A stretch of 64,000 nucleotides of DNA from Coriobacteriia bacterium (lineage in GTDB: Bacteria > Actinomycetota > Coriobacteriia > Anaerosomatales > Anaerosomataceae), in assembly GCA_030651765.1 (NCBI GenBank), contig JAUSBY010000001.1, positions 124,001 through 188,000 of the forward strand, written 5' to 3'. A model generated the notes under the pieces. It was not told the DNA's origin, made no database searches, and saw only the letters and a list, made by a program, of their open reading frames with translations. The first letter of the stretch is position 1, and each line of letters starts with the position of its first letter. A program made the position numbers and the translations under genes. This document shows positions 1 through 64,000 of the stretch, one piece after another.

Positions 1-64
1 CGTCGAGCGCGTGGATCGGTGAGTCCACCGGCACGTACTGACCGAACGCGACGGGCACTCTCAT
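1..64 (-). CDS. ecfT: EcfT, energy-coupling factor transporter membrane subunit (N-terminal fragment)
   Basis: Only the first 21 codons lie in the window; the gene runs off the left edge. The start ATG overlaps the stop of ecfA2 (ATGA), which shows tight translational coupling. The visible peptide has the typical EcfT opening, with a Tyr-Val-Pro-x-Asp-Ser-Pro-x-His segment before the first membrane helix. EcfT is the scaffold that links the two ATPases to the substrate-binding S component in ECF vitamin or metal importers. The family match rests on this short N-terminal motif and on the two ATPase genes just upstream, an arrangement common after rplQ in Gram-positive bacteria. Confidence 0.75.
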   Translation of the reverse strand, partial: MRVPVAFGQYVPVDSPIHALD

Positions 65-891
65 CGGCGATCACCCCGTGCTGCCATGAGAACCCGCGCG
101 GCTTCCCGGGGCTCGAAGCCGATCGACGGGATGTGCGCACCTCGTTCGCGCGCGAGGAGCTGCGCGCGAACGACCTCGGGCAGGCGCAAGCCTGCGGACT
201 CGTACTCCCGGAATGCGTCGAACAGCGCCGCGACCGATCCGTCGAACACCGGTGCGCCCTCGCTAAGCGCAAGGACGTGATCGGCGTGACTCAGGAACTC
301 GTCGGGGTCGTGCGTGACGACCGCAACGCCGGCGCGCACGCGCTCAGCGGTGACAGCCGCTATGACATCGCGCCTCCCGCGCGAGTCGAGACCTGCCGTA
401 GGCTCGTCGAGCAGCAGGTATGGCGCTCGCATCGCCAGTGCGCCGGCGATCGCCGCGCGCCGCGCCTCCCCTCCCGAGAGCGTCAGCGGTGACCGTCCCC
501 CGAACGTGTCCGGGTCCAGTCCGACAGCGGCCAATGCGTCCGCCGCCACCACGTCGGGATCGTCGGCGCCCAGGTTGCCCGGGCCGAAGGCCACGTCGGC
601 CAACACGGACTCGGCGAAGAACTGCGACTCCGGGTTCTGGAACACGATCGCCACTTTGCCTCGAGCAGAACGCGCATCGGGGGCCGCGCCGTCTACCGTG
701 ACCGAGCCGGCCGAAGGCCGAAGCAGGCCCGCCAGCAACCGGAGCAGCGTTGACTTGCCCGAGCCTGTGGCACCGGCGATCACGAGCAGCTCGCCCGGCG
801 AGAGATCGAAGTCGACTCCCCGAAGCGCATCGATGCCGAAGCCGGTTCCCTGACCGTAGATGTAGCCGAGTCCGCGTGCGATCAGCGCCAT
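61..891 (-). CDS. ecfA2: EcfA2, energy-coupling factor transporter ATP-binding subunit 2
   Basis: A 276-aa ABC ATPase that would power uptake of vitamins or other micronutrients through the ECF module on the inner face of the membrane. Walker A is GATGSGKS at about residues 40-47, the Q-loop glutamine is near 85, the signature LSGGE at 138-142 and Walker B LLLDEP at 159-164. Its start overlaps the end of ecfA1 by about 10 bases and its stop overlaps the ecfT start, so the three are co-translated. Two different ECF ATPases side by side (A1 then A2) is the standard heterodimer arrangement. The substrate cannot be read from these genes because the S component is not visible. Confidence 0.93.
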   Translation of the reverse strand: MALIARGLGYIYGQGTGFGIDALRGVDFDLSPGELLVIAGATGSGKSTLLRLLAGLLRPSAGSVTVDGAAPDARSARGKVAIVFQNPESQFFAESVLADVAFGPGNLGADDPDVVAADALAAVGLDPDTFGGRSPLTLSGGEARRAAIAGALAMRAPYLLLDEPTAGLDSRGRRDVIAAVTAERVRAGVAVVTHDPDEFLSHADHVLALSEGAPVFDGSVAALFDAFREYESAGLRLPEVVRAQLLARERGAHIPSIGFEPREAARVLMAARGDRR

Positions 892-1694
892 AGCGCCTCC
901 ACAACCGACTCTGCGTCGAGCATGAGTGCAGGAACATCGATGCCCCGGGCTCTCAACCCGGCAGTCAGTACCGCCATGTGTGGCAGGTCGACGCCGTAAC
1001 GCTCGGCGCGCTCCGGCTCGCCTATCAGGCCGAGGGGAGTACCCTCGTAGACGATCCGACCCTCGGACAGGACGACCAGCCGATCGGCGTCGGCAGCCTC
1101 GGCCAGCTGATGGGTGATGTGCAGGATACCGACACCCTCGTCACGCAGCGTCTGCAGCACCGCCGCGACCTCGGCCCGCCCGGTGCCGTCGAGCATCGCG
1201 GTCGGCTCGTCGAGAACGAGGTACGCAGGGCACATCGCGAGCGCCCCGGCGATGGCAAGCCTCTGCTTCTGCCCGTCCGAGAGCAGATGGGGCTCACGTC
1301 GCTGCATCCCGGCGAGCCCGACAGCCTCAAGCGCATCATCGACGCGACGTCTGAGCTCTCCGGCAGGCACGCCCAAGTTCTCCGGCCCGAAGGCCACGTC
1401 CTCCTCGGCCACTGTTCCGACGATCTGGTTCTCCGGATTCTGCTGAACGAAGCCGACGCGACTTCGCACGTCCCACACAGCCGCGGCGTCACGCGTGTCC
1501 ATGCCGTCGACACTGACCGTCCCGGCCGACGGTAGCAGGAGCGCGTTACACAGGCGCGCAAGCGTGGACTTGCCCGAGCCGTTGGCACCGAGTAAGGCGA
1601 CGGACTCCCCCGGTGAGAGCGTGAGCGAGACGCCGTCGAGCGCCGGGCGTCCGGCACCCGGATAGACGACCATGACGTCCCGCACATCGATCAT
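882..1694 (-). CDS. ecfA1: EcfA1, energy-coupling factor transporter ATP-binding subunit 1
   Basis: A 270-aa ABC ATPase, partner of the following ecfA2. Walker A GANGSGKST lies at about residues 36-44; the signature is an LSDGQ-type motif followed by a LVLDEP Walker B. I chose the ATG at 1694 (MIDVRDV) because a strong AGGAGG stands seven bases before it; a longer reading frame adds 11 residues that run into the hairpin upstream and have no ribosome site. It lies 74 bases downstream of rplQ, as in many Gram-positive genomes where ecfA1-ecfA2-ecfT-truA follow the alpha operon. It may be transcribed partly by read-through from the ribosomal genes. Confidence 0.92.
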   Translation of the reverse strand: MIDVRDVMVVYPGAGRPALDGVSLTLSPGESVALLGANGSGKSTLARLCNALLLPSAGTVSVDGMDTRDAAAVWDVRSRVGFVQQNPENQIVGTVAEEDVAFGPENLGVPAGELRRRVDDALEAVGLAGMQRREPHLLSDGQKQRLAIAGALAMCPAYLVLDEPTAMLDGTGRAEVAAVLQTLRDEGVGILHITHQLAEAADADRLVVLSEGRIVYEGTPLGLIGEPERAERYGVDLPHMAVLTAGLRARGIDVPALMLDAESVVEALWR

Positions 1695-1711
1695 CGGCTT
1701 CCTCCTACGCG

Positions 1712-1744
1712 ACGGAGGGCCCCGCAACGAGCGAGACCCTCCGT
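1712..1744 (-). terminator. Stem-loop between rplQ and ecfA1
   Basis: A perfect 8-bp inverted repeat (ACGGAGGG at 1712-1719 with its complement at 1737-1744) encloses a 17-base loop. It lies after the rplQ stop and just before the ecfA1 ribosome site. There is no U-tract, so it may act as a partial terminator or an mRNA processing or stability element rather than a strong intrinsic terminator. Confidence 0.45.
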
Positions 1745-1768
1745 ACGCCAGACCCTCGCGGGCCGATA

Positions 1769-2122
1769 CTAGTCCACAAGCTCCATGATGACCATCGGAG
1801 CCGCATCGCCTTTGCGCGGGCCCAGCTTGAGGATGCGTGTGTAGCCACCCGGCCGCTCGGCGAACCGCGGTGCGATGTCGTCGAAGACCTTCTTCACCAG
1901 CGCCTGGTCGCCGAGCTCGGCGAGTGCCAGACGACGGGAGTGGACGTCCCCGCGCTTGCCCCAGGTGATGATGCGGTCCACAAGGGTCCGCACCTCCTTG
2001 GCGCGCGTTTCGGTCGTCTTGATCCGCTCGTTGGCGAGCAGGGCGGCGGCGAGGCTGCGAAGCATAGCCTTGGTGTGGCTCGCGTCGGTGCCGAGCTTGC
2101 GCCCCTTCTTCGCGTGTCTCAT
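1769..2122 (-). CDS. rplQ: Ribosomal protein bL17
   Basis: A 117-aa protein beginning [11 protein letters not shown], the classical L17 start, with the conserved [15 protein letters not shown] segment in the first half. L17 binds 23S rRNA near the exit tunnel of the 50S subunit. Length agrees with the short bacterial form (about 116-127 aa) without a C-terminal extension. It follows rpoA by 14 bases and is the last gene of the alpha operon (infA-rpmJ-rpsM-rpsK-rpsD-rpoA-rplQ), which is the universal position. A stem-loop follows before the ECF transporter genes. Confidence 0.98.
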
Positions 2123-2136
2123 GTCCTCACGTTCTC

Positions 2137-3075
2137 CTAGCCTGCGAGACCCAGGCCCATGGCCTGGAGCTTGTCTTTGACTTCCTCGATCGACTTGGCG
2201 CCGAAGTTCCTGATGTTCAGCAAGTCGGCCTCACTGCACTCGGCCAGCTGACCGATGGTGTTGACGCCCCGCCGCTTCAGGCAGTTGTACGAACGGACCG
2301 AAAGGTCGAGCTCCTCGATCGGCGTGTCCAGCACGCGATCGCGCTCGTCGACCACTGTCTCGAAGATGCCGTCCTCGGGCATCTCGCTCTCGGCCTGCTC
2401 CAGGAACAGCATCATGTGCTCGTCTATGATGCGCGCGGCACGAGCCACGGCATCGGCCGGGGCCATCGCACCGTTGGTCTCTACCTCGAGCACGAGCTTG
2501 TCGTAGTCGGTCCGCTGACCGACACGGGTGTTCTCGACGACGTAGCTGCAGCGCGTCACCGGGCTGAACAGCGAGTCGACGGTGATGACACCCAGCGGAT
2601 CCTCGGGTCGCTTGTTGCGGTCCGCGGAAACGTAGCCGCGAGCGACACCGATACGGATGCTCATCTCCAGCCGCGCGCCCTTCTCGAGCGTCGCGATGAC
2701 GTGATCCGGGTTGATCAGTTCGAACTCGGTGGGGATCTTGAGATCCGCACCGGTCACGACCCTGGCTCCCGTTGCGTCGAGCGTGGCGACGCCATCGCCC
2801 TCGCCGATCCCGGTGTCGCTGAAGACGAGGCCCTTCACGTTGAGCACGATATCGGTGACGTCTTCACGGACGCCGGTGATGGTCGCAAACTCGTGCTGGA
2901 CTCCCTCGATCCGGATCGACGTCGCGGCTGCGCCTTGCAGCGACGACAACAGAACCCGGCGCATCGAATTACCGAGCGTGTAGCCGTAGCCACGCTCCAG
3001 CGGTTCGACGATATAGCGCGCGGTACGAGCGTCGATCTCGTCGACGGTCACCTGCGGCCTCATGAACTCGGTCAT
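2137..3075 (-). CDS. rpoA: DNA-directed RNA polymerase subunit alpha
   Basis: A 312-aa RNA polymerase alpha subunit. The N-terminal domain (about 1-225) carries the conserved [18 protein letters not shown] dimerisation segment; the C-terminal domain (about 245-312) has the helix-hairpin-helix with [18 protein letters not shown] that contacts UP elements and activators. The start at 3075 is chosen because AAGGAGG precedes MTEFMRPQ by eight bases; a frame extending 30 residues further upstream overlaps the end of rpsD and has no homologous content. It sits between rpsD and rplQ in the alpha operon, as in nearly all bacteria. Confidence 0.98.
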
Positions 3076-3106
3076 GCGTGATGCCTCCTTGGCTGGCAAG
3101 GCGTGG

Positions 3107-3733
3107 TTACTTGGAGTAGAGCTCGACGATGAGCTGCTCGCGCAGCGGAGCGTCGATCTGTTCACGGGCGGGCAGCGACAGGACCTTGCCCTGTAGCTTC
3201 TCGACGTCGACCTCGAGCCAGCCCGGAACCTCGATCTTCGACGAGGAGATCAGGGCGGCCTTCAGCGTCGTCAGGTCCCGCGACTTCTCGGTGACCGCGA
3301 TAAGCACGCCCGGCCGAACACGGAACGAAGGGATATTCACCCGGCGACCGTCCACCGTGAAGTGGCCATGACGCACGAGCTGACGAGCCTCATCGCGAGA
3401 CGCGGCGAAGCCGAGTCTGTACACGACGTTGTCGAGACGGCTTTCCAGCAGCCGGAGCAGGTTCTCGCCGGTGATGCCGGGCTGACGCGTCGCGAGCTGG
3501 TAGTACGTGCGGAACTGCTTCTCCAGAACGCCATAGATGCGCTTGGCCTTCTGCTTCTCACGCAGCTGCACGCGGTACTCCGAGTCGCGGGGGCGCTTCT
3601 TGCCCGCCTGACCCGGGGGGTACGGGCGCTTCTCGATGCCACACTTGTCCGTGTAGCACCGGTCGCCCTTGAGGAATAGCTTTTCACCTTCACGGCGGCA
3701 CTGCCTGCAGTCCGCCCCTGTGTAACGTGCCAT
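3107..3733 (-). CDS. rpsD: Ribosomal protein uS4, zinc-binding type
   Basis: A 208-aa S4, a primary 16S rRNA binder that nucleates 30S assembly. The N-terminus has the cysteine set CRQC...CYTDKC, the metal-binding (C+) form of S4. The S4 RNA-binding domain with [12 protein letters not shown] and the [17 protein letters not shown] segment follows at about residues 95-150. The reading frame is open a further 94 codons upstream, into rpsK, but [12 protein letters not shown] at 3733 is the family start and has an AGGAGGAACG ribosome site. It lies 20 bases after rpsK. In other bacteria S4 represses its own operon. Confidence 0.97.
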
Positions 3734-3753
3734 AGAGGTCGTTCCTCCTGAAA

Positions 3754-4155
3754 CTACACGCGGCGGCGCTTGCGCTGCCGGCAGCCGTTGTGCGGGACAG
3801 GGGTGCGGTCCTGGATGCTCGTGATCTCCAGGCCTGCGGCCTGCAGCGAGCGGATCGCGGTCTCGCGGCCGGAGCCGGGACCTTTCACGAACACGGACAC
3901 CTTGCGGACTCCGTGCTCCTGCGCAAGCTTGGCACACTGCTCGGCCGCAAGCTGAGCGGCGAACGGCGTGGACTTGCGCGAGCCCTTGAAGCCCACCTGA
4001 CCGGCGGACTTCCACGCGATCACGTTGCCCGAAGGGTCGGTGATCGAGATGATCGTGTTGTTGAACGTGCTCTTGATGTAGGCCTGACCGACAGCGATGT
4101 TCTTGCGCTCGCTACGGCGTACCCGTGTCTTGGCGCTCTTCTTCTTGGTGGCCAT
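3754..4155 (-). CDS. rpsK: Ribosomal protein uS11
   Basis: A 133-aa S11, which lies on the 30S platform near the E site and interacts with S7. The conserved core [20 protein letters not shown] and the C-terminal CRQRKRRRV tail are complete. It starts three bases after the stop of rpsM, so the two are almost certainly co-translated. Length and motifs are typical of the bacterial family, and the gene order rpsM-rpsK-rpsD-rpoA is the usual alpha operon. Confidence 0.98.
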
Positions 4156-4158
4156 GTG

Positions 4159-4533
4159 CTACTTGCCCTTCTTCTTTGCGCCGATCTGGCGACGCGGGCC
4201 CTTGCGGGTGCGCGCGTTGGTGTGCGTCCGCTGCCCGCGAACCGGCAGACCCTTGCGATGGCGTAGACCGCGATAGCAGCCGATCTCCATCAGGCGCTTG
4301 ATGTTCTGGCTGACCTCGCGACGGAGGTCACCCTCGACCTTGAGGTTCCGATCGATGAACTCGCGCAACCGGACGACCTCTTCTTCCGTGAGGTTCCTGA
4401 CGCGCGTGTCCGGGTTGATACCCGACTCGCGCAGAATGCGCTGGGCAGTCGTGAGACCGATCCCGAAGATATAGGTCAAGCCGATCTCCACGCGCTTTTC
4501 GCGCGGGAGGTCGACGCCTGCGATGCGTGCCAA
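4159..4533 (-). CDS. rpsM: Ribosomal protein uS13
   Basis: A 124-aa S13 from the head of the 30S subunit, which contacts the P-site tRNA and forms bridges to the 50S. It begins [21 protein letters not shown] and ends in the basic [14 protein letters not shown] tail that reaches the tRNA. The start codon is TTG at 4533, supported by an AGGAGGGAG ribosome site about seven bases ahead and by the family N-terminus; no ATG fits. It follows rpmJ by about 20 bases and precedes rpsK by three. Confidence 0.97.
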
Positions 4534-4552
4534 AGCCCGCTCCCTCCTGTGC

Positions 4553-4666
4553 CTAGCCCTGCCGTTGCTTGTGGCGCGGGTTCTCGCAGATCACGAGAAC
4601 ACGCCCATGGCGACGGATGATCTTGCACTTCTCACACATTCTCTTGACCGAAGGTCTGACTTTCAT
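4553..4666 (-). CDS. rpmJ: Ribosomal protein bL36, zinc-binding type
   Basis: A 37-aa protein read directly from the sequence: it begins [15 protein letters not shown] and ends NPRHKQRQG. The C-x2-C pair, a later Cys and a His form the zinc-ribbon of the C+ form of L36, the smallest protein of the 50S subunit. It lies between infA and rpsM, its standard position in the alpha operon. The start ATG at 4664-4666 has an AGGA stretch eight bases before it. The gene is short enough to be missed by automatic gene finding. Confidence 0.95.
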
Positions 4667-4789
4667 CTGGTCATCCTCAATCGCTTAACCGTCGAAGCAT
4701 CTATCGTGTCGCCCAGCCGCAGGCGTGGTCTTTCGCGCATGACACTAACACGGTACCGGGTGTCTCCATGACCCCGGCTGAAACGAGTG

Positions 4790-5011
4790 CTACTTGAACC
4801 GGTAGGTGATCCGTCCTCGGCTCAGATCGTACGGCGAAAGCTCCACGACCACCTTGTCGCCAGGAAGGATACGAATGTAGTGCATCCGCATCTTGCCCGA
4901 GATGTGGGCGAGCATCTTGTGACCGTTATCGAGCTCCACCCGGAACATAGCATTGGGTAGAGCTTCGAGGACGGTGCCCTCCATCTCTATCGCATCTTCG
5001 CGTTTAGCCAA
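4790..5011 (-). CDS. infA: Translation initiation factor IF-1
   Basis: A 73-aa OB-fold protein, [14 protein letters not shown] at its start and [12 protein letters not shown] at its end, full length for IF-1. IF-1 binds the A site of the 30S subunit during initiation and helps IF-2 and IF-3. The start codon is TTG at 5011 (the family start MAK), with AAGG five bases upstream; rpsM downstream also uses TTG. It lies 78 bases after map. The 123-base gap to rpmJ is AT-richer than its surroundings, but I see no convincing promoter in it. Confidence 0.97.
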
Positions 5012-5089
5012 GGAGGCCTTTTCCCTTCCACGGAGCGGTGAAGTCGCAAAACGGCAGTATATCCAATCCGGGCACTCGCGTCCACCTCT

Positions 5090-5836
5090 TCACTCGAGTG
5101 TCAGGATCATGGGACCCGCATCGGTGACGGCCACCGTGTGCTCGAAGTGCGCCGAGAGGCTCCCGTCCTCGGTGACCACCGTCCAACCGTCGTCGAGAGA
5201 CCTGACGTCGGCGCGACCGGCATTGATCATCGGCTCGATGGCCAACACCATGCCCGCCTTCAGCGTCGGACCGGTGCCGGCCCGACCGTAGTTGGGCACC
5301 TGAGGGTCCTCGTGCATCGAACGGCCGATGCCATGGCCGACGTACTCGCGCACGACCGAGAAGCCCGCCCCCTCGGCTACCGTCTGGACCGCAGACGAGA
5401 TGTCATGCAGACGCATCCCGGGGATGCAGCGCGTGATGCCGGCCGCGAGCGATTCGCGTGTGGCATCCATGAGCGCACGGGCCTCGGGCAAGACTGCACC
5501 GACAGCGAACGTCATGGCCGAATCGCCGTAGTAGCCGTCCACGATGGCGCCGCAGTCCACCGAGACGATCTGCCCCTCCAGAAGCACGCGATCGCCAGGG
5601 ATCCCGTGAACGACCTCACCGTCCACGGAAGTACACAGCGTCGCAGGGAACCCGTGGTAGCCCTTGAAGGCGGGCAACGCCCCCGCTTCGCGGATCACCG
5701 CCTCGGCACGTTGGTCAAGCTCGCGAGTGGTGACGCCCGGCCGAACCGCTTCGCCGACATGGCGCAGGGCAGCAGCCGTGATTCGGCCAGCCTCGCGCAT
5801 GATCGCGAGCTCCTCGGCAGACTTGATCACGATCAC
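5090..5836 (-). CDS. map: Methionine aminopeptidase, type I
   Basis: A 248-aa type Ia enzyme that removes the initiator methionine from nascent proteins. The pita-bread metal ligands are visible: the Asp in VSVDCGAIVDGYYGDSAMTF (both Asp ligands), the His in GHGIGRSMHE, the Glu in LAIEPMIN and the final Glu in VVTEDGSLSAHFEHT. There is no N-terminal zinc finger or SH3-binding extension, so it is the basic bacterial form. The start is GTG at 5836, two bases after the adk stop. adk-map-infA is a common order at the end of the spc operon. Confidence 0.97.
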   Translation of the reverse strand: MIVIKSAEELAIMREAGRITAAALRHVGEAVRPGVTTRELDQRAEAVIREAGALPAFKGYHGFPATLCTSVDGEVVHGIPGDRVLLEGQIVSVDCGAIVDGYYGDSAMTFAVGAVLPEARALMDATRESLAAGITRCIPGMRLHDISSAVQTVAEGAGFSVVREYVGHGIGRSMHEDPQVPNYGRAGTGPTLKAGMVLAIEPMINAGRADVRSLDDGWTVVTEDGSLSAHFEHTVAVTDAGPMILTLE

Positions 5837-5838
5837 CG

Positions 5839-6492
5839 CTATCGGAGTCCGTTCAGGATGTCATCGATCGATGCGAAGACATCCGCCGGAGTGCGGTTCC
5901 CGTCAACGGTGTGGAGGATCCCGGCCGCGTCGTAGTACGGCACGAGCTTGCTCGTCTGCGCCTCATACGCTTCGAGCCGCTTGCGCACCGTCGCCTCGAC
6001 GTCGTCATCGCGCTGATAGACCTCTCCGCCGCACTCGTCGCAGATGCCCGGACTCGCGGGCGGATCGGTGACGATGTTGTAGACGCGCCCGCACGAGCGA
6101 CACTGACGGCGCGACGTGATGCGCGCGACGATCGCTTCGGGGTCCACCTCGACGTTGATGACGGCGTCGAGGGCAAGGCCGCCGGCCGCAAGCGCCGCTG
6201 ACAGGGCATCGGCCTGCGGGACCGTGCGCGGGAAGCCGTCGAACAGCACGCCGCGCTCCACCGCATCCGACTGCGTGATGCGGTCAGCTACGAGGCCGAT
6301 GACCACGTCGTCCGGCACGAGTCCGCCTTCATCCATATGGCGCTTGGCCTCCATGCCGAGCGGCGTCTGGTCTGCGACCGCCTTGCGGAGGATGTCACCG
6401 GTGGACAAGTGCACCAGGCCGTAGTCCTCGACGATACGAGCCGCCTGCGTTCCCTTGCCGGCGCCCGGAGCGCCGAGCAGCATGACGTTCAT
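5839..6492 (-). CDS. adk: Adenylate kinase, zinc-LID type
   Basis: A 217-aa kinase interconverting ATP + AMP and 2 ADP in the cytoplasm. The P-loop GAPGAGKGTQA is at residues 7-17, the AMP-binding LSTGDILR follows, and the DGFPRT motif is near residue 87. The LID (about 126-165) carries two Cys pairs, CRSCG and CDECGG, the structural zinc site typical of Gram-positive enzymes. The gene lies between secY and map, with two bases to map, so it belongs to the spc operon. A strong stem-loop sits in the gap between secY and adk. Confidence 0.97.
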   Translation of the reverse strand: MNVMLLGAPGAGKGTQAARIVEDYGLVHLSTGDILRKAVADQTPLGMEAKRHMDEGGLVPDDVVIGLVADRITQSDAVERGVLFDGFPRTVPQADALSAALAAGGLALDAVINVEVDPEAIVARITSRRQCRSCGRVYNIVTDPPASPGICDECGGEVYQRDDDVEATVRKRLEAYEAQTSKLVPYYDAAGILHTVDGNRTPADVFASIDDILNGLR

Positions 6493-6515
6493 CGTTCCCT
6501 CCCGTCTGGCATGAG

Positions 6516-6543
6516 GCCGCAGAGCGAAGTCTCGCTCTGCGGC
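6516..6543 (-). terminator. Perfect 12-bp stem-loop between secY and adk
   Basis: GCCGCAGAGCGA at 6516-6527 pairs perfectly with 6532-6543 around a four-base loop. It lies after the secY stop and 24 bases upstream of the adk start on the minus strand. A second, weaker stem lies at about 6560-6580. There is no U-tract. It could attenuate transcription into adk-map-infA, or protect or process the mRNA. Confidence 0.6.
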
Positions 6544-6587
6544 GCTCGATGTCCTACCTCAACGGGTGCGCAAGCGCCCGTCGCCTA

Positions 6588-7850
6588 CTACTTGAAGAAG
6601 CCGTCGTAGTGCCTCATCTGGAGCTGGCTCTCGAGTTGACGCATGGTCTCGAGTGCAACACCGACCATGATGAGGATCGAGGTGCCGCCGAACGCCTGCA
6701 CGAGCGGGTCGCCCGTTTGCTGAAACAGGATCTGCGGCATGACCGCGATCGCTGCCAGGAACAACGCGCCCGGCAGCGTGATCCGATTGAGCACGTTCTC
6801 GATGTACTGCGACGTTGCCTTACCCGGACGAACGCCGGGGATGAAGCCGCCGTTCTTTCGCAGGTTGTCCGCAGTATCGATCGGGTTGAACACAAGCGCC
6901 GTATAGAAGTACGTGAAGAACACGATGAGCACGCCGTAGAGCGTTATGTGGATCCACCCACTCGAGAGCGCCGCCGAGAAGCGCTGCAGCCACGCGACAT
7001 CGGTGAAGAAGCGGGCGATCGTCGTCGGGAAGAGCAGGATCGACGAGGCGAAGATGATGGGAATCACGTTCGCACCGTTGACCTTCAGCGGTATGTACGT
7101 CCCCACCCCGCCGTAGACCCGTCGGCCCACGACACGCTTGGCGTACTGGACGGGAATCCTGCGCTGACCGCGCTCCATGAACACGACGGCGGCCACCACG
7201 CTCAGTGAGATAAGCAGCATGAGCACCATGAGCAGTGTGTTCACCTGGAACGACGCGACAATGGTCTGCGGGAAGCGCGACACGATGCTCGCGAAGATGA
7301 TGAGCGACATGCCGTTGCCGATGCCACGCTGTGTGATGAGCTCACCCATCCACATGATGGCCGCGGTGCCCGCAATCAGGCTGATCACGATGATGATCTC
7401 GTTCATCAGCCCGAAGTCGATACCGAGCCCACCGCTGGAAACGGGCGCCTGGAACACGGTCAGGAGACCGAACGACTCCAGGAGCGCGATGCCGAGCGTC
7501 ATATAGCGTGCGGTCTGCGTGATCTTCCGCTGACCTGCCTCGCCTTCCTTCGACCACCTCTCGATGGTCGGAACGACCGCCTGCAGCAGCTGCATGATGA
7601 TCGTCGCCGTGATGTACGGCATGATGCCCAGGGCGAAGATCGCGAAGTTCTCGAGCGCACCACCTGCGAACAGGTTCAGGAGGCCGAGTGCGCTTCCCGC
7701 GCCCTGTACCAGGTCCTTCACGTCGGCGGGGTTCACCCCGGGCACGGGGATGTGCGCGCCGACACGGTACAGCGCGATGATCGCCAGCGTGAAGATGATC
7801 TTCTTCCGGAGGTCAGGGATACGCAGTGCGTTACGGATCGCTTCGATCAC
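6588..7850 (-). CDS. secY: Protein translocase subunit SecY
   Basis: A 420-aa integral membrane protein with about ten helices, the channel of the Sec translocon that works with SecE (also in this window) and SecA. Conserved family segments include [30 protein letters not shown], the [15 protein letters not shown] cytoplasmic loop and the [21 protein letters not shown] loop. The start is GTG at 7850, overlapping the rplO stop by four bases (GTGA), so it is translationally coupled. Gene position after rplO and before adk is standard for the spc operon. Confidence 0.98.
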
Positions 7851-8293
7851 GTGAGATCGACCGTCCCTCCCGCAGCCTCGATCTTCGCCCGGGCCGGCGC
7901 GGAGATCTTGTCCACTTTGACGGTGAGTGCCTTCGTCAGGTCGCCATCGCCGAGTACCTTCACCGGCGTGGTCTTACTCTTGATGACGCCATGGGCGAAC
8001 AGGGTGTCCACGTCTACCACCTCACCGGCAGCGTAGAGCTCCTCGAGGCGGCCTACGTTGACTATCGCATACTCGACACGGTTCCGGTTCTTGAACCCGC
8101 CGAGCTTCGGCATGCGCATGTGCAGCGGGTTCTGACCACCCTCGAAACCAGGACCCTTGCCGCCGCCGGAGCGGGAGTTCTGGCCCTTGTCACCTCGGCC
8201 AGCCGTGGTGCCGTGGCCGCTGGCGTTACCCCGGCCGACCCGCTTACGGGACTTGCGTGACCCTGGAGCGGGGAACAGATCGTGCAACTGCAT
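7847..8293 (-). CDS. rplO: Ribosomal protein uL15
   Basis: A 148-aa L15, a late-assembly 50S protein with a glycine- and arginine-rich extended N-terminus ([20 protein letters not shown]...) that threads into 23S rRNA and a globular C-terminal domain with [21 protein letters not shown]. It overlaps secY by four bases. The 89-base gap between rpmD and rplO is unusually long for this operon and contains small GC-rich hairpins. Confidence 0.98.
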
Positions 8294-8315
8294 TATGACT
8301 CCCTTGTCGCTTCTG

Positions 8316-8332
8316 ACCCGGGACTCCCGGGT
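8316..8332 (-). other. Small stem-loop between rpmD and rplO
   Basis: ACCCGGG at 8316-8322 pairs perfectly with CCCGGGT at 8326-8332 around three bases; a second GCCGGC/GCCGGC-type repeat follows at about 8334-8356. Both are in the intergenic gap on the transcribed strand. No U-tract is present. A processing or stability element is more likely than a terminator. Confidence 0.35.
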
Positions 8333-8382
8333 TGCCGGCCGCTCGCCGCCGGCTGACTGGTCGTGGGGCGGTAGAGCCCCGC

Positions 8383-8574
8383 CTAGACCTCATCCACCCG
8401 GACGAGGTGCTTCACCTTGAACACCATGCCGCGGATGACCGGCGTGTCGGCCTGCTCCACGGTGTCGTTCATGCGCTTCAGACCGAGTGCGCGAACAGTG
8501 GCCTTCTGGTCCTTCGGAAGGCCGATCGCGCTTCTCACCTGAGTGATCTTCAGCATCTTCTCTGCCTTGGCCAT
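8383..8574 (-). CDS. rpmD: Ribosomal protein uL30
   Basis: A 63-aa L30 of the 50S subunit with the family pattern [27 protein letters not shown] followed by [11 protein letters not shown]. It is six bases downstream of rpsE. The first six residues before the second Met (MAKAEKM) may be part of the protein or the start may be at that inner Met; the outer start is kept because it has the better spacing to rpsE. Confidence 0.95.
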
Positions 8575-8580
8575 TTCCGA

Positions 8581-9093
8581 CTACCCTTTCTTGCCGTAGA
8601 TCTCGCCGACGGACTTGCCGCGGCTGCGTGCGACCTCGGCCGGGCTCTTGAGCTGCCTCAGGCCATCGGCCGCTGCCTTGACGATGTTCAGCGCGTTGCT
8701 CGTACCGAGTGACTTGGACAGCACGTCCTGCACGCCGCCGAGCTCGAGGAGCGCACGAACGGGGCCGCCGGCGATGACACCGGCACCGGGTGCGGCAGGC
8801 TTCAGGAGAACACGGCCGGCACCGAACCGGCCGGTGACCGTGTGCGGGATGGTGGTACCGGCCAGCGGGAACGTGAACATGTTCTTCTTCGCGTCCTCGA
8901 TGCCCTTCTTGATCGCAACCGGCACCTCGGCAGCCTTGCCCATGCCGACGCCAACGCGACCGTTGCCGTCACCGACGACGACGAGAGCCGTCAGCGAGAA
9001 GCGCCGACCACCCTTGACGACCTTGGCGACCCGATTGATGTAGACCACGCGCTCCTGGATCTCGGAGACCGGAGCACCGCTCTCATACGCCAT
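8581..9093 (-). CDS. rpsE: Ribosomal protein uS5
   Basis: A 170-aa S5, which helps fidelity and tRNA entry in the 30S subunit. The N-terminal double-stranded-RNA-like domain (about 12-75) has the [21 protein letters not shown] segment, including the loop whose changes give spectinomycin resistance in other bacteria; the C-terminal fold contains [23 protein letters not shown]. Length and order (rplR-rpsE-rpmD) are typical. Confidence 0.98.
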
Positions 9094-9111
9094 AGTGGAT
9101 TCTCCTGTCTC

Positions 9112-9480
9112 TTAGAACTTCAGGCCCGCTTCGCGGGCTCCCTCGGCGAGGGCAGCCACACGACCGTGGTACAGGCGGCCACCGCGGTCGAACACGACCT
9201 CGGTGATGCCTGCCTCCAGCGCGCGGCGACCGATCGCCTCGCCGACAGCGCGAGCGGCGTCGGCGTTCGCGCCGGACTTCAGTGCCGAGCGCAGATCCGG
9301 ATCGATCGACGACGCGGAGGCCAGCGTCTGGCCGGCGACATCATCGATGAGCTGCGCGTAGATGTGCAGGTTGCTGCGGCTGACCCGCAGGCGTGGGCGC
9401 TCGGCAGTGCCGCTCACCTTCCCGCGGACACGACGCTGGCGGCGGGCGAGACCTGCTGCCTTCGCTTTCGTCTTATCCAT
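9112..9480 (-). CDS. rplR: Ribosomal protein uL18
   Basis: A 122-aa L18, which carries 5S rRNA to the 50S subunit together with L5. A lysine/arginine-rich N-terminus is followed by [20 protein letters not shown] and the C-terminal [24 protein letters not shown] signature. It lies 18 bases before rpsE and 54 bases after rplF, in standard spc order. Confidence 0.98.
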
Positions 9481-9534
9481 GTTCCGTCCTAGCTCCTTTG
9501 TCTCACGCCGATCGAACGGCGCGGTCTGCGATCA

Positions 9535-10071
9535 CTACTTGGCAGCCTTGCCGACCTTGCGGCGAACGTGCTCGCCCGCGTAGCGGATACCCTTGCCCTT
9601 ATAGGGCTCCGGCGGACGAATCTTGCGAATCTCCGCGGCGACCTGTCCGACACGCTGCTTGTCGATACCCGAGACCGAGATACGGTTCGGGGCGGGCACT
9701 TCGAACGTGATGCCGTCCTCAGCGGAGACCACCATAGGGTGGCTCAGACCGAGTGAAAGATCGAGGTCCGTGCCCTTGAGCACGGCGCGATACCCGACAC
9801 CCACGATCTCGAGGTCCTTCTTGAAACCCTCCGAGACACCCGTGACCATGTTCGACACGAGCGTACGCGTCAGGCCGTGGAGGCTCCGGTTGCGACGCTC
9901 GTCATTCGGACGCCGGACGTAGATCACGCCGTCTTCGAGGGTGATGTCCATTGCGGGATCGAACGACTGCGAGAGGGTGCCCTTGGGGCCCTTCACCGTC
10001 ACCTGCGATCCGTCGATAGTCACTTCCACACCGGCTGGGACCGGGATGGGCTGCTTGCCGATACGGGACAC
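9535..10071 (-). CDS. rplF: Ribosomal protein uL6
   Basis: A 178-aa L6, a two-domain 50S protein near the sarcin-ricin loop. It opens [17 protein letters not shown] and ends with [25 protein letters not shown], the conserved C-terminal signature. Length equals the family norm. It lies 27 bases after rpsH and 54 before rplR. Confidence 0.98.
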
Positions 10072-10098
10072 GGCTTGCTCCTTTCGTCTCCGGTCCGA

Positions 10099-10497
10099 CT
10101 ACCAGATGTAGGCGATGACTTCGCCGCCCACGCCGGCGGCGCGGGCATGCTTCTCGGTCATGACACCCTGCGACGTGGAGATGACCGCGATGCCGAGGCC
10201 GCCGAGAACGCGCGGCAACTCGTCCTTCTTCGCGTACACGCGCAGGCCGGGCTTGCTGATGCGGCGGATGCCAGTGATGGTGCGCTGCTTCTTCGGCCCG
10301 TACTTCAGGGTGATCGTCAGAGCCGCCTGCGGTTCACCCGGTGCGACTTCATAATCAACGATATAGCCTTCGTCCTTCATGATCTTCGCGATCGCGACGA
10401 GCTTCTTCGAGGAGGGCATCGTGGTGCTCTCCTGGAACGCAGAGTTGGCATTGCGCACGCGCGTCAACATGTCTGCGATGGGATCCGTCATGCTCAT
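10099..10497 (-). CDS. rpsH: Ribosomal protein uS8
   Basis: A 132-aa S8, an early 16S rRNA-binding protein and, in E. coli, the repressor of the spc operon. The C-terminal RNA-binding signature around [27 protein letters not shown] is intact. The start at 10497 ([17 protein letters not shown]) has GGAGG nine bases ahead; the frame is open 78 codons further upstream but that part runs antisense-like through rpsN and is not conserved protein. The 103 bases between rpsN and rpsH include a short CCGGCC/GGCCGG stem. Confidence 0.97.
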
Positions 10498-10600
10498 GTC
10501 AGTACTCCTCCTATGGTCCTTGACCGTCCGACCCGTCGGTTCACACCGGCCCGTGGCCGGCATGCCTGTCGGATCGACCGCCCTCGGTCGCTGCTTCGGC

Positions 10601-10786
10601 CTACCAGCTGGCCTTGCGGACTCCGGGCAGCTCGCCGCGGCTTGCCAACTCGCGCACGCATATGCGGCACAGACCGAACTGGCGGTAGAAAGCGCGGGGC
10701 CGACCGCAGCGGTTGCAGCGGTTGACCGCACGGACGCCGAACTTCGGCTTGCGCTTGGCCTTGGCGATCATCGACTTCTTTGCCAC
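10601..10786 (-). CDS. rpsN: Ribosomal protein uS14, zinc-binding (type Z)
   Basis: A 61-aa S14 of the short zinc-binding class. The zinc ligands are the two Cys pairs in [20 protein letters not shown]. It assembles late in the 30S head. Its position between rplE and rpsH is standard. The type-Z form agrees with the C+ forms of S4, L33 and L36 elsewhere in the window. Confidence 0.98.
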
Positions 10787-10843
10787 GTGCCTTACCTCCT
10801 TGAAGAGGACAGTCCGCCCAACGCGGCCCCGTCCACGTCTTCT

Positions 10844-11386
10844 CTATCGTTTGAACGGGAATCCGAACGCTTCGAGAAGCGCCCGGCACTCCGCGTCTGT
10901 CTTCGCACTCGTGACGAACGTGATGTCCATGCCCCGGATCTTATCGACCTTGTCGTAGTCGATCTCGGGGAAGATCAGCTGCTCGTTGACACCGAGAGAG
11001 TAGTTGCCTCGCCCATCGAACGCCTTATCGCTCACGCCGCGGAAGTCACGGATGCGCGGAAGGGCCGTTGACATCAGGCGGTCCGCAAACTCCCACATGC
11101 GGTCACCGCGGAGGGTGACCTTGCAGCCGACGGCCATGCCCTCGCGAAGCTTGAAGCTCGCGATGGACTTCTTCGCCCGGGTGATCGCCGGCTTCTGCCC
11201 CGAGATGATCGTCATGTCGCTGACGGCGTTCTCCAGCAGCTTGGCGTCCTGTGTCGCGGCGCCCACGCCCATGTTCAAGACGATCTTCTCGAGCCGTGGA
11301 ACCTGGTGCACGTTGGCGTAACCGAAGCGCTCCATAAGCGCCGGTACGACCTCCGTGCGGTACTTCTCTTTGAACCGTGGCACCAC
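10844..11386 (-). CDS. rplE: Ribosomal protein uL5
   Basis: A 180-aa L5, which binds 5S rRNA and contacts the P-site tRNA. Key segments are [18 protein letters not shown], the [24 protein letters not shown] strand-loop, and [23 protein letters not shown]. The start is GTG at 11386, seven bases after GGAGGT; the codon after it is also GTG. The order rplN-rplX-rplE-rpsN is typical. Confidence 0.98.
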
Positions 11387-11447
11387 TCGTTGTACCTCCG
11401 TTTATCGTGTGCCCGACGGATTTCCGACCCGGCGGGACTTGCCGTAA

Positions 11448-11466
11448 GCGATCGCGGGGCGATCGC
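11448..11466 (-). other. Perfect 8-bp stem-loop between rplX and rplE
   Basis: GCGATCGC at 11448-11455 and again at 11459-11466 are self-complementary and form a stem with a three-base loop. It lies just after the rplX stop, in an 86-base intergenic gap that is long for this operon. No U-tract. Likely an mRNA processing or stability element. Confidence 0.4.
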
Positions 11467-11472
11467 GTGATG

Positions 11473-11796
11473 CTACTTGTCGATGTCCTTGCCACACTTC
11501 TTGCACGTGCGGATGCGAACGCCATCGTCCCGACGCCGACCGACGCGCGTCGGCTGAGCACAGCTCGGACATATGAGCATCAGATTCGAGACGTGGATCG
11601 TGCCTTCCATCTCTATGATGCCGCCCTGTTGGTTCTTCTGGCTGGGCCGGGTGTGCTTCTTGATCATGTGAACGTTCTCGACCACGACGCGTTCTTTCTC
11701 CGGCATGGAGCGGAGGACCTTGCCCTCTTTGCCCTTGTCCTTGCCGGTGAGAACGCGCACCCGGTCGCCTTTGCGGATCGTCAGTGACTTCGACAT
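11473..11796 (-). CDS. rplX: Ribosomal protein uL24 with C-terminal zinc ribbon
   Basis: A 107-aa L24, an assembly initiator of the 50S subunit. The KOW domain is at the N-terminus (IRKGDRVRVLTGKDKGKEGKV). The C-terminal third has two Cys pairs, CPSC at about residue 75 and CKKC near residue 100, a probable zinc ribbon found in many but not all bacterial L24 proteins. It lies 16 bases after rplN. Confidence 0.97.
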   Translation of the reverse strand: MSKSLTIRKGDRVRVLTGKDKGKEGKVLRSMPEKERVVVENVHMIKKHTRPSQKNQQGGIIEMEGTIHVSNLMLICPSCAQPTRVGRRRDDGVRIRTCKKCGKDIDK

Positions 11797-11812
11797 GCTG
11801 TTCTCAAGCCTC

Positions 11813-12181
11813 CTAGAGGACCTCGGGCGCCAGCGACACGATCTTCATGTACTTGCGATCGCGCAACTCGCGCGCGACCGGCCCGAAGATACGCGTACCA
11901 CGCGGATTGCCCTGGAGATCGATGATGACGGCGGCGTTCTCGTCGAACTTGATGTAGCTGCCGTCGGGACGCCGGACTTCCTTCTTACAGCGGACGACGA
12001 CAGCGCGCACCACGTCGCCCTTCTTGACCGCGCCGTTGGGCGTGGCCTCCTTCACGGCGCACACGATGGTGTCGCCGACGTACGCATAGCGCCTCTTGGA
12101 GCCGCCGAGGACCTTGATGCAGGCCACCTTGCGCGCTCCGGAGTTGTCGGCCACTTTGAGCCGGGTCTCCGCCTGGATCAT
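11813..12181 (-). CDS. rplN: Ribosomal protein uL14
   Basis: A 122-aa L14, full length and highly conserved: it begins [18 protein letters not shown] and contains [20 protein letters not shown]. It lies at the 30S-50S interface and is the docking point for silencing factor RsfS. It follows rpsQ after a 70-base gap that contains a short AGCGG/CCGCT stem at about 12212-12231. Confidence 0.98.
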
Positions 12182-12251
12182 CGTTCTCCTCCGTCACTCG
12201 TCCGGTCGTCGGGCAGCGGTATCCGCTCCCGAGAGGACCGCCTCGGTGTGG

Positions 12252-12512
12252 TTACTTGGCCTTCTCGACGATCTCGATCAGGCGCCAGCGCTTCATCTTG
12301 GAGATCGGACGCGTCTCCATGATGCGGACGACGTCACCGACTCCGCACTCGTTGTTCTCGTCGTGCGCATGGAACTTCGTGGATCGGGTGATCATCTTGC
12401 CGTAGAGCGGGTGGCGCTTGCGCGCCTCGACCTTGACGACGCACGTCTTGTCGGCGCCGGCCGAGACGACCACGCCCTGTCGCTCCTTGCGGCTGTTACG
12501 CTCGGTGCTCAT
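12252..12512 (-). CDS. rpsQ: Ribosomal protein uS17
   Basis: An 86-aa S17, an OB-fold protein that binds 16S rRNA helix 11 early in 30S assembly. Conserved elements are [36 protein letters not shown] and [20 protein letters not shown]. It follows rpmC by 15 bases in the S10 block. Confidence 0.98.
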
Positions 12513-12527
12513 CTACCGTCCTCCTAC

Positions 12528-12737
12528 TTACGCCTGGGGCTTCGCGGCCGCGATCTCACGGGCACGCAGCTCAGTGTGCAGGCGTGCTATGTCCTTCTTG
12601 ACCACGTTGATGCGGTGCGGGTTATCGAGCTGGCCGGTGGCAAGCTGGAACCGGAGGTTGAAAAGCTCCGTCCGGCGTTCCTTCAACTTGTCGGCTATCT
12701 CAGTCTCCGCAAGGTCTCTGATCTCTGTAGCTTTCAT
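12528..12737 (-). CDS. rpmC: Ribosomal protein uL29
   Basis: A 69-aa helical hairpin protein at the tunnel exit, where it helps dock trigger factor and SRP with L23. The family signature [29 protein letters not shown] is complete. It begins directly after the rplP stop with no spacer, so translation is coupled. Confidence 0.97.
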
Positions 12738-13163
12738 CTATCCTTCACCGCCACTGTCGGAGCGGGTCACGAACTTGCACTTGATCGGCAGCTTCTGAGC
12801 AGCCAGCCTCATTGCCTCTTTCGCAACCTCTTCACTTACGCCTGCCACCTCGAACATGATGCGCCCGGGCTTGACCACGGCAACCCACTTCTCGGGGTTA
12901 CCCTTGCCCGAGCCCATACGGGTCTCGGCCGGCTTCTGCGTAACGGGCTTGTCCGGGAAGATGTTGATCCAGACCTTACCGCCACGCTTCATGTACCGCG
13001 TCATCGCGACACGGGCCGCCTCGATCTGGCGGTTGGTGATCCACGCAGGCTCGAGGGCTTTGAGGCCGAAGTCGCCGAACGCGATCTCCGTACCGCCCTT
13101 GGCGATGCCCTTGCGCGAACCGCGCATCACCTTGCGGTGCTTGACTCGCTTGGGAAGCAGCAT
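12738..13163 (-). CDS. rplP: Ribosomal protein uL16
   Basis: A 141-aa L16 that organises the A-site tRNA region of the 50S. It starts [19 protein letters not shown] and has [20 protein letters not shown] and [18 protein letters not shown]. It directly abuts both rpsC and rpmC, without intergenic bases on either side. Confidence 0.98.
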
Positions 13164-13901
13164 CTAGCCTCTCCTTCCGTTTCCGGCGCCAGCGCCGCGA
13201 CGGCCACGCGGGCGATCGCGATCCGGGCGGGGACGCTCGACGAGCGCGGCTTCCTCGGCAGCGGTCATCGTCTGACCCGGGAGCTTGTCTCCACGGTAGA
13301 CATGGACCTTGACGCCGACGACACCGAAGGTCGTCACGGCGTCGGTGGTGCCGTAGTCGATCTTGGCACGCAGGGTGTGGAGCGGCACGCGACCCTCGCG
13401 GTACCACTCACGGCGACCCATCTCGGCACCGCCGAGACGACCCGAACACTGGATCCGGATGCCGAGCGCACCGCTCTTCATCGCGCTGGTGACTGCCTTC
13501 TTCATCGCGCGGCGGAACGACACACGCGCAACGAGCTGATCGGCCACGCTCTGCGCAACAAGTGTGGCGTCAAGCTCCGGGCGCTTGATCTCGACGATGT
13601 TCACGGCCACGGGGTGACCGGCGAGCTTCTCGAGATCCTTGCGGAGCGTGTCGACCTCGGCGCCCTTCTTGCCGATGACGATGCCCGGGCGGGCCGTCCA
13701 CACCTCGACGAAGACCTTGTCGCCCTTGCGCTCGATATCGATGCGCGACACCGCGGCGCGCTTCAGCTTCGCCTGCAGGTACTTGCGCAGCGCGAGGTCC
13801 TCAGCCAGCGTCTTGCTGTAGCCCTTGTCCTGGAACCAGCGGCTTCGCCACTCCTCGGTGATACCGAGGCGGAACCCTATCGGCTGGACTTTCTGACCCA
13901 T
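13164..13901 (-). CDS. rpsC: Ribosomal protein uS3
   Basis: A 245-aa S3 at the mRNA entry tunnel of the 30S, with helicase function. The N-terminus [23 protein letters not shown], the KH domain with [21 protein letters not shown] (GxxG loop) and the C-terminal domain with [24 protein letters not shown] are all present. The last 25 residues are Arg/Gly-rich, a tail of variable length in the family. It lies four bases after rplV. Confidence 0.98.
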
Positions 13902-13905
13902 CGCC

Positions 13906-14247
13906 TTACGCCTCCTCTCGCTGCTTCACGACCACCGTGATGTGGCTCGTGCGCTTGTTGATGCGGAACGCACGGCCCATGGCGCGCGGGCGGATGCGCT
14001 TGATCGTCGGACCTTCGTTCACGTACGCCTCGGAGACGAAGAGCGTCTCGGGCCTGATGCGGTGCTGCTTCTCGGCGTTGGCCGCGGCACTGTGCACGAC
14101 CTTGCCGACGACCTCCGCAGCAGCGCGGGGAGTGAACTTGAGGATCGCCTCGGCGTCAGGGACAGACTTGCCCCGGACGAGGTCGACGACCTCGCGCGCC
14201 TTGCGCGGGCTCACCCTCACGAACTTTGCGGTAGCTCTGGCTTCCAT
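13906..14247 (-). CDS. rplV: Ribosomal protein uL22
   Basis: A 113-aa L22 with the long beta-hairpin (about residues 80-100) that lines the exit tunnel and is the site of macrolide-affecting changes. Conserved [25 protein letters not shown] and [25 protein letters not shown] are present. It lies 73 bases after rpsS; the gap shows no clear element. Confidence 0.98.
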
Positions 14248-14320
14248 CTACTCAAGACCTCCGACCGTCATCCGACACGCGCGGTGACGCGCAGCCGGGT
14301 TCAGTGACACGTGCTCTGCC

Positions 14321-14596
14321 CTAGCGCTTGCCCTTCCTGTCGGCCGCATGGCCGCGGAACGTGCGCGTCGGGGAGAACTCGCCGAACTTGTGCCCCACCA
14401 TCGACTCGGTGACGTACACCGGTACATGCTTGCGGCCGTCGTGTACGGCGACCGTGTGACCGACCATCTCCGGGAAGATGGTGGACGCACGTGACCACGT
14501 CTTGATGACCCGCTTCTCGCCTGCCTCGTTCATGTCCTGAATACGCTTCAGGAGCCGCGGCTCGACGTAGGGTCCCTTCTTCAGGCTTCTGCTCAT
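14321..14596 (-). CDS. rpsS: Ribosomal protein uS19
   Basis: A 91-aa S19 of the 30S head, in contact with S13 and the A-site tRNA. It begins [19 protein letters not shown] and has the [25 protein letters not shown] segment and the [14 protein letters not shown] signature. It follows rplB after 18 bases, as is standard in the S10 operon. Confidence 0.98.
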
Positions 14597-14614
14597 CTCT
14601 TACTCCCTATCCCG

Positions 14615-15445
14615 CTACTTCTTGCGGCGGCGGATGATCATCCGATCGGACGCGTTGGTCTTGGAGCGCGTGCGGTGACCCTTGGTGGGGACGCCCCACG
14701 GCGTGACCGGGTGACGACCGGCGGTCTTGTTCTTGCCCTCGCCACCACCGTGCGGGTGGTCGACCGGGTTCATCGCAGTACCACGCACGGTCGGTCGCTT
14801 GCCGAGGTGGCGGTTGCGACCGGCCTTGCCGATCGAGATGTTCGCGTGATCGCTGTTGCCCACTTCGCCGACCGTGGCGCGGCAGGACAGCCGGACCATA
14901 CGCATCTCGGAAGAGGGCATACGCAGGATCGCGTTGGGGCCTTCCTTGCCGATGAGCTGCGCCGAGGTGCCAGCCGAGCGAGCGATCGCAGCACCCTTGC
15001 CCGGCTGAAGCTCGATCGCGTGCACGACGGTACCCGTCGGGATGTTCTCGAGTGGCAGCGCGTTGCCCGGCTTGATGTCGGCGCCCGGTCCGGAGAGCAC
15101 GACATCGCCCACACCAAGCTTCTCCGGCGCGAGGATGTAGCGCTTCTCGCCGTCGGCGTAGTGCAGCAGCGCGATGCGGGCCGACCGGTTCGGGTCGTAC
15201 TCGATCGTCGCGACCTTGGCGGGAATGCCGTCCTTGTTCCGCTTGAAGTCTATCTTGCGGTACTGACGCTTGTGGCCGCCACCCTGGTGTCGCGTGGTGA
15301 TGCGGCCGTTGTTGTTGCGGCCGCCACGCTTGGGCAGCGGCTCCAACAGCGACTTCTCGGGCGTCGTCGTCGTGATCTCCGAGAAATCGGAGACCGTCTG
15401 AAAACGACGACCCGGTGAGGTCGGCTTGTACCTTTTCAGTCCCAT
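14615..15445 (-). CDS. rplB: Ribosomal protein uL2
   Basis: A 276-aa L2, essential for subunit association and peptidyl transfer. The C-terminal signature [19 protein letters not shown] contains the His needed for activity. Two ATG codons are adjacent; I took the second ([14 protein letters not shown], 15445) because AAGGAG is then five bases away and the length equals the family norm. A 147-base gap to rplW upstream is long for this operon and holds a strong stem-loop. Confidence 0.97.
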
Positions 15446-15557
15446 CATCTCTCCTTCCGTCCGATTGCCAGACCGCTGGGACTCGCGAGGCTTAGTGCTC
15501 CCTCACGCGGTCCGACGCCGGACTCAGTTCCTACCACGGTGCCGGGCGGCTCCATGT

Positions 15558-15593
15558 ACCCTCGCGCTCCCGCACAAACGGGAGTGCCAGGGT
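15558..15593 (-). terminator. Long stem-loop directly after rplW
   Basis: Bases 15558-15572 pair with 15579-15593 around a six-base loop: a 15-bp stem with one mismatch and one G-U pair. It abuts the rplW stop codon. There is no U-tract. Placed in the middle of the S10 operon, it is more likely an attenuator, processing site or 3' protecting hairpin than a full terminator, because rplB has no visible promoter of its own. Confidence 0.55.
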
Positions 15594-15877
15594 TACCGTC
15601 CGGCGAACAAATCGATCGTGTCCCCTGCCTTCAGGGTGACGATCGCCTTCTTCCATGAGCGCGACAATCCCTTATTGTAGCGAAGTCTCCGCGGTTTACC
15701 AGAGACATTCATCGTGTTGACCTTTTCGACCCGCACGTTGAAGATCTCCTCGATCGCCTGGGCGATCTGCTCCTTCACCGCATCGCGGTGGACCTCGAAG
15801 GTGTACCGGCCCTGCTCCATCAGATCGTAGCTCTTCTCCGACACGATCGGCCGAATGATGACGTCATGTGCATTCAT
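15593..15877 (-). CDS. rplW: Ribosomal protein uL23
   Basis: A 94-aa L23 at the tunnel exit, docking point for trigger factor and SRP. The typical IIRPIVSEKSYDLMEQGRYTF opening and the GKPRRLRYNKGLSRSWKKAIVTL RNA-binding segment are present. The start at 15877 ([10 protein letters not shown]) overlaps the rplD stop as TGATG; an earlier in-frame start adds eight unconserved residues. A stem-loop follows immediately. Confidence 0.97.
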   Translation of the reverse strand: MNAHDVIIRPIVSEKSYDLMEQGRYTFEVHRDAVKEQIAQAIEEIFNVRVEKVNTMNVSGKPRRLRYNKGLSRSWKKAIVTLKAGDTIDLFAGR

Positions 15878-16500
15878 CAGCTCAGCACCCCCTCGAGCCA
15901 CTCGAGTGCCGGCCGCGTGAACAGCAGCGACACGTTGTCCACGAGGTCATAGGTGTTCGCCTCAGACGCAGTGATGACGCGGACCCGGGGCAGATTGCGC
16001 AGCGACTTGATCGCATCCCAGTCGTCGTTATCCACAACCACCGTCACGCGACGGTCGATGCCAAGGGCCGCCAGGATCGCAGCAGCCTGACTGGTCGAGG
16101 GAGCATCGAGACCGAAGCCGTCGATGACATAGAGCTCACCGTCGGCGTTCTTAGCCGACAGAACGCTTCGCATGGCAAGCTTCACGACCTTGTTCGGGAC
16201 CTTGAAGGCGTAGCTACGCGGCGTCGGACCGAAGATGACTCCGCCGCCCTTCCACTGACCGGCGCGTATCGAGCCCTGGCGCGCGCGGCCCGTGCCCTTC
16301 TGGCGCCACGGCTTGGCGCCGCCACCCGAAACATCGCTGCGCCCCTTGGTGCTCTGGGTACCCTGACGGCGAGCCGCCATCTGCGAGCGCACGACCTGGT
16401 GCACGGCGAAGGGGTTCGGCTCGATCGCGAAGATGGAGTCCGCGACTTCAGCCGATGCCACCTTCTTGCCTGCGGTGTCTTTCACTTCCAGTGTTGCCAT
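15877..16500 (-). CDS. rplD: Ribosomal protein uL4
   Basis: A 207-aa L4, a tunnel protein and in E. coli the repressor of the S10 operon. The tunnel loop [23 protein letters not shown] is clear at about residues 55-80. The C-terminal half has the Rossmann-like fold with a VVVDNDD strand. It is translationally coupled to rplW by a one-base overlap and follows rplC after 42 bases. Confidence 0.98.
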
Positions 16501-16542
16501 CGTCTACTCCTTGAGTTACGAAACCGACGTCCGCCGGATCGA

Positions 16543-17163
16543 TTACGCGAGGCGGATCGTCAGGAGACTGTCCTTGCCACCGGGAACGGCGCCCTTCACG
16601 AGCAACAGGTGCTGCTCGGCATCAACGCGAACGATCTCGATGTTGCGGACGGTGACGGTGTCGCCGCCCATGCGGCCCGGCATCCTGACGCCTTTGAAGA
16701 TACGAGATGGCGTGGAGGCCTGACCGACCGAGCCGGGCACGCGGTGAGCGTGCGAACCATGGCCGCCGGGGCCACCCTTGAAGTTGTGACGCTTCATGAC
16801 ACCGGCGAAGCCTTTACCCTTGCTCGTGCCGGTGACGTGAACGTGCTGGCCCGCCTCGAAACCATCGACCGTGACCTCCTGGCCGGGCTTGAAGCTCTCG
16901 CCCTCGGCGATGGGGACCTCGGCGACGAAGCGCCTCGGGGTGACGCCCGCCTTGGCGAAGTGGCCGGTCTCGGGCTTGTTCACCCGGGACTCCTTCACAT
17001 CGCCGAACGCGAGCTGCACGGCCTCGTAGCCGTCACGCTCGATGGTGCGAACCTGGGAGACCACGCAGGGGCCGGCCTCGATGACCGTGACCGGGATGAG
17101 CCGGTCGTCATCGGACCAGACCTGGGTCATGCCCAGTTTCCTTCCGAGAATCGCAGTTGCCAT
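16543..17163 (-). CDS. rplC: Ribosomal protein uL3
   Basis: A 206-aa L3, an assembly initiator that reaches toward the peptidyl transferase centre. It starts MATAILGRKLGMTQVWSDD and carries the family signature FKGGPGGHGSHAHRVPGSVGQASTPSRIFKG, with the Gln that is methylated in some bacteria. It follows rpsJ after a 104-base gap in which I see no convincing element. Confidence 0.98.
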   Translation of the reverse strand: MATAILGRKLGMTQVWSDDDRLIPVTVIEAGPCVVSQVRTIERDGYEAVQLAFGDVKESRVNKPETGHFAKAGVTPRRFVAEVPIAEGESFKPGQEVTVDGFEAGQHVHVTGTSKGKGFAGVMKRHNFKGGPGGHGSHAHRVPGSVGQASTPSRIFKGVRMPGRMGGDTVTVRNIEIVRVDAEQHLLLVKGAVPGGKDSLLTIRLA

Positions 17164-17267
17164 CGTCGTGCCTTTCTGTCGTGCGGTCTTTAGGACCCGT
17201 CACATCGCCTTTCCCGGCGACGCTCCCCAGAGGACCGCTCTTCTCGACCGGCGGGTGCCGGGTGTGC

Positions 17268-17576
17268 CTAGAGCTTGATCTCGATGTCGACGCCGGCCGG
17301 CAGGTCGAGACGCATGAGCGAGTCGACCGTCTTGGGCGTTGGCTCGAGGATGTCGATGAGGCGCTTGTGCGTCCGCATCTCGAAGTGCTCGCGGCTGTCC
17401 TTGTTCACGTGCGGCGAGCGGATGACGCAGTACAGGTTGCGCTCGGTGGGAAGCGGGATCGGTCCCGCCACACGGGCGCCCGTCTTCTGCGCGGTCTCCA
17501 CGATGAGCTTCGTGGACTTGTCCACGATCTCGTGGTCGTACGCCTTGAGCCGGATGCGGATCTTCTGGTTCGCCAA
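17268..17576 (-). CDS. rpsJ: Ribosomal protein uS10 / NusE
   Basis: A 102-aa S10, which also acts as the antitermination factor NusE with NusB and Nus[25 protein letters not shown] at the start and [16 protein letters not shown] in the middle are diagnostic. It follows tuf by 32 bases, so here the S10 operon is continuous with the str operon rather than having a clear promoter of its own. Confidence 0.98.
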
Positions 17577-17608
17577 CTTGCTTACCTCCGTCTTGTACAG
17601 ACTGAAAG

Positions 17609-18817
<1,209 letters not shown>

Positions 18818-18827
18818 CGTCGTCTCC

Positions 18828-20921
18828 CTAACCCTGCTCGCCGCCGGCTTTGGCGACGATCTCTTCGGCGATGGACTTCGGCACTGGCTCGTACGCCTTG
18901 AACTGCATGGTGTACGCTGCACGACCCTGGGTGCGCGACCGCAGGTCTGTCGCGTAGCCGAACATGTTCGCAAGCGGCACCTTGCCGCGGACGACCTGCG
19001 AGTGACCGCGTGGCTCCATGCCCTCGATGTGACCGCGACGGCTTGAGATGTCGCCCATCACATCGCCCATGAAGTCCTCGGGCGTGTCGATCTCGACGGC
19101 CATGACCGGCTCGAGAAGGACGGGGCCCGACTTGCGGAGCGCGTCTTTGATGCCCATCGAGCCGGCGATCTTGAACGCCATCTCCGAGGAGTCGACGTCG
19201 TGGTACGAACCGTCGACGAGTTGGACCTTGATGTCGACGACCGGGAAGCCTGCGAGGACGCCCGTCGTGAGCGCCTCCTGGATCCCCTTGTCGACAGCCG
19301 GGATGTACTCCTTGGGGATGACGCCGCCGACGATCTTGTTCTCGAAGACGTAGCCGGCGCCCGGCTCCTGCGGCGAGACGTTGAGGACGACGTGACCGTA
19401 CTGACCGCGGCCGCCGGTCTGGCGCACGAACTTGGACTGTACCTCGATCACGGGGCGACCCGCGGTCTCGCGGTACGCGACCTGCGGCTTGCCGACGTTG
19501 GCCTCGATCTTGAACTCACGCAGCAGGCGGTCGACGATGACCTCGAGGTGCAACTCGCCCATGCCGGCGATGATGGTCTGACCCGTGTCCTCGTCGGTGC
19601 GCACGCGGAACGTCGGGTCTTCCTCGGCCAGTTTGGCCAGAGCAACACCGAGCTTGTCCTGCTCGGCCTTGGTCTTGGGCTCTATTGCGATGTCGATGAC
19701 GGGGTCCGGGAAGACCATGGACTCGAGCAGCACCGCGTCGTCGTCGGCACACAGCGTGTCGCCGGTCGTGGTGTTCTTGAGTCCGACAGCGGCTACGATG
19801 TCGCCAGCGAAGACCTGGTCGATGTCCTCGCGGTGATTGGCGTGCATCTGCAGCAGCCGGCCGAAGCGCTCCTTGTGGCCCTTTGTGGCGTTGAGCACGT
19901 ACGAGCCCGAGGTGATCGTGCCCGAGTACACCCGGAAGTAGGTCAGCTTGCCGACGTACGGGTCGGTCATGACCTTGAACGCGAGGGCCGCGAACGGCGC
20001 CTTGTCGTCTGCCGGCCGCGCGACCTCCTCGCCGGTCTTGGCCGAGATGCCGGTGACGGCGGGGATGTCCAGTGGTGACGGCAGGAAGTCGATGATGGCG
20101 TCGAGCAGCGCCTGCACGCCCTTGTTCTTGAACGAGGCGCCACAGACGACCGGCGTGATAGCGCACGCAACGGTGGCCGTGCGCAGAGCCCGCTTGAGCT
20201 CGTCGATGCCGATCTCCTCGTCGCCGAGGAACTTCTCCAGCAGGCCGTCATCGAACTCGGCAGCGGCCTCCACGAGGTCGTGGCGGTGCAGCTCGGCATC
20301 GTCGGACATATGGACCGGGATCGGCTCGATCGAAGGGTTGATGCCCTTGTCGTCCTCATTGAAGTGGATCGCATGCATCTCGATGAGATCGATGATGCCC
20401 TCGAACTTGTCCTCGGCGCCGATCGGCAGCTGCAGGAGGACCGGGCGCGTGCCCAGGCGCTCCTTCATCATGTCGATGACCTTGTGGAAGTCCGCGCCGG
20501 TGCGGTCCATCTTGTTGATGTAGGCGATACGCGGGACACCGTACCGGTCAGCCTGGCGCCAGACGGTCTCGGACTGAGGCTGGACGCCACCGACGGCGCA
20601 GAACACCGCAACCGTGCCGTCGAGCACGCGCAGTGAGCGCTCGACTTCCACGGTGAAGTCCACGTGGCCGGGCGTGTCTATGATCTGAATACGATGGTCG
20701 CGCCAGAAGCACGTGGTCGCGGCCGACGTGATCGTGATGCCACGCTCCTGCTCCTGAACCATCCAGTCCATCGTAGCGGCGCCGTCATGGACCTCGCCGA
20801 TCTTGTGCGACTTTCCCGTGTAGAACAGGATTCGCTCGGTCGTCGTGGTCTTGCCGGCATCGATATGGGCCATGATCCCGATGTTTCGGGTCTGGGCAAG
20901 CGGGGTCCTCTTAACAGCCAT
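18828..20921 (-). CDS. fusA: Elongation factor G
   Basis: A 697-aa EF-G, the translocase of the ribosome. GTPase motifs [13 protein letters not shown] (17-29), DTPGHVDFT (about 84-92) and NKMDR (about 138-142) are present, and domains II-V follow, with domain [17 protein letters not shown] and [11 protein letters not shown]. Length equals the family norm. It lies between rpsG and tuf in the str operon with gaps of 33 and 10 bases. Confidence 0.98.
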
Positions 20922-20954
20922 GCGAGTATCTCGTCCTCTTCCTCGGTCTCGACA

Positions 20955-21425
20955 CTACCAACGGTAGTGGCTGAACGCGCGGTTGCTCTCGGCCATCTTG
21001 TATAGGTCCTCGCGCTTCTTGACCGAAGCGCCGAGGCCGTTGGCGGCGTCCATGATCTCACCGGCGAGGCGCTCGGCCATCGTCTTCTCCCGGCGCTTGC
21101 GGGAGTAGCCGACGATCCAACGGATCGCGAGCGTCGTCGAACGGCGCGAGTTGACCTCGATCGGCACCTGATACGTGGCGCCACCGACGCGCTTCGGCTT
21201 GACCTCGAGCGTGGGGCGCACGTTGTCCATGGCCTTCTTGAAGACCGACAGCGGATCCTGCCCCATCTTCTGCTCGACGATATCGAACGCACCGTAGACG
21301 ATTCTCTCGGCAACGGACTTCTTGCCGTCGAGCAGGACCTTGTTCGTAAGCTGCGTCACCAGCCGGTTGTTATAGACCGGGTCTGGCATCACTTCGCGAC
21401 GCTGCGCTGCTGCACGCCTGGGCAT
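20955..21425 (-). CDS. rpsG: Ribosomal protein uS7
   Basis: A 156-aa S7, which nucleates the 30S head and touches the E-site tRNA. Typical segments are [37 protein letters not shown] and the [19 protein letters not shown] stretch. In E. coli S7 represses the str operon. A stem-loop lies in the 76-base gap between rpsL and rpsG. Confidence 0.98.
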
Positions 21426-21462
21426 CTCTCACTCCTCTACCTCAACAGGTGATTCGCCGGAT

Positions 21463-21491
21463 GAGCTGCGGGCGCTTGCGCCCGTAAGCTC
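21463..21491 (-). other. Stem-loop between rpsL and rpsG
   Basis: GAGCT at 21463-21467 pairs with AGCTC at 21487-21491, and an inner CGGGCG/CGCCCG stem closes a small loop. It lies in the gap after rpsL. In E. coli the rpsL-rpsG gap contains the S7 target that regulates the str operon, so this may be an S7-binding structure, though no detailed match was checked. Confidence 0.4.
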
Positions 21492-21501
21492 GATCCGAAC
21501 G

Positions 21502-21873
21502 CTACTTGGGCTTCTTCACGCCATAGCGCGAGCGGGCCTGGGCCCGGTTGCCGACGCCGGCGGCATCGAGCGCGCCGCGGATGATCTTGTAGCGGACACC
21601 CGGCAGGTCCTTAACGCGGCCCCCACGCACGAGCACGATCGAGTGCTCCTGGAGGTTGTGACCGATACCCGGGATGTACGCCGTGACTTCCATCTGGTTC
21701 GTAAGGCGAACACGTGCCACCTTGCGGAGTGCCGAGTTCGGCTTCTTGGGCGTGGTGGTATACACACGCGTGCAGACGCCGCGCTTCTGGGGGTTACCCT
21801 TGAGCGCCGGGGTCTTGCTCTTGTCGATGGCCTGCTTACGGCCCTTGCGCACCAGCTGGTTGATGGTGGGCAC
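21502..21873 (-). CDS. rpsL: Ribosomal protein uS12
   Basis: A 123-aa S12 at the decoding centre. The [10 protein letters not shown] motif and the [14 protein letters not shown] loop have the wild-type lysines (43 and 88 in E. coli numbering), so no streptomycin-resistance change is seen. It is the first gene of a long transcription unit running to rplQ and probably the ecf genes; a strong promoter lies 79-107 bases upstream of its start. Confidence 0.98.
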
Positions 21874-21951
21874 TACTCATCTCCTTCATTCGTGCGAGTG
21901 TTCTTCTACACGGCGCCCGTTCCAAGGCGCCGAGGGCAGTCGCAACGCGTC

Positions 21952-21980
21952 ACTCTAACAAACCACCTGGGACGTGTCAA
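21952..21980 (-). promoter_or_regulatory. Sigma-70-type promoter for the str-S10-spc-alpha supercluster
   Basis: On the minus strand, TTGACA (21975-21980) is followed after 17 bases by TAGAGT (21952-21957). This is a near-consensus housekeeping promoter placed between rpoC and rpsL, downstream of the rpoC stem-loop. Transcription would start at about 21945, giving a leader of roughly 70 bases. Confidence 0.85.
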
Positions 21981-22013
21981 ACCACGCACCCGGGCGTATC
22001 GCCCCTTTGCGAA

Positions 22014-22051
22014 CGTATGGTCCCGGAGCACGTGGGCTCCGGGACCATACG
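22014..22051 (-). terminator. 16-bp perfect stem-loop after rpoC
   Basis: Bases 22014-22029 pair perfectly with 22036-22051 around a six-base loop, 16 bases after the rpoC stop. It is among the strongest hairpins in the window. No U-tract follows on the minus strand. Position at the end of rpoC and ahead of the rpsL promoter argues for transcription termination or 3' end formation. Confidence 0.75.
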
Positions 22052-22067
22052 ATTCTCGGACCTGTAC

Positions 22068-26318
<4,251 letters not shown>

Positions 26319-26386
26319 CGTTCATTCCTCCATCCGGTCAGCGCCCCTACGTGGCCGGGCGCCCACCCGTTCGATCCATCCGGTCG

Positions 26387-29995
<3,609 letters not shown>

Positions 29996-30046
29996 CAGGT
30001 GATTCCTCCTTATACCCGAGCGGCGTACTGAGAGTAGCAAACGTTC

Positions 30047-30075
30047 AGTTTACCCAAGAGGTCTCTCCCGGTCAA
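30047..30075 (-). promoter_or_regulatory. Promoter of rpoBC
   Basis: TTGACC (30070-30075) and TAAACT (30047-30052) on the minus strand are separated by 17 bases. They sit between the rplL stem-loop and rpoB, so rpoBC can be expressed separately from rplJL, as in many bacteria. Confidence 0.8.
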
Positions 30076-30105
30076 CCAGCGCTCGCTTCAGTTCTGTCGT
30101 GCGTC

Positions 30106-30139
30106 GTGGCCGGTGGCGCGATCGTGCGCCACCGGCCAC
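30106..30139 (-). terminator. 14-bp stem-loop after rplL
   Basis: GTGGCCGGTGGCGC at 30106-30119 pairs perfectly with 30126-30139. It lies 40 bases after the rplL stop and just upstream of the rpoB promoter. No U-tract. It may reduce read-through from rplJL into rpoBC, the job of the attenuator at the same place in E. coli. Confidence 0.65.
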
Positions 30140-30179
30140 GGGAACGTCGAGGCTCGATGCGGCCCCACGCCAGATCCGT

Positions 30180-30560
30180 CTACTTGATCTCGACGGTGGC
30201 GCCGGCCCCCTCGAGCTTGGTCTTGGCCTCCTCGGCCTTCTCCTTCGTCACACCGGAGAGCACGGCCTTCGGCGCGCTGTCGACGAGATCCTTGGCTTCC
30301 TTGAGACCAAGGCTGCCATCGATCTCGCGAACGCTCTTGATGACCTGGATCTTCTTATCGCCGGCGGCAACGATGACGACGTCGAAGCTGTCCTTCTCCT
30401 CCACAGCGGCCTCGCCGGCCGGAGCAGCGGCGGCAGCGGCGACCGGAGCCGCGGCCGAGACACCAAAGACTTCTTCCATCTCCTTGACGAGCTCAGCGAG
30501 CTCGAGGGCAGGAGCGGCCTTGACCCACTCGAGGATGTCTTCGCGCTTGAGATCAGCCAT
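30180..30560 (-). CDS. rplL: Ribosomal protein bL7/L12
   Basis: A 126-aa stalk protein that recruits the translational GTPases. N-terminal dimerisation helix ([25 protein letters not shown]), an Ala-rich hinge at about residues 36-55, and the C-terminal domain with [21 protein letters not shown] and [16 protein letters not shown] are complete. It follows rplJ by 75 bases and precedes rpoB. Confidence 0.98.
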
Positions 30561-30635
30561 TCTTCATACTCCTTGTTCTGTCCGGGCCGCGGCTCGACCG
30601 CCGCACACCCACCTGTGTCCTGTCGGTCGTGCCTC

Positions 30636-31157
30636 CTACGCGGCGGCCTTCTGATCGGCCACTGCCTGGAGCGTACGGGCGAAAGCTCCAACGGGTGCAT
30701 TGGCCATCGCCATGAGATTGCGCAGCGGGTTGAGCATCGTGCCCATGAGCTTCGCGATGAGTTCCTCGCGAGACGGTAGCTGCGCTATCGCCTTGATGGT
30801 AGCGCCATCGACGACCTGGCCGTCGATGAGTCCGCCCTTGAACGAGAAGACCTTGTACTCCTTGGCGAAGGCGAGCAGCGCCTTGGCCGATGCGACGGGG
30901 TCATCGGGAGTGAAGACAAAGACCGTCGGACCCTGGAGATACTCGTCCATGTTCGGCAGCCCGAGCTCACGCATGGCTATCTGGGTGAGCGAGTTCTTGT
31001 ACACGGTCACTTCGGCGCCTGCTTCGCGGAGCGACGTGCGCAGTATGCGCATCTGCTTCACGGTCAGACCTCGGTAGTCGGCCATGATCACGCCGCCCGA
31101 TGCTGCCAGGCGGTCCTTGACCTCGGCCACGCGCACCTGCTTTTCCGATGTCGGCAT
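30636..31157 (-). CDS. rplJ: Ribosomal protein uL10
   Basis: A 173-aa L10, the base of the stalk that anchors L7/L12 dimers through its C-terminal helix. ADYRGLTVKQMRILRTSLREAGAEVTVYKNSL is the rRNA-binding N-terminal domain. A strong AAGGAGGGAA ribosome site precedes the ATG. A long structured leader lies upstream, where L10 (with L12) is expected to bind and repress translation. Confidence 0.97.
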   Translation of the reverse strand: MPTSEKQVRVAEVKDRLAASGGVIMADYRGLTVKQMRILRTSLREAGAEVTVYKNSLTQIAMRELGLPNMDEYLQGPTVFVFTPDDPVASAKALLAFAKEYKVFSFKGGLIDGQVVDGATIKAIAQLPSREELIAKLMGTMLNPLRNLMAMANAPVGAFARTLQAVADQKAAA

Positions 31158-31414
31158 ACACTTCCCTCCTTTCCATCACACGCGCGACTGCAAGCCCGTT
31201 GGGCCGAGTCGCGCGGGATGTACATCCCCGGGAAATGCGACGTGGCCCCCGCCGGTTCCAGCGGAGGCCACGGTCCGAAGACGCACGAAGCGTCGAGCGT
31301 TCCATTTGCTCCACCTCGGCGGGCCGGACCGGGCTCGGTCCGCTTAGGCCCGGATGCCTCCGGGCGCCTGCTGTCTCTGGCAGCGGTCGTGCGTGTGTTG
31401 TCAATTGCAGAGCG
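31158..31414 (-). ncRNA. L10-type ribosomal leader upstream of rplJ
   Basis: About 257 bases of untranslated leader between the rplJ promoter and its start. Strong stems are visible: a 9-bp CGCGCGACT stem at 31181-31215 with an inner GCCC/GGGC stem, close to the ribosome site; a GTGGCC...GGCCAC stem with internal CCGC/GCGG at 31242-31271; and GCCCGGA/TCCGGGC at 31348-31365. Bacterial rplJ leaders form an L10(L12)4-binding structure with a kink-turn. The assignment rests on position and structure, not on a covariance-model match. Confidence 0.65.
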
Positions 31415-31420
31415 GAGGCG

Positions 31421-31449
31421 ATTATGACCGCTCCCCCGCCCCAGCGCAA
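31421..31449 (-). promoter_or_regulatory. Promoter of rplJ-rplL
   Basis: TTGCGC (31444-31449) and CATAAT (31421-31426) on the minus strand with a 17-base spacer, starting just after the rplA stop. The -10 matches five of six consensus positions, the -35 three. It would start the L10 leader at about 31414. Confidence 0.6.
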
Positions 31450-31459
31450 GTCCTGCGGC

Positions 31460-32167
31460 CTAGCCCTCCTCGAGCAGCGCCCGGGTCCTGAGCGGGTCGA
31501 CCTTGATGCCAGGGCCCATGGTCGTGGAGATCGTGATCGACTTGATGTACTTGCCCTTCGAGGACGCAGGCTTCACTCGTAGTATCTCGTCGAGCAGGGT
31601 TCCGTAGTTCTCCACGAGCGCCTCGGCGGTGAAGGACTTCTTGCCGATGCCCACATGCGCGATGCCGAACTTGTCTGCGCGGTACTCGACGCGACCGGCC
31701 TTGAGTTCGCCCACGACTCGCGCGATGTCCATGGTCACGGTGCCGAGCTTGGGGTTCGGCATCAGGCCGCGTGTGCCGAGGATCTTACCGAGCCGGCCGA
31801 CCTTGCTCATCATGTCGGGCGTGGCCACTGTGGCGTCAAAATCGAGGAAACCGCCGGAGATCTTCTCGACGAGGTCGTCTGCACCGACGATGTCCGCGCC
31901 GGCCTCCTCGGCCTCCTTGGCCTTCTCGCCCTGGGCGAACACGGCCACGCGGACGTCCTTGCCGGTGCCGGCGGGAAGCGACACGCTGCCGCGGACCTGC
32001 TGGTCTGCCTGACGGGTGTCGACGCCGAGACGGAAGTGGACTTCAACGGTCTCGTCGAACTTGGCCGAAGCCATCTCCTTGGCGAGCCTCATCGCCTCGA
32101 GCGGGCTGTAGAGCCGCTCGCGATCGACGGCGGCGAGCGATGCCGTCATCCTCTTGCCTCGCTTCAT
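31460..32167 (-). CDS. rplA: Ribosomal protein uL1
   Basis: A 235-aa L1, the mobile stalk of the 50S that guides deacylated tRNA out of the E site and, in other bacteria, represses rplKA. The [10 protein letters not shown] motif and the [10 protein letters not shown] and [23 protein letters not shown] segments are conserved. It follows rplK by 74 bases. Confidence 0.98.
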
Positions 32168-32241
32168 GGTTCCTCCTCGTGGTCAGCGGGCTGCGAGTGC
32201 CCTCCCACATAGACACCCCCGGCTGTATCGCCGGCGATGGA

Positions 32242-32667
32242 CTAGCCTTCTACCGTGATGCCCATCGAGCGCGCCGTTCCTTCGATGATCTTCATCGCGC
32301 CCTCGATATCGTTGGCGTTCAGGTCGGGCATCTTGGTCTCGGCGATCTGGCGCACCTGGTCCCGGGTGACCGCAGCGACCTTCGTGCGGTTGGGGGTCGC
32401 CGATCCCGACTCGATGCCGGCGGCCTGCTTGAGCAGCACCGCAGCCGGCGGGGTCTTGAGGATGTACGTGATCGAACGGTCCTCGTAGACCGTGATCTCG
32501 ACCGGGATGATGGTGCCCATCTTGTCCTGCGTGTCGGCGTTGAACGCCTGACAGAACTGCATGATGTTGACCTGATGCTGGCCGAGCGCGGGACCCACGG
32601 GGGGCGCCGGGTTGGCCTGACCACCGGGGATCTGCAGCTTGATGAATCCGACGACTTTCTTCGCCAT
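32242..32667 (-). CDS. rplK: Ribosomal protein uL11
   Basis: A 141-aa L11, which with 23S rRNA forms the GTPase-associated centre and the thiostrepton site. The start [31 protein letters not shown] is the family N-terminus (Lys3 is the PrmA target in E. coli); the frame runs nine residues further upstream without a ribosome site. C-terminal domain contains [25 protein letters not shown]. The 118 bases between nusG and rplK contain a 7-bp stem-loop. Confidence 0.97.
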
Positions 32668-32745
32668 GTCTCTTGACCTCACCTCTCGGCGCACGTGCGC
32701 GCCGGTACTGTTCGTCTATCGCAACGGACCGCATCCGCGAGAAGC

Positions 32746-32766
32746 CCGGAAGAATATCCCTTCCGG
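32746..32766 (-). terminator. Stem-loop between nusG and rplK
   Basis: CCGGAAG at 32746-32752 pairs with CTTCCGG at 32760-32766. It lies 19 bases after nusG. No U-tract and no convincing separate rplK promoter, so it is probably not a full terminator. Confidence 0.4.
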
Positions 32767-32785
32767 CGCGGACGACCCGCCTTGC

Positions 32786-33316
32786 CTACAGCTTTGCCAC
32801 CTGATCGAAGCCGAGTTCGACCGGAGTCTCGCGGCCGAAGATCGACACCATGACCTTGATCTTTCCCTGGTCGGCGTTGACCTCGGCGATGACACCGTCG
32901 AAATCCGCAAGCGGTCCGGCAGTGACCTTCACCGGTGCGCCCTCGACGAAATCCGTGAACGTCTTGGGCTTGGCCGAGGACGCGACGCGCCCCTTGATGC
33001 GCTCGACCTCGGCGCGCGAGAGCGCGACCGGCTTGGCCTGCGCGCCGACGAAACCGGTGACACCAGGCGTATTGCGCACCACGTACCAGGAGTCGTCGTC
33101 GAGTTCCATCTGAACAAGGATGTAGCCAGGAAAGACCTTCTTCTCGGTGGTGACCTTGCGGCCGCCGCTCTTGAGGTCCGTCACCTTCTCCTTCGGGATG
33201 AAGACGTCGAAGATGCGCTCCTGCATACCCATCGACTCGATGCGATGACGCAGGTTGGCGGCCACCTTGTTCTCGTAGCCGGAATACGTGTGGATGACGT
33301 ACCACTTCTTTGCCAT
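32786..33316 (-). CDS. nusG: Transcription termination/antitermination protein NusG
   Basis: A 176-aa NusG. The NGN domain (about 1-115) begins KWYVIHTYSGYENKVAANL and binds the beta' clamp; the C-terminal KOW domain (about 125-176) has FVEGAPVKVTAGPLADFDGVI and contacts S10 or Rho. No extra domain insertion. It follows secE by eight bases, the universal pairing. Confidence 0.98.
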   Translation of the reverse strand: MAKKWYVIHTYSGYENKVAANLRHRIESMGMQERIFDVFIPKEKVTDLKSGGRKVTTEKKVFPGYILVQMELDDDSWYVVRNTPGVTGFVGAQAKPVALSRAEVERIKGRVASSAKPKTFTDFVEGAPVKVTAGPLADFDGVIAEVNADQGKIKVMVSIFGRETPVELGFDQVAKL

Positions 33317-33324
33317 ATGTGCCC

Positions 33325-33558
33325 CTACCTGCCGATCCCGGCGAGCACGTCGATGAAGAGGAAGGACGCGACGCTGTCGATCGCCAGCGTGAACAACACG
33401 AAGAAGATGAGCGTGATGATGACCACCACGCTGGAGTTGATGACCTCGGCGCGCGAAGGCCAGATGACGCGGCGCAGCTCGGTGCGCACGTCATGGAGGT
33501 ACTTGCCGAAGCGCGCGAAGATGCCTGGTTTCGCCGCGCTCTTGTTCGCCTGGGCCAT
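33325..33558 (-). CDS. secE: Protein translocase subunit SecE
   Basis: A 77-aa single-helix SecE that clamps SecY. The cytoplasmic FGKYLHDVRTELRRVIWPSRAEV amphipathic region is followed by one membrane helix at about residues 43-66. This is the short Gram-positive form. It lies between tRNA-Trp and nusG. Confidence 0.97.
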   Translation of the reverse strand: MAQANKSAAKPGIFARFGKYLHDVRTELRRVIWPSRAEVINSSVVVIITLIFFVLFTLAIDSVASFLFIDVLAGIGR

Positions 33559-33635
33559 CTGTCCTCACACCTCTTCCGTTCCGCGTCCGCGGAACCGGTC
33601 ATCTCGCGCCGCGGCATACCGCAGCGAAACGTTTC

Positions 33636-33711
33636 TGGCAGGGCAGGAGGGATTCGAACCCCCAACATCCGGTTTTGGAGACCGGCGCTCTACCGTTGGA
33701 GCTACTGCCCT
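33636..33711 (-). tRNA. trnW: tRNA-Trp (CCA anticodon)
   Basis: 76 bases including an encoded 3' CCA. Acceptor stem AGGGCAG/CTGCCCT with discriminator G, anticodon loop CTCCAAA giving CCA, and T-loop TTCGAAT. It lies between rpmG and secE, a placement seen in many bacteria, and is probably processed from the same transcript. Confidence 0.97.
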
Positions 33712-33745
33712 GTGAACCTCACACGAACGCCACGCACGAATGCGT

Positions 33746-33895
33746 CTAGCGGGTCTCCTTGTGGAGCGTGTGGGTCTGGCACCACTTGCAGTACTTCTTG
33801 TACTCGATCCGCTCGGGGTTGTTCTGCTTGTTCTTGTTCGTCGTGTAGTTGCGGCGTTTGCACTCAGTGCACGCCAGCGTCACGAGCGTCCTCAT
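33746..33895 (-). CDS. rpmG: Ribosomal protein bL33, zinc-binding type
   Basis: A 49-aa L33 of the C+ class: CTEC near the start and CKWC near the end bind zinc. [21 protein letters not shown] is the family core. The start at 33895 (MRTLVTLAC) has a GAGGAGG ribosome site; an in-frame start 13 codons earlier is less likely. It is first in the rpmG-trnW-secE-nusG-rplK-rplA unit, with a consensus promoter upstream. Confidence 0.96.
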
Positions 33896-33953
33896 CGGTT
33901 CCTCCTCACGGCCATCAGCCGGGCCTTCCGGCATCCGGCCGCACGGTAGCGTA

Positions 33954-33982
33954 ATCTAACACCCGCTCTTTGGCACTGTCAA
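33954..33982 (-). promoter_or_regulatory. Promoter of rpmG-trnW-secE-nusG
   Basis: TTGACA (33977-33982) and TTAGAT (33954-33959) on the minus strand with a 17-base spacer. It lies between the intrinsic terminator of tuf copy 2 and rpmG. Confidence 0.85.
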
Positions 33983-34012
33983 ACCGCGCGACATACCCTT
34001 CAAGCGGGCAAA

Positions 34013-34040
34013 ACGGGACCCGACCGAAGCCAGGCCCCGT
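34013..34040 (-). terminator. Intrinsic terminator of tuf copy 2
   Basis: A 12-bp stem (34013-34024 with 34029-34040) including three G-U pairs closes on a TTCG tetraloop and is followed by TTTT on the minus strand at 34010-34013. It is the most classical rho-independent terminator in the window, 22 bases after the tuf stop. Confidence 0.9.
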
Positions 34041-34062
34041 CTCGTTCAACGGGTGGAGCGAC

Positions 34063-35250
34063 CTACTTGAGGATCTTCGTGACACGACCCGAACCGACGG
34101 TGCGACCACCTTCGCGGATAGCGAAGCGAAGGCCGTCTTCCATCGCGATGGGGCCGATGAGCTCGCCGCGGATCTCGACGTTGTCGCCGGGCATGACCAT
34201 CTCGGTGCCCTCGGGCAGGTGCGCCACGCCGGTCACGTCGGTGGTACGGAAGTAGAACTGCGGACGGTAGCCGTCGAAGAACGGGGTGTGACGGCCGCCT
34301 TCCTCCTTCGTGAGCACGTAGACCTGGCCCATGAACTCGGTGTGCGGGGTGATGGTGCCTGGCTTGCAGAGCACCTGGCCGCGCTCGACCTCGTCACGGG
34401 CGACACCGCGCAGCAGCACGCCGACGTTGTCGCCGGCCTCGGCCTGATCCAGGAGCTTGCGGAACATCTCCACGCCGGTGACGACGGTCTTGCGGGTCTC
34501 CTCGTGGATGCCCACGATCTCGATCTCGTCGCCGACTTTCACCATACCGCGCTCGACACGGCCGGTGGCCACCGTGCCGCGGCCGGTGATGGTGAAGACG
34601 TCCTCGACGGCCATGAGGAACGGCTTGTCCGTCTCGCGGACGGGGTCCGGGAAGTAGGTGTCGATGGCGTCCAGGAGCTCCTGGATCGAGCCCGTCCACG
34701 CCGGATCGCCCTCGAGGGCCTTGAGCGCCGAACCGCGGATGACGGGGATGTTGTCGCCGTCGAACTCGTACTCGGAGAGCAACTCGCGGACCTCAAGCTC
34801 GACGAGCTCGATGAGCTCCTCGTCGTCGACCATGTCGCACTTGTTCAGGTAGACGACGATGTTGGGCACGCCCACCTGGCGGGCAAGCAGGATGTGCTCG
34901 CGGGTCTGCGCCATCGGGCCGTCGGTGGCGGCGATGACCAGGACCGCGCCGTCCATCTGGGCGGCGCCGGTGATCATGTTCTTCACGTAGTCGGCGTGGC
35001 CCGGGCAGTCGACGTGCGCGTAGTGACGCTTGGCGCTCTCGTACTCGACGTGAGCGATGGCGATGGTGATACCGCGCTCGCGCTCCTCCGGCGCCTTGTC
35101 GATCTGGTCGAACGGGGTGAAGTCGGCCATGCCCTTAGCGGCCTGCTCCTTGGTGATGGCCGCGGTGAGTGTCGTCTTGCCGTGGTCGACGTGACCGATG
35201 GTGCCGACGTTCATGTGCGGCTTGGTGCGCTCGAACTTCTTCTTCGCCAT
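34063..35250 (-). CDS. tuf: Elongation factor Tu, copy 2 (canonical form)
   Basis: A 395-aa EF-Tu with the standard GTPase motifs [16 protein letters not shown] and NKCD. At the position where copy 1 has the cysteine cluster, this copy has the common [18 protein letters not shown] loop. AGGAGGAG precedes the start. It is the last gene of a tRNA-Tyr, tRNA-Thr, tRNA-Met, tuf unit, an order like thrU-tyrU-glyT-thrT-tufB in E. coli, and ends at an intrinsic terminator. The 3' two thirds are nearly identical in DNA to copy 1. Confidence 0.97.
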
Positions 35251-35399
35251 GAGTCTCCTCCTTCAAAGGACCTGACGCGACCACGCCGGTCGCGGGTATG
35301 GTCCCGCCTCCGGCCCGCGCGACCACCCGGTGGTGATGCGCGGTGTCGTACGGCTATCTATGCCCTGAACGTGACGCTCACGCGCCTCCGTCTGATGCC

Positions 35400-35476
35400 T
35401 GGTAGCGGCGACTGGACTCGAACCAGTGACAACACGGGTATGAACCGTGTGCTCTAACCAACTGAGCTACGCCGCC
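35400..35476 (-). tRNA. trnM: tRNA-Met (CAT anticodon), elongator type
   Basis: 77 bases with encoded CCA. Anticodon stem CACGG/CCGTG with loop TTCATAC. The initiator signs (three G-C pairs next to the loop as GGG/CCC and an unpaired 1-72) are absent; position 1-72 is G-U. A modified tRNA-Ile reading AUA cannot be excluded. Confidence 0.9.
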
Positions 35477-35509
35477 TCGAGCCGGCCAGGCGGCCGGCAC
35501 GGTAACGCG

Positions 35510-35585
<76 letters not shown>

Positions 35586-35616
35586 GGGAAACCCGCTCTG
35601 TGCGGGGAGGATCTGC

Positions 35617-35701
35617 TGGTGGGGGCGGATGGATTCGAACCATCGTAGGCGTAGCCAACGGGTTTACAGCCCGTCCCCTTTAGCCACTCGGGCACACCCC
35701 C
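35617..35701 (-). tRNA. trnY: tRNA-Tyr (GTA anticodon)
   Basis: 85 bases with encoded CCA and a long variable arm, as expected for bacterial tRNA-Tyr. Acceptor GGGGGTG/CGCCCCC, anticodon loop CTGTAAA. It is the first product of the tRNA-tuf unit. Confidence 0.96.
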
Positions 35702-35763
35702 ACAATAAAAAAGCCGTGCTCTATCACATTTTCAAGTTGCTTGCCTGGCGACAGGCGTTAGGA

Positions 35764-35793
35764 ATACTACTGTATCGCTCGAACGAGTGTCAA
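35764..35793 (-). promoter_or_regulatory. Promoter of the tRNA-Tyr/Thr/Met-tuf unit
   Basis: TTGACA (35788-35793) and TAGTAT (35764-35769) on the minus strand with an 18-base spacer. The DNA between it and tRNA-Tyr is AT-richer than the surroundings. Confidence 0.85.
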
Positions 35794-35859
35794 CGACGAC
35801 AACGGTGCCGGGCGTATCTAACGGCCGCGACCATCCACACGCCAGGACGAGCAGGTGGC

Positions 35860-36480
35860 TCAGGTGCGCACGACGCGGTGGTAGACAGAGCCGACATCCC
35901 TGACACCGGGGACCTCGGTGTCGAGGTCTTTCTGGGAGACGATACGGTACCACGCCGCACGTCCATCGGTCATCACCGGGCGGGGCGCGTAGCGGTCCTG
36001 CACCTTGTCGAACCACGCGCGCAGTTCTCGTATGGGGATGATGTGCAGGTCGTCCCGCTCGACGGCCAATTCGGTGAAGAACTGCGAATCCGGGCTCTCG
36101 AGCAACTCCGCGACCTTCGCTTCGGGCTGCGCGATCACGAGGCGATAGTAGTAGAGATCATCGGCCTGTGAGCGCTGCAACCAGCCGGGCTCCCTGGTCG
36201 TCGTGTCCGCCACTGACTCCAGGCCGTAACTGTGCGTCTGTGCACGGTAGAACGGCAGCGAGCGGTCAGCTATCTTGAGCGGGTCCTCGCCGAAGTAGGA
36301 GTCGGCCTTGACCTTGGCGGACAGACGAGCCGCGCCGTTCGTGTACTGCAGATCCACGCCCATGGCCTCGTCACGGAGGGCGCGGGCGACCACGACGTCG
36401 GTCGCACCCGTACGCTCGAGATACCTTCCAAGGATTCGCTTCGCGATCTCGTGCAGGAGCGTGCTCCCGGTCGGACCCAT
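35860..36480 (-). CDS. Hypothetical protein following a cNMP-binding protein
   Basis: A 206-aa soluble protein that I do not recognise. There is no signal peptide or membrane helix. The stretch GVDLQYTNGAARLSAKVKAD (about 40-60) has an Asp followed by a strand ending in Lys-x-Lys, and DDLYYYRLV follows near 127; this loosely recalls PD-(D/E)xK nuclease cores but lacks the central Glu, so it is only a guess. The start ATG at 36480 has GGGAGGGG five bases ahead. It is 32 bases downstream of the cNMP-binding gene and almost surely in one operon with it, so it may be the effector or partner of that sensor. Confidence 0.8.
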   Translation of the reverse strand: MGPTGSTLLHEIAKRILGRYLERTGATDVVVARALRDEAMGVDLQYTNGAARLSAKVKADSYFGEDPLKIADRSLPFYRAQTHSYGLESVADTTTREPGWLQRSQADDLYYYRLVIAQPEAKVAELLESPDSQFFTELAVERDDLHIIPIRELRAWFDKVQDRYAPRPVMTDGRAAWYRIVSQKDLDTEVPGVRDVGSVYHRVVRT

Positions 36481-36512
36481 CGACCCCTCCCCTTCCCACC
36501 GCAGCGCGGTAG

Positions 36513-36926
36513 CTAGCGGGCCAGTCGCTCGTCAGCCACACGCAGGCGCCGGCTCAACACCTCGAGCAGCCTTATCGCGATCGACGGCGTGTTCTCGAGA
36601 AGCGCCCTGAAGTCCCAACTCGAGAGCATCAGACACCGCGTCTCCTCGATCGCCCGGATCGTCGCAGAACGCGGCGCGCTGTCCAGAAGGGACATATCGC
36701 CGAAGAAGTCGCCCGTGGCGAAGGCGCCAAGCACCGCGCCGTCGCGTTCGATGGCGACGCGGCCATTCGTGATCAGGTAGAACGCTTGCCCCGGCGTCCC
36801 CTGGGTGACGATGATCTGGCCGGGCGCGTAGGTGTGCTCCTGGGCGACAGAAGCGATGCTCGCGATCTCCGCGGTCGTACAGTTCTCGAAGATCGGTACA
36901 CGCGAGAGGAACTCCTCGTTGGTCAC
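36513..36926 (-). CDS. Stand-alone cyclic nucleotide-binding domain protein
   Basis: A 137-aa protein that is a single cNMP-binding domain and little else. The family core is clear: FENCTTAEIASIASVAQEHTYAPGQ, then GQAFYLITNGRVAIER, and the phosphate-binding cassette GDFFGDMSLLDSAPRSATIRA (about 86-106) with Gly, Asp/Glu-type and Arg residues. No helix-turn-helix follows, so it is not a CRP/FNR regulator. It could bind cAMP, cGMP or another cyclic nucleotide and signal through the next gene. The start is GTG at 36926 with GAGGAGG seven bases ahead. It is divergent from the DUF3307-cyclase pair. Confidence 0.9.
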   Translation of the reverse strand: MTNEEFLSRVPIFENCTTAEIASIASVAQEHTYAPGQIIVTQGTPGQAFYLITNGRVAIERDGAVLGAFATGDFFGDMSLLDSAPRSATIRAIEETRCLMLSSWDFRALLENTPSIAIRLLEVLSRRLRVADERLAR

Positions 36927-36956
36927 AGTCGCCTCCTCGTCGGGTCGCCCAAACTC

Positions 36957-36985
36957 ATGCTAGACCATGCAGGGCCTGCGGTGAA
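36957..36985 (-). promoter_or_regulatory. Candidate promoter of the cNMP-binding operon
   Basis: TTCACC (36980-36985) and TAGCAT (36957-36962) on the minus strand with a 17-base spacer; each box matches four of six consensus bases. It is in the 160-base divergent region shared with the DUF3307 gene, where no plus-strand promoter is obvious. Confidence 0.5.
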
Positions 36986-37086
36986 GCGCGGCATCCCCGG
37001 GAAGTCATCATCGTGCGCTCGGCAGGACCATGATGCACAATGGCCACAGCACCCTACGTTGTCAGCGGGACCCGGCGGGAGACACG

Positions 37087-37794
37087 ATGGCGCTGTTCCT
37101 GAGCCTGTACCTCGGCCACGTGCTGGGCGACTTCGTCTTCCAGCCGGGAAAGCTCGTGGTAGCCAAGCGGCGCGGTACCCCGGGCGTGATCCTCCACACG
37201 ACGATCGTCGTTGCGTGCACGGCGCTGGCGGGGGCCGCCAACCTCGACCGGACGTGGCCGATCGTCCTACTTGCCGGCATCGCGCACTTCGGGGTCGAGC
37301 ACCTGACCATCGGAGCGCGACGGGCACGCGAATCCTCCGGGCTGACGGTGTTCCTGCTCGATCAGGGGGTCCACATCGTGTCGCTCGCACTGATGGCGCT
37401 CGCGTTCGACGGATCGGTTCCCCCCGTGCTGTTCATCTTCGGCGTGCCGCTCGACACCCTTGCGGCCGTCTGCGGGATCGCCACCGTATCGTTCGCCGGC
37501 TCGATCCTCGTGTTCGAGCTGGAGGTCATGTGCCATCCCGCCGAAGACCCCGACCCGATCCTGGCACTCGACGTCTCGCGTCTGTACGGGATGGCCGAGA
37601 GAAGCGCCGGACTTGCGCTCGCGCTGCTCACGCCGGTGCCGCTCCTCGGCGCATTGGCCTTCGCGCCGAGGGTCGCCTTCGCCCTGACCCAGACAGCCGA
37701 CCGGCGAGCGAGACACATGACAGCCGCTCTCGCAGGATTCGCGCTGTGCGCACTGACCTGGGCTCTGATCACCTTCTTCGCCGCAGCAGTATGA
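37087..37794 (+). CDS. DUF3307 family membrane protein
   Basis: A 235-aa polytopic membrane protein with about six helices. The N-terminal pattern LYLGHVLGDFVFQPGKLVVAKR followed by a His in VILHTTIVV is typical of the DUF3307 family, whose function is unknown to me. The start ATG at 37087 follows GGGAG; an upstream Met 19 codons earlier is poorly supported. It lies 13 bases before the cyclase gene, so the two are probably co-transcribed on the plus strand, away from the cNMP-binding operon. Confidence 0.85.
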   Translation: MALFLSLYLGHVLGDFVFQPGKLVVAKRRGTPGVILHTTIVVACTALAGAANLDRTWPIVLLAGIAHFGVEHLTIGARRARESSGLTVFLLDQGVHIVSLALMALAFDGSVPPVLFIFGVPLDTLAAVCGIATVSFAGSILVFELEVMCHPAEDPDPILALDVSRLYGMAERSAGLALALLTPVPLLGALAFAPRVAFALTQTADRRARHMTAALAGFALCALTWALITFFAAAV

Positions 37795-37807
37795 GAGGGG
37801 TACGACT

Positions 37808-39325
37808 GTGACAGCACACGTCGTCCGGAGAAACCGGCACGTCCTGCGCTTTGTGACCGCGGCGGCCTTCGGCATTGCCGCCTTCGGGGTGCTGCGCATC
37901 TCCCCCTTCTACCCCACGTGGCTCGTGCTCGCGATGGCACTCGGCACGGGCGCACTTGCGCTCGCCTCACCGCCCGCGTCGGCTCTCGCCTTGGCGGTGG
38001 CGGGAAGCGTGCCGCTCGTGGCGGCCGACCTCGTGGTCGGAGTCACGGTCATGATCCTCGCACTGGTAGCCACGCAGTACCTTGCGGGCGGCCGGGCGAC
38101 AGGCTTCCTGCTGCTCGCACTGGTCGCGGTGGCCCTCCCATTCCGGGCCGAGTGGGCCCTCGTGCCGCTCGCTGGCTACCTGCTTGGCCGCCGACGGGGC
38201 GCCCTGACAGCGGCTTCCATATGCCTCGCCGTCGAGATCGCCGGCATCCTGACAGGCGCCGCGGCGATCGGCACGCTGGCGACCGGCGGCGGCATGGCGC
38301 TCATCCAGCCTGCGGCGATCGGTCACGCTACGCCGAGCTTCGGGTGGCTGACGGAGTCGATCGCTGCAGCAGACCCCGACCGTCTGCTCGCGGTCATCGG
38401 CGAAACGCGCCAGCTCGCGCTGCTCGGTCTCCAGCCCCTACTGTGGGCGGTGGCGGCCGCGATCTCGGGAGCACTCCGCCGGGAGCGGTCGCTTCTGCCG
38501 TCCGTAGCCGGAGCCGTGGCCTCTCTCGCGGTGCTCGCGACCGGCAGCCTCCCGTTCAGGATCGGTCTCGACGCACCCACGAGCGGACTCCTGCCAGCAG
38601 CACTCATCTCGCTCGCCGTCACCGTGGCGGTGATCGTCATCGCTGAGCTCGCCTTCCCGGTCGAGACGCAGCCTGAGGCTGCGGTCACCACCCCGCGAGC
38701 ACAGTCGGAGGAAGCGGACGTCGACGACCTTCTGCGAGTCATCGCATCCGCCGAGGACACATTGGCGTCGCGCCACCGGACCGAAGCCGTGGTGCTGCTC
38801 TCGGACATGAAGTCCTTCTCGGCGCTCACCGAGGATCTTGGCAGCCTCGAGTCGGCCAAGATAGTGCAGCGCCACCGTGACCTGCTGCTCCCCGTCATCG
38901 AACGTCACGGCGGCAAGGGCAAGTCGACCGGCGGAGACGGGCTGGTCGCGGCGTTCACCTCCCCGGCCGACGCCGTGGATGCGGCCGTGGACATGCAGCG
39001 CACGCTCCGGGAGTTCTGTCGCTCCGACAGCACCTGCGGCGATCTGCTGATCAGGATCGGGATCGCCGAGGGCGAAGTTGTCGTGGACAAGGGGGGCCGA
39101 CCGTTCCTGGGCGGAGCGCTCAACCTTGCGGCCCGCGTGATGGACCTCGCCGACGGCGGACGTGTGATGATCACCGGAGGTGTGGCCGCGGCGCTCGGCG
39201 ATCGGGCGGCCGATACGATGCACTCGCACGGCGAGTTCAAGCTCAAGAACATCGCCGAGCCGCTGAGAGTCGTGGAGGTTCTGTGGAGCGAGGGTCTCGA
39301 GCCACAGGAGATCCGGGCCACCTGA
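37808..39325 (+). CDS. Membrane-anchored class III adenylate/guanylate cyclase-like protein
   Basis: A 505-aa protein: about eight membrane helices (residues 15-285), then a cytoplasmic class III cyclase domain (about 325-500). Metal ligands are Asp333 (LLSDMKSFSAL) and Asp377 (GGDGLVAAF); Lys372, Asn439 and Arg443 (NLAAR) are in the expected places. Two details are odd: an extra Gly in the KSTGGDG turn, and Pro-Phe-Leu instead of the usual Asp-x-Phe before G-x-A-x-N, so the adenine-specifying Asp is missing. It should make a cyclic nucleotide from an NTP, but the base cannot be assumed to be adenine. Start GTG with a GAGAGGGG site. It is near a divergent cNMP-binding gene. Confidence 0.88.
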   Translation: MTAHVVRRNRHVLRFVTAAAFGIAAFGVLRISPFYPTWLVLAMALGTGALALASPPASALALAVAGSVPLVAADLVVGVTVMILALVATQYLAGGRATGFLLLALVAVALPFRAEWALVPLAGYLLGRRRGALTAASICLAVEIAGILTGAAAIGTLATGGGMALIQPAAIGHATPSFGWLTESIAAADPDRLLAVIGETRQLALLGLQPLLWAVAAAISGALRRERSLLPSVAGAVASLAVLATGSLPFRIGLDAPTSGLLPAALISLAVTVAVIVIAELAFPVETQPEAAVTTPRAQSEEADVDDLLRVIASAEDTLASRHRTEAVVLLSDMKSFSALTEDLGSLESAKIVQRHRDLLLPVIERHGGKGKSTGGDGLVAAFTSPADAVDAAVDMQRTLREFCRSDSTCGDLLIRIGIAEGEVVVDKGGRPFLGGALNLAARVMDLADGGRVMITGGVAAALGDRAADTMHSHGEFKLKNIAEPLRVVEVLWSEGLEPQEIRAT

Positions 39326-39348
39326 GACTGAGGTTGAGGGCATGGCAA

Positions 39349-39371
39349 CGGCCCGGACGAAGCCCGGGCCG
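39349..39371. terminator. Stem-loop between the cyclase gene and tRNA-Thr
   Basis: CGGCCCGG at 39349-39356 pairs with CCGGGCCG at 39364-39371. It lies between two converging units, the plus-strand cyclase and the minus-strand tRNA-Thr, and may serve both. No U-tract on either strand. Confidence 0.6.
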
Positions 39372-39383
39372 CGTGGTGGCCGA

Positions 39384-39458
39384 TGGAGCCGGCGGAGGGA
39401 GTCGAACCCACAACCTATCGCTTACAAGGCGATTGCTCTGCCGTTGAGCTACGCCGGC
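39384..39458 (-). tRNA. trnT: tRNA-Thr (TGT anticodon)
   Basis: 75 bases with encoded CCA and discriminator T. Acceptor GCCGGCG/CGCCGGC; anticodon stem ATCGC/GCGAT with loop CTTGTAA. It lies 43 bases downstream of the sigma factor gene and may be transcribed with it. Confidence 0.95.
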
Positions 39459-39501
39459 GGCGCGCCCTATTGTAGACGCGCATCGGTCGGCGTTCCACCC
39501 A

Positions 39502-40167
39502 TCAACAGGCGCGCGAGATCTCGATCTGGAGTTCGATCTTCCGCTTGATCCGCTGAAGGGCGTTGTCCACCGACTTGACGCCGCGCTGCAATACTGCCGC
39601 GACCTCCTGGTATGACTTGCCCTCGACGTAGAGCCTGAGCACCTCGGTCTCGAACGGCGAGAGCACCTGCATGAAGCCTTCCCGGATGCTCACCGTCTCC
39701 CATGCGGAGATGACGATCTCGGCGGGGTCGCATATCTCGCGCGCGGCGAGGATGTCGGCCAGTACGCGGTCGCCTTCCTCCTCCATGCTCGCCGGGCGGC
39801 TCAACGAGACGTAGCTGTTGAGCGGCGAGTGCTTCTGGCGCGTCGCTGACTTGATCGCAGTGATGAGCTGCCGTGTGATACACAGCTCGGCGAACGAGCG
39901 GAAACTCGCCTGACGTGAAGGGTCGTAGTCTCTGACGGCCTTGTACAGGCCGATCATACCCTCCTGGATGACGTCGTCGCGGTCCGCGCCCGCCAGGAAA
40001 TAGGAGCGCGCCTTGCAGCGCACGAAACCCCGGTAGCGTGCGACGAGTGCCGAACTGGCAGCCTCGTCCCCCCGCTGGGCGGCGACAATGAGCGTTAGCT
40101 CGTCGCAGCGGTCGAGTCTACGTCGTGAGTCCCCAAGTGTCCTTTGCAACCCGATCTTCCCTCCCAC
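39502..40167 (-). CDS. sigH: SigH-like RNA polymerase sigma factor
   Basis: A sigma-70 family factor of 221 aa (or 215 if the inner TTG at 40149 is used, which has GGGAGGG nine bases ahead; the outer start is GTG). Region 2 contains RCKARSYFLAGADRDDVIQEGMIGLYKAVRDYD and ITRQLITAIK; region 4 has the helix-turn-helix LSPFETEVLRLYVEGKSYQEVAAVLQ. The sequence and the position after yacP match Bacillus SigH (sigma-30), which directs transition-state genes. In a lineage with no obvious sporulation genes here, its role is open. A 154-base gap separates it from yacP. Confidence 0.88.
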   Translation of the reverse strand: MGGKIGLQRTLGDSRRRLDRCDELTLIVAAQRGDEAASSALVARYRGFVRCKARSYFLAGADRDDVIQEGMIGLYKAVRDYDPSRQASFRSFAELCITRQLITAIKSATRQKHSPLNSYVSLSRPASMEEEGDRVLADILAAREICDPAEIVISAWETVSIREGFMQVLSPFETEVLRLYVEGKSYQEVAAVLQRGVKSVDNALQRIKRKIELQIEISRAC

Positions 40168-40321
40168 GAAGCCCCCCGGTCTCGAGGGGGAGGAATACGC
40201 AGTGCTGTAGCGCTTGTGAACGGCAGTACATCTCGGAACAACCCGACGATAACATCCGGCAACGGCCTGTCAACGAATTCGACTAAGCCTGAATGAGCCT
40301 GACATCGGGGTCTCCGGTTCG

Positions 40322-40846
40322 TTAGTCGACTATCGACCGCGGATCGCGTCCCCCTCGGGCCCACCTGGAGAGCGCCGCGCCCACCTCAGGATCGATCCGC
40401 TGACCGAGGGCGACACGACCCGGCGCGCGCGCGAGACGTCGCACCTCGTCAGTAGAAGACTCCAGGTCAGCGATGAAGTTCTCGGCTGAGAGCACCGAGA
40501 CCGAACCCGTGCGCACCACCTGTCGCGTAGCGGAGTCGGACGTGACCACCACGGCGCGCTCTCCCCGCTCGCGCGAGCGGGCGGCAAGCGCCTCGATGAC
40601 CGTATCGGCATCGGTGCCTGCCGCAGAGAAGACCACGGCGAGCGCGCCTATGTGGTGCGGGGCGCCGTCGGAGGCAGGGTTGGCCCCGCCGTCGAAGACG
40701 ACGACCACGCGAGGTCCCCCCTGCGCCAGCCCGGCCAGATCCGCGACGAGATGCTCCCGTGCGCTGTCGAAGTCGGATGCTGCGAGCGCTGCGTAGCGCG
40801 GGTGCGCGTGGAGTACGTTGTAGCCGTCGATGATGAGCCGGTCCAT
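40322..40846 (-). CDS. yacP: YacP/Rae1-type NYN domain ribonuclease
   Basis: A 174-aa PIN-like NYN domain protein. The acidic residues are in LIIDGYNVL, VVVFDGGAN, TDADTVIEAL and VTSDSATRQ. The Bacillus homologue (Rae1) cuts mRNA in the ribosomal A site in a translation-dependent way. The start at 40846 is the family start MDRLIIDGYN; it is one base beyond the stop of rlmB, so the genes are coupled. A frame extending 11 codons further is inside rlmB. Confidence 0.9.
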   Translation of the reverse strand: MDRLIIDGYNVLHAHPRYAALAASDFDSAREHLVADLAGLAQGGPRVVVVFDGGANPASDGAPHHIGALAVVFSAAGTDADTVIEALAARSRERGERAVVVTSDSATRQVVRTGSVSVLSAENFIADLESSTDEVRRLARAPGRVALGQRIDPEVGAALSRWARGGRDPRSIVD

Positions 40847-40847
40847 C

Positions 40848-41579
40848 TCAGACGCCCCGCCGCACCCACTCGAACGCAAGCACGGTCGCCGCCTGGGCCA
40901 CGTTCAGCGAGGACACGCGGCCAGCGACAGGGATCGAGACGAGCAGGTCGCACCGCTCACGCGTGAGACGGGCAAGGCCGCTCCCTTCGGCGCCGAGAAC
41001 GAGGACGATCCTTCCGGTAAGCGGCGCGTGCCACAGGTCCTCGTCGGCACGCTCATCGGCACCTGCGACCCAGAAGTCCGCATCCTTCAGGGTGCCGAGC
41101 GCCTGCGATACGTTGGCCACGCGGACGACGGGCAGATGTGCTGTCGCACCGGCGGCCGCCTTGTGCACCGTCGGGCCGACATCGGCGGCCCGCTGCTTGG
41201 GGATGATGACCGCATCACCCCCGGCGACTTCCACCGAGCGGATGACAGCGCCGAGGTTCCCGGGATCCGTGACGTGGTCGAGCACGACGACGAGCGCCCG
41301 CTGCCGACCGGCGGTGGCGCGCACCACCTCTTCGATTGTGGCATACGCGAACGGCGCGGCCAAAGCGACCACGCCCTGGTGGGCACCGCGCGGCGAGTAG
41401 GGCGCGAGCGACTCTCTCGGGACCTCCTCGACACGCACACCGGCCTCCCGGGCACGCCGCCCGATCTCATCGACCGACGGGTGCGGCTTGAGCCCCGAGG
41501 CCACGAGCAGCCGCTCCAGCCGGACTCCCGAGCGGAGCGCCTCGAGAACGGCGTTGCGACCCTCGATCACCTCGGCCAT
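40848..41579 (-). CDS. rlmB: 23S rRNA (guanosine-2'-O)-methyltransferase RlmB-type
   Basis: A 243-aa SPOUT methyltransferase with the N-terminal substrate-binding domain (about 1-75) and the trefoil knot: VVLDHVTDPGNLGAVIRS (motif 1), ILVLGAEGSGL-like motif 2 and VSIPVAGRVSSLNVAQAATVLAFE (motif 3). RlmB methylates G2251 of 23S rRNA in the P loop. Motif 3 has the usual SLNVA word. It is five bases downstream of cysS; the Bacillus mrnC gene that usually lies between them is missing. Confidence 0.93.
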   Translation of the reverse strand: MAEVIEGRNAVLEALRSGVRLERLLVASGLKPHPSVDEIGRRAREAGVRVEEVPRESLAPYSPRGAHQGVVALAAPFAYATIEEVVRATAGRQRALVVVLDHVTDPGNLGAVIRSVEVAGGDAVIIPKQRAADVGPTVHKAAAGATAHLPVVRVANVSQALGTLKDADFWVAGADERADEDLWHAPLTGRIVLVLGAEGSGLARLTRERCDLLVSIPVAGRVSSLNVAQAATVLAFEWVRRGV

Positions 41580-41584
41580 CGGGG

Positions 41585-43090
41585 CTAGGCCCCCTGACGG
41601 AACTGCACGCGCGAGCCAGACGCGGTGTCCTCGATGACGAAGCCGAGTCCCGCCAGTCCGTCGCGTACGGCATCGGCGGCCGCCCAGTTGCGCTCGGTCC
41701 GCGCTGCCGTCCGGGCGGCAAGCAGTGCATCGACTGCGGCCTTCGTGTCGGTGCCCGTATAGCCCGCAAGCTGCGCGGCAAGTCCGAGCACTTCGGCAGG
41801 GTACTCGTCTGCGGCCCTGGCGCTCTCGACGGTCACGCCGAGCACGCCGAGCAGACTCTTGACCGTGCCTGCAGCGGCATCGAGTCGACCGACGTACCGT
41901 GCGTTGTCACCGATTCCGTGGCGCTCAAGAAAGCCGTTGAGTACGCGGACGAGGTCGAAGAGCGCGGCCAGCGCCCCGGCCGTGTTGAAATCGTCGTCCA
42001 TCGAGTCGACGAACGCGTCCCGCGCTCCCTCGGTAGCTGCTTCGATCGTCTCGAGCGCGCCGGCTGGGGCGGGCTCGAGTACCGACTCCGCACGATTGCG
42101 CTTCGCCCATTCCAGATTGCGCAGCGGCGTCACGAGGCGCTCGTAGGCGCGCGACGCCTCCTCGAGCCTATCGGGCGAGAAGTCGAGCGGGCTGCGGTAG
42201 TGGGTCTGCAGCATGAGAACCCTGACAACCGGCGCGGGATAGCGCTCCAGGACATCGCGCAGCAGCATGAAGTTGCCGAGCGATTTGCTCATCTTCTCGG
42301 CGTTGACCTGCAAGAGGCCGCCGTGCAGCCAGTAACGCACGAACGGCTGGCCGGTGGCAGCCTCGGACTGGGCTATCTCGTTCTCGTGGTGTGGGAAGAT
42401 CAGGTCGCTCGCACCGCCGTGGATGTCGAACGTAACGCCGAGCTCGGCCTCGGACATCACCGAACACTCGAGATGCCAGCCGGGACGACCCTCACCCCAC
42501 GGGCTCGACCAGTGCGGTTCGCCGGGCTTGGCGCTCTTCCACAGGGCGAAGTCCAGCGGGTCGCGCTTGCGCCCGTCGACGTCGATCCGCGCTCCGCTCT
42601 CGAGCTCGTCGATGTTGCGGCCGGAGAGCTTGCCGTACCCGGGGAAGCTGCGGACCGAGAAGTAGACGTCGCCGTCAACGGCGTATGCGTGTCCCCGCTC
42701 GATGAGGCGCTCGGTCATCTCGATCATCGGTCCGATGGTCTCGGTCGCCTTGGGCTGAACCGTCGGGCGCTGCACGCCGAGGGCGTCCATCGCGCCGCGA
42801 AACGCGAGGGTGTAGTCGGCGGCTACCTCGGCCGGGTCACGTTCCTCCTCGGCGGCACGCGCGATGATCTTGTCGTCCACGTCGGTGATGTTCTGTACGA
42901 AGCGCACGTCGTAGCCCGAGAACGTCAGGTACCGCCTGATGACGTCGAACGTCAGGAACGTGCGGGCGTTGCCGATGTGGATGTGGTTGTAGACGGTCGG
43001 TCCGCAGACGTACATCGTCACGACGCCCGGATCGCGGGGCGCGAACTCCTCTTTCGTGCGGCTGAGCGTGTTATGGACGCGTATCGTCAT
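41585..43090 (-). CDS. cysS: Cysteinyl-tRNA synthetase
   Basis: A 501-aa class I synthetase that charges tRNA-Cys. The zinc and catalytic features are Cys29 in YVCGPTVYN, HIGN at 38-41, the zinc ligands in WHLECS and FPHHENEIAQSEAATG, and KMSKSLGNF. Length is a little above the E. coli enzyme (461). It overlaps cysE by 20 bases, pairing cysteine synthesis with its use in translation. No T-box leader is seen before cysE. Confidence 0.97.
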   Translation of the reverse strand: MTIRVHNTLSRTKEEFAPRDPGVVTMYVCGPTVYNHIHIGNARTFLTFDVIRRYLTFSGYDVRFVQNITDVDDKIIARAAEEERDPAEVAADYTLAFRGAMDALGVQRPTVQPKATETIGPMIEMTERLIERGHAYAVDGDVYFSVRSFPGYGKLSGRNIDELESGARIDVDGRKRDPLDFALWKSAKPGEPHWSSPWGEGRPGWHLECSVMSEAELGVTFDIHGGASDLIFPHHENEIAQSEAATGQPFVRYWLHGGLLQVNAEKMSKSLGNFMLLRDVLERYPAPVVRVLMLQTHYRSPLDFSPDRLEEASRAYERLVTPLRNLEWAKRNRAESVLEPAPAGALETIEAATEGARDAFVDSMDDDFNTAGALAALFDLVRVLNGFLERHGIGDNARYVGRLDAAAGTVKSLLGVLGVTVESARAADEYPAEVLGLAAQLAGYTGTDTKAAVDALLAARTAARTERNWAAADAVRDGLAGLGFVIEDTASGSRVQFRQGA

Positions 43091-43787
43091 CCTCGGCCTC
43101 TCCTAGCACGTCAGGTCCGCCGAAGACGGCCGTGCCGGCCTCGGCACTCGTGTCCTCATCAGCGGCAAGCCGGGACTCCAGCCGGTCCATGCGACGCTGG
43201 AGCGCCCGATACATCTCGACCACAGGGTCCGGAAGGTCCTCATGGTGAAGATCGATCGTGTCGACACGCCGACCCTCGCGCACGACCACACGACCCGGGA
43301 TACCGACCACCGTGCAGTTGGGCGGCACGTCGGCGATGACGACAGCCCCGGCACCGACCCGCGAGCCCCGGCCGATTCGAATGTCGCCGAGCACGGTCGC
43401 GCCCACGCCCACGACGACGAAGTCCTCGATCGTGGGATGGCGCTTGCCGTGCTCCTTGCCGGTGCCGCCGAGCGTCACGCCCTGATAGAGCGTCACATCG
43501 TCACCTATGATCGTCGTCTCGCCGATCACCACGCCCATGCCGTGGTCTATGAAGAAGCGCTCGCCGATGGTCGCACCGGGGTGAATCTCGACACCGGTGC
43601 TGCGCCGCACACGCTGGCTCACGAACCGGGCGAGCCATACGAGGCCGGCGCGATGCATCCGGTGGGTCAGCCGGTGCCACCACACGGCCCACAGCCCCGG
43701 GTAGTTCGTCAGCGCCGAAAGCGATGATGCGCAGGCCGGGTCACGCTCCTTGACGGCCGCGATATCGGCGCGAACGCGTGCCAGCAT
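43071..43787 (-). CDS. cysE: Serine O-acetyltransferase
   Basis: A 238-aa enzyme making O-acetylserine from serine and acetyl-CoA, the first step of cysteine synthesis. An N-terminal helical domain is followed by the left-handed beta-helix with GVEIHPGATIGERFFIDHGMGVVIGE (catalytic His) and VTLYQGVTLGGTGKEHGKRHPTI. The C-terminal 60 residues are longer than usual and acidic. A promoter lies upstream; the end overlaps cysS. Confidence 0.95.
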   Translation of the reverse strand: MLARVRADIAAVKERDPACASSLSALTNYPGLWAVWWHRLTHRMHRAGLVWLARFVSQRVRRSTGVEIHPGATIGERFFIDHGMGVVIGETTIIGDDVTLYQGVTLGGTGKEHGKRHPTIEDFVVVGVGATVLGDIRIGRGSRVGAGAVVIADVPPNCTVVGIPGRVVVREGRRVDTIDLHHEDLPDPVVEMYRALQRRMDRLESRLAADEDTSAEAGTAVFGGPDVLGEAEDDDTRP

Positions 43788-43834
43788 GTCCTTCCCGACC
43801 TCCCTTCGGCTTCAAACGGGCGACAGGTCGCACT

Positions 43835-43863
43835 ACTATCATGTCACGTCCCGAGGCTGTCAA
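43835..43863 (-). promoter_or_regulatory. Promoter of cysE-cysS-rlmB-yacP
   Basis: TTGACA (43858-43863) and GATAGT (43835-43840) on the minus strand with a 17-base spacer, in the 89-base gap between ispF and cysE. The -35 is perfect, the -10 four of six. Confidence 0.75.
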
Positions 43864-43876
43864 CCGGAGTGCGCGC

Positions 43877-44365
43877 TCACGGAGCCACGCGCTCGAGGAG
43901 TACGACCGCGTGGGCCGCGATCCCCTCGCCACGCCCCGCGAAGCCCAGTCCCTCGGTGGTGGTAGCCTTCACGCCGATGGAGTCGACAGACACGCCGAGT
44001 GCCTCGGCCATCGCCTCGCGCATCTCTTCACGATAGGGAGCGAGCCTGGGCCGCTCGGCCACTATCACCGTATCGGCATCGGCGAGCCGGTATCCGCGGA
44101 CCGTCATCAGTTCCGCCACGCGACGAAGCAGCCCGATCGACGAGGTTCCCGCGAACGCGGGATCGGTGTCGGGGAACAGCCGGCCGATGTCGCCTTCGCG
44201 CAAGGCGCCGAGAATCGCGTCCATGAGTGCATGCACGAGCACGTCCGCATCCGAGTGGCCCTGCAAGCCCGCCTCGTGCGGCACGGTGACGCCGCCGAGG
44301 ACGAGCGGCCGGTTCGCCACGAACGCATGAACGTCGTAGCCGAGTCCGATCCTGAGTGTGCTCAT
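43877..44365 (-). CDS. ispF: 2-C-methyl-D-erythritol 2,4-cyclodiphosphate synthase
   Basis: A 162-aa enzyme of the MEP pathway to isoprenoids, forming the cyclic diphosphate. GYDVHAF carries the Asp and His zinc ligands, LQGHSDADVLVHALMDAILGAL the third His, and LFPDTDP is typical. Trimeric family of about 155-160 aa. It overlaps ispD by four bases. Confidence 0.96.
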   Translation of the reverse strand: MSTLRIGLGYDVHAFVANRPLVLGGVTVPHEAGLQGHSDADVLVHALMDAILGALREGDIGRLFPDTDPAFAGTSSIGLLRRVAELMTVRGYRLADADTVIVAERPRLAPYREEMREAMAEALGVSVDSIGVKATTTEGLGFAGRGEGIAAHAVVLLERVAP

Positions 44366-45072
44366 GTGCCGCTACCTCCAGCCCGTGCGTTCAGGATCTG
44401 CTCGACGATCGGCAGGTCGCCGGGCACTGTCACCTTGATGTTGTCGCGCGGACCCTCCAGCATGCGCAGACGACCACCGGCAGCCTCGACGAGCGACGCG
44501 TCGTCCGTGCCCTCGAAGCCCAGCGCCTCGGCCCGCGCGTAGGCCTCGCGCAGCACCGGCGCCCGGAACACCTGCGGGGTCTGGGCCGCCCAAAACGCGG
44601 TACGGTCGGCGGTGCCGATGACACGACCCGACTCATCCACGAGCTTGAGTGTGTCGTACATGGGGTGTCCGACGATCACGCCATCGATCGCGTCATCCGA
44701 GGCAAGTGCGTGGATCGCCGCCGCGAGCACATCGGCATCCACGAGTGGCCGCGCTCCGTCGTGGATCGCGATCACCCGTGCCGCATCGGGTACGAACGCC
44801 AACCCGGCACTCACCGACATCTGCCGGGTCGGCCCCCCTCCAACCACCGCAAGCACCTTCGGCGACGCCAGCGGGTCGACCGCCTGGACACGGTACTCGT
44901 CGACCCGATCCGGATGAACGACGACGACGATCACATCCACGGACTCACACCCGTGAAACGCCGCAAGCGTGTGGGAGAGGACAGGCGCACCAGCGACCGT
45001 AGCGAGCTGCTTGCCTCCATCGAGGCCGGACCGCTCACCCGAGCCACCCGCGACGATGACCGCTGCGTTCAC
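44362..45072 (-). CDS. ispD: 2-C-methyl-D-erythritol 4-phosphate cytidylyltransferase
   Basis: A 236-aa MEP-pathway enzyme that transfers CMP to methylerythritol phosphate. The nucleotide-binding start AAVIVAGGSGERSG and Lys in GGKQLATVAG, the IHDGARPLV motif and the TPQVFR segment are all present. It overlaps the upstream PIN/TRAM gene by four bases and ispF by four, so three genes are coupled. Confidence 0.95.
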   Translation of the reverse strand: MNAAVIVAGGSGERSGLDGGKQLATVAGAPVLSHTLAAFHGCESVDVIVVVVHPDRVDEYRVQAVDPLASPKVLAVVGGGPTRQMSVSAGLAFVPDAARVIAIHDGARPLVDADVLAAAIHALASDDAIDGVIVGHPMYDTLKLVDESGRVIGTADRTAFWAAQTPQVFRAPVLREAYARAEALGFEGTDDASLVEAAGGRLRMLEGPRDNIKVTVPGDLPIVEQILNARAGGSGT

Positions 45073-46121
45073 GGGCGCTCCTTGAGACGCGCGAACACCA
45101 TACGGCCAGCCGAGGTCTGCAGCACCGATGTTATCTCGACATCCACCTCATCGCCCACGGCGTCCGCGCCGTCGGCGATGACGACCATCGTCCCATCCTC
45201 GAGGTAACCGACTCCCTGCCCCGCCTCCTTGCCCTCGCGATTGACCGCGATGTGCAGGGCATCGCCAGGCAGCAGCACGGGCCGGAGTGCCTCGGCGGTC
45301 TCGTTCACGTTGATGACCGAGGCGCCCTCGACCCGGGCGACCTTCGTCAGGTTGTAGTCAACCGTGACCAACGTGCCGCCACTTGAGAGCGCAAGCCGTA
45401 CGAGCTTCGCGTCGACCGTGGGAATCTCCGGAAAATCGGCCTCGATCACGGTCACCCCCGCGGACTCGGCCGAGGACAGCGCCGTCAGAAGATCGAGCCC
45501 TCGCCGCCCCCGGGCACGACGGTTGTCATCGGCGGAGTCTGCAAGCATCTGCAACTCCATGAGCACGAACCGCGGCACGCGCATCGGTCCCTCGAGAAGC
45601 CCTGCGCGCGCGAGCTCCGCGAAGCGGCCGTCGATGATCGCACTCGTGTCGAGCAGCTTGGGAGGCCGGCCGCCCGCCAAGGGTGCGGACCCAGGCCACA
45701 GGCCGCTCGTCTCACGACCCGGCAGGGTGAATAGCGAGATGCCCGCGTACGCGCCGAACACGTACAGCAAGATGGTCGCGCCGAGGCCAAGCCACTGCGG
45801 CCGTTCGATATAGCGGAGCAGGGATGAGGAGATCAGGAACGCGACGAACAACCCGGCCACAAAACCCATCGCTCCGAGGAGCAGCGAAGGGGTCTCAAGG
45901 TCGGCGATCCGGCGCTCGACGCGCCGGTAGGCTGAGGTGAGCTCCCGCCCGAGGATACCGCCGAGGACGTAGCCGATGGAGGCTCCCAGAATGATGAGGA
46001 TGAAGATGACGGAACCCTCTGAGAACCCGGTCTGGGCCGTCCAGTCGATCTCTCTCGAGACAGCGAACCCGCCAAGTGCGCCCGCAGTGATGAGAACTAT
46101 TCGTGCGAGCTGCAGGATCAT
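45069..46121 (-). CDS. PIN/TRAM domain membrane protein, YacL type
   Basis: A 350-aa protein with four N-terminal membrane helices (about 1-125), a PIN nuclease domain (about 150-270) with LLDTSAIIDGRF and later acidic residues (ELQML, VDAKLVRLA, TVDYNL), and a C-terminal TRAM RNA-binding domain (about 285-350). It matches Bacillus YacL in architecture and in position between disA and ispD. I placed the start at 46121 (MILQLARIVLI); 44 more codons are open upstream but lack family features. No strong ribosome site was found, so the start is uncertain. Probable membrane-bound RNase. Confidence 0.85.
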   Translation of the reverse strand: MILQLARIVLITAGALGGFAVSREIDWTAQTGFSEGSVIFILIILGASIGYVLGGILGRELTSAYRRVERRIADLETPSLLLGAMGFVAGLFVAFLISSSLLRYIERPQWLGLGATILLYVFGAYAGISLFTLPGRETSGLWPGSAPLAGGRPPKLLDTSAIIDGRFAELARAGLLEGPMRVPRFVLMELQMLADSADDNRRARGRRGLDLLTALSSAESAGVTVIEADFPEIPTVDAKLVRLALSSGGTLVTVDYNLTKVARVEGASVINVNETAEALRPVLLPGDALHIAVNREGKEAGQGVGYLEDGTMVVIADGADAVGDEVDVEITSVLQTSAGRMVFARLKERP

Positions 46122-46268
46122 ATGCCCGACGCCCGTGTGCCGGATGTCGATACCAGCGAGCGCCTTCACCTCCCGTCCTGTGGTGGGGACACCTCGCGGT
46201 CGGATGCCGATGCCAGTCGTTGCTGCATGGATGACCTGCAGCGATGGTAGCACAGGCCGGGCCTTGGC

Positions 46269-47330
46269 CTAGAGAACGGCGCGGTCCCGCATACGGCGCA
46301 GGCCGTCGCTTATCGCCTGCGCGCGCCTCGCGCCAACGCCGTCGACATCGTCAAGCTCAGACTCGGATGCCTGCATCAGCGCCCGCAGGGTGCCGAACCG
46401 ATCCACGAGCCGATTGATCACGGTACCCGGCAGTTGCGGGATGCGACGAAGGAGCCGGTATCCCCGGGGCTCGACTCGCTGCTCCTCCATGTCGGTCTTG
46501 GCGGAATGACCGAGCACGACAGCGATCGCGGCGGAGTCGAGCAACTGGTCAGGCAGCAGGGCACCGAGCTTGCCGAGCGCGGTCGAAGCCTTGCGTGCGG
46601 ACCCGTCCGGCAGGTAGTCCCGCACCAGCATCGTGTAGTCATCATCGACGCCGGCGGTGAGCTCATCGGCCTGCATCTGCACCAGACGCCCCTCGGTGCC
46701 CAGCTCGGTGACGTGCCGGTGCACCTCGCGGGCAACGCGCCTGAGCATCTCAGCGCGCTGGATCACGACGGTAGCCTCCCCGAACGTCACGACATCTTCG
46801 AACTCAAGTGCCGTCAGATGGGCGGAGACCTCGTCGAGCCGGGCGCGATACCGCTGCAGGGTCTGAAGCGCCTGGTTCGCTTTGGCAAGGACCACGTCGA
46901 TATCCTCGAGCATCAGCTGGGTTCCCTTGTGGTACAGGCTCACCACTTCCCGGCGCTGCGAGACCGATATGACGAGCGCATCGGTCTGGCGGCTGACACG
47001 CTCGGCCGTGCGGTGCCGCATACCCGTCTCGTTGGTGGGCAGGTCAGCATCGGGCACGAGGTGCGTGTTGGCCCGGCGGATCCGCGTCGCCCCCTCGTCG
47101 AGCAGGATGGCGCCGTCCATCTTGGCAAGCTCGAAGAGCCGCTGCGGCGTGAACGGAGCGCCGATCTCGAAACCGCCGTTGCTGATCGCGTCGACGCCGG
47201 TCATATCACCGATGACGATGAGAGCGCCCGTGCGCGCAGCGATGATGTACTCGAGCGCCTGGCGCAGGGGCGTCCCCGGCGCGACGGATTTCAACGCCGA
47301 GAGCATCGTGTCTTCCTGCATCGGTTCCAT
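46269..47330 (-). CDS. disA: DisA, DNA integrity scanning diadenylate cyclase
   Basis: A 353-aa enzyme that makes c-di-AMP and scans DNA for lesions. The DAC domain (about 1-150) has DGA at 72-74 and RHR at 105-107, the catalytic signatures; a helical linker and a C-terminal HhH domain (about 290-353, with ASESELDDVDGVGARRAQAI) follow. An inner Met at residue 4 is an alternative start. It sits next to radA, which in Bacillus modulates DisA. Confidence 0.96.
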   Translation of the reverse strand: MEPMQEDTMLSALKSVAPGTPLRQALEYIIAARTGALIVIGDMTGVDAISNGGFEIGAPFTPQRLFELAKMDGAILLDEGATRIRRANTHLVPDADLPTNETGMRHRTAERVSRQTDALVISVSQRREVVSLYHKGTQLMLEDIDVVLAKANQALQTLQRYRARLDEVSAHLTALEFEDVVTFGEATVVIQRAEMLRRVAREVHRHVTELGTEGRLVQMQADELTAGVDDDYTMLVRDYLPDGSARKASTALGKLGALLPDQLLDSAAIAVVLGHSAKTDMEEQRVEPRGYRLLRRIPQLPGTVINRLVDRFGTLRALMQASESELDDVDGVGARRAQAISDGLRRMRDRAVL

Positions 47331-47402
47331 GGGACCTCCGGCGCCGCCAGACAGGCTGATGTCCTGATTCTGCCACGAGCCGACGGCGTCGACCAGACCG
47401 GT

Positions 47403-48749
47403 CTACGTGCCAAGCACCGATCCGAGCGCCTCGGCAAGAGTACGGACCGCACTCACGCCCGTGACCGGCACCGACCCGCCCCCCGCGGGACCGAACGCCT
47501 GCGTGAATCCCATCCGCTTCGCCTCGCGGACCCGGGCCGCGATGTGCGGCACCGATCGCACATCGCCGGTCAGGCCAAGCTCGCCGAACGCGACGCAGTC
47601 CGCAGGCAGCGGGCGATCGGATCGCGACGAGGCGAGCGCAAGTGCGAGCGGCAGGTCGATGGCGGGCTCGGTCACGCGCACGCCACCCGCGACCGACACG
47701 TAGACGTCGAAGGAACCGAGCGACACGCCGGCACGGCGCTCGAGGACAGCCAGGACCTGGAGCAGACGCGCGTTGTCGATACCGACCGACAGCCGCCTGG
47801 GCGCCGGAAGGTAGCTCGGCGACACGAGGGCCTGGACCTCGACAAGCAGCGAACGACTCCCCTCCATCGTCGCCATGACAGCAGAGCCGGCGATGCCGCC
47901 GGTTCGCTGAGCAAGAAGCGCGCTCGAGGGCTGACCGACCTCAAGCAAGCCTTCCTCGGCCATCTCAAAGATGCCTATCTCCGCGACGGAGCCGAACCTG
48001 TTCTTAGCCGCACGCACGATGCGAAACGCGTGGTCGGCATCGCCCTCGAAGTACAGCACGGTGTCGACTACGTGCTCGAGCACGCGGGGGCCGGCGATCG
48101 AACCGTCCTTGGTCACATGCCCCACGACGATGAGTGTGACGTCGTGCGTCTTGGCGAGACGCACGAGACGAGCGGCGGTCGCCCGAACCTGGCCGACGCT
48201 GCCCGGTACCCCGTCGAGGCCTGGATCGAGCAGTGTCTGGATGGAGTCGACGATCACGACCTCCGGACGCTCGGCAAGTACTGTCGCCTCGATGATCGAC
48301 ACATCGACCTCGGGCAGGAGTGAGATGCCCGCGGAGGCCCCGACGCGGTCGGCGCGCGACCGGACCTGCTGCACCGACTCCTCGCCGCAGACGTAGAGAA
48401 CGGGAACACTGGATGCCCCGAGGCGTCCGGCCGCCTGCAACAGAAGCGTCGACTTCCCGATACCGGGCTCGCCGCCGATCAGCACGACCGATCCGCGAAC
48501 CAGTCCGTCACCGAGAACGCGATCGAACTCACCGATGCCGGTGAGGATGCGCTGCCCGGGGATGATGGACACGTCGGACAGCGGGGTGACCGCCCGTGGG
48601 GTGCCCACGGCGGCGCCGCTGCCGACCTGCGCTGCCGCTATCTCCTCGACGTACGTGCCGAACTCGCCGCAGTCCGGGCAGCGGCCGAGCCACTTCGGTG
48701 CAGCGTGACCGCACTGCTGGCAGCGCCAGGTTGACCGGATCCGCACCAC
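47403..48749 (-). CDS. radA: DNA repair protein RadA (Sms)
   Basis: A 448-aa branch-migration helicase related to RecA. N-terminal zinc finger Cys10, Cys13, Cys24, Cys27; Walker A GEPGIGKST at about 93-101; the RadA-specific KNRFG motif; and a C-terminal Lon-protease-like domain with ALALASSRSDRPLP. The start is GTG at 48749, three bases from the clpC stop. clpC-radA-disA is the Bacillus order. Confidence 0.96.
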   Translation of the reverse strand: MVRIRSTWRCQQCGHAAPKWLGRCPDCGEFGTYVEEIAAAQVGSGAAVGTPRAVTPLSDVSIIPGQRILTGIGEFDRVLGDGLVRGSVVLIGGEPGIGKSTLLLQAAGRLGASSVPVLYVCGEESVQQVRSRADRVGASAGISLLPEVDVSIIEATVLAERPEVVIVDSIQTLLDPGLDGVPGSVGQVRATAARLVRLAKTHDVTLIVVGHVTKDGSIAGPRVLEHVVDTVLYFEGDADHAFRIVRAAKNRFGSVAEIGIFEMAEEGLLEVGQPSSALLAQRTGGIAGSAVMATMEGSRSLLVEVQALVSPSYLPAPRRLSVGIDNARLLQVLAVLERRAGVSLGSFDVYVSVAGGVRVTEPAIDLPLALALASSRSDRPLPADCVAFGELGLTGDVRSVPHIAARVREAKRMGFTQAFGPAGGGSVPVTGVSAVRTLAEALGSVLGT

Positions 48750-48752
48750 GGC

Positions 48753-51305
<2,553 letters not shown>

Positions 51306-51427
51306 GATCGCTCACTCCTATCCACAGCGCCTGCGACGGCGCGTCAGGTGCCGTATCTCGTATTCTACCCCGCTCGGCGACATCGGGCGGAACGTACGGT
51401 GCACTCAAGCAAGCCGGGTGCCACGGA

Positions 51428-51448
51428 CTTGAGTGCATCGCACTCAGA
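51428..51448 (-). promoter_or_regulatory. HAIR-type (HspR) operator upstream of clpC
   Basis: On the plus strand: CTTGAGT at 51428-51434, a seven-base spacer, then ACTCAGA at 51442-51448. This matches the HspR-associated inverted repeat CTTGAGT-N7-ACTCAAG at 12 of 14 positions. A further ACTCAAG half-site lies at 51403-51409, forming with 51428-51437 a perfect 10-bp inverted repeat (51400-51437). It is about 120 bases upstream of the clpC start. Confidence 0.7.
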
Positions 51449-51461
51449 TTACGCGGGAGTC

Positions 51462-51477
51462 GCCGGCCGAGGCCGGC
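51462..51477 (-). terminator. Stem-loop after lysS
   Basis: GCCGGCC at 51462-51468 and GGCCGGC at 51471-51477 form a tight 7-bp stem. It lies just after the lysS stop and upstream of the HAIR element and clpC. No U-tract. Confidence 0.5.
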
Positions 51478-51494
51478 AGGATCGCACGGATCGC

Positions 51495-52994
51495 CTATGC
51501 CTCCGGGCGCATGTGCGGGAAGAGCAGAACGTCGCGGATCGACGCGCTGTCGGTGAGCAGCATGACGAGCCGATCGATGCCGATACCGAGTCCGCCAGCG
51601 GGTGGCATACCGTACTCCTGCGCTCGGAGGTAGTCCTCGTCCACCCACATGGCCTCGTCGTCACCGGCGTCCTTAGCGGCCGCCTGCGCCTCGAACCGGG
51701 CACGCTGGTCGACCGGGTCGGTGAGCTCCGAGAACGCATTGGCGAACTCCCGGCCGGTGATGATGAGCTCGAAGCGGTCTGTGATCTCGGGGTCCGCATC
51801 GTTGCGACGCGCAAGCGGCGAGGTCTCGGCCGGATACTGCGTCACGAACGTCGGCTGCACGAGCGTGTGTTCCACGAGCTTCTCGAACAACTCGTTGAGC
51901 AACTTGCCGGCGCCCCATGCCGACTCGAAGAAGACGTCGTACCGATCGCACATGCGGCGGAGGTCAGAAAGCGGCGTGTGCACGCTGAGCTCGCGGCCGG
52001 CGGCCTCGCTCACCAACTCGGCCATCGGTGCCTGACGCCACGGCGAAGCCAGCGAGACCGCGGTACCTTGATACGCGATCTCGAGCGTACCGAGGACCTC
52101 GGTGGCCACCGAGGTGAGGAGCGATTCGGTGAGCTCGCGCATCGTCTCCATATTGCCGAAGGCCTGATAGGCCTCGAGCATCGTGAACTCGGGATTGTGC
52201 CGGGGCGACATCCCCTCATTGCGAAACGAGCGATTGATCTCGTAGACGCGCTCGAAACCACCCACGAGCAGCCGCTTCAGGTACAACTCAGGAGCGATGC
52301 GCAGGTACAGGTCCATATCAAGCGCGTTGTGGTGCGTGACGAACGGCCGCGCGGTCGCACCACCGGGGATCGGCTGGAGCATCGGTGTCTCCACCTCGAG
52401 GTATCCGCGCCCTTCCATGAACCGCCTGATCGCCGAGATCACGCCGAAGCGCGTCTCGAAGACCGCACGCACCTCGGGGTTGACGATGAGGTCCACGTAG
52501 CGCTGGCGGTATCGCGTCTCGGTGTCGGCGAGTCCGTGGTACTTCTCGGGAAGCGGCCGGAGGGACTTGGAGAGCAGCGTCACGACGGTGGGTGTGATCG
52601 AGAGCTCGCCGCGGCGCGTGCGAACGATCGTCCCCGTCGCGCCCACCCAATCACCGAGGTCGAGTGCCGATGCCGCCTCAAAGAGCGCGGGGCCGGTCAA
52701 GTTGGCCCGACAGAACAGCTGGATCTCGGTGGCGCCGTCCCGCACCACGATGAAGAGCACCTTGCCCTGGTCGCGCTTGGCGACGACACGTCCAGCGATC
52801 GACACGATATCTGTGGTCTCGGCACCGGGCTCGAGCGACGCATACGCACGCACGAGTTCGGCAACGGTGACGGTGCGCTCGAACGAATCGGGATACGGGT
52901 CGATGCCGACGCGCCTGAGCGCGTCGATCTTTGCCAGACGGACCGAAGCGGCGTCCTCGGCCCCCCGGTCGTCGGTGCGCGCCTCGTCGGTCAT
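51495..52994 (-). CDS. lysS: Lysyl-tRNA synthetase, class II
   Basis: A 499-aa class IIb synthetase. The N-terminal OB-fold anticodon domain (about 60-165, VSIAGRVVAKRDQGKVLFIVVRDG), motif 2 FRNEGMSPRHNPEFTMLEAY and motif 3 GGLGIGIDRLVMLL are complete. Length is typical. It follows greA after nine bases, so greA-lysS form one unit. Confidence 0.97.
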   Translation of the reverse strand: MTDEARTDDRGAEDAASVRLAKIDALRRVGIDPYPDSFERTVTVAELVRAYASLEPGAETTDIVSIAGRVVAKRDQGKVLFIVVRDGATEIQLFCRANLTGPALFEAASALDLGDWVGATGTIVRTRRGELSITPTVVTLLSKSLRPLPEKYHGLADTETRYRQRYVDLIVNPEVRAVFETRFGVISAIRRFMEGRGYLEVETPMLQPIPGGATARPFVTHHNALDMDLYLRIAPELYLKRLLVGGFERVYEINRSFRNEGMSPRHNPEFTMLEAYQAFGNMETMRELTESLLTSVATEVLGTLEIAYQGTAVSLASPWRQAPMAELVSEAAGRELSVHTPLSDLRRMCDRYDVFFESAWGAGKLLNELFEKLVEHTLVQPTFVTQYPAETSPLARRNDADPEITDRFELIITGREFANAFSELTDPVDQRARFEAQAAAKDAGDDEAMWVDEDYLRAQEYGMPPAGGLGIGIDRLVMLLTDSASIRDVLLFPHMRPEA

Positions 52995-53003
52995 GGCCCC
53001 CCG

Positions 53004-53477
53004 CTACTTGCTGATCGAGACGACCTCGTACTCGATGACCGCGCCACGCGGCGTGGTCACGCGCACAACGTCGCCCTTCTTCGCACCCATCACGGCCTGT
53101 CCGACCGGCGACTCGTTGGAGATGCGATCGTTGTTCGGGTCGGCCTCGGCCGAACCGACGAGCTGGTAGGTGAACGTCTCCCCTGCGTCGACGTCCTTCA
53201 GGTGCACCCTCGCACCGAGCGTCACGCGATCCCGACGCTTAGGCGACTCGATGATGGTCGCATTGGAGAGGATCTGGCTGATCTCGGCGATGCGGCTCTC
53301 GACCCACGCCTGCTCGTTCTTGGCATCGTCGTACTCGGAGTTCTCCGAGATGTCGCCGAAATCCTTGGCTTCGCGGATGCGTTCGCCCACTTCTCGGCGC
53401 CTGACGGTCTCAAGATGGTGCAGCTCCTGCTCGAGGCGGGTCTGACCTTCGGGGGTGAGTGCGATCTCTCTCTGCAT
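53004..53477 (-). CDS. greA: Transcription elongation factor GreA
   Basis: A 157-aa factor that rescues backtracked RNA polymerase. The N-terminal coiled coil (about 1-75) has the acidic tip with DFGDISENSEYDDAK, which carries Asp and Glu for RNA cleavage; the C-terminal domain has ISNESPVGQAVMGAKKGDVV. A promoter and a stem-loop lie in its leader; lysS follows in the same unit. Confidence 0.97.
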   Translation of the reverse strand: MQREIALTPEGQTRLEQELHHLETVRRREVGERIREAKDFGDISENSEYDDAKNEQAWVESRIAEISQILSNATIIESPKRRDRVTLGARVHLKDVDAGETFTYQLVGSAEADPNNDRISNESPVGQAVMGAKKGDVVRVTTPRGAVIEYEVVSISK

Positions 53478-53505
53478 GAACAGCTCCTGTGTGTCGGTCC
53501 CGCCA

Positions 53506-53526
53506 GATGCCGCCTAAGGCGGCATC
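53506..53526 (-). other. Perfect 9-bp stem-loop in the greA leader
   Basis: GATGCCGCC at 53506-53514 pairs with GGCGGCATC at 53518-53526 around a TTA loop, about 30 bases before the greA start and downstream of its promoter. It may attenuate or stabilise the transcript. Confidence 0.5.
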
Positions 53527-53554
53527 GTCGGCCGGCCGGTCAATGGCTCACGAG

Positions 53555-53583
53555 AGTATAGCGACGACCGGCCCCTGATACAA
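53555..53583 (-). promoter_or_regulatory. Promoter of greA-lysS
   Basis: TTGTAT (53578-53583) and TATACT (53555-53560) on the minus strand with a 17-base spacer. The -10 matches five of six consensus bases. Confidence 0.7.
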
Positions 53584-53617
53584 GCTACGTGTCTCTCACG
53601 CCAGCGGCATAAGCGAA

Positions 53618-53635
53618 AGGCGCCCGCAGGCGCCT
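53618..53635 (-). terminator. Intrinsic terminator after tatA
   Basis: AGGCGCC at 53618-53624 pairs with GGCGCCT at 53629-53635 around four bases, and a short T-rich TTTCG follows on the minus strand. It lies 28 bases after the tatA stop and ahead of the greA promoter. Confidence 0.65.
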
Positions 53636-53662
53636 ACTCGCGTGGAGCACCGGTTGTCGCGA

Positions 53663-53884
53663 CTACTCGTCGACGACCTCGGCTTTGGTGTCCTTCTTGG
53701 GAGACGGGGCCTGGTCGGCCTCATCGTCGTCCTCGATCTTGCCTTCTACGCTGTCCTTGAGGACTTTGGCCGACTTGCCGAACGTCTTAGCCAGCTTCGG
53801 GAGCTGTGTGGGGCCGAAGAGCAGAAGGATGATCCCGAGGATGATCCACCACTCAGCGCCTCCGGGAAGACCGAAAACCGCCAT
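53663..53884 (-). CDS. tatA: Sec-independent protein translocase TatA/TatE-type subunit
   Basis: A 73-aa protein with one short membrane helix (about residues 10-26), the FGPTQLPKLAKTFGKSAKVLKD amphipathic helix and an acidic/lysine-rich tail. This is the pore-forming TatA class that exports folded, often cofactor-bearing proteins. TatB is excluded by length. No tatC is nearby. It lies 76 bases downstream of rex. Confidence 0.92.
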   Translation of the reverse strand: MAVFGLPGGAEWWIILGIILLLFGPTQLPKLAKTFGKSAKVLKDSVEGKIEDDDEADQAPSPKKDTKAEVVDE

Positions 53885-53960
53885 GTTGCCTCCTTGAGTC
53901 CTCGGCCCGACCCGACGTGAAATCGGACCGTTATGGCCGGTGGCCAGCTTACCATCTTAG

Positions 53961-54602
53961 TCAGACCCGCGCCACGCCCTCGCGACGCGAGAGGTAGTAC
54001 AACGTGTGTAGCAATTCATGGACCGGGTCGGTATTGTGCAGCGTCACTCCCTGCGGCACGCGGACGATGACCGGCGTGTAGTTGAGGATGATCCGGACGC
54101 CGCCATCGGCAAGACGATCGGTCACCTCTTGGGCCGCCGCAGGTGGCACGGCCACCACCCCGATACGGATGTCCTGGTCGCGGAGCACCCGCTCGAGATC
54201 GTCGATCGATTGGATCGTGACGTCCCCGATGCGGGTTCCGATGCGTCGTGGGTCGCTGTCGAAGATCGCCGTCACCAGGAAGCCGTGCTGACGCAGGCCG
54301 TTGTAGCCGGCGATCGCCGAACCGAGGTTCCCGGCCCCTACGAGCGCCAGCCGGTGCACGTGATCCGCACCCAGTATCCGCTGGATGCGATCGACCAGAG
54401 TGACCACGTCGTACCCGACGCCGCGCTTCCCGAAAGACCCGAAGTGCGTGAGGTCTCTACGGATCTGCGCCGGGTTGACCAGAGTCAGTTCGCCGAGGCA
54501 TGCCGACGAAACCGTCGCGATCCCATCGCGGCGCAGCTGGATCAAGATGTTCAGGTAGAGCGGTAGCCGCTCTATGACCCCTTCAGGAACGCGGTCGGAC
54601 AT
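53961..54602 (-). CDS. rex: Redox-sensing transcriptional repressor Rex
   Basis: A 213-aa repressor that senses the NADH/NAD+ ratio. N-terminal winged helix (about 1-80) with TVSSACLGELTLVNPAQIRRDLTHFGSFGKRGVGY, Rossmann NADH-binding motif GAGNLGSA at 89-96 and the C-terminal domain-swapped helix HELLHTLYYLS. It typically controls fermentation and anaerobic respiration genes. A candidate operator lies 38 bases upstream of the start. Confidence 0.96.
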   Translation of the reverse strand: MSDRVPEGVIERLPLYLNILIQLRRDGIATVSSACLGELTLVNPAQIRRDLTHFGSFGKRGVGYDVVTLVDRIQRILGADHVHRLALVGAGNLGSAIAGYNGLRQHGFLVTAIFDSDPRRIGTRIGDVTIQSIDDLERVLRDQDIRIGVVAVPPAAAQEVTDRLADGGVRIILNYTPVIVRVPQGVTLHNTDPVHELLHTLYYLSRREGVARV

Positions 54603-54639
54603 GTGGCTCCATCGTCGTCGTTCGGTACTTCATACCACA

Positions 54640-54658
54640 TGGTAACCGTTAGTTACAA
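54640..54658 (-). promoter_or_regulatory. Candidate autoregulatory operator of rex
   Basis: TTGTAAC-n5-GTTACCA on the minus strand: a 7-bp inverted repeat with one mismatch. Rex sites are usually TTGTGAA-n4-TTCACAA; the outer TTGT and A/T-rich arms agree, the spacer is one base longer. Position directly ahead of rex supports autoregulation, but the match is loose. Confidence 0.35.
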
Positions 54659-54679
54659 AGTAGGACAAGAGCACGCGGC

Positions 54680-55804
54680 TCACCGGTGCGCCGAAGTCTC
54701 CCTCACGAGCCGTATGACGTCGGAGCGCGTGACTATCCCCGCGAGTCGTCCGCCATCTACCACGAGAATGGCCCCGGGGCCCGCCGCCTCGAGCCGCGGC
54801 AGGACCGCATCCACGGATGTGTCCGGCGCGGCGACGACCTCTCCCAGGTCGCGCGACGCCACGTCCGCCACCGTGACGACCGGCCATTCGGCACGCGGGA
54901 TCGCATTCGCCCGATCTATGTCGATCAGGCCGATGACCTTGCCCTCGTCGACCACCGGATAGCGCGTGTGTCGCCCGCCAAGGAAGTACGAGTGCGCCAT
55001 TTCCTCGAGCGTGATGTCGGCCGGGGCAAGAACCGCTGGCGAGGACATGATGCGCTTCAGCGGTACGTCGGCAAGCGCGGCTCGCATGAGTTGCTGCTGA
55101 TACGCTCCGGCCGCGAGTGAGGTCAGGAACCAGCCCATGACGGCAAACCAGACGAAGTCGAACGTGCCAGCGAGCACTCCGAGGACCGCGATCGCGATGA
55201 AGAGAGTCCCCAGCGCCTGCCCGGCACGACTCGCCCACTTCGTTGCCTTCAGGAGATCCTTGGTCAGCGTCCAGATCAACGCGCGAAGAACACGCCCTCC
55301 GTCGAGCGGGAACCCGGGAAGCAGGTTGAACAGCGCGAGCGAGACATTGATGAAGGCCAGGTACTCGAGCGGGACCCAGACGACGTCCGGTGCTCCCGAC
55401 GCCCTAAGCAGGAGATGCCCACCCCAGAAGACCCCGGCCAGGACCACGCTCGTCAACGGTCCGGCGATCGCCACCAGGAACTCATGGCCCGGGCTGCGCG
55501 GCTCGGCCTCCATCTGCGAGACCCCGCCGAACAGGAACAGAGTGACCTTGGAGATGCGGAGGCCCCCGGCTCGGGCGACGAGCGAGTGCGCAAGCTCGTG
55601 CAGGACCAGTGAACCGAAGAAGACGAGCGCAGTCACGAAGCCCAGAGCGACATACTGGACGGGAGCGCGATCGGGCAGCGCCGATGGGAAATAGCTGGTG
55701 GTCAGCGTCGAGGCCACCAGAAAGAAGATGAAGAACCAGCTTGCGTCGATCTCAAGCGGAATCCCAAAGACCTTACCGAGGCGCCATGAAGGCAGTCCGA
55801 ACAT
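54680..55804 (-). CDS. Site-2 protease family M50 metalloprotease with CBS domains
   Basis: A 374-aa intramembrane zinc protease (rhomboid-unrelated, S2P type). HELAH at residues 69-73 gives the zinc ligands, NLLPGFPLDGGRVLR (about 160-174) the third ligand Asp. Six or so membrane helices fill residues 15-240; two CBS domains (about 245-370) at the C-terminus may bind adenine nucleotides and sense energy charge. Close to SpoIVFB-type CBS-bearing proteases in layout; the substrate is unknown. It lies 33 bases downstream of the phosphorylase gene. Confidence 0.93.
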   Translation of the reverse strand: MFGLPSWRLGKVFGIPLEIDASWFFIFFLVASTLTTSYFPSALPDRAPVQYVALGFVTALVFFGSLVLHELAHSLVARAGGLRISKVTLFLFGGVSQMEAEPRSPGHEFLVAIAGPLTSVVLAGVFWGGHLLLRASGAPDVVWVPLEYLAFINVSLALFNLLPGFPLDGGRVLRALIWTLTKDLLKATKWASRAGQALGTLFIAIAVLGVLAGTFDFVWFAVMGWFLTSLAAGAYQQQLMRAALADVPLKRIMSSPAVLAPADITLEEMAHSYFLGGRHTRYPVVDEGKVIGLIDIDRANAIPRAEWPVVTVADVASRDLGEVVAAPDTSVDAVLPRLEAAGPGAILVVDGGRLAGIVTRSDVIRLVRETSAHR

Positions 55805-55837
55805 CGCTCACCAGACCCCTCTGCTGTGGGCCACGTC

Positions 55838-56632
55838 TCAGAACACCGCGCCCTCGAGCGCCGTGGCGCACACGCAGGGTCGCTCCCCGGGAAGTGCCGG
55901 GATCATCGCAAACAGCAGGTCCTTCACCTTCTGATTGTTCTCGCCGAACACGCGCACGACCTCGTCGTTGGTGACAGGCTCGGCACCAGCCGTCCCGGCA
56001 TCGTAGTCTGTGATGAGCGAGATGTTGCAGTAGCACATCTCCAGTTCGCGGGCGAGATACGACTCGGGGTACTGGGTCATGTTGATGACCTCCCACCCCT
56101 GGGCAGCGAACCAGCGCGACTCCGCCCGTGTGGAGAACCGGGGCCCCTGGATGACAACGACGGTACCGGTCTCGTGCGCGGTGATACCCAACTCCCGGCA
56201 CTTCTCCAGCGCCACAGCTCGCATGGTCGGGCAGTACGGGTCGGCCGAAGACACGTGTGTGGTGGCAGGCCCGTCGTAGAACGTGTCCTTGCGTCCTGAG
56301 GTCCTGTCGACGAACTGATCACAGATCACGAAGTCACCGGGCTTCACATGCGCCTGCAACGACCCGCAGGCGTTCGGACCTATGATCCGCGTGACGCCGA
56401 GCTGCTTCATCGCCCAAACGTTCGCGCGGTAGTTGATCATATGCGGTGGGTACTGATGCGCGGTCCCATGACGAGGCAGGAACGCGACGCTGCGGCCCCC
56501 GATTTCGCCGAACATGAGCGGGGCCGAGGGCGCACCGTAAGGAGTCTCGACCTCCACCTCGGTCGGGTTCTCAAGAAGAGAGTAGAAGCCGCTGCCGCCA
56601 AAAACGCCGATCTCTGCGTGCGGATATGCCAT
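55838..56632 (-). CDS. mtnP: S-methyl-5'-thioadenosine phosphorylase
   Basis: A 264-aa PNP/MTAP family trimeric enzyme. GGSGFY at the start binds phosphate; RHGTAHQYPPHMINYRAN, the GPRFSTRAES motif and NMTQYPESYLARE with TDYDAG (Asp for the 6-amino group) fit MTA phosphorylase rather than guanosine/hypoxanthine types. It recycles methylthioadenosine, a product of SAM-using reactions. Near a SAM hydrolase and an HD-domain nuclease. Confidence 0.9.
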   Translation of the reverse strand: MAYPHAEIGVFGGSGFYSLLENPTEVEVETPYGAPSAPLMFGEIGGRSVAFLPRHGTAHQYPPHMINYRANVWAMKQLGVTRIIGPNACGSLQAHVKPGDFVICDQFVDRTSGRKDTFYDGPATTHVSSADPYCPTMRAVALEKCRELGITAHETGTVVVIQGPRFSTRAESRWFAAQGWEVINMTQYPESYLARELEMCYCNISLITDYDAGTAGAEPVTNDEVVRVFGENNQKVKDLLFAMIPALPGERPCVCATALEGAVF

Positions 56633-56721
56633 GAGTGGACTCCTCGCCTCTCGTCACCGGCGCCAGGGGCCGGTATCGGGTTTCTACCACCACCGGATTG
56701 TAGCGGAACACCCGACGGGGC

Positions 56722-57723
56722 TCAGGCGCTGCGCGCCAGCCCCGGCAGCTCGGAGGGCGCGGTCTGCACGAACGCGTAGCCCACGCCTGGCGTCCTGAGC
56801 CTACGGCCGAACGCGTTCCCCCCGTCCGTCCAGGTCTCGCCGACCATGCTCGCACGTGTCGCCACATCGATGAATCCTGCTGTCTCACTGTCCAGGGTAT
56901 CGGCATGATGAAGCGTCAGGCTCTCCAGCGTGGCCGGAGACCCGGTGAACGGTGTCGCTGCCTGCCCGTGATGCGTCAGGACCATGTGGGCCAGATGCAG
57001 GGCCTGTTCTGCCGGGAAGCCCCCGCCGAGACGGCCGATCGCACCATGCACCCGGCGCTCGCCGAGAACGGCGTGCCCGAGCAGTCGACCCTCGTCGGTG
57101 TGATCGATTCCCGTGGCGTACGCGACTGCATCCACCACGCCGATGTCGTGCAAGAGCGCACCGGTGAGGAGCAGGTCGGCGTCGATCTGCGGGTGCAGCG
57201 CCGCGATCTGCCGACACACGGAGGCCACGCCGACCGTATGCTCGAGAAGTCCGCCAAGATATGCATGATGTCCGCCAGGGCAGGCCGGGGACTCCTTGAA
57301 CCTCGTCATGAACACCACATCACCGAAGACCTCCCGGAGGAGCGCGCCGAGCGATGCGTCGGTCACTGCGCGCACCAGCCCGCGAAGCTCGGTGAGCAGT
57401 TCAGTCGTGTCCCGCACGCCGGTCGGGACGATGTCACGAGGGTCGTACTCCTCGGCCGCACGGAGAGACTCCACCGACACCCGCACGACACCACGATAGG
57501 CAGTGACCACGCCGCGAACATGAACGACCAACCCGACCGGGACAGCCTCGGCTTCTCTCGTGGGTCGGAACATGATCCCGGGAATTCGCCCGCTCCGGTC
57601 GGCGAGCTCGAGCGACAGGTACGCTTCACCCGTACGCGCCGCCCGAATCTCCTTGGACATCAGGGCAAAGGTGGCGTCTACGCGCTCGCCCGGCTGCAGT
57701 GTCGAAGCGTATCGCCGTTCCAT
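56722..57723 (-). CDS. OB-fold/HD-domain protein, YhaM-like 3'-5' exoribonuclease
   Basis: A 333-aa protein: OB-fold (about 15-90) with the DRSGRIPGIMF core, and an HD domain (about 155-300) with His162 (GGLLEHTVGVA) and HD192-193 (LLHDIGV). Bacillus YhaM has this layout and degrades RNA or single-stranded DNA in a metal-dependent manner. The C-terminal 40 residues are variable. It stands between the MTA phosphorylase and SAM hydrolase genes with gaps of 90 and 66 bases. Confidence 0.87.
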   Translation of the reverse strand: MERRYASTLQPGERVDATFALMSKEIRAARTGEAYLSLELADRSGRIPGIMFRPTREAEAVPVGLVVHVRGVVTAYRGVVRVSVESLRAAEEYDPRDIVPTGVRDTTELLTELRGLVRAVTDASLGALLREVFGDVVFMTRFKESPACPGGHHAYLGGLLEHTVGVASVCRQIAALHPQIDADLLLTGALLHDIGVVDAVAYATGIDHTDEGRLLGHAVLGERRVHGAIGRLGGGFPAEQALHLAHMVLTHHGQAATPFTGSPATLESLTLHHADTLDSETAGFIDVATRASMVGETWTDGGNAFGRRLRTPGVGYAFVQTAPSELPGLARSA

Positions 57724-57789
57724 GACCGTCTCCTCCGCGCGCCCGTGACCTATGGCACGAGCGTACAGTGGCGGTCTGACATCGGGTCC

Positions 57790-58596
57790 TCAGGCAAGCG
57801 AACGAACACGGGCCGTGGCGCCCGGCTCGACGCCATAGCGTTCCGCAGCGCTTCCGAGCCGAATGGCCAGCGTGAGCCAGCCCGATGAGTCGATGAGCGC
57901 CAGGGGGTCGCCCTCTCCCACGTCCGAGAAGGTCGTGCTGAACGGCACCTCGATGATCAGGTGTCCAAAAGCAAGTTCCAGGGTCCCCGTGGCGAGTCCC
58001 CGCGCGACGACCTCTTCGGCGGGAATCGCGATTCTCAGCGAGCCGAACCGGTCTATGTCTATGACTTCGGCGACGAGTACACCGCCCTCCTCGTGGCATC
58101 GCTCAAACGGCGCCGGGGCGAGGGAGTCAATGTCAATCGACTCGCCGATCGCGCTTGCCTCGACACCACACGCAAGTGCAGCCGCAGCGGGCGCGAGCAC
58201 GTCCCGTGCGTGGAACGTGGGCAGCGGCTGGCGAAAGTCGAGATGCTCGGGGACGATCGAGTATGCCTCGACAACACCGCCCGCGCGCCATGTGGACGGC
58301 ATCAGCACGCCGTTGTCGGGCCCCACGAGGATGCTGCCCCCGCCGGTCACAAGCGCCAGGTCACGCCTGCCTCCCCCGACCCCGGGATCGGCAACCACAA
58401 GGTGTATCGCGTCCGGCAGCTGCCACACGCCCGCAGCCGCTACCGCTGACGCCTTGCGTACATCGAACGGGGCGATGTCGTGGGCCAGGTCCACCACGCG
58501 CGCCTGAGGGCAGGCGCGATGTATGACCGCATGGCACATGCCGACCCAGGTGTCCCCGCTTCCGAAGTCCGACGTGAAGCAGATGATCGAATGCAT
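57790..58596 (-). CDS. SAM hydrolase (SAM hydroxide adenosyltransferase family)
   Basis: A 268-aa DUF62 family protein. N-terminal FTSDFGSGDTWVG (Asp10, Asp15) and VVADPGVGG, then the GPDNGVL motif, are the family hallmarks; the C-terminal beta-barrel includes DIDRFGSLRI. Enzymes of this class split SAM to adenosine and methionine using water; the related fluorinases and chlorinases use halide and carry an extra loop that I do not see. It is divergent from the lipoprotein gene. Confidence 0.9.
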   Translation of the reverse strand: MHSIICFTSDFGSGDTWVGMCHAVIHRACPQARVVDLAHDIAPFDVRKASAVAAAGVWQLPDAIHLVVADPGVGGGRRDLALVTGGGSILVGPDNGVLMPSTWRAGGVVEAYSIVPEHLDFRQPLPTFHARDVLAPAAAALACGVEASAIGESIDIDSLAPAPFERCHEEGGVLVAEVIDIDRFGSLRIAIPAEEVVARGLATGTLELAFGHLIIEVPFSTTFSDVGEGDPLALIDSSGWLTLAIRLGSAAERYGVEPGATARVRSLA

Positions 58597-58672
58597 CGTG
58601 TACGCGCTCCCCTCCGCAGCGGTGGCTGTGGTCTACTATAGTGGACGACGGTCGAACAGGGGGGTGCATCCG

Positions 58673-59119
58673 ATGGGTGTCCGGCGTGTGCTGCTGCCGC
58701 TCGTACTCCTGCTGGTCGCCACGACGCTACTCTCGTGCGGCCCCACGGACATCGTGACGTATGTTCCCGAGGGCGGGATCTACGGTTCCGATGACCTCGC
58801 GACGCTGATCGCGTCCGCTGACCTGGGGACGACCGCAGCCGTAACCACCGGGGAGGCCTCCGAGATCAGGCAGGACGCGCTCACGCAGCTGCGCGGATAC
58901 GGCGACGCCGCCGCAGCGCTTGCGGACACGCTCACCTCGGACTTCCCGCTCGACATGGCCGCCGTTCCCGTATACGTGGAACGTGGTAGCTACGAGGGCG
59001 AACCCGCATGGATCGTCATCGAGGCGACCGCCGACGACGCAGGCACCCTCACCTCTCGGCGACTCTGGGTGCTCTCCTACACCGAAAGAACGGTCATCGC
59101 CGCCCAGTCAGCACGCTGA
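58673..59119 (+). CDS. Hypothetical lipoprotein
   Basis: A 148-aa secreted protein. Arg-Arg near the start, a hydrophobic stretch and the lipobox LLSC give a type II signal with Cys22 as the lipidated residue. The mature part (about 127 aa) is Thr/Ala-rich with a C-terminal beta-like region; no known domain. The start ATG at 58673 follows GGGGGG-rich bases; the frame is open upstream but inside the SAM hydrolase gene. It converges with the SOS-box gene, whose stop is four bases away. Confidence 0.8.
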   Translation: MGVRRVLLPLVLLLVATTLLSCGPTDIVTYVPEGGIYGSDDLATLIASADLGTTAAVTTGEASEIRQDALTQLRGYGDAAAALADTLTSDFPLDMAAVPVYVERGSYEGEPAWIVIEATADDAGTLTSRRLWVLSYTERTVIAAQSAR

Positions 59120-59122
59120 CCG

Positions 59123-59506
59123 TCAGGCCACACCCTCCGCCGGCCACGGCTCGCCGAGGATTCGACGTGCCTCTTCTCGGGCGCGGAGCCTCGGCCACCC
59201 GGCATCGATCAGGTCGGACTCTATCGATACGGCAACGAGTCTCTGGCGTGCACGAATGCCGAAGGGATCCCGCGCCGACAGGATCAGCCTGCGCAACACT
59301 GCCGCGAAGTACGCCTCTACCCTCCGTACGTCGGAGGGTGACAGCGGCCGGGAGACCCTCGAAGCCAACGCGTTGGCGGTGATGCGAGCGGCGGCGCCGG
59401 TGTGCGTCTCGCCCCCGGTCAGGCGACGGGCGCGCACCTCAAGGACCGCAAGGTACTCCTCGAGCGTTGATGTCGTCTCCTGGCGAATGAGTGAGAGCTG
59501 GACCAT
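59123..59506 (-). CDS. Hypothetical protein under a perfect SOS box
   Basis: A 127-aa protein, mainly helical and rich in Arg, Ala and Leu, with no membrane segment or known motif that I recognise. The start at 59506 (MVQLSLIRQE) is decided by GGAGGAGG eight bases ahead; the frame is open much further upstream but without homology. A perfect LexA-type palindrome lies 16-29 bases before the start, so it should be induced by DNA damage. It could be a checkpoint or repair accessory factor; this is inference. Confidence 0.8.
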   Translation of the reverse strand: MVQLSLIRQETTSTLEEYLAVLEVRARRLTGGETHTGAAARITANALASRVSRPLSPSDVRRVEAYFAAVLRRLILSARDPFGIRARQRLVAVSIESDLIDAGWPRLRAREEARRILGEPWPAEGVA

Positions 59507-59521
59507 CGCGATGACCTCCTC

Positions 59522-59535
59522 CGAACGGATGTTCG
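59522..59535 (-). promoter_or_regulatory. LexA/SOS box
   Basis: CGAAC-GGAT-GTTCG fits the Gram-positive SOS consensus CGAACRNRYGTTYG at every position. It lies between a possible -10 (TATGCT on the minus strand, 59541-59546) and the ribosome site of the 127-aa gene, so a bound LexA would block the start of transcription. Confidence 0.85.
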
Positions 59536-59592
59536 AAGGAAGCATAGCGACTGACTCTGACATCCCCATCCCCACGCGCCCGGGCCTTAAGG

Positions 59593-60270
59593 TCACACGA
59601 TCCGCTCGGCGACGACCCGCAAGAGAGAAGCGGCGGCGAGCTCTGCTGCGCTGAGTCCGACCGCGACGAGTATCTGAGGCCATGCGTCGCGCAGCCTGTG
59701 CGCCCGGCGCTCGAACACCGGCATGAGGCCGACGAATACCAGGTTCACCGTGACGAACGTGGCAACGATGGCCGCGGACACGAGCACGGGATAGCCCACA
59801 CCGAGTAGCGGCAGAAGCCAGCGCGTCACGACGAACGTGACGAGGAGGAGCGCCAGCCACGCGCCGATCGCAGCCCGGCCGGACGGCACCCGTTCAGGAC
59901 TCGAGCGCCTCCACAGTTGTCCGTTGACCATCGGGAGCGCCAGAGTCGCCAGACCCCAACCGGTCATCAGTCCTGTGATGAGGCGGATGTCGTTCGTCGT
60001 CGTCCGCAGGCCTGCATACGATGACACGCCGTCGAAGGCCATCGCGCCGACGAACAGTCCGATGATGAGCAGCACCGGCCAACTCGGGAGTTCGGAAGGC
60101 CTTCGGTCACGGGCGAGGAGGACAAGGACGATGAGTGCTGCGGCGAAGCCGATGTACAACCCGGTATCGCGAGCGCAGACCGGGAGCTGGAACCCTCCGG
60201 CGAACAAGGAGCGTTCCGGCAACTGGTGGCACAGTCCGTAACCCAGAACGGCGAACACTGACTCGAGCAT
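59593..60270 (-). CDS. DUF2085 family membrane protein
   Basis: A 225-aa polytopic membrane protein with about six helices. The N-terminal CHQLPERSLFAGGFQLPVCARDTGLY is the DUF2085 signature with conserved His, Cys and Arg residues that could bind a metal or ligand. Function is unknown. It follows tRNA-Pro by about 60 bases on the same strand. Confidence 0.88.
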   Translation of the reverse strand: MLESVFAVLGYGLCHQLPERSLFAGGFQLPVCARDTGLYIGFAAALIVLVLLARDRRPSELPSWPVLLIIGLFVGAMAFDGVSSYAGLRTTTNDIRLITGLMTGWGLATLALPMVNGQLWRRSSPERVPSGRAAIGAWLALLLVTFVVTRWLLPLLGVGYPVLVSAAIVATFVTVNLVFVGLMPVFERRAHRLRDAWPQILVAVGLSAAELAAASLLRVVAERIV

Positions 60271-60329
60271 TCACGTCTCCCGGATACGCTGACAGGCCGG
60301 CGGACCGGCCTGTCAGTCGTGAGTTCAGA

Positions 60330-60406
60330 TGGTCGGGATGGCGGGATTCGAACCCACGACCTCTGCGTCCCGAACGCAGCGCTCTACCAAGCTGAGCCAC
60401 ATCCCG
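60330..60406 (-). tRNA. trnP: tRNA-Pro (CGG anticodon)
   Basis: 77 bases with encoded CCA and discriminator A. Acceptor CGGGATG/CATCCCG; anticodon stem CTGCG/CGCAG with loop TTCGGGA. It lies between the multiheme cytochrome terminator and the DUF2085 gene. Confidence 0.96.
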
Positions 60407-60500
60407 ACGAGCCGCTATGATACATGGTCGTCGCTGCTAGGGCAAAGAGTTTCCGCGACGGACCCGACCGGCGCGTCGAAGGCTGATCGCGACAGCGACG

Positions 60501-60537
60501 CCGAGGGCCCGACCGGATGTCCCGGCCGGGCCCTCGG
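60501..60537 (-). terminator. 16-bp stem-loop after the multiheme cytochrome gene
   Basis: Bases 60501-60516 pair with 60522-60537 with a single mismatch around a five-base loop, 30 bases after the cytochrome stop. It is extremely GC-rich. No U-tract. Confidence 0.75.
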
Positions 60538-60566
60538 TCAGCGTATCGCCGACCCGACGGTTGCCG

Positions 60567-62648
60567 CTACAGCCTCACGTGGCAGTAGGAGCAGAACGTC
60601 GGCTCGTGGCACTCGAAGCAGGGCTGAGCGCCGTCCTTCTTGACGATGCTCGGGTGATACGTGCGCCACGGCTGCTGCTGGACTGCACCCGGGTGATGGC
60701 ATGCGTCGCAGAAGAACTGGCTGTGGCAGTTGGTGCATACGTCCTTCGTATACGTCTTAGCCTCGAAGTCGGCCTTGTGCGCCTCGTCGAAGCCGGACGG
60801 GTGAGGCATCTCGAGCTTGTGACAGCTCTGGCAGAACTGCGCCTGCACGCCGCCGTCACCGTGGCAGTAGTCGCAGGAGTCCTGCGCTTCCTTGTACGCT
60901 ACCTGGTGCTTGGCGGGGGCGGAGAGCGCCGTGCGCCGCGTCCAATCGTTCGCTGTATGCGACGTTGGCAGGGCGTTCAGATTCATGTGGCAATCGACGC
61001 AGAACTGCTTGTTCTCATGACACTTCTCGAAGCAGGGCTGAGCGCCGCTCGCTGCCACGGTTGTCGGGTGCTGACGGGTCCACGCGACGTCGTTGCGTGC
61101 ACCCTCGTGGTGGCAGTCGGAGCAAAGCTCCTGCTGCTGGTGGCAGTTCGAGCACACAGCCGGCGTATTGCGGCCGGACACGTGGTTGGTCTTGAACGTG
61201 TCAGGGTGCGGGATCTCCATGCCGTGGCAGCTCTTGCAGAACTGCGCCTCGACGCCACCGGGGCCGTGACACACATCGCAGCTGTCGATCGACTGACGCG
61301 CGGAGAGCGCGTGTGCCGCGGAGGCAACTGCCGGAGTGTCCGGGTACTTCGTGACCGTGAGGTCCTTGTGCAGCCAGTCGGCGGCCTTGTGGGATGTGGG
61401 CAGCGGCTGCATGGTGGTGTGGCAGTCCACGCAGAACTGCTGATCGTGACATGCGCCGAGACACGGAGCGACGCCCTTGGCGACGACAGCCGCCGCATGC
61501 TGGGTCTGCCAGACGACCTGCGGATCGTACTCCCAGCCCACGCTCGAGCCATGGTGGCACGAGTCACAGAAGAACGTCTCCGACTGCTTGTGGCACATCT
61601 CGCACTTCTCGAGCTGGGTGGCTACGAGCTCGGGGTGCGACTTGGTCTTGAACTCATCGGGATGCGGTATCTCCATGCCGTGACAGTCCAAGCAGAACGT
61701 GGCCTTGACGTGGCATGTAGCGCAGTAGTCCACCTCCTGCACTTCCACGAGGTGCAGCGCGTGATCGTCCGCTGTGGGGACGTAGTCGTGCTCGCCGGGG
61801 CCCTCGGCCTCGGTCGTCTCCGAGCTGTCATATGGCTCACCGTGAGCGATCGGCCTGATGATGTCCTCAGCAGGTCGACCGGTCGCATGGTCCACTTCCA
61901 GCATGGCAAGGTCGGCGTGGCCGGCGGGATAGAAGCCCTCTGCGTCATGGTTGGCAGGCTTCAGATCGAAATCGGCCGGATGGCACGCGGAGCATGTGCC
62001 CGGAGCCGTGTACTCTTCGCCCGACGGAGACTCATCGGTGAGCGTGTGACACCGGAAGCACGCCGTCATCGACATGAAGTCGGCGTGGTAGGCGGCCCGC
62101 TCGCCGGTCACCGGGTTCTTGGTGAATATCTCGATGTCCGCCTCGGGGTGCGCCACACGGTTGTGGCAGGCCGTACAGTGAACGTGGTTCTCCGAGTGGA
62201 CCTCATGATCGATGATGATGCCCTTACTCGGCGTGACGGTCCGGGTGTCGAGGCTGTGACACTGCGTGCACTGGCCTTCGCCCATATGACCGTAGTTGAG
62301 CGCGAGATGGCTCGTCGCGTTGAGCGGCACCGCATACGTCGTGGTGACCAGCTCGTAGGCACCTGTCACGCCAGCCTTGACCTTATGGATCAGGAACGTG
62401 ACCGGGTCACCGTTGACTGGTAGGTGGCACGAGATACACGCCACCTTGTTGTGGGAGCCGTTGTCGTAGGCCGCGACAGCATCCTTCTGGACCGAGTGGC
62501 AGAAGCCGCCGCAGAACCAGTAACTCGACGTGGCACCCAGCGAAATCATTATGACCGCGGCCATAACGATGCATGCCACGGCTACCCAGATGAGGTACCT
62601 GGGCCTGCGGACCGGGTCTTTGAACCCGGCTAACGAGATCTTCGCCAT
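60567..62648 (-). CDS. Membrane-anchored 24-heme c-type cytochrome
   Basis: A 693-aa protein (695 if the first ATG is used; AGGAG is nine bases from the chosen one). One N-terminal membrane helix (about 19-42) is followed by an extracytoplasmic chain with 24 heme-binding motifs: 21 CX2CH and three CX3CH (at Cys48, Cys398 and Cys541, numbered from the outer Met). The first six resemble a NapC/NirT-type quinol-oxidising anchor region; then three repeats of six hemes follow (about 311-458, 459-593, 594-695), with shared EIPHP and CHH features. It probably passes electrons from the menaquinone pool to outside acceptors. It has its own promoter and a strong stem-loop. Confidence 0.95.
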   Translation of the reverse strand: MAKISLAGFKDPVRRPRYLIWVAVACIVMAAVIMISLGATSSYWFCGGFCHSVQKDAVAAYDNGSHNKVACISCHLPVNGDPVTFLIHKVKAGVTGAYELVTTTYAVPLNATSHLALNYGHMGEGQCTQCHSLDTRTVTPSKGIIIDHEVHSENHVHCTACHNRVAHPEADIEIFTKNPVTGERAAYHADFMSMTACFRCHTLTDESPSGEEYTAPGTCSACHPADFDLKPANHDAEGFYPAGHADLAMLEVDHATGRPAEDIIRPIAHGEPYDSSETTEAEGPGEHDYVPTADDHALHLVEVQEVDYCATCHVKATFCLDCHGMEIPHPDEFKTKSHPELVATQLEKCEMCHKQSETFFCDSCHHGSSVGWEYDPQVVWQTQHAAAVVAKGVAPCLGACHDQQFCVDCHTTMQPLPTSHKAADWLHKDLTVTKYPDTPAVASAAHALSARQSIDSCDVCHGPGGVEAQFCKSCHGMEIPHPDTFKTNHVSGRNTPAVCSNCHQQQELCSDCHHEGARNDVAWTRQHPTTVAASGAQPCFEKCHENKQFCVDCHMNLNALPTSHTANDWTRRTALSAPAKHQVAYKEAQDSCDYCHGDGGVQAQFCQSCHKLEMPHPSGFDEAHKADFEAKTYTKDVCTNCHSQFFCDACHHPGAVQQQPWRTYHPSIVKKDGAQPCFECHEPTFCSYCHVRL

Positions 62649-62727
62649 ACGCATTCTCTCCTCGCTCGCGTCCCTCGGCTTCTTCTAGCACAAGCGCGGA
62701 AACGGCCCCTCGCCGCCCCATCGCTCA

Positions 62728-62756
62728 ACGATAGCCGAAGCTTTGTGAAGGGACAA
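62728..62756 (-). promoter_or_regulatory. Promoter of the multiheme cytochrome gene with a Rex-like half-site
   Basis: TTGTCC (62751-62756) and TATCGT (62728-62733) on the minus strand with a 17-base spacer. The spacer begins CTTCACAAAG, and TTCACAA equals one half of the Rex operator consensus; the other half is poor. Redox control is possible but unproven. Confidence 0.55.
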
Positions 62757-62840
62757 GACAAACGCAGCCGTCGTGACGGGGTTCTCCCCTTGTTCGGGCT
62801 ATTCGCCGGGTGAGCCCGCATTCCTGCCCTCGCGTGACAC

Positions 62841-63302
62841 TCAGTCGATCTCGAAGACCGCCGACATCTCGACCGGCACGCCGAGGGGAAGCGCAGCCAC
62901 GCCCACGGCCTCCCGTGCGTGGCCGCCTGAGCCGCCGAACGCAACCTCCATCACCGCACTCGCGGCGTCGATCACAGCACTCTGGCCGTCAAAGTCCGGT
63001 GCCGACGCGACGTATCCCACGAGCTTGACGACCCGCACGATGCGGTCGAGGTCTACCACGGAAGATGCGGCAGCAAGTGCCCGCAGGGCACACTGCTCGG
63101 CGCAGCGCCTACCCTCCTCCAGCGTGACATCGTCACCGAGGTGTCCGGTGGCGATCGGACGCCCGTCGATGACGGGGACCTGACCGGAGGTGAACACGAG
63201 CGAACCGGAGCGAACCGCCGGGACGTACGAGCCGACAGCCGCGGGTATCTCTGGCACCTGCAGATCGCGCGCGGCGAGGCGCGCGATCACACCGTGCGAC
63301 AT
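62841..63302 (-). CDS. RidA (YjgF/YER057c/UK114) family protein
   Basis: A 153-aa protein of the Rid superfamily, trimeric enamine/imine deaminases. The family core is in the C-terminal half, with GHAREAVGVAALPLGVPVEMSAVFEID including the Arg that binds substrate carboxylate. The N-terminal part GSYVPAVRSGSLVFTSGQVPV is typical. It belongs to the RidA-like subgroup of about 150 aa rather than the 125-aa RidA. Its start overlaps the stop of the chemoreceptor gene. Confidence 0.88.
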   Translation of the reverse strand: MSHGVIARLAARDLQVPEIPAAVGSYVPAVRSGSLVFTSGQVPVIDGRPIATGHLGDDVTLEEGRRCAEQCALRALAAASSVVDLDRIVRVVKLVGYVASAPDFDGQSAVIDAASAVMEVAFGGSGGHAREAVGVAALPLGVPVEMSAVFEID

Positions 63303-64000
63303 CAGCGGACCACCATCGAGTCCGCCAGCTTGTTGAGCTCCATGATCGCGGCGGTGATCTGTCGCGAGGTCTCGGCGGCCTGCTGGGAGACCAATGCGAC
63401 CTCCTTCATAGAGACGACCACCTGATCGGAGGCGGTGCGCTGCTGTTGCGTGGCGATCGAGATCTGCTTGGCCGCGTCTGTAGTCTCCTCGACCTGTGAC
63501 ACGATGCGCTGCAACTCCGTAGCGGTGTTCATCGCCAGATCCTGACCCTCGGTCACCTTCTTGGCAGCCTTCTCCGTCTGCATGATGAGCGCCGAGGTGG
63601 ACGCCTGGATCTCGCGGACCACTCGGCCGATCTCCTGCGTGGATTCGGTGACCGAGTCGGCCAGCTTGCGGATCTCCTCGGCGACGACGGAGAAGCCCTT
63701 GCCCGCGTCGCCGGCGCGCGCAGCCTCGATCGCCGCGTTCAGTGCGAGGATCTTCGTCTGCTCGGCGATCTCGTCGATGATCGAGAGTACGCGGCCGATC
63801 TCCTGACTGCGTTCTCCGAGTGCGAGGATCCTGTCCGACGACTGCATCGTCGTCTCGCGAATCTCCTCGATACCGGCGGCGGTGTTCGCGACAGCCAGCA
63901 TTCCTTCCTCGGCGCTGGCCAGAGTGGTCTCGGCGATGCGCACGACGGCTCCGGCGTTGTCGGCGATCTGGCTCGACGTCTGCGCGAGCTCCTCTACCGT
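63302..64000 (-). CDS. Methyl-accepting chemotaxis protein, C-terminal part (truncated by window edge)
   Basis: Only the cytoplasmic signalling domain is in the window, about 232 codons. The hairpin tip [45 protein letters not shown] is the conserved CheA/CheW contact. The chain ends with [10 protein letters not shown], without a CheR-tethering pentapeptide. The stop overlaps the RidA-family start (TGATG), which links the two in one transcript. Confidence 0.95.

Follow-up and report, generated by a model that had tools for sequence, protein, structure and literature searches.

A 24-heme cytochrome with a NapC/NrfH-like head and three tandem six-heme modules in the Coriobacteriia order OPB41/Anaerosomatales

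The window, a stretch of 64,000 nucleotides from a Coriobacteriia genome, carries a gene for a cytochrome with 24 heme motifs. As read from its sequence, the product has a membrane-anchored NapC/NrfH-like head, to which a six-heme module is joined three times over. It is probably a quinol dehydrogenase held in the membrane and fused to a covalent heme wire, which would feed carriers towards the cell surface. Tandem heme-module proteins and NapC-type heads are each already known; the joining of a NapC/NrfH head to tandem hexaheme modules in a core gene of this order is not described in the literature searched, which included few subscription journals. The exit of electrons from single-membrane bacteria is poorly understood, and the 24-heme gene is a candidate for its first step. 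The candidate covers an entire order of actinobacteria that are widespread in the subsurface, and two members of the order have been brought into pure culture. The gene and its parts are as follows.

60567..62654, minus strand: 24-heme cytochrome gene (695 aa; ATG at 62654, stop 60567-60569)
61755..62654, minus strand: NapC/NrfH-like head, residues 1-300 (PF03264, NrfH profile, PDB 2j7a, hydropathy)
62496..62513, minus strand: heme 1 CX3CH site (CGGFCH, residues 48-53), putative quinol heme, present in 38/38 orthologues and aligned with NrfH heme 1
61419..61724, minus strand: six-heme module 1 (M1), residues 311-412, CX3CH at Cys398
60987..61280, minus strand: six-heme module 2 (M2), residues 459-556, CX3CH at Cys541
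60579..60875, minus strand: six-heme module 3 (M3), residues 594-692, CX2CH throughout

The reading frame lies on the minus strand, which the first-pass annotation of this DNA had left unstated; the plus frame at 60567..62654 is interrupted by stops. That annotation had counted 24 heme motifs in the 695 residues, and the recount agrees: there are 21 CX2CH and three CX3CH motifs, the latter at Cys48 (CGGFCH), Cys398 (CLGACH) and Cys541 (CFEKCH). It had also divided the last 18 motifs into three six-heme repeats of one order (three CxxCH, CxxCHH, CX3CH or in the last repeat CX2CH, and CxxCH), which is confirmed, the CxxCHH at the fourth site included. Heme motifs account for 48 of the 49 Cys and occur once per 29 residues.

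Among 69 genomes searched from the order (Coriobacteriia, OPB41/Anaerosomatales), 65 have a match and 41 the full-length protein, and by our own count full-length copies occur in 14 of the 16 family-level groups. Across 396 genomes sampled evenly from the phylum, full-length matches are confined to this order. Matches outside it are to the head, and in those inspected no more than one full module, or a variant of it, is present. Among named records the nearest are the actinobacterial MAGs UBA2272 (98%) and UBA6100, together with Coriobacteriaceae bacterium EMTCatB1. Conservation was assessed in an alignment of 38 orthologues, the others being 44-85% identical to the protein of the window; all 72 heme Cys/Cys/His residues are invariant.

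The head has one transmembrane segment by hydropathy (about residues 17-47), then hemes 1-6 at Cys48 (CX3CH), 73, 129, 160, 199 and 221, and a variable linker. PF03264 (NapC/NirT) matches residues 22-171 (E=3.5e-10; 40.3 bits against a cut-off of 24.1), and the layout of this family, one N-terminal membrane helix and then four heme motifs, is present. The NrfH profile recognises the head in 37 of the 38 orthologues, and the NrfH structure (PDB 2j7a) aligns by profile with residues 23-168 (E=3.7e-5). These three matches support the fusion to a NapC-like anchor that had been proposed at first pass. Hemes 1-4 of the head appear to be NrfH-like and hemes 5-6 to have been added. In the 2j7a alignment, the CX3CH of heme 1 stands opposite NrfH heme 1 and is one residue longer. 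The stretch aligned with the Met of NrfH reads H-x-V-Q in nearly all orthologues; NrfH has Ile-Met, and at heme 1 of two relatives from outside the order the motif is CX2CH and the next residues are Glu-Met. Lys91 is invariant and lies, in the same alignment, two columns from a NrfH Lys that we take to be part of the menaquinol pocket. No conserved distal His is assigned to heme 1, which may be the NrfH-type quinol heme of the protein. In the relatives L082 and L087 the motif is widened to CX4CH (CDAGICH and CAAGMCH), so that the spacing at heme 1 ranges from CX2CH to CX4CH within the superfamily.

How does the protein compare with known systems? With NapC/NirT/NrfH (PF03264, TIGR03153, 2j7a) it shares the single N-terminal membrane helix, four aligned heme motifs and a conserved Lys nearby. 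Unlike NrfH, it has CX3CH at heme 1 and Gln in the region of the NrfH Met (CHxM), and to the NapC/NrfH plan it adds two head hemes and 18 module hemes. Equivalence to NrfH was rejected, since TIGR03153 gives 43.6 bits against an equivalog cut-off of 134.2 and nrfA is absent beside the gene, where the neighbours are RidA, tRNA-Pro and DUF2085. ImcH, a Geobacter-type inner-membrane quinol oxidase of extracellular electron transfer (EET), resembles it in a CX3CH motif beside the membrane segment (PMC6295460), with CX2CH hemes after it, and in a partial likeness to NapC; one-helix homologues of ImcH have been reported from Intrasporangium and Anaerolinea. However, the heme number of ImcH homologues is 6-10 and most have three helices (PMC6295460), whereas here 24 motifs accompany one segment, and on both numbers the protein departs from the published description of ImcH. 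GSU1996 of Geobacter sulfurreducens is likewise a single polypeptide of tandem homologous heme modules with its hemes in line, 12 of them in four triheme domains (GSU2210 has 27 hemes; PMC10138318). It is periplasmic, and its triheme c7-type modules contain one His-Met heme each (PMC10138318), whereas the 24-heme protein has hexaheme modules, six conserved His per six hemes and a putative membrane quinol head. In Methanosarcina acetivorans, the cytochrome MmcA carries covalent heme at a CXXXCH motif, as established by LC-MS/MS (PMC11024163), but it is an OTR-related heptaheme archaeal protein with no tandem modules.

The three modules have nearly equal spacing between motifs (in residues, 10-30-12-35-10 in M1, 14-28-10-30-11 in M2 and 14-32-9-30-9 in M3). 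They are 41-51% identical (M1/M2 64/130, M1/M3 43/106, M2/M3 55/108), with a similarity 8.5-15.5 SD above shuffles in which the heme Cys and His were held in place. In a tree of 57 modules, including those of paralogues, M3 forms a single supported group (99/99), and a split supported at 98/97 places M1 and the paralogue modules apart from M2 and M3; M2 as one group is weakly supported (61/78). This topology implies that the triplication is older than the diversification sampled. A modular heme wire grown by duplication had been suggested from the first reading, along with a search for homologues with 6, 12 or 18 hemes. Module homology and the tree bear out the duplication; the search yielded relatives with 8 and 12 hemes, whose head and module borders are those of the 24-heme protein. 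The tree and the 8-, 12- and 24-heme relatives support growth of the tandem modules by duplication before the order diversified. The same relatives are a natural series for testing the growth of heme wires by whole modules. Searched by sequence, the PDB returned only NrfH, for the head, apart from a weak match of a module to a nine-heme cytochrome (E=0.0029), which was taken as composition-driven; DnaJ and double-zinc-ribbon matches to the modules fall below the cut-off and are explained by Cys pairs.

One of the 12-heme relatives is a paralogue that this genome itself encodes.

G000:C6:383367-384572 (L002 1312-2541), minus strand in L002: 12-heme paralogue with one six-heme module

It is identical to the 24-heme protein at 203 of 284 positions over the head and has CX3CH at heme 1. 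The first half of its module is nearest to M1 (34/66) and the second half to M3 (25/47). An in-register deletion joining M1 to M3 in a 24-heme ancestor may have given rise to the paralogue, a derivation only moderately supported because the halves compared are short. Variants of the arrangement occur elsewhere. In genome G018, a second, adjoining ORF with 16 hemes (L026 144-1265) holds most of three modules without a head near the start of the contig, and is due either to tandem duplication or to the assembly. In two genomes outside the order (L080 2021-2887; L081 1769-2302, incomplete), the headed protein is followed by a 10-heme protein that lacks a NapC head; its module is of the same kind. 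In G140, the two neighbours have nearly identical stretches in common.

Conservation of His outside the motifs bears on how the hemes are ligated. Of 34 such His, 23 are invariant, the next best being kept in 27 of 38 orthologues; among the other non-motif residues the figure is 47 of 589. The invariant set is thus one short of the heme count. Five lie in the head (68, 150, 153, 169 and 190). For each module there are two in the linker and four within: 236, 246 and 331, 340, 368, 386 for M1; 422, 448 and 483, 491, 516, 529 for M2; 566, 583 and 618, 626, 654, 667 for M3. The 12-heme relatives keep 11 distal-His positions, with His190 itself in only 5 of 11 and Lys or Tyr in the rest. The 8-heme relatives extend only as far as the second module heme and keep seven; in one of these sequences position 246 reads Asp, perhaps through a slip in the alignment. 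Since the His count is one below the heme count in the 24-, 12- and 8-heme proteins, the simplest reading would be bis-His ligation of hemes 2-24, among them those at CX3CH sites in the modules, with heme 1 as the exception. The pairing of given His with given hemes is suggested by their register. Together with the CX3CH pattern, the one-short count gives concrete predictions for mass spectrometry and structure.

The CX3CH spacing is retained at heme 1 in 38 of 38 orthologues, at heme 11 in 35 and at heme 17 in 37. The first-pass annotation had argued that these sites are unusual and that they are not sequencing noise. Their recurrence in 38 aligned orthologues bears out the latter; the sites are real but less unusual than claimed, given the precedents in ImcH and MmcA. 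In ImcH homologues CX3CH beside the membrane segment is the rule, and certain CymA homologues share it (PMC6295460). In the last module the corresponding site (module heme 5) is CX2CH in 35 of the 38 orthologues and CX3CH, CX6CH and CX10CH in one each, which points to module heme 5 as the site where spacing may vary. CX3CH at this position is found in 72 of 76 non-terminal modules and in 1 of 38 terminal ones; one of the 12-heme relatives also has it in a terminal module. It marks, as a correlation only, modules that are followed by another module. M1, M2 and M3 each look like one line of descent, so that few evolutionary events stand behind the pattern.

In the proposed mechanism, electrons would enter the head from menaquinol at heme 1, which has a CX3CH motif and lacks a conserved distal His. 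From there they would run along the bis-His hemes 2-24, by way of the three tandem modules, in the direction of the cell wall and surface, to be accepted by other multiheme cytochromes or soluble carriers. Heme occupancy, heme 1 as the quinol site, a linear wire, an outward direction and an extracellular acceptor are what we infer. The proposal is supported by the NapC/NrfH head, the invariant Lys91 and the parallel with the membrane-proximal CX3CH of ImcH, as well as by the 72 invariant heme residues, a distal His available to every heme from 2 to 24, and maturation genes. The last of these, a check recommended at first pass, are present in the genome as five PF01578 and two ResB matches, some of them near the 12-heme paralogue, so c-type maturation is available. 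In Geobacter, quinone oxidoreductases are the slowest-evolving EET cytochromes (PMC12977616), which fits a near-universal, syntenic gene and lends further support. Family resemblance and the Fe(III) reduction of relatives, Parvivirga hydrogeniphila among them, make a part in extracellular electron transfer plausible: relatives in culture reduce Fe(III), and they use Fe(III) or sulfur acceptors for growth on H2 or formate (PMC9686372). Among the isolates of the order, one is an obligate Fe(III) reducer and another does not reduce Fe(III); their multiheme cytochromes number 17 and 18 (PMC9686372). The latter strain, known here by its phenotype, and the housekeeping neighbours of the gene, with no cytochrome or reductase gene adjacent to it, count against the proposal.

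AlphaFold2 models of the whole protein (six sequences, mean pLDDT 35.5) and of one module (20 sequences, pLDDT 52.7) are too poor for heme spacing. The OmcS filament has six hemes per about 47 angstroms, which provides a rough estimate of length: 24 hemes would span less than 20 nm, enough for the inner wall zone and probably not for the whole wall. A search of the 24-heme protein for sequence evidence of cell-wall attachment or surface exposure found none. It is conceivable, though we advance it only tentatively, that a single-gene conduit from quinol to wall is an ancestral core trait of the whole order. One protein would oxidise menaquinol and lead the electrons by another 23 hemes through the inner zone of the wall, the CX3CH hemes would mark junctions (membrane entry and module joints), and the rule of n hemes to n-1 distal His would have held as modules came or went.

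Could the same head and hemes serve another end? NapC/NrfH-type proteins supply extracytoplasmic reductases, and the genome holds NrfA-like sequence (two pieces at contig ends, on other contigs). The protein might be a quinol-fed hub or capacitor under the cell wall, like NapC/NrfH/TorC or GSU1996, that stores charge or feeds such reductases (e.g. NrfA) or other cytochromes and forms no extracellular conduit. No surface partner is encoded nearby, and GSU1996 has been called a capacitor (PMC10138318). However, no reductase gene is linked to it in the neighbourhoods examined, and 24 hemes far exceed the need of NapC-type donors; we hold this role to be rather unlikely. The sequence also sets no direction, and the CymA and CbcL families have been argued to work both ways (PMC6295460), so a wire might instead bring electrons from a syntrophic partner, minerals or humics into the quinone pool. 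This is improbable, as ImcH homologues are reported only from Fe(III) reducers, which suggests quinol oxidation (PMC6295460), and the cultivated relatives, growing on H2 or formate, use acceptors that are Fe(III) or sulfur (PMC9686372).

The remaining alternative concerns the hemes themselves, namely that the CX3CH sites are structural or metal sites and the hemes number 21. Altered motif spacing may be selected against by maturation systems, and module site 5 is CX6CH or CX10CH in two orthologues. Nevertheless, Cys/Cys/His are invariant at the three sites throughout the 38 orthologues, the 23 invariant distal His match 24 hemes and not 21, and MmcA provides a case of heme bound at such a motif (PMC11024163). 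The CX3CH sites thus very probably bind heme, and heme-free sites seem highly improbable. An outward, quinol-fed wire of 24 hemes is the reading that we prefer.

The gene stands away from other cytochromes, among housekeeping genes. The conserved stretch, as seen in the window and the neighbourhoods examined from other families, comprises Rex, thioadenosine phosphorylase-like, DUF2085, RidA and chemoreceptor-like membrane proteins, not each of them in each genome. In this genome tRNA-Pro adjoins the 24-heme gene. The DUF2085 membrane protein (CHQLPERSF...CARDTG) is encoded downstream on the same strand at 59593-60270, and its gene lies beside the 24-heme gene in most neighbourhoods examined. 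Upstream is one candidate element.

62728..62761, minus strand: possible promoter region (TTGTCC-N17-TATCGT, TTCACAA in the spacer), weak and recognised by eye

The promoter scan did not report this candidate. Several members of family f1 have TTGTnTTGTCnCTTCACAA upstream of the 24-heme gene, with TTCACAA between TTGTCC and TATCGT; the site in the window is three mismatches from a palindrome. A Rex-like gene lies in the window at 53961-54602, and the element is possibly a Rex or CRP-type operator. Such control of the gene is not upheld, as the TTCACAA signal fades outside family f1, and it is kept as a lead only.

The 12-heme paralogue lies in a cluster of a different kind (L002 1312-2541, minus strand; L067 6984-18927). 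This includes a 15-heme doubled-CXXCH cytochrome, an 18-heme cytochrome of 1059 aa, NHL-repeat proteins, ResB and a cytochrome c assembly protein, and at its far end a protein with a likeness to Rex, as judged by eye.
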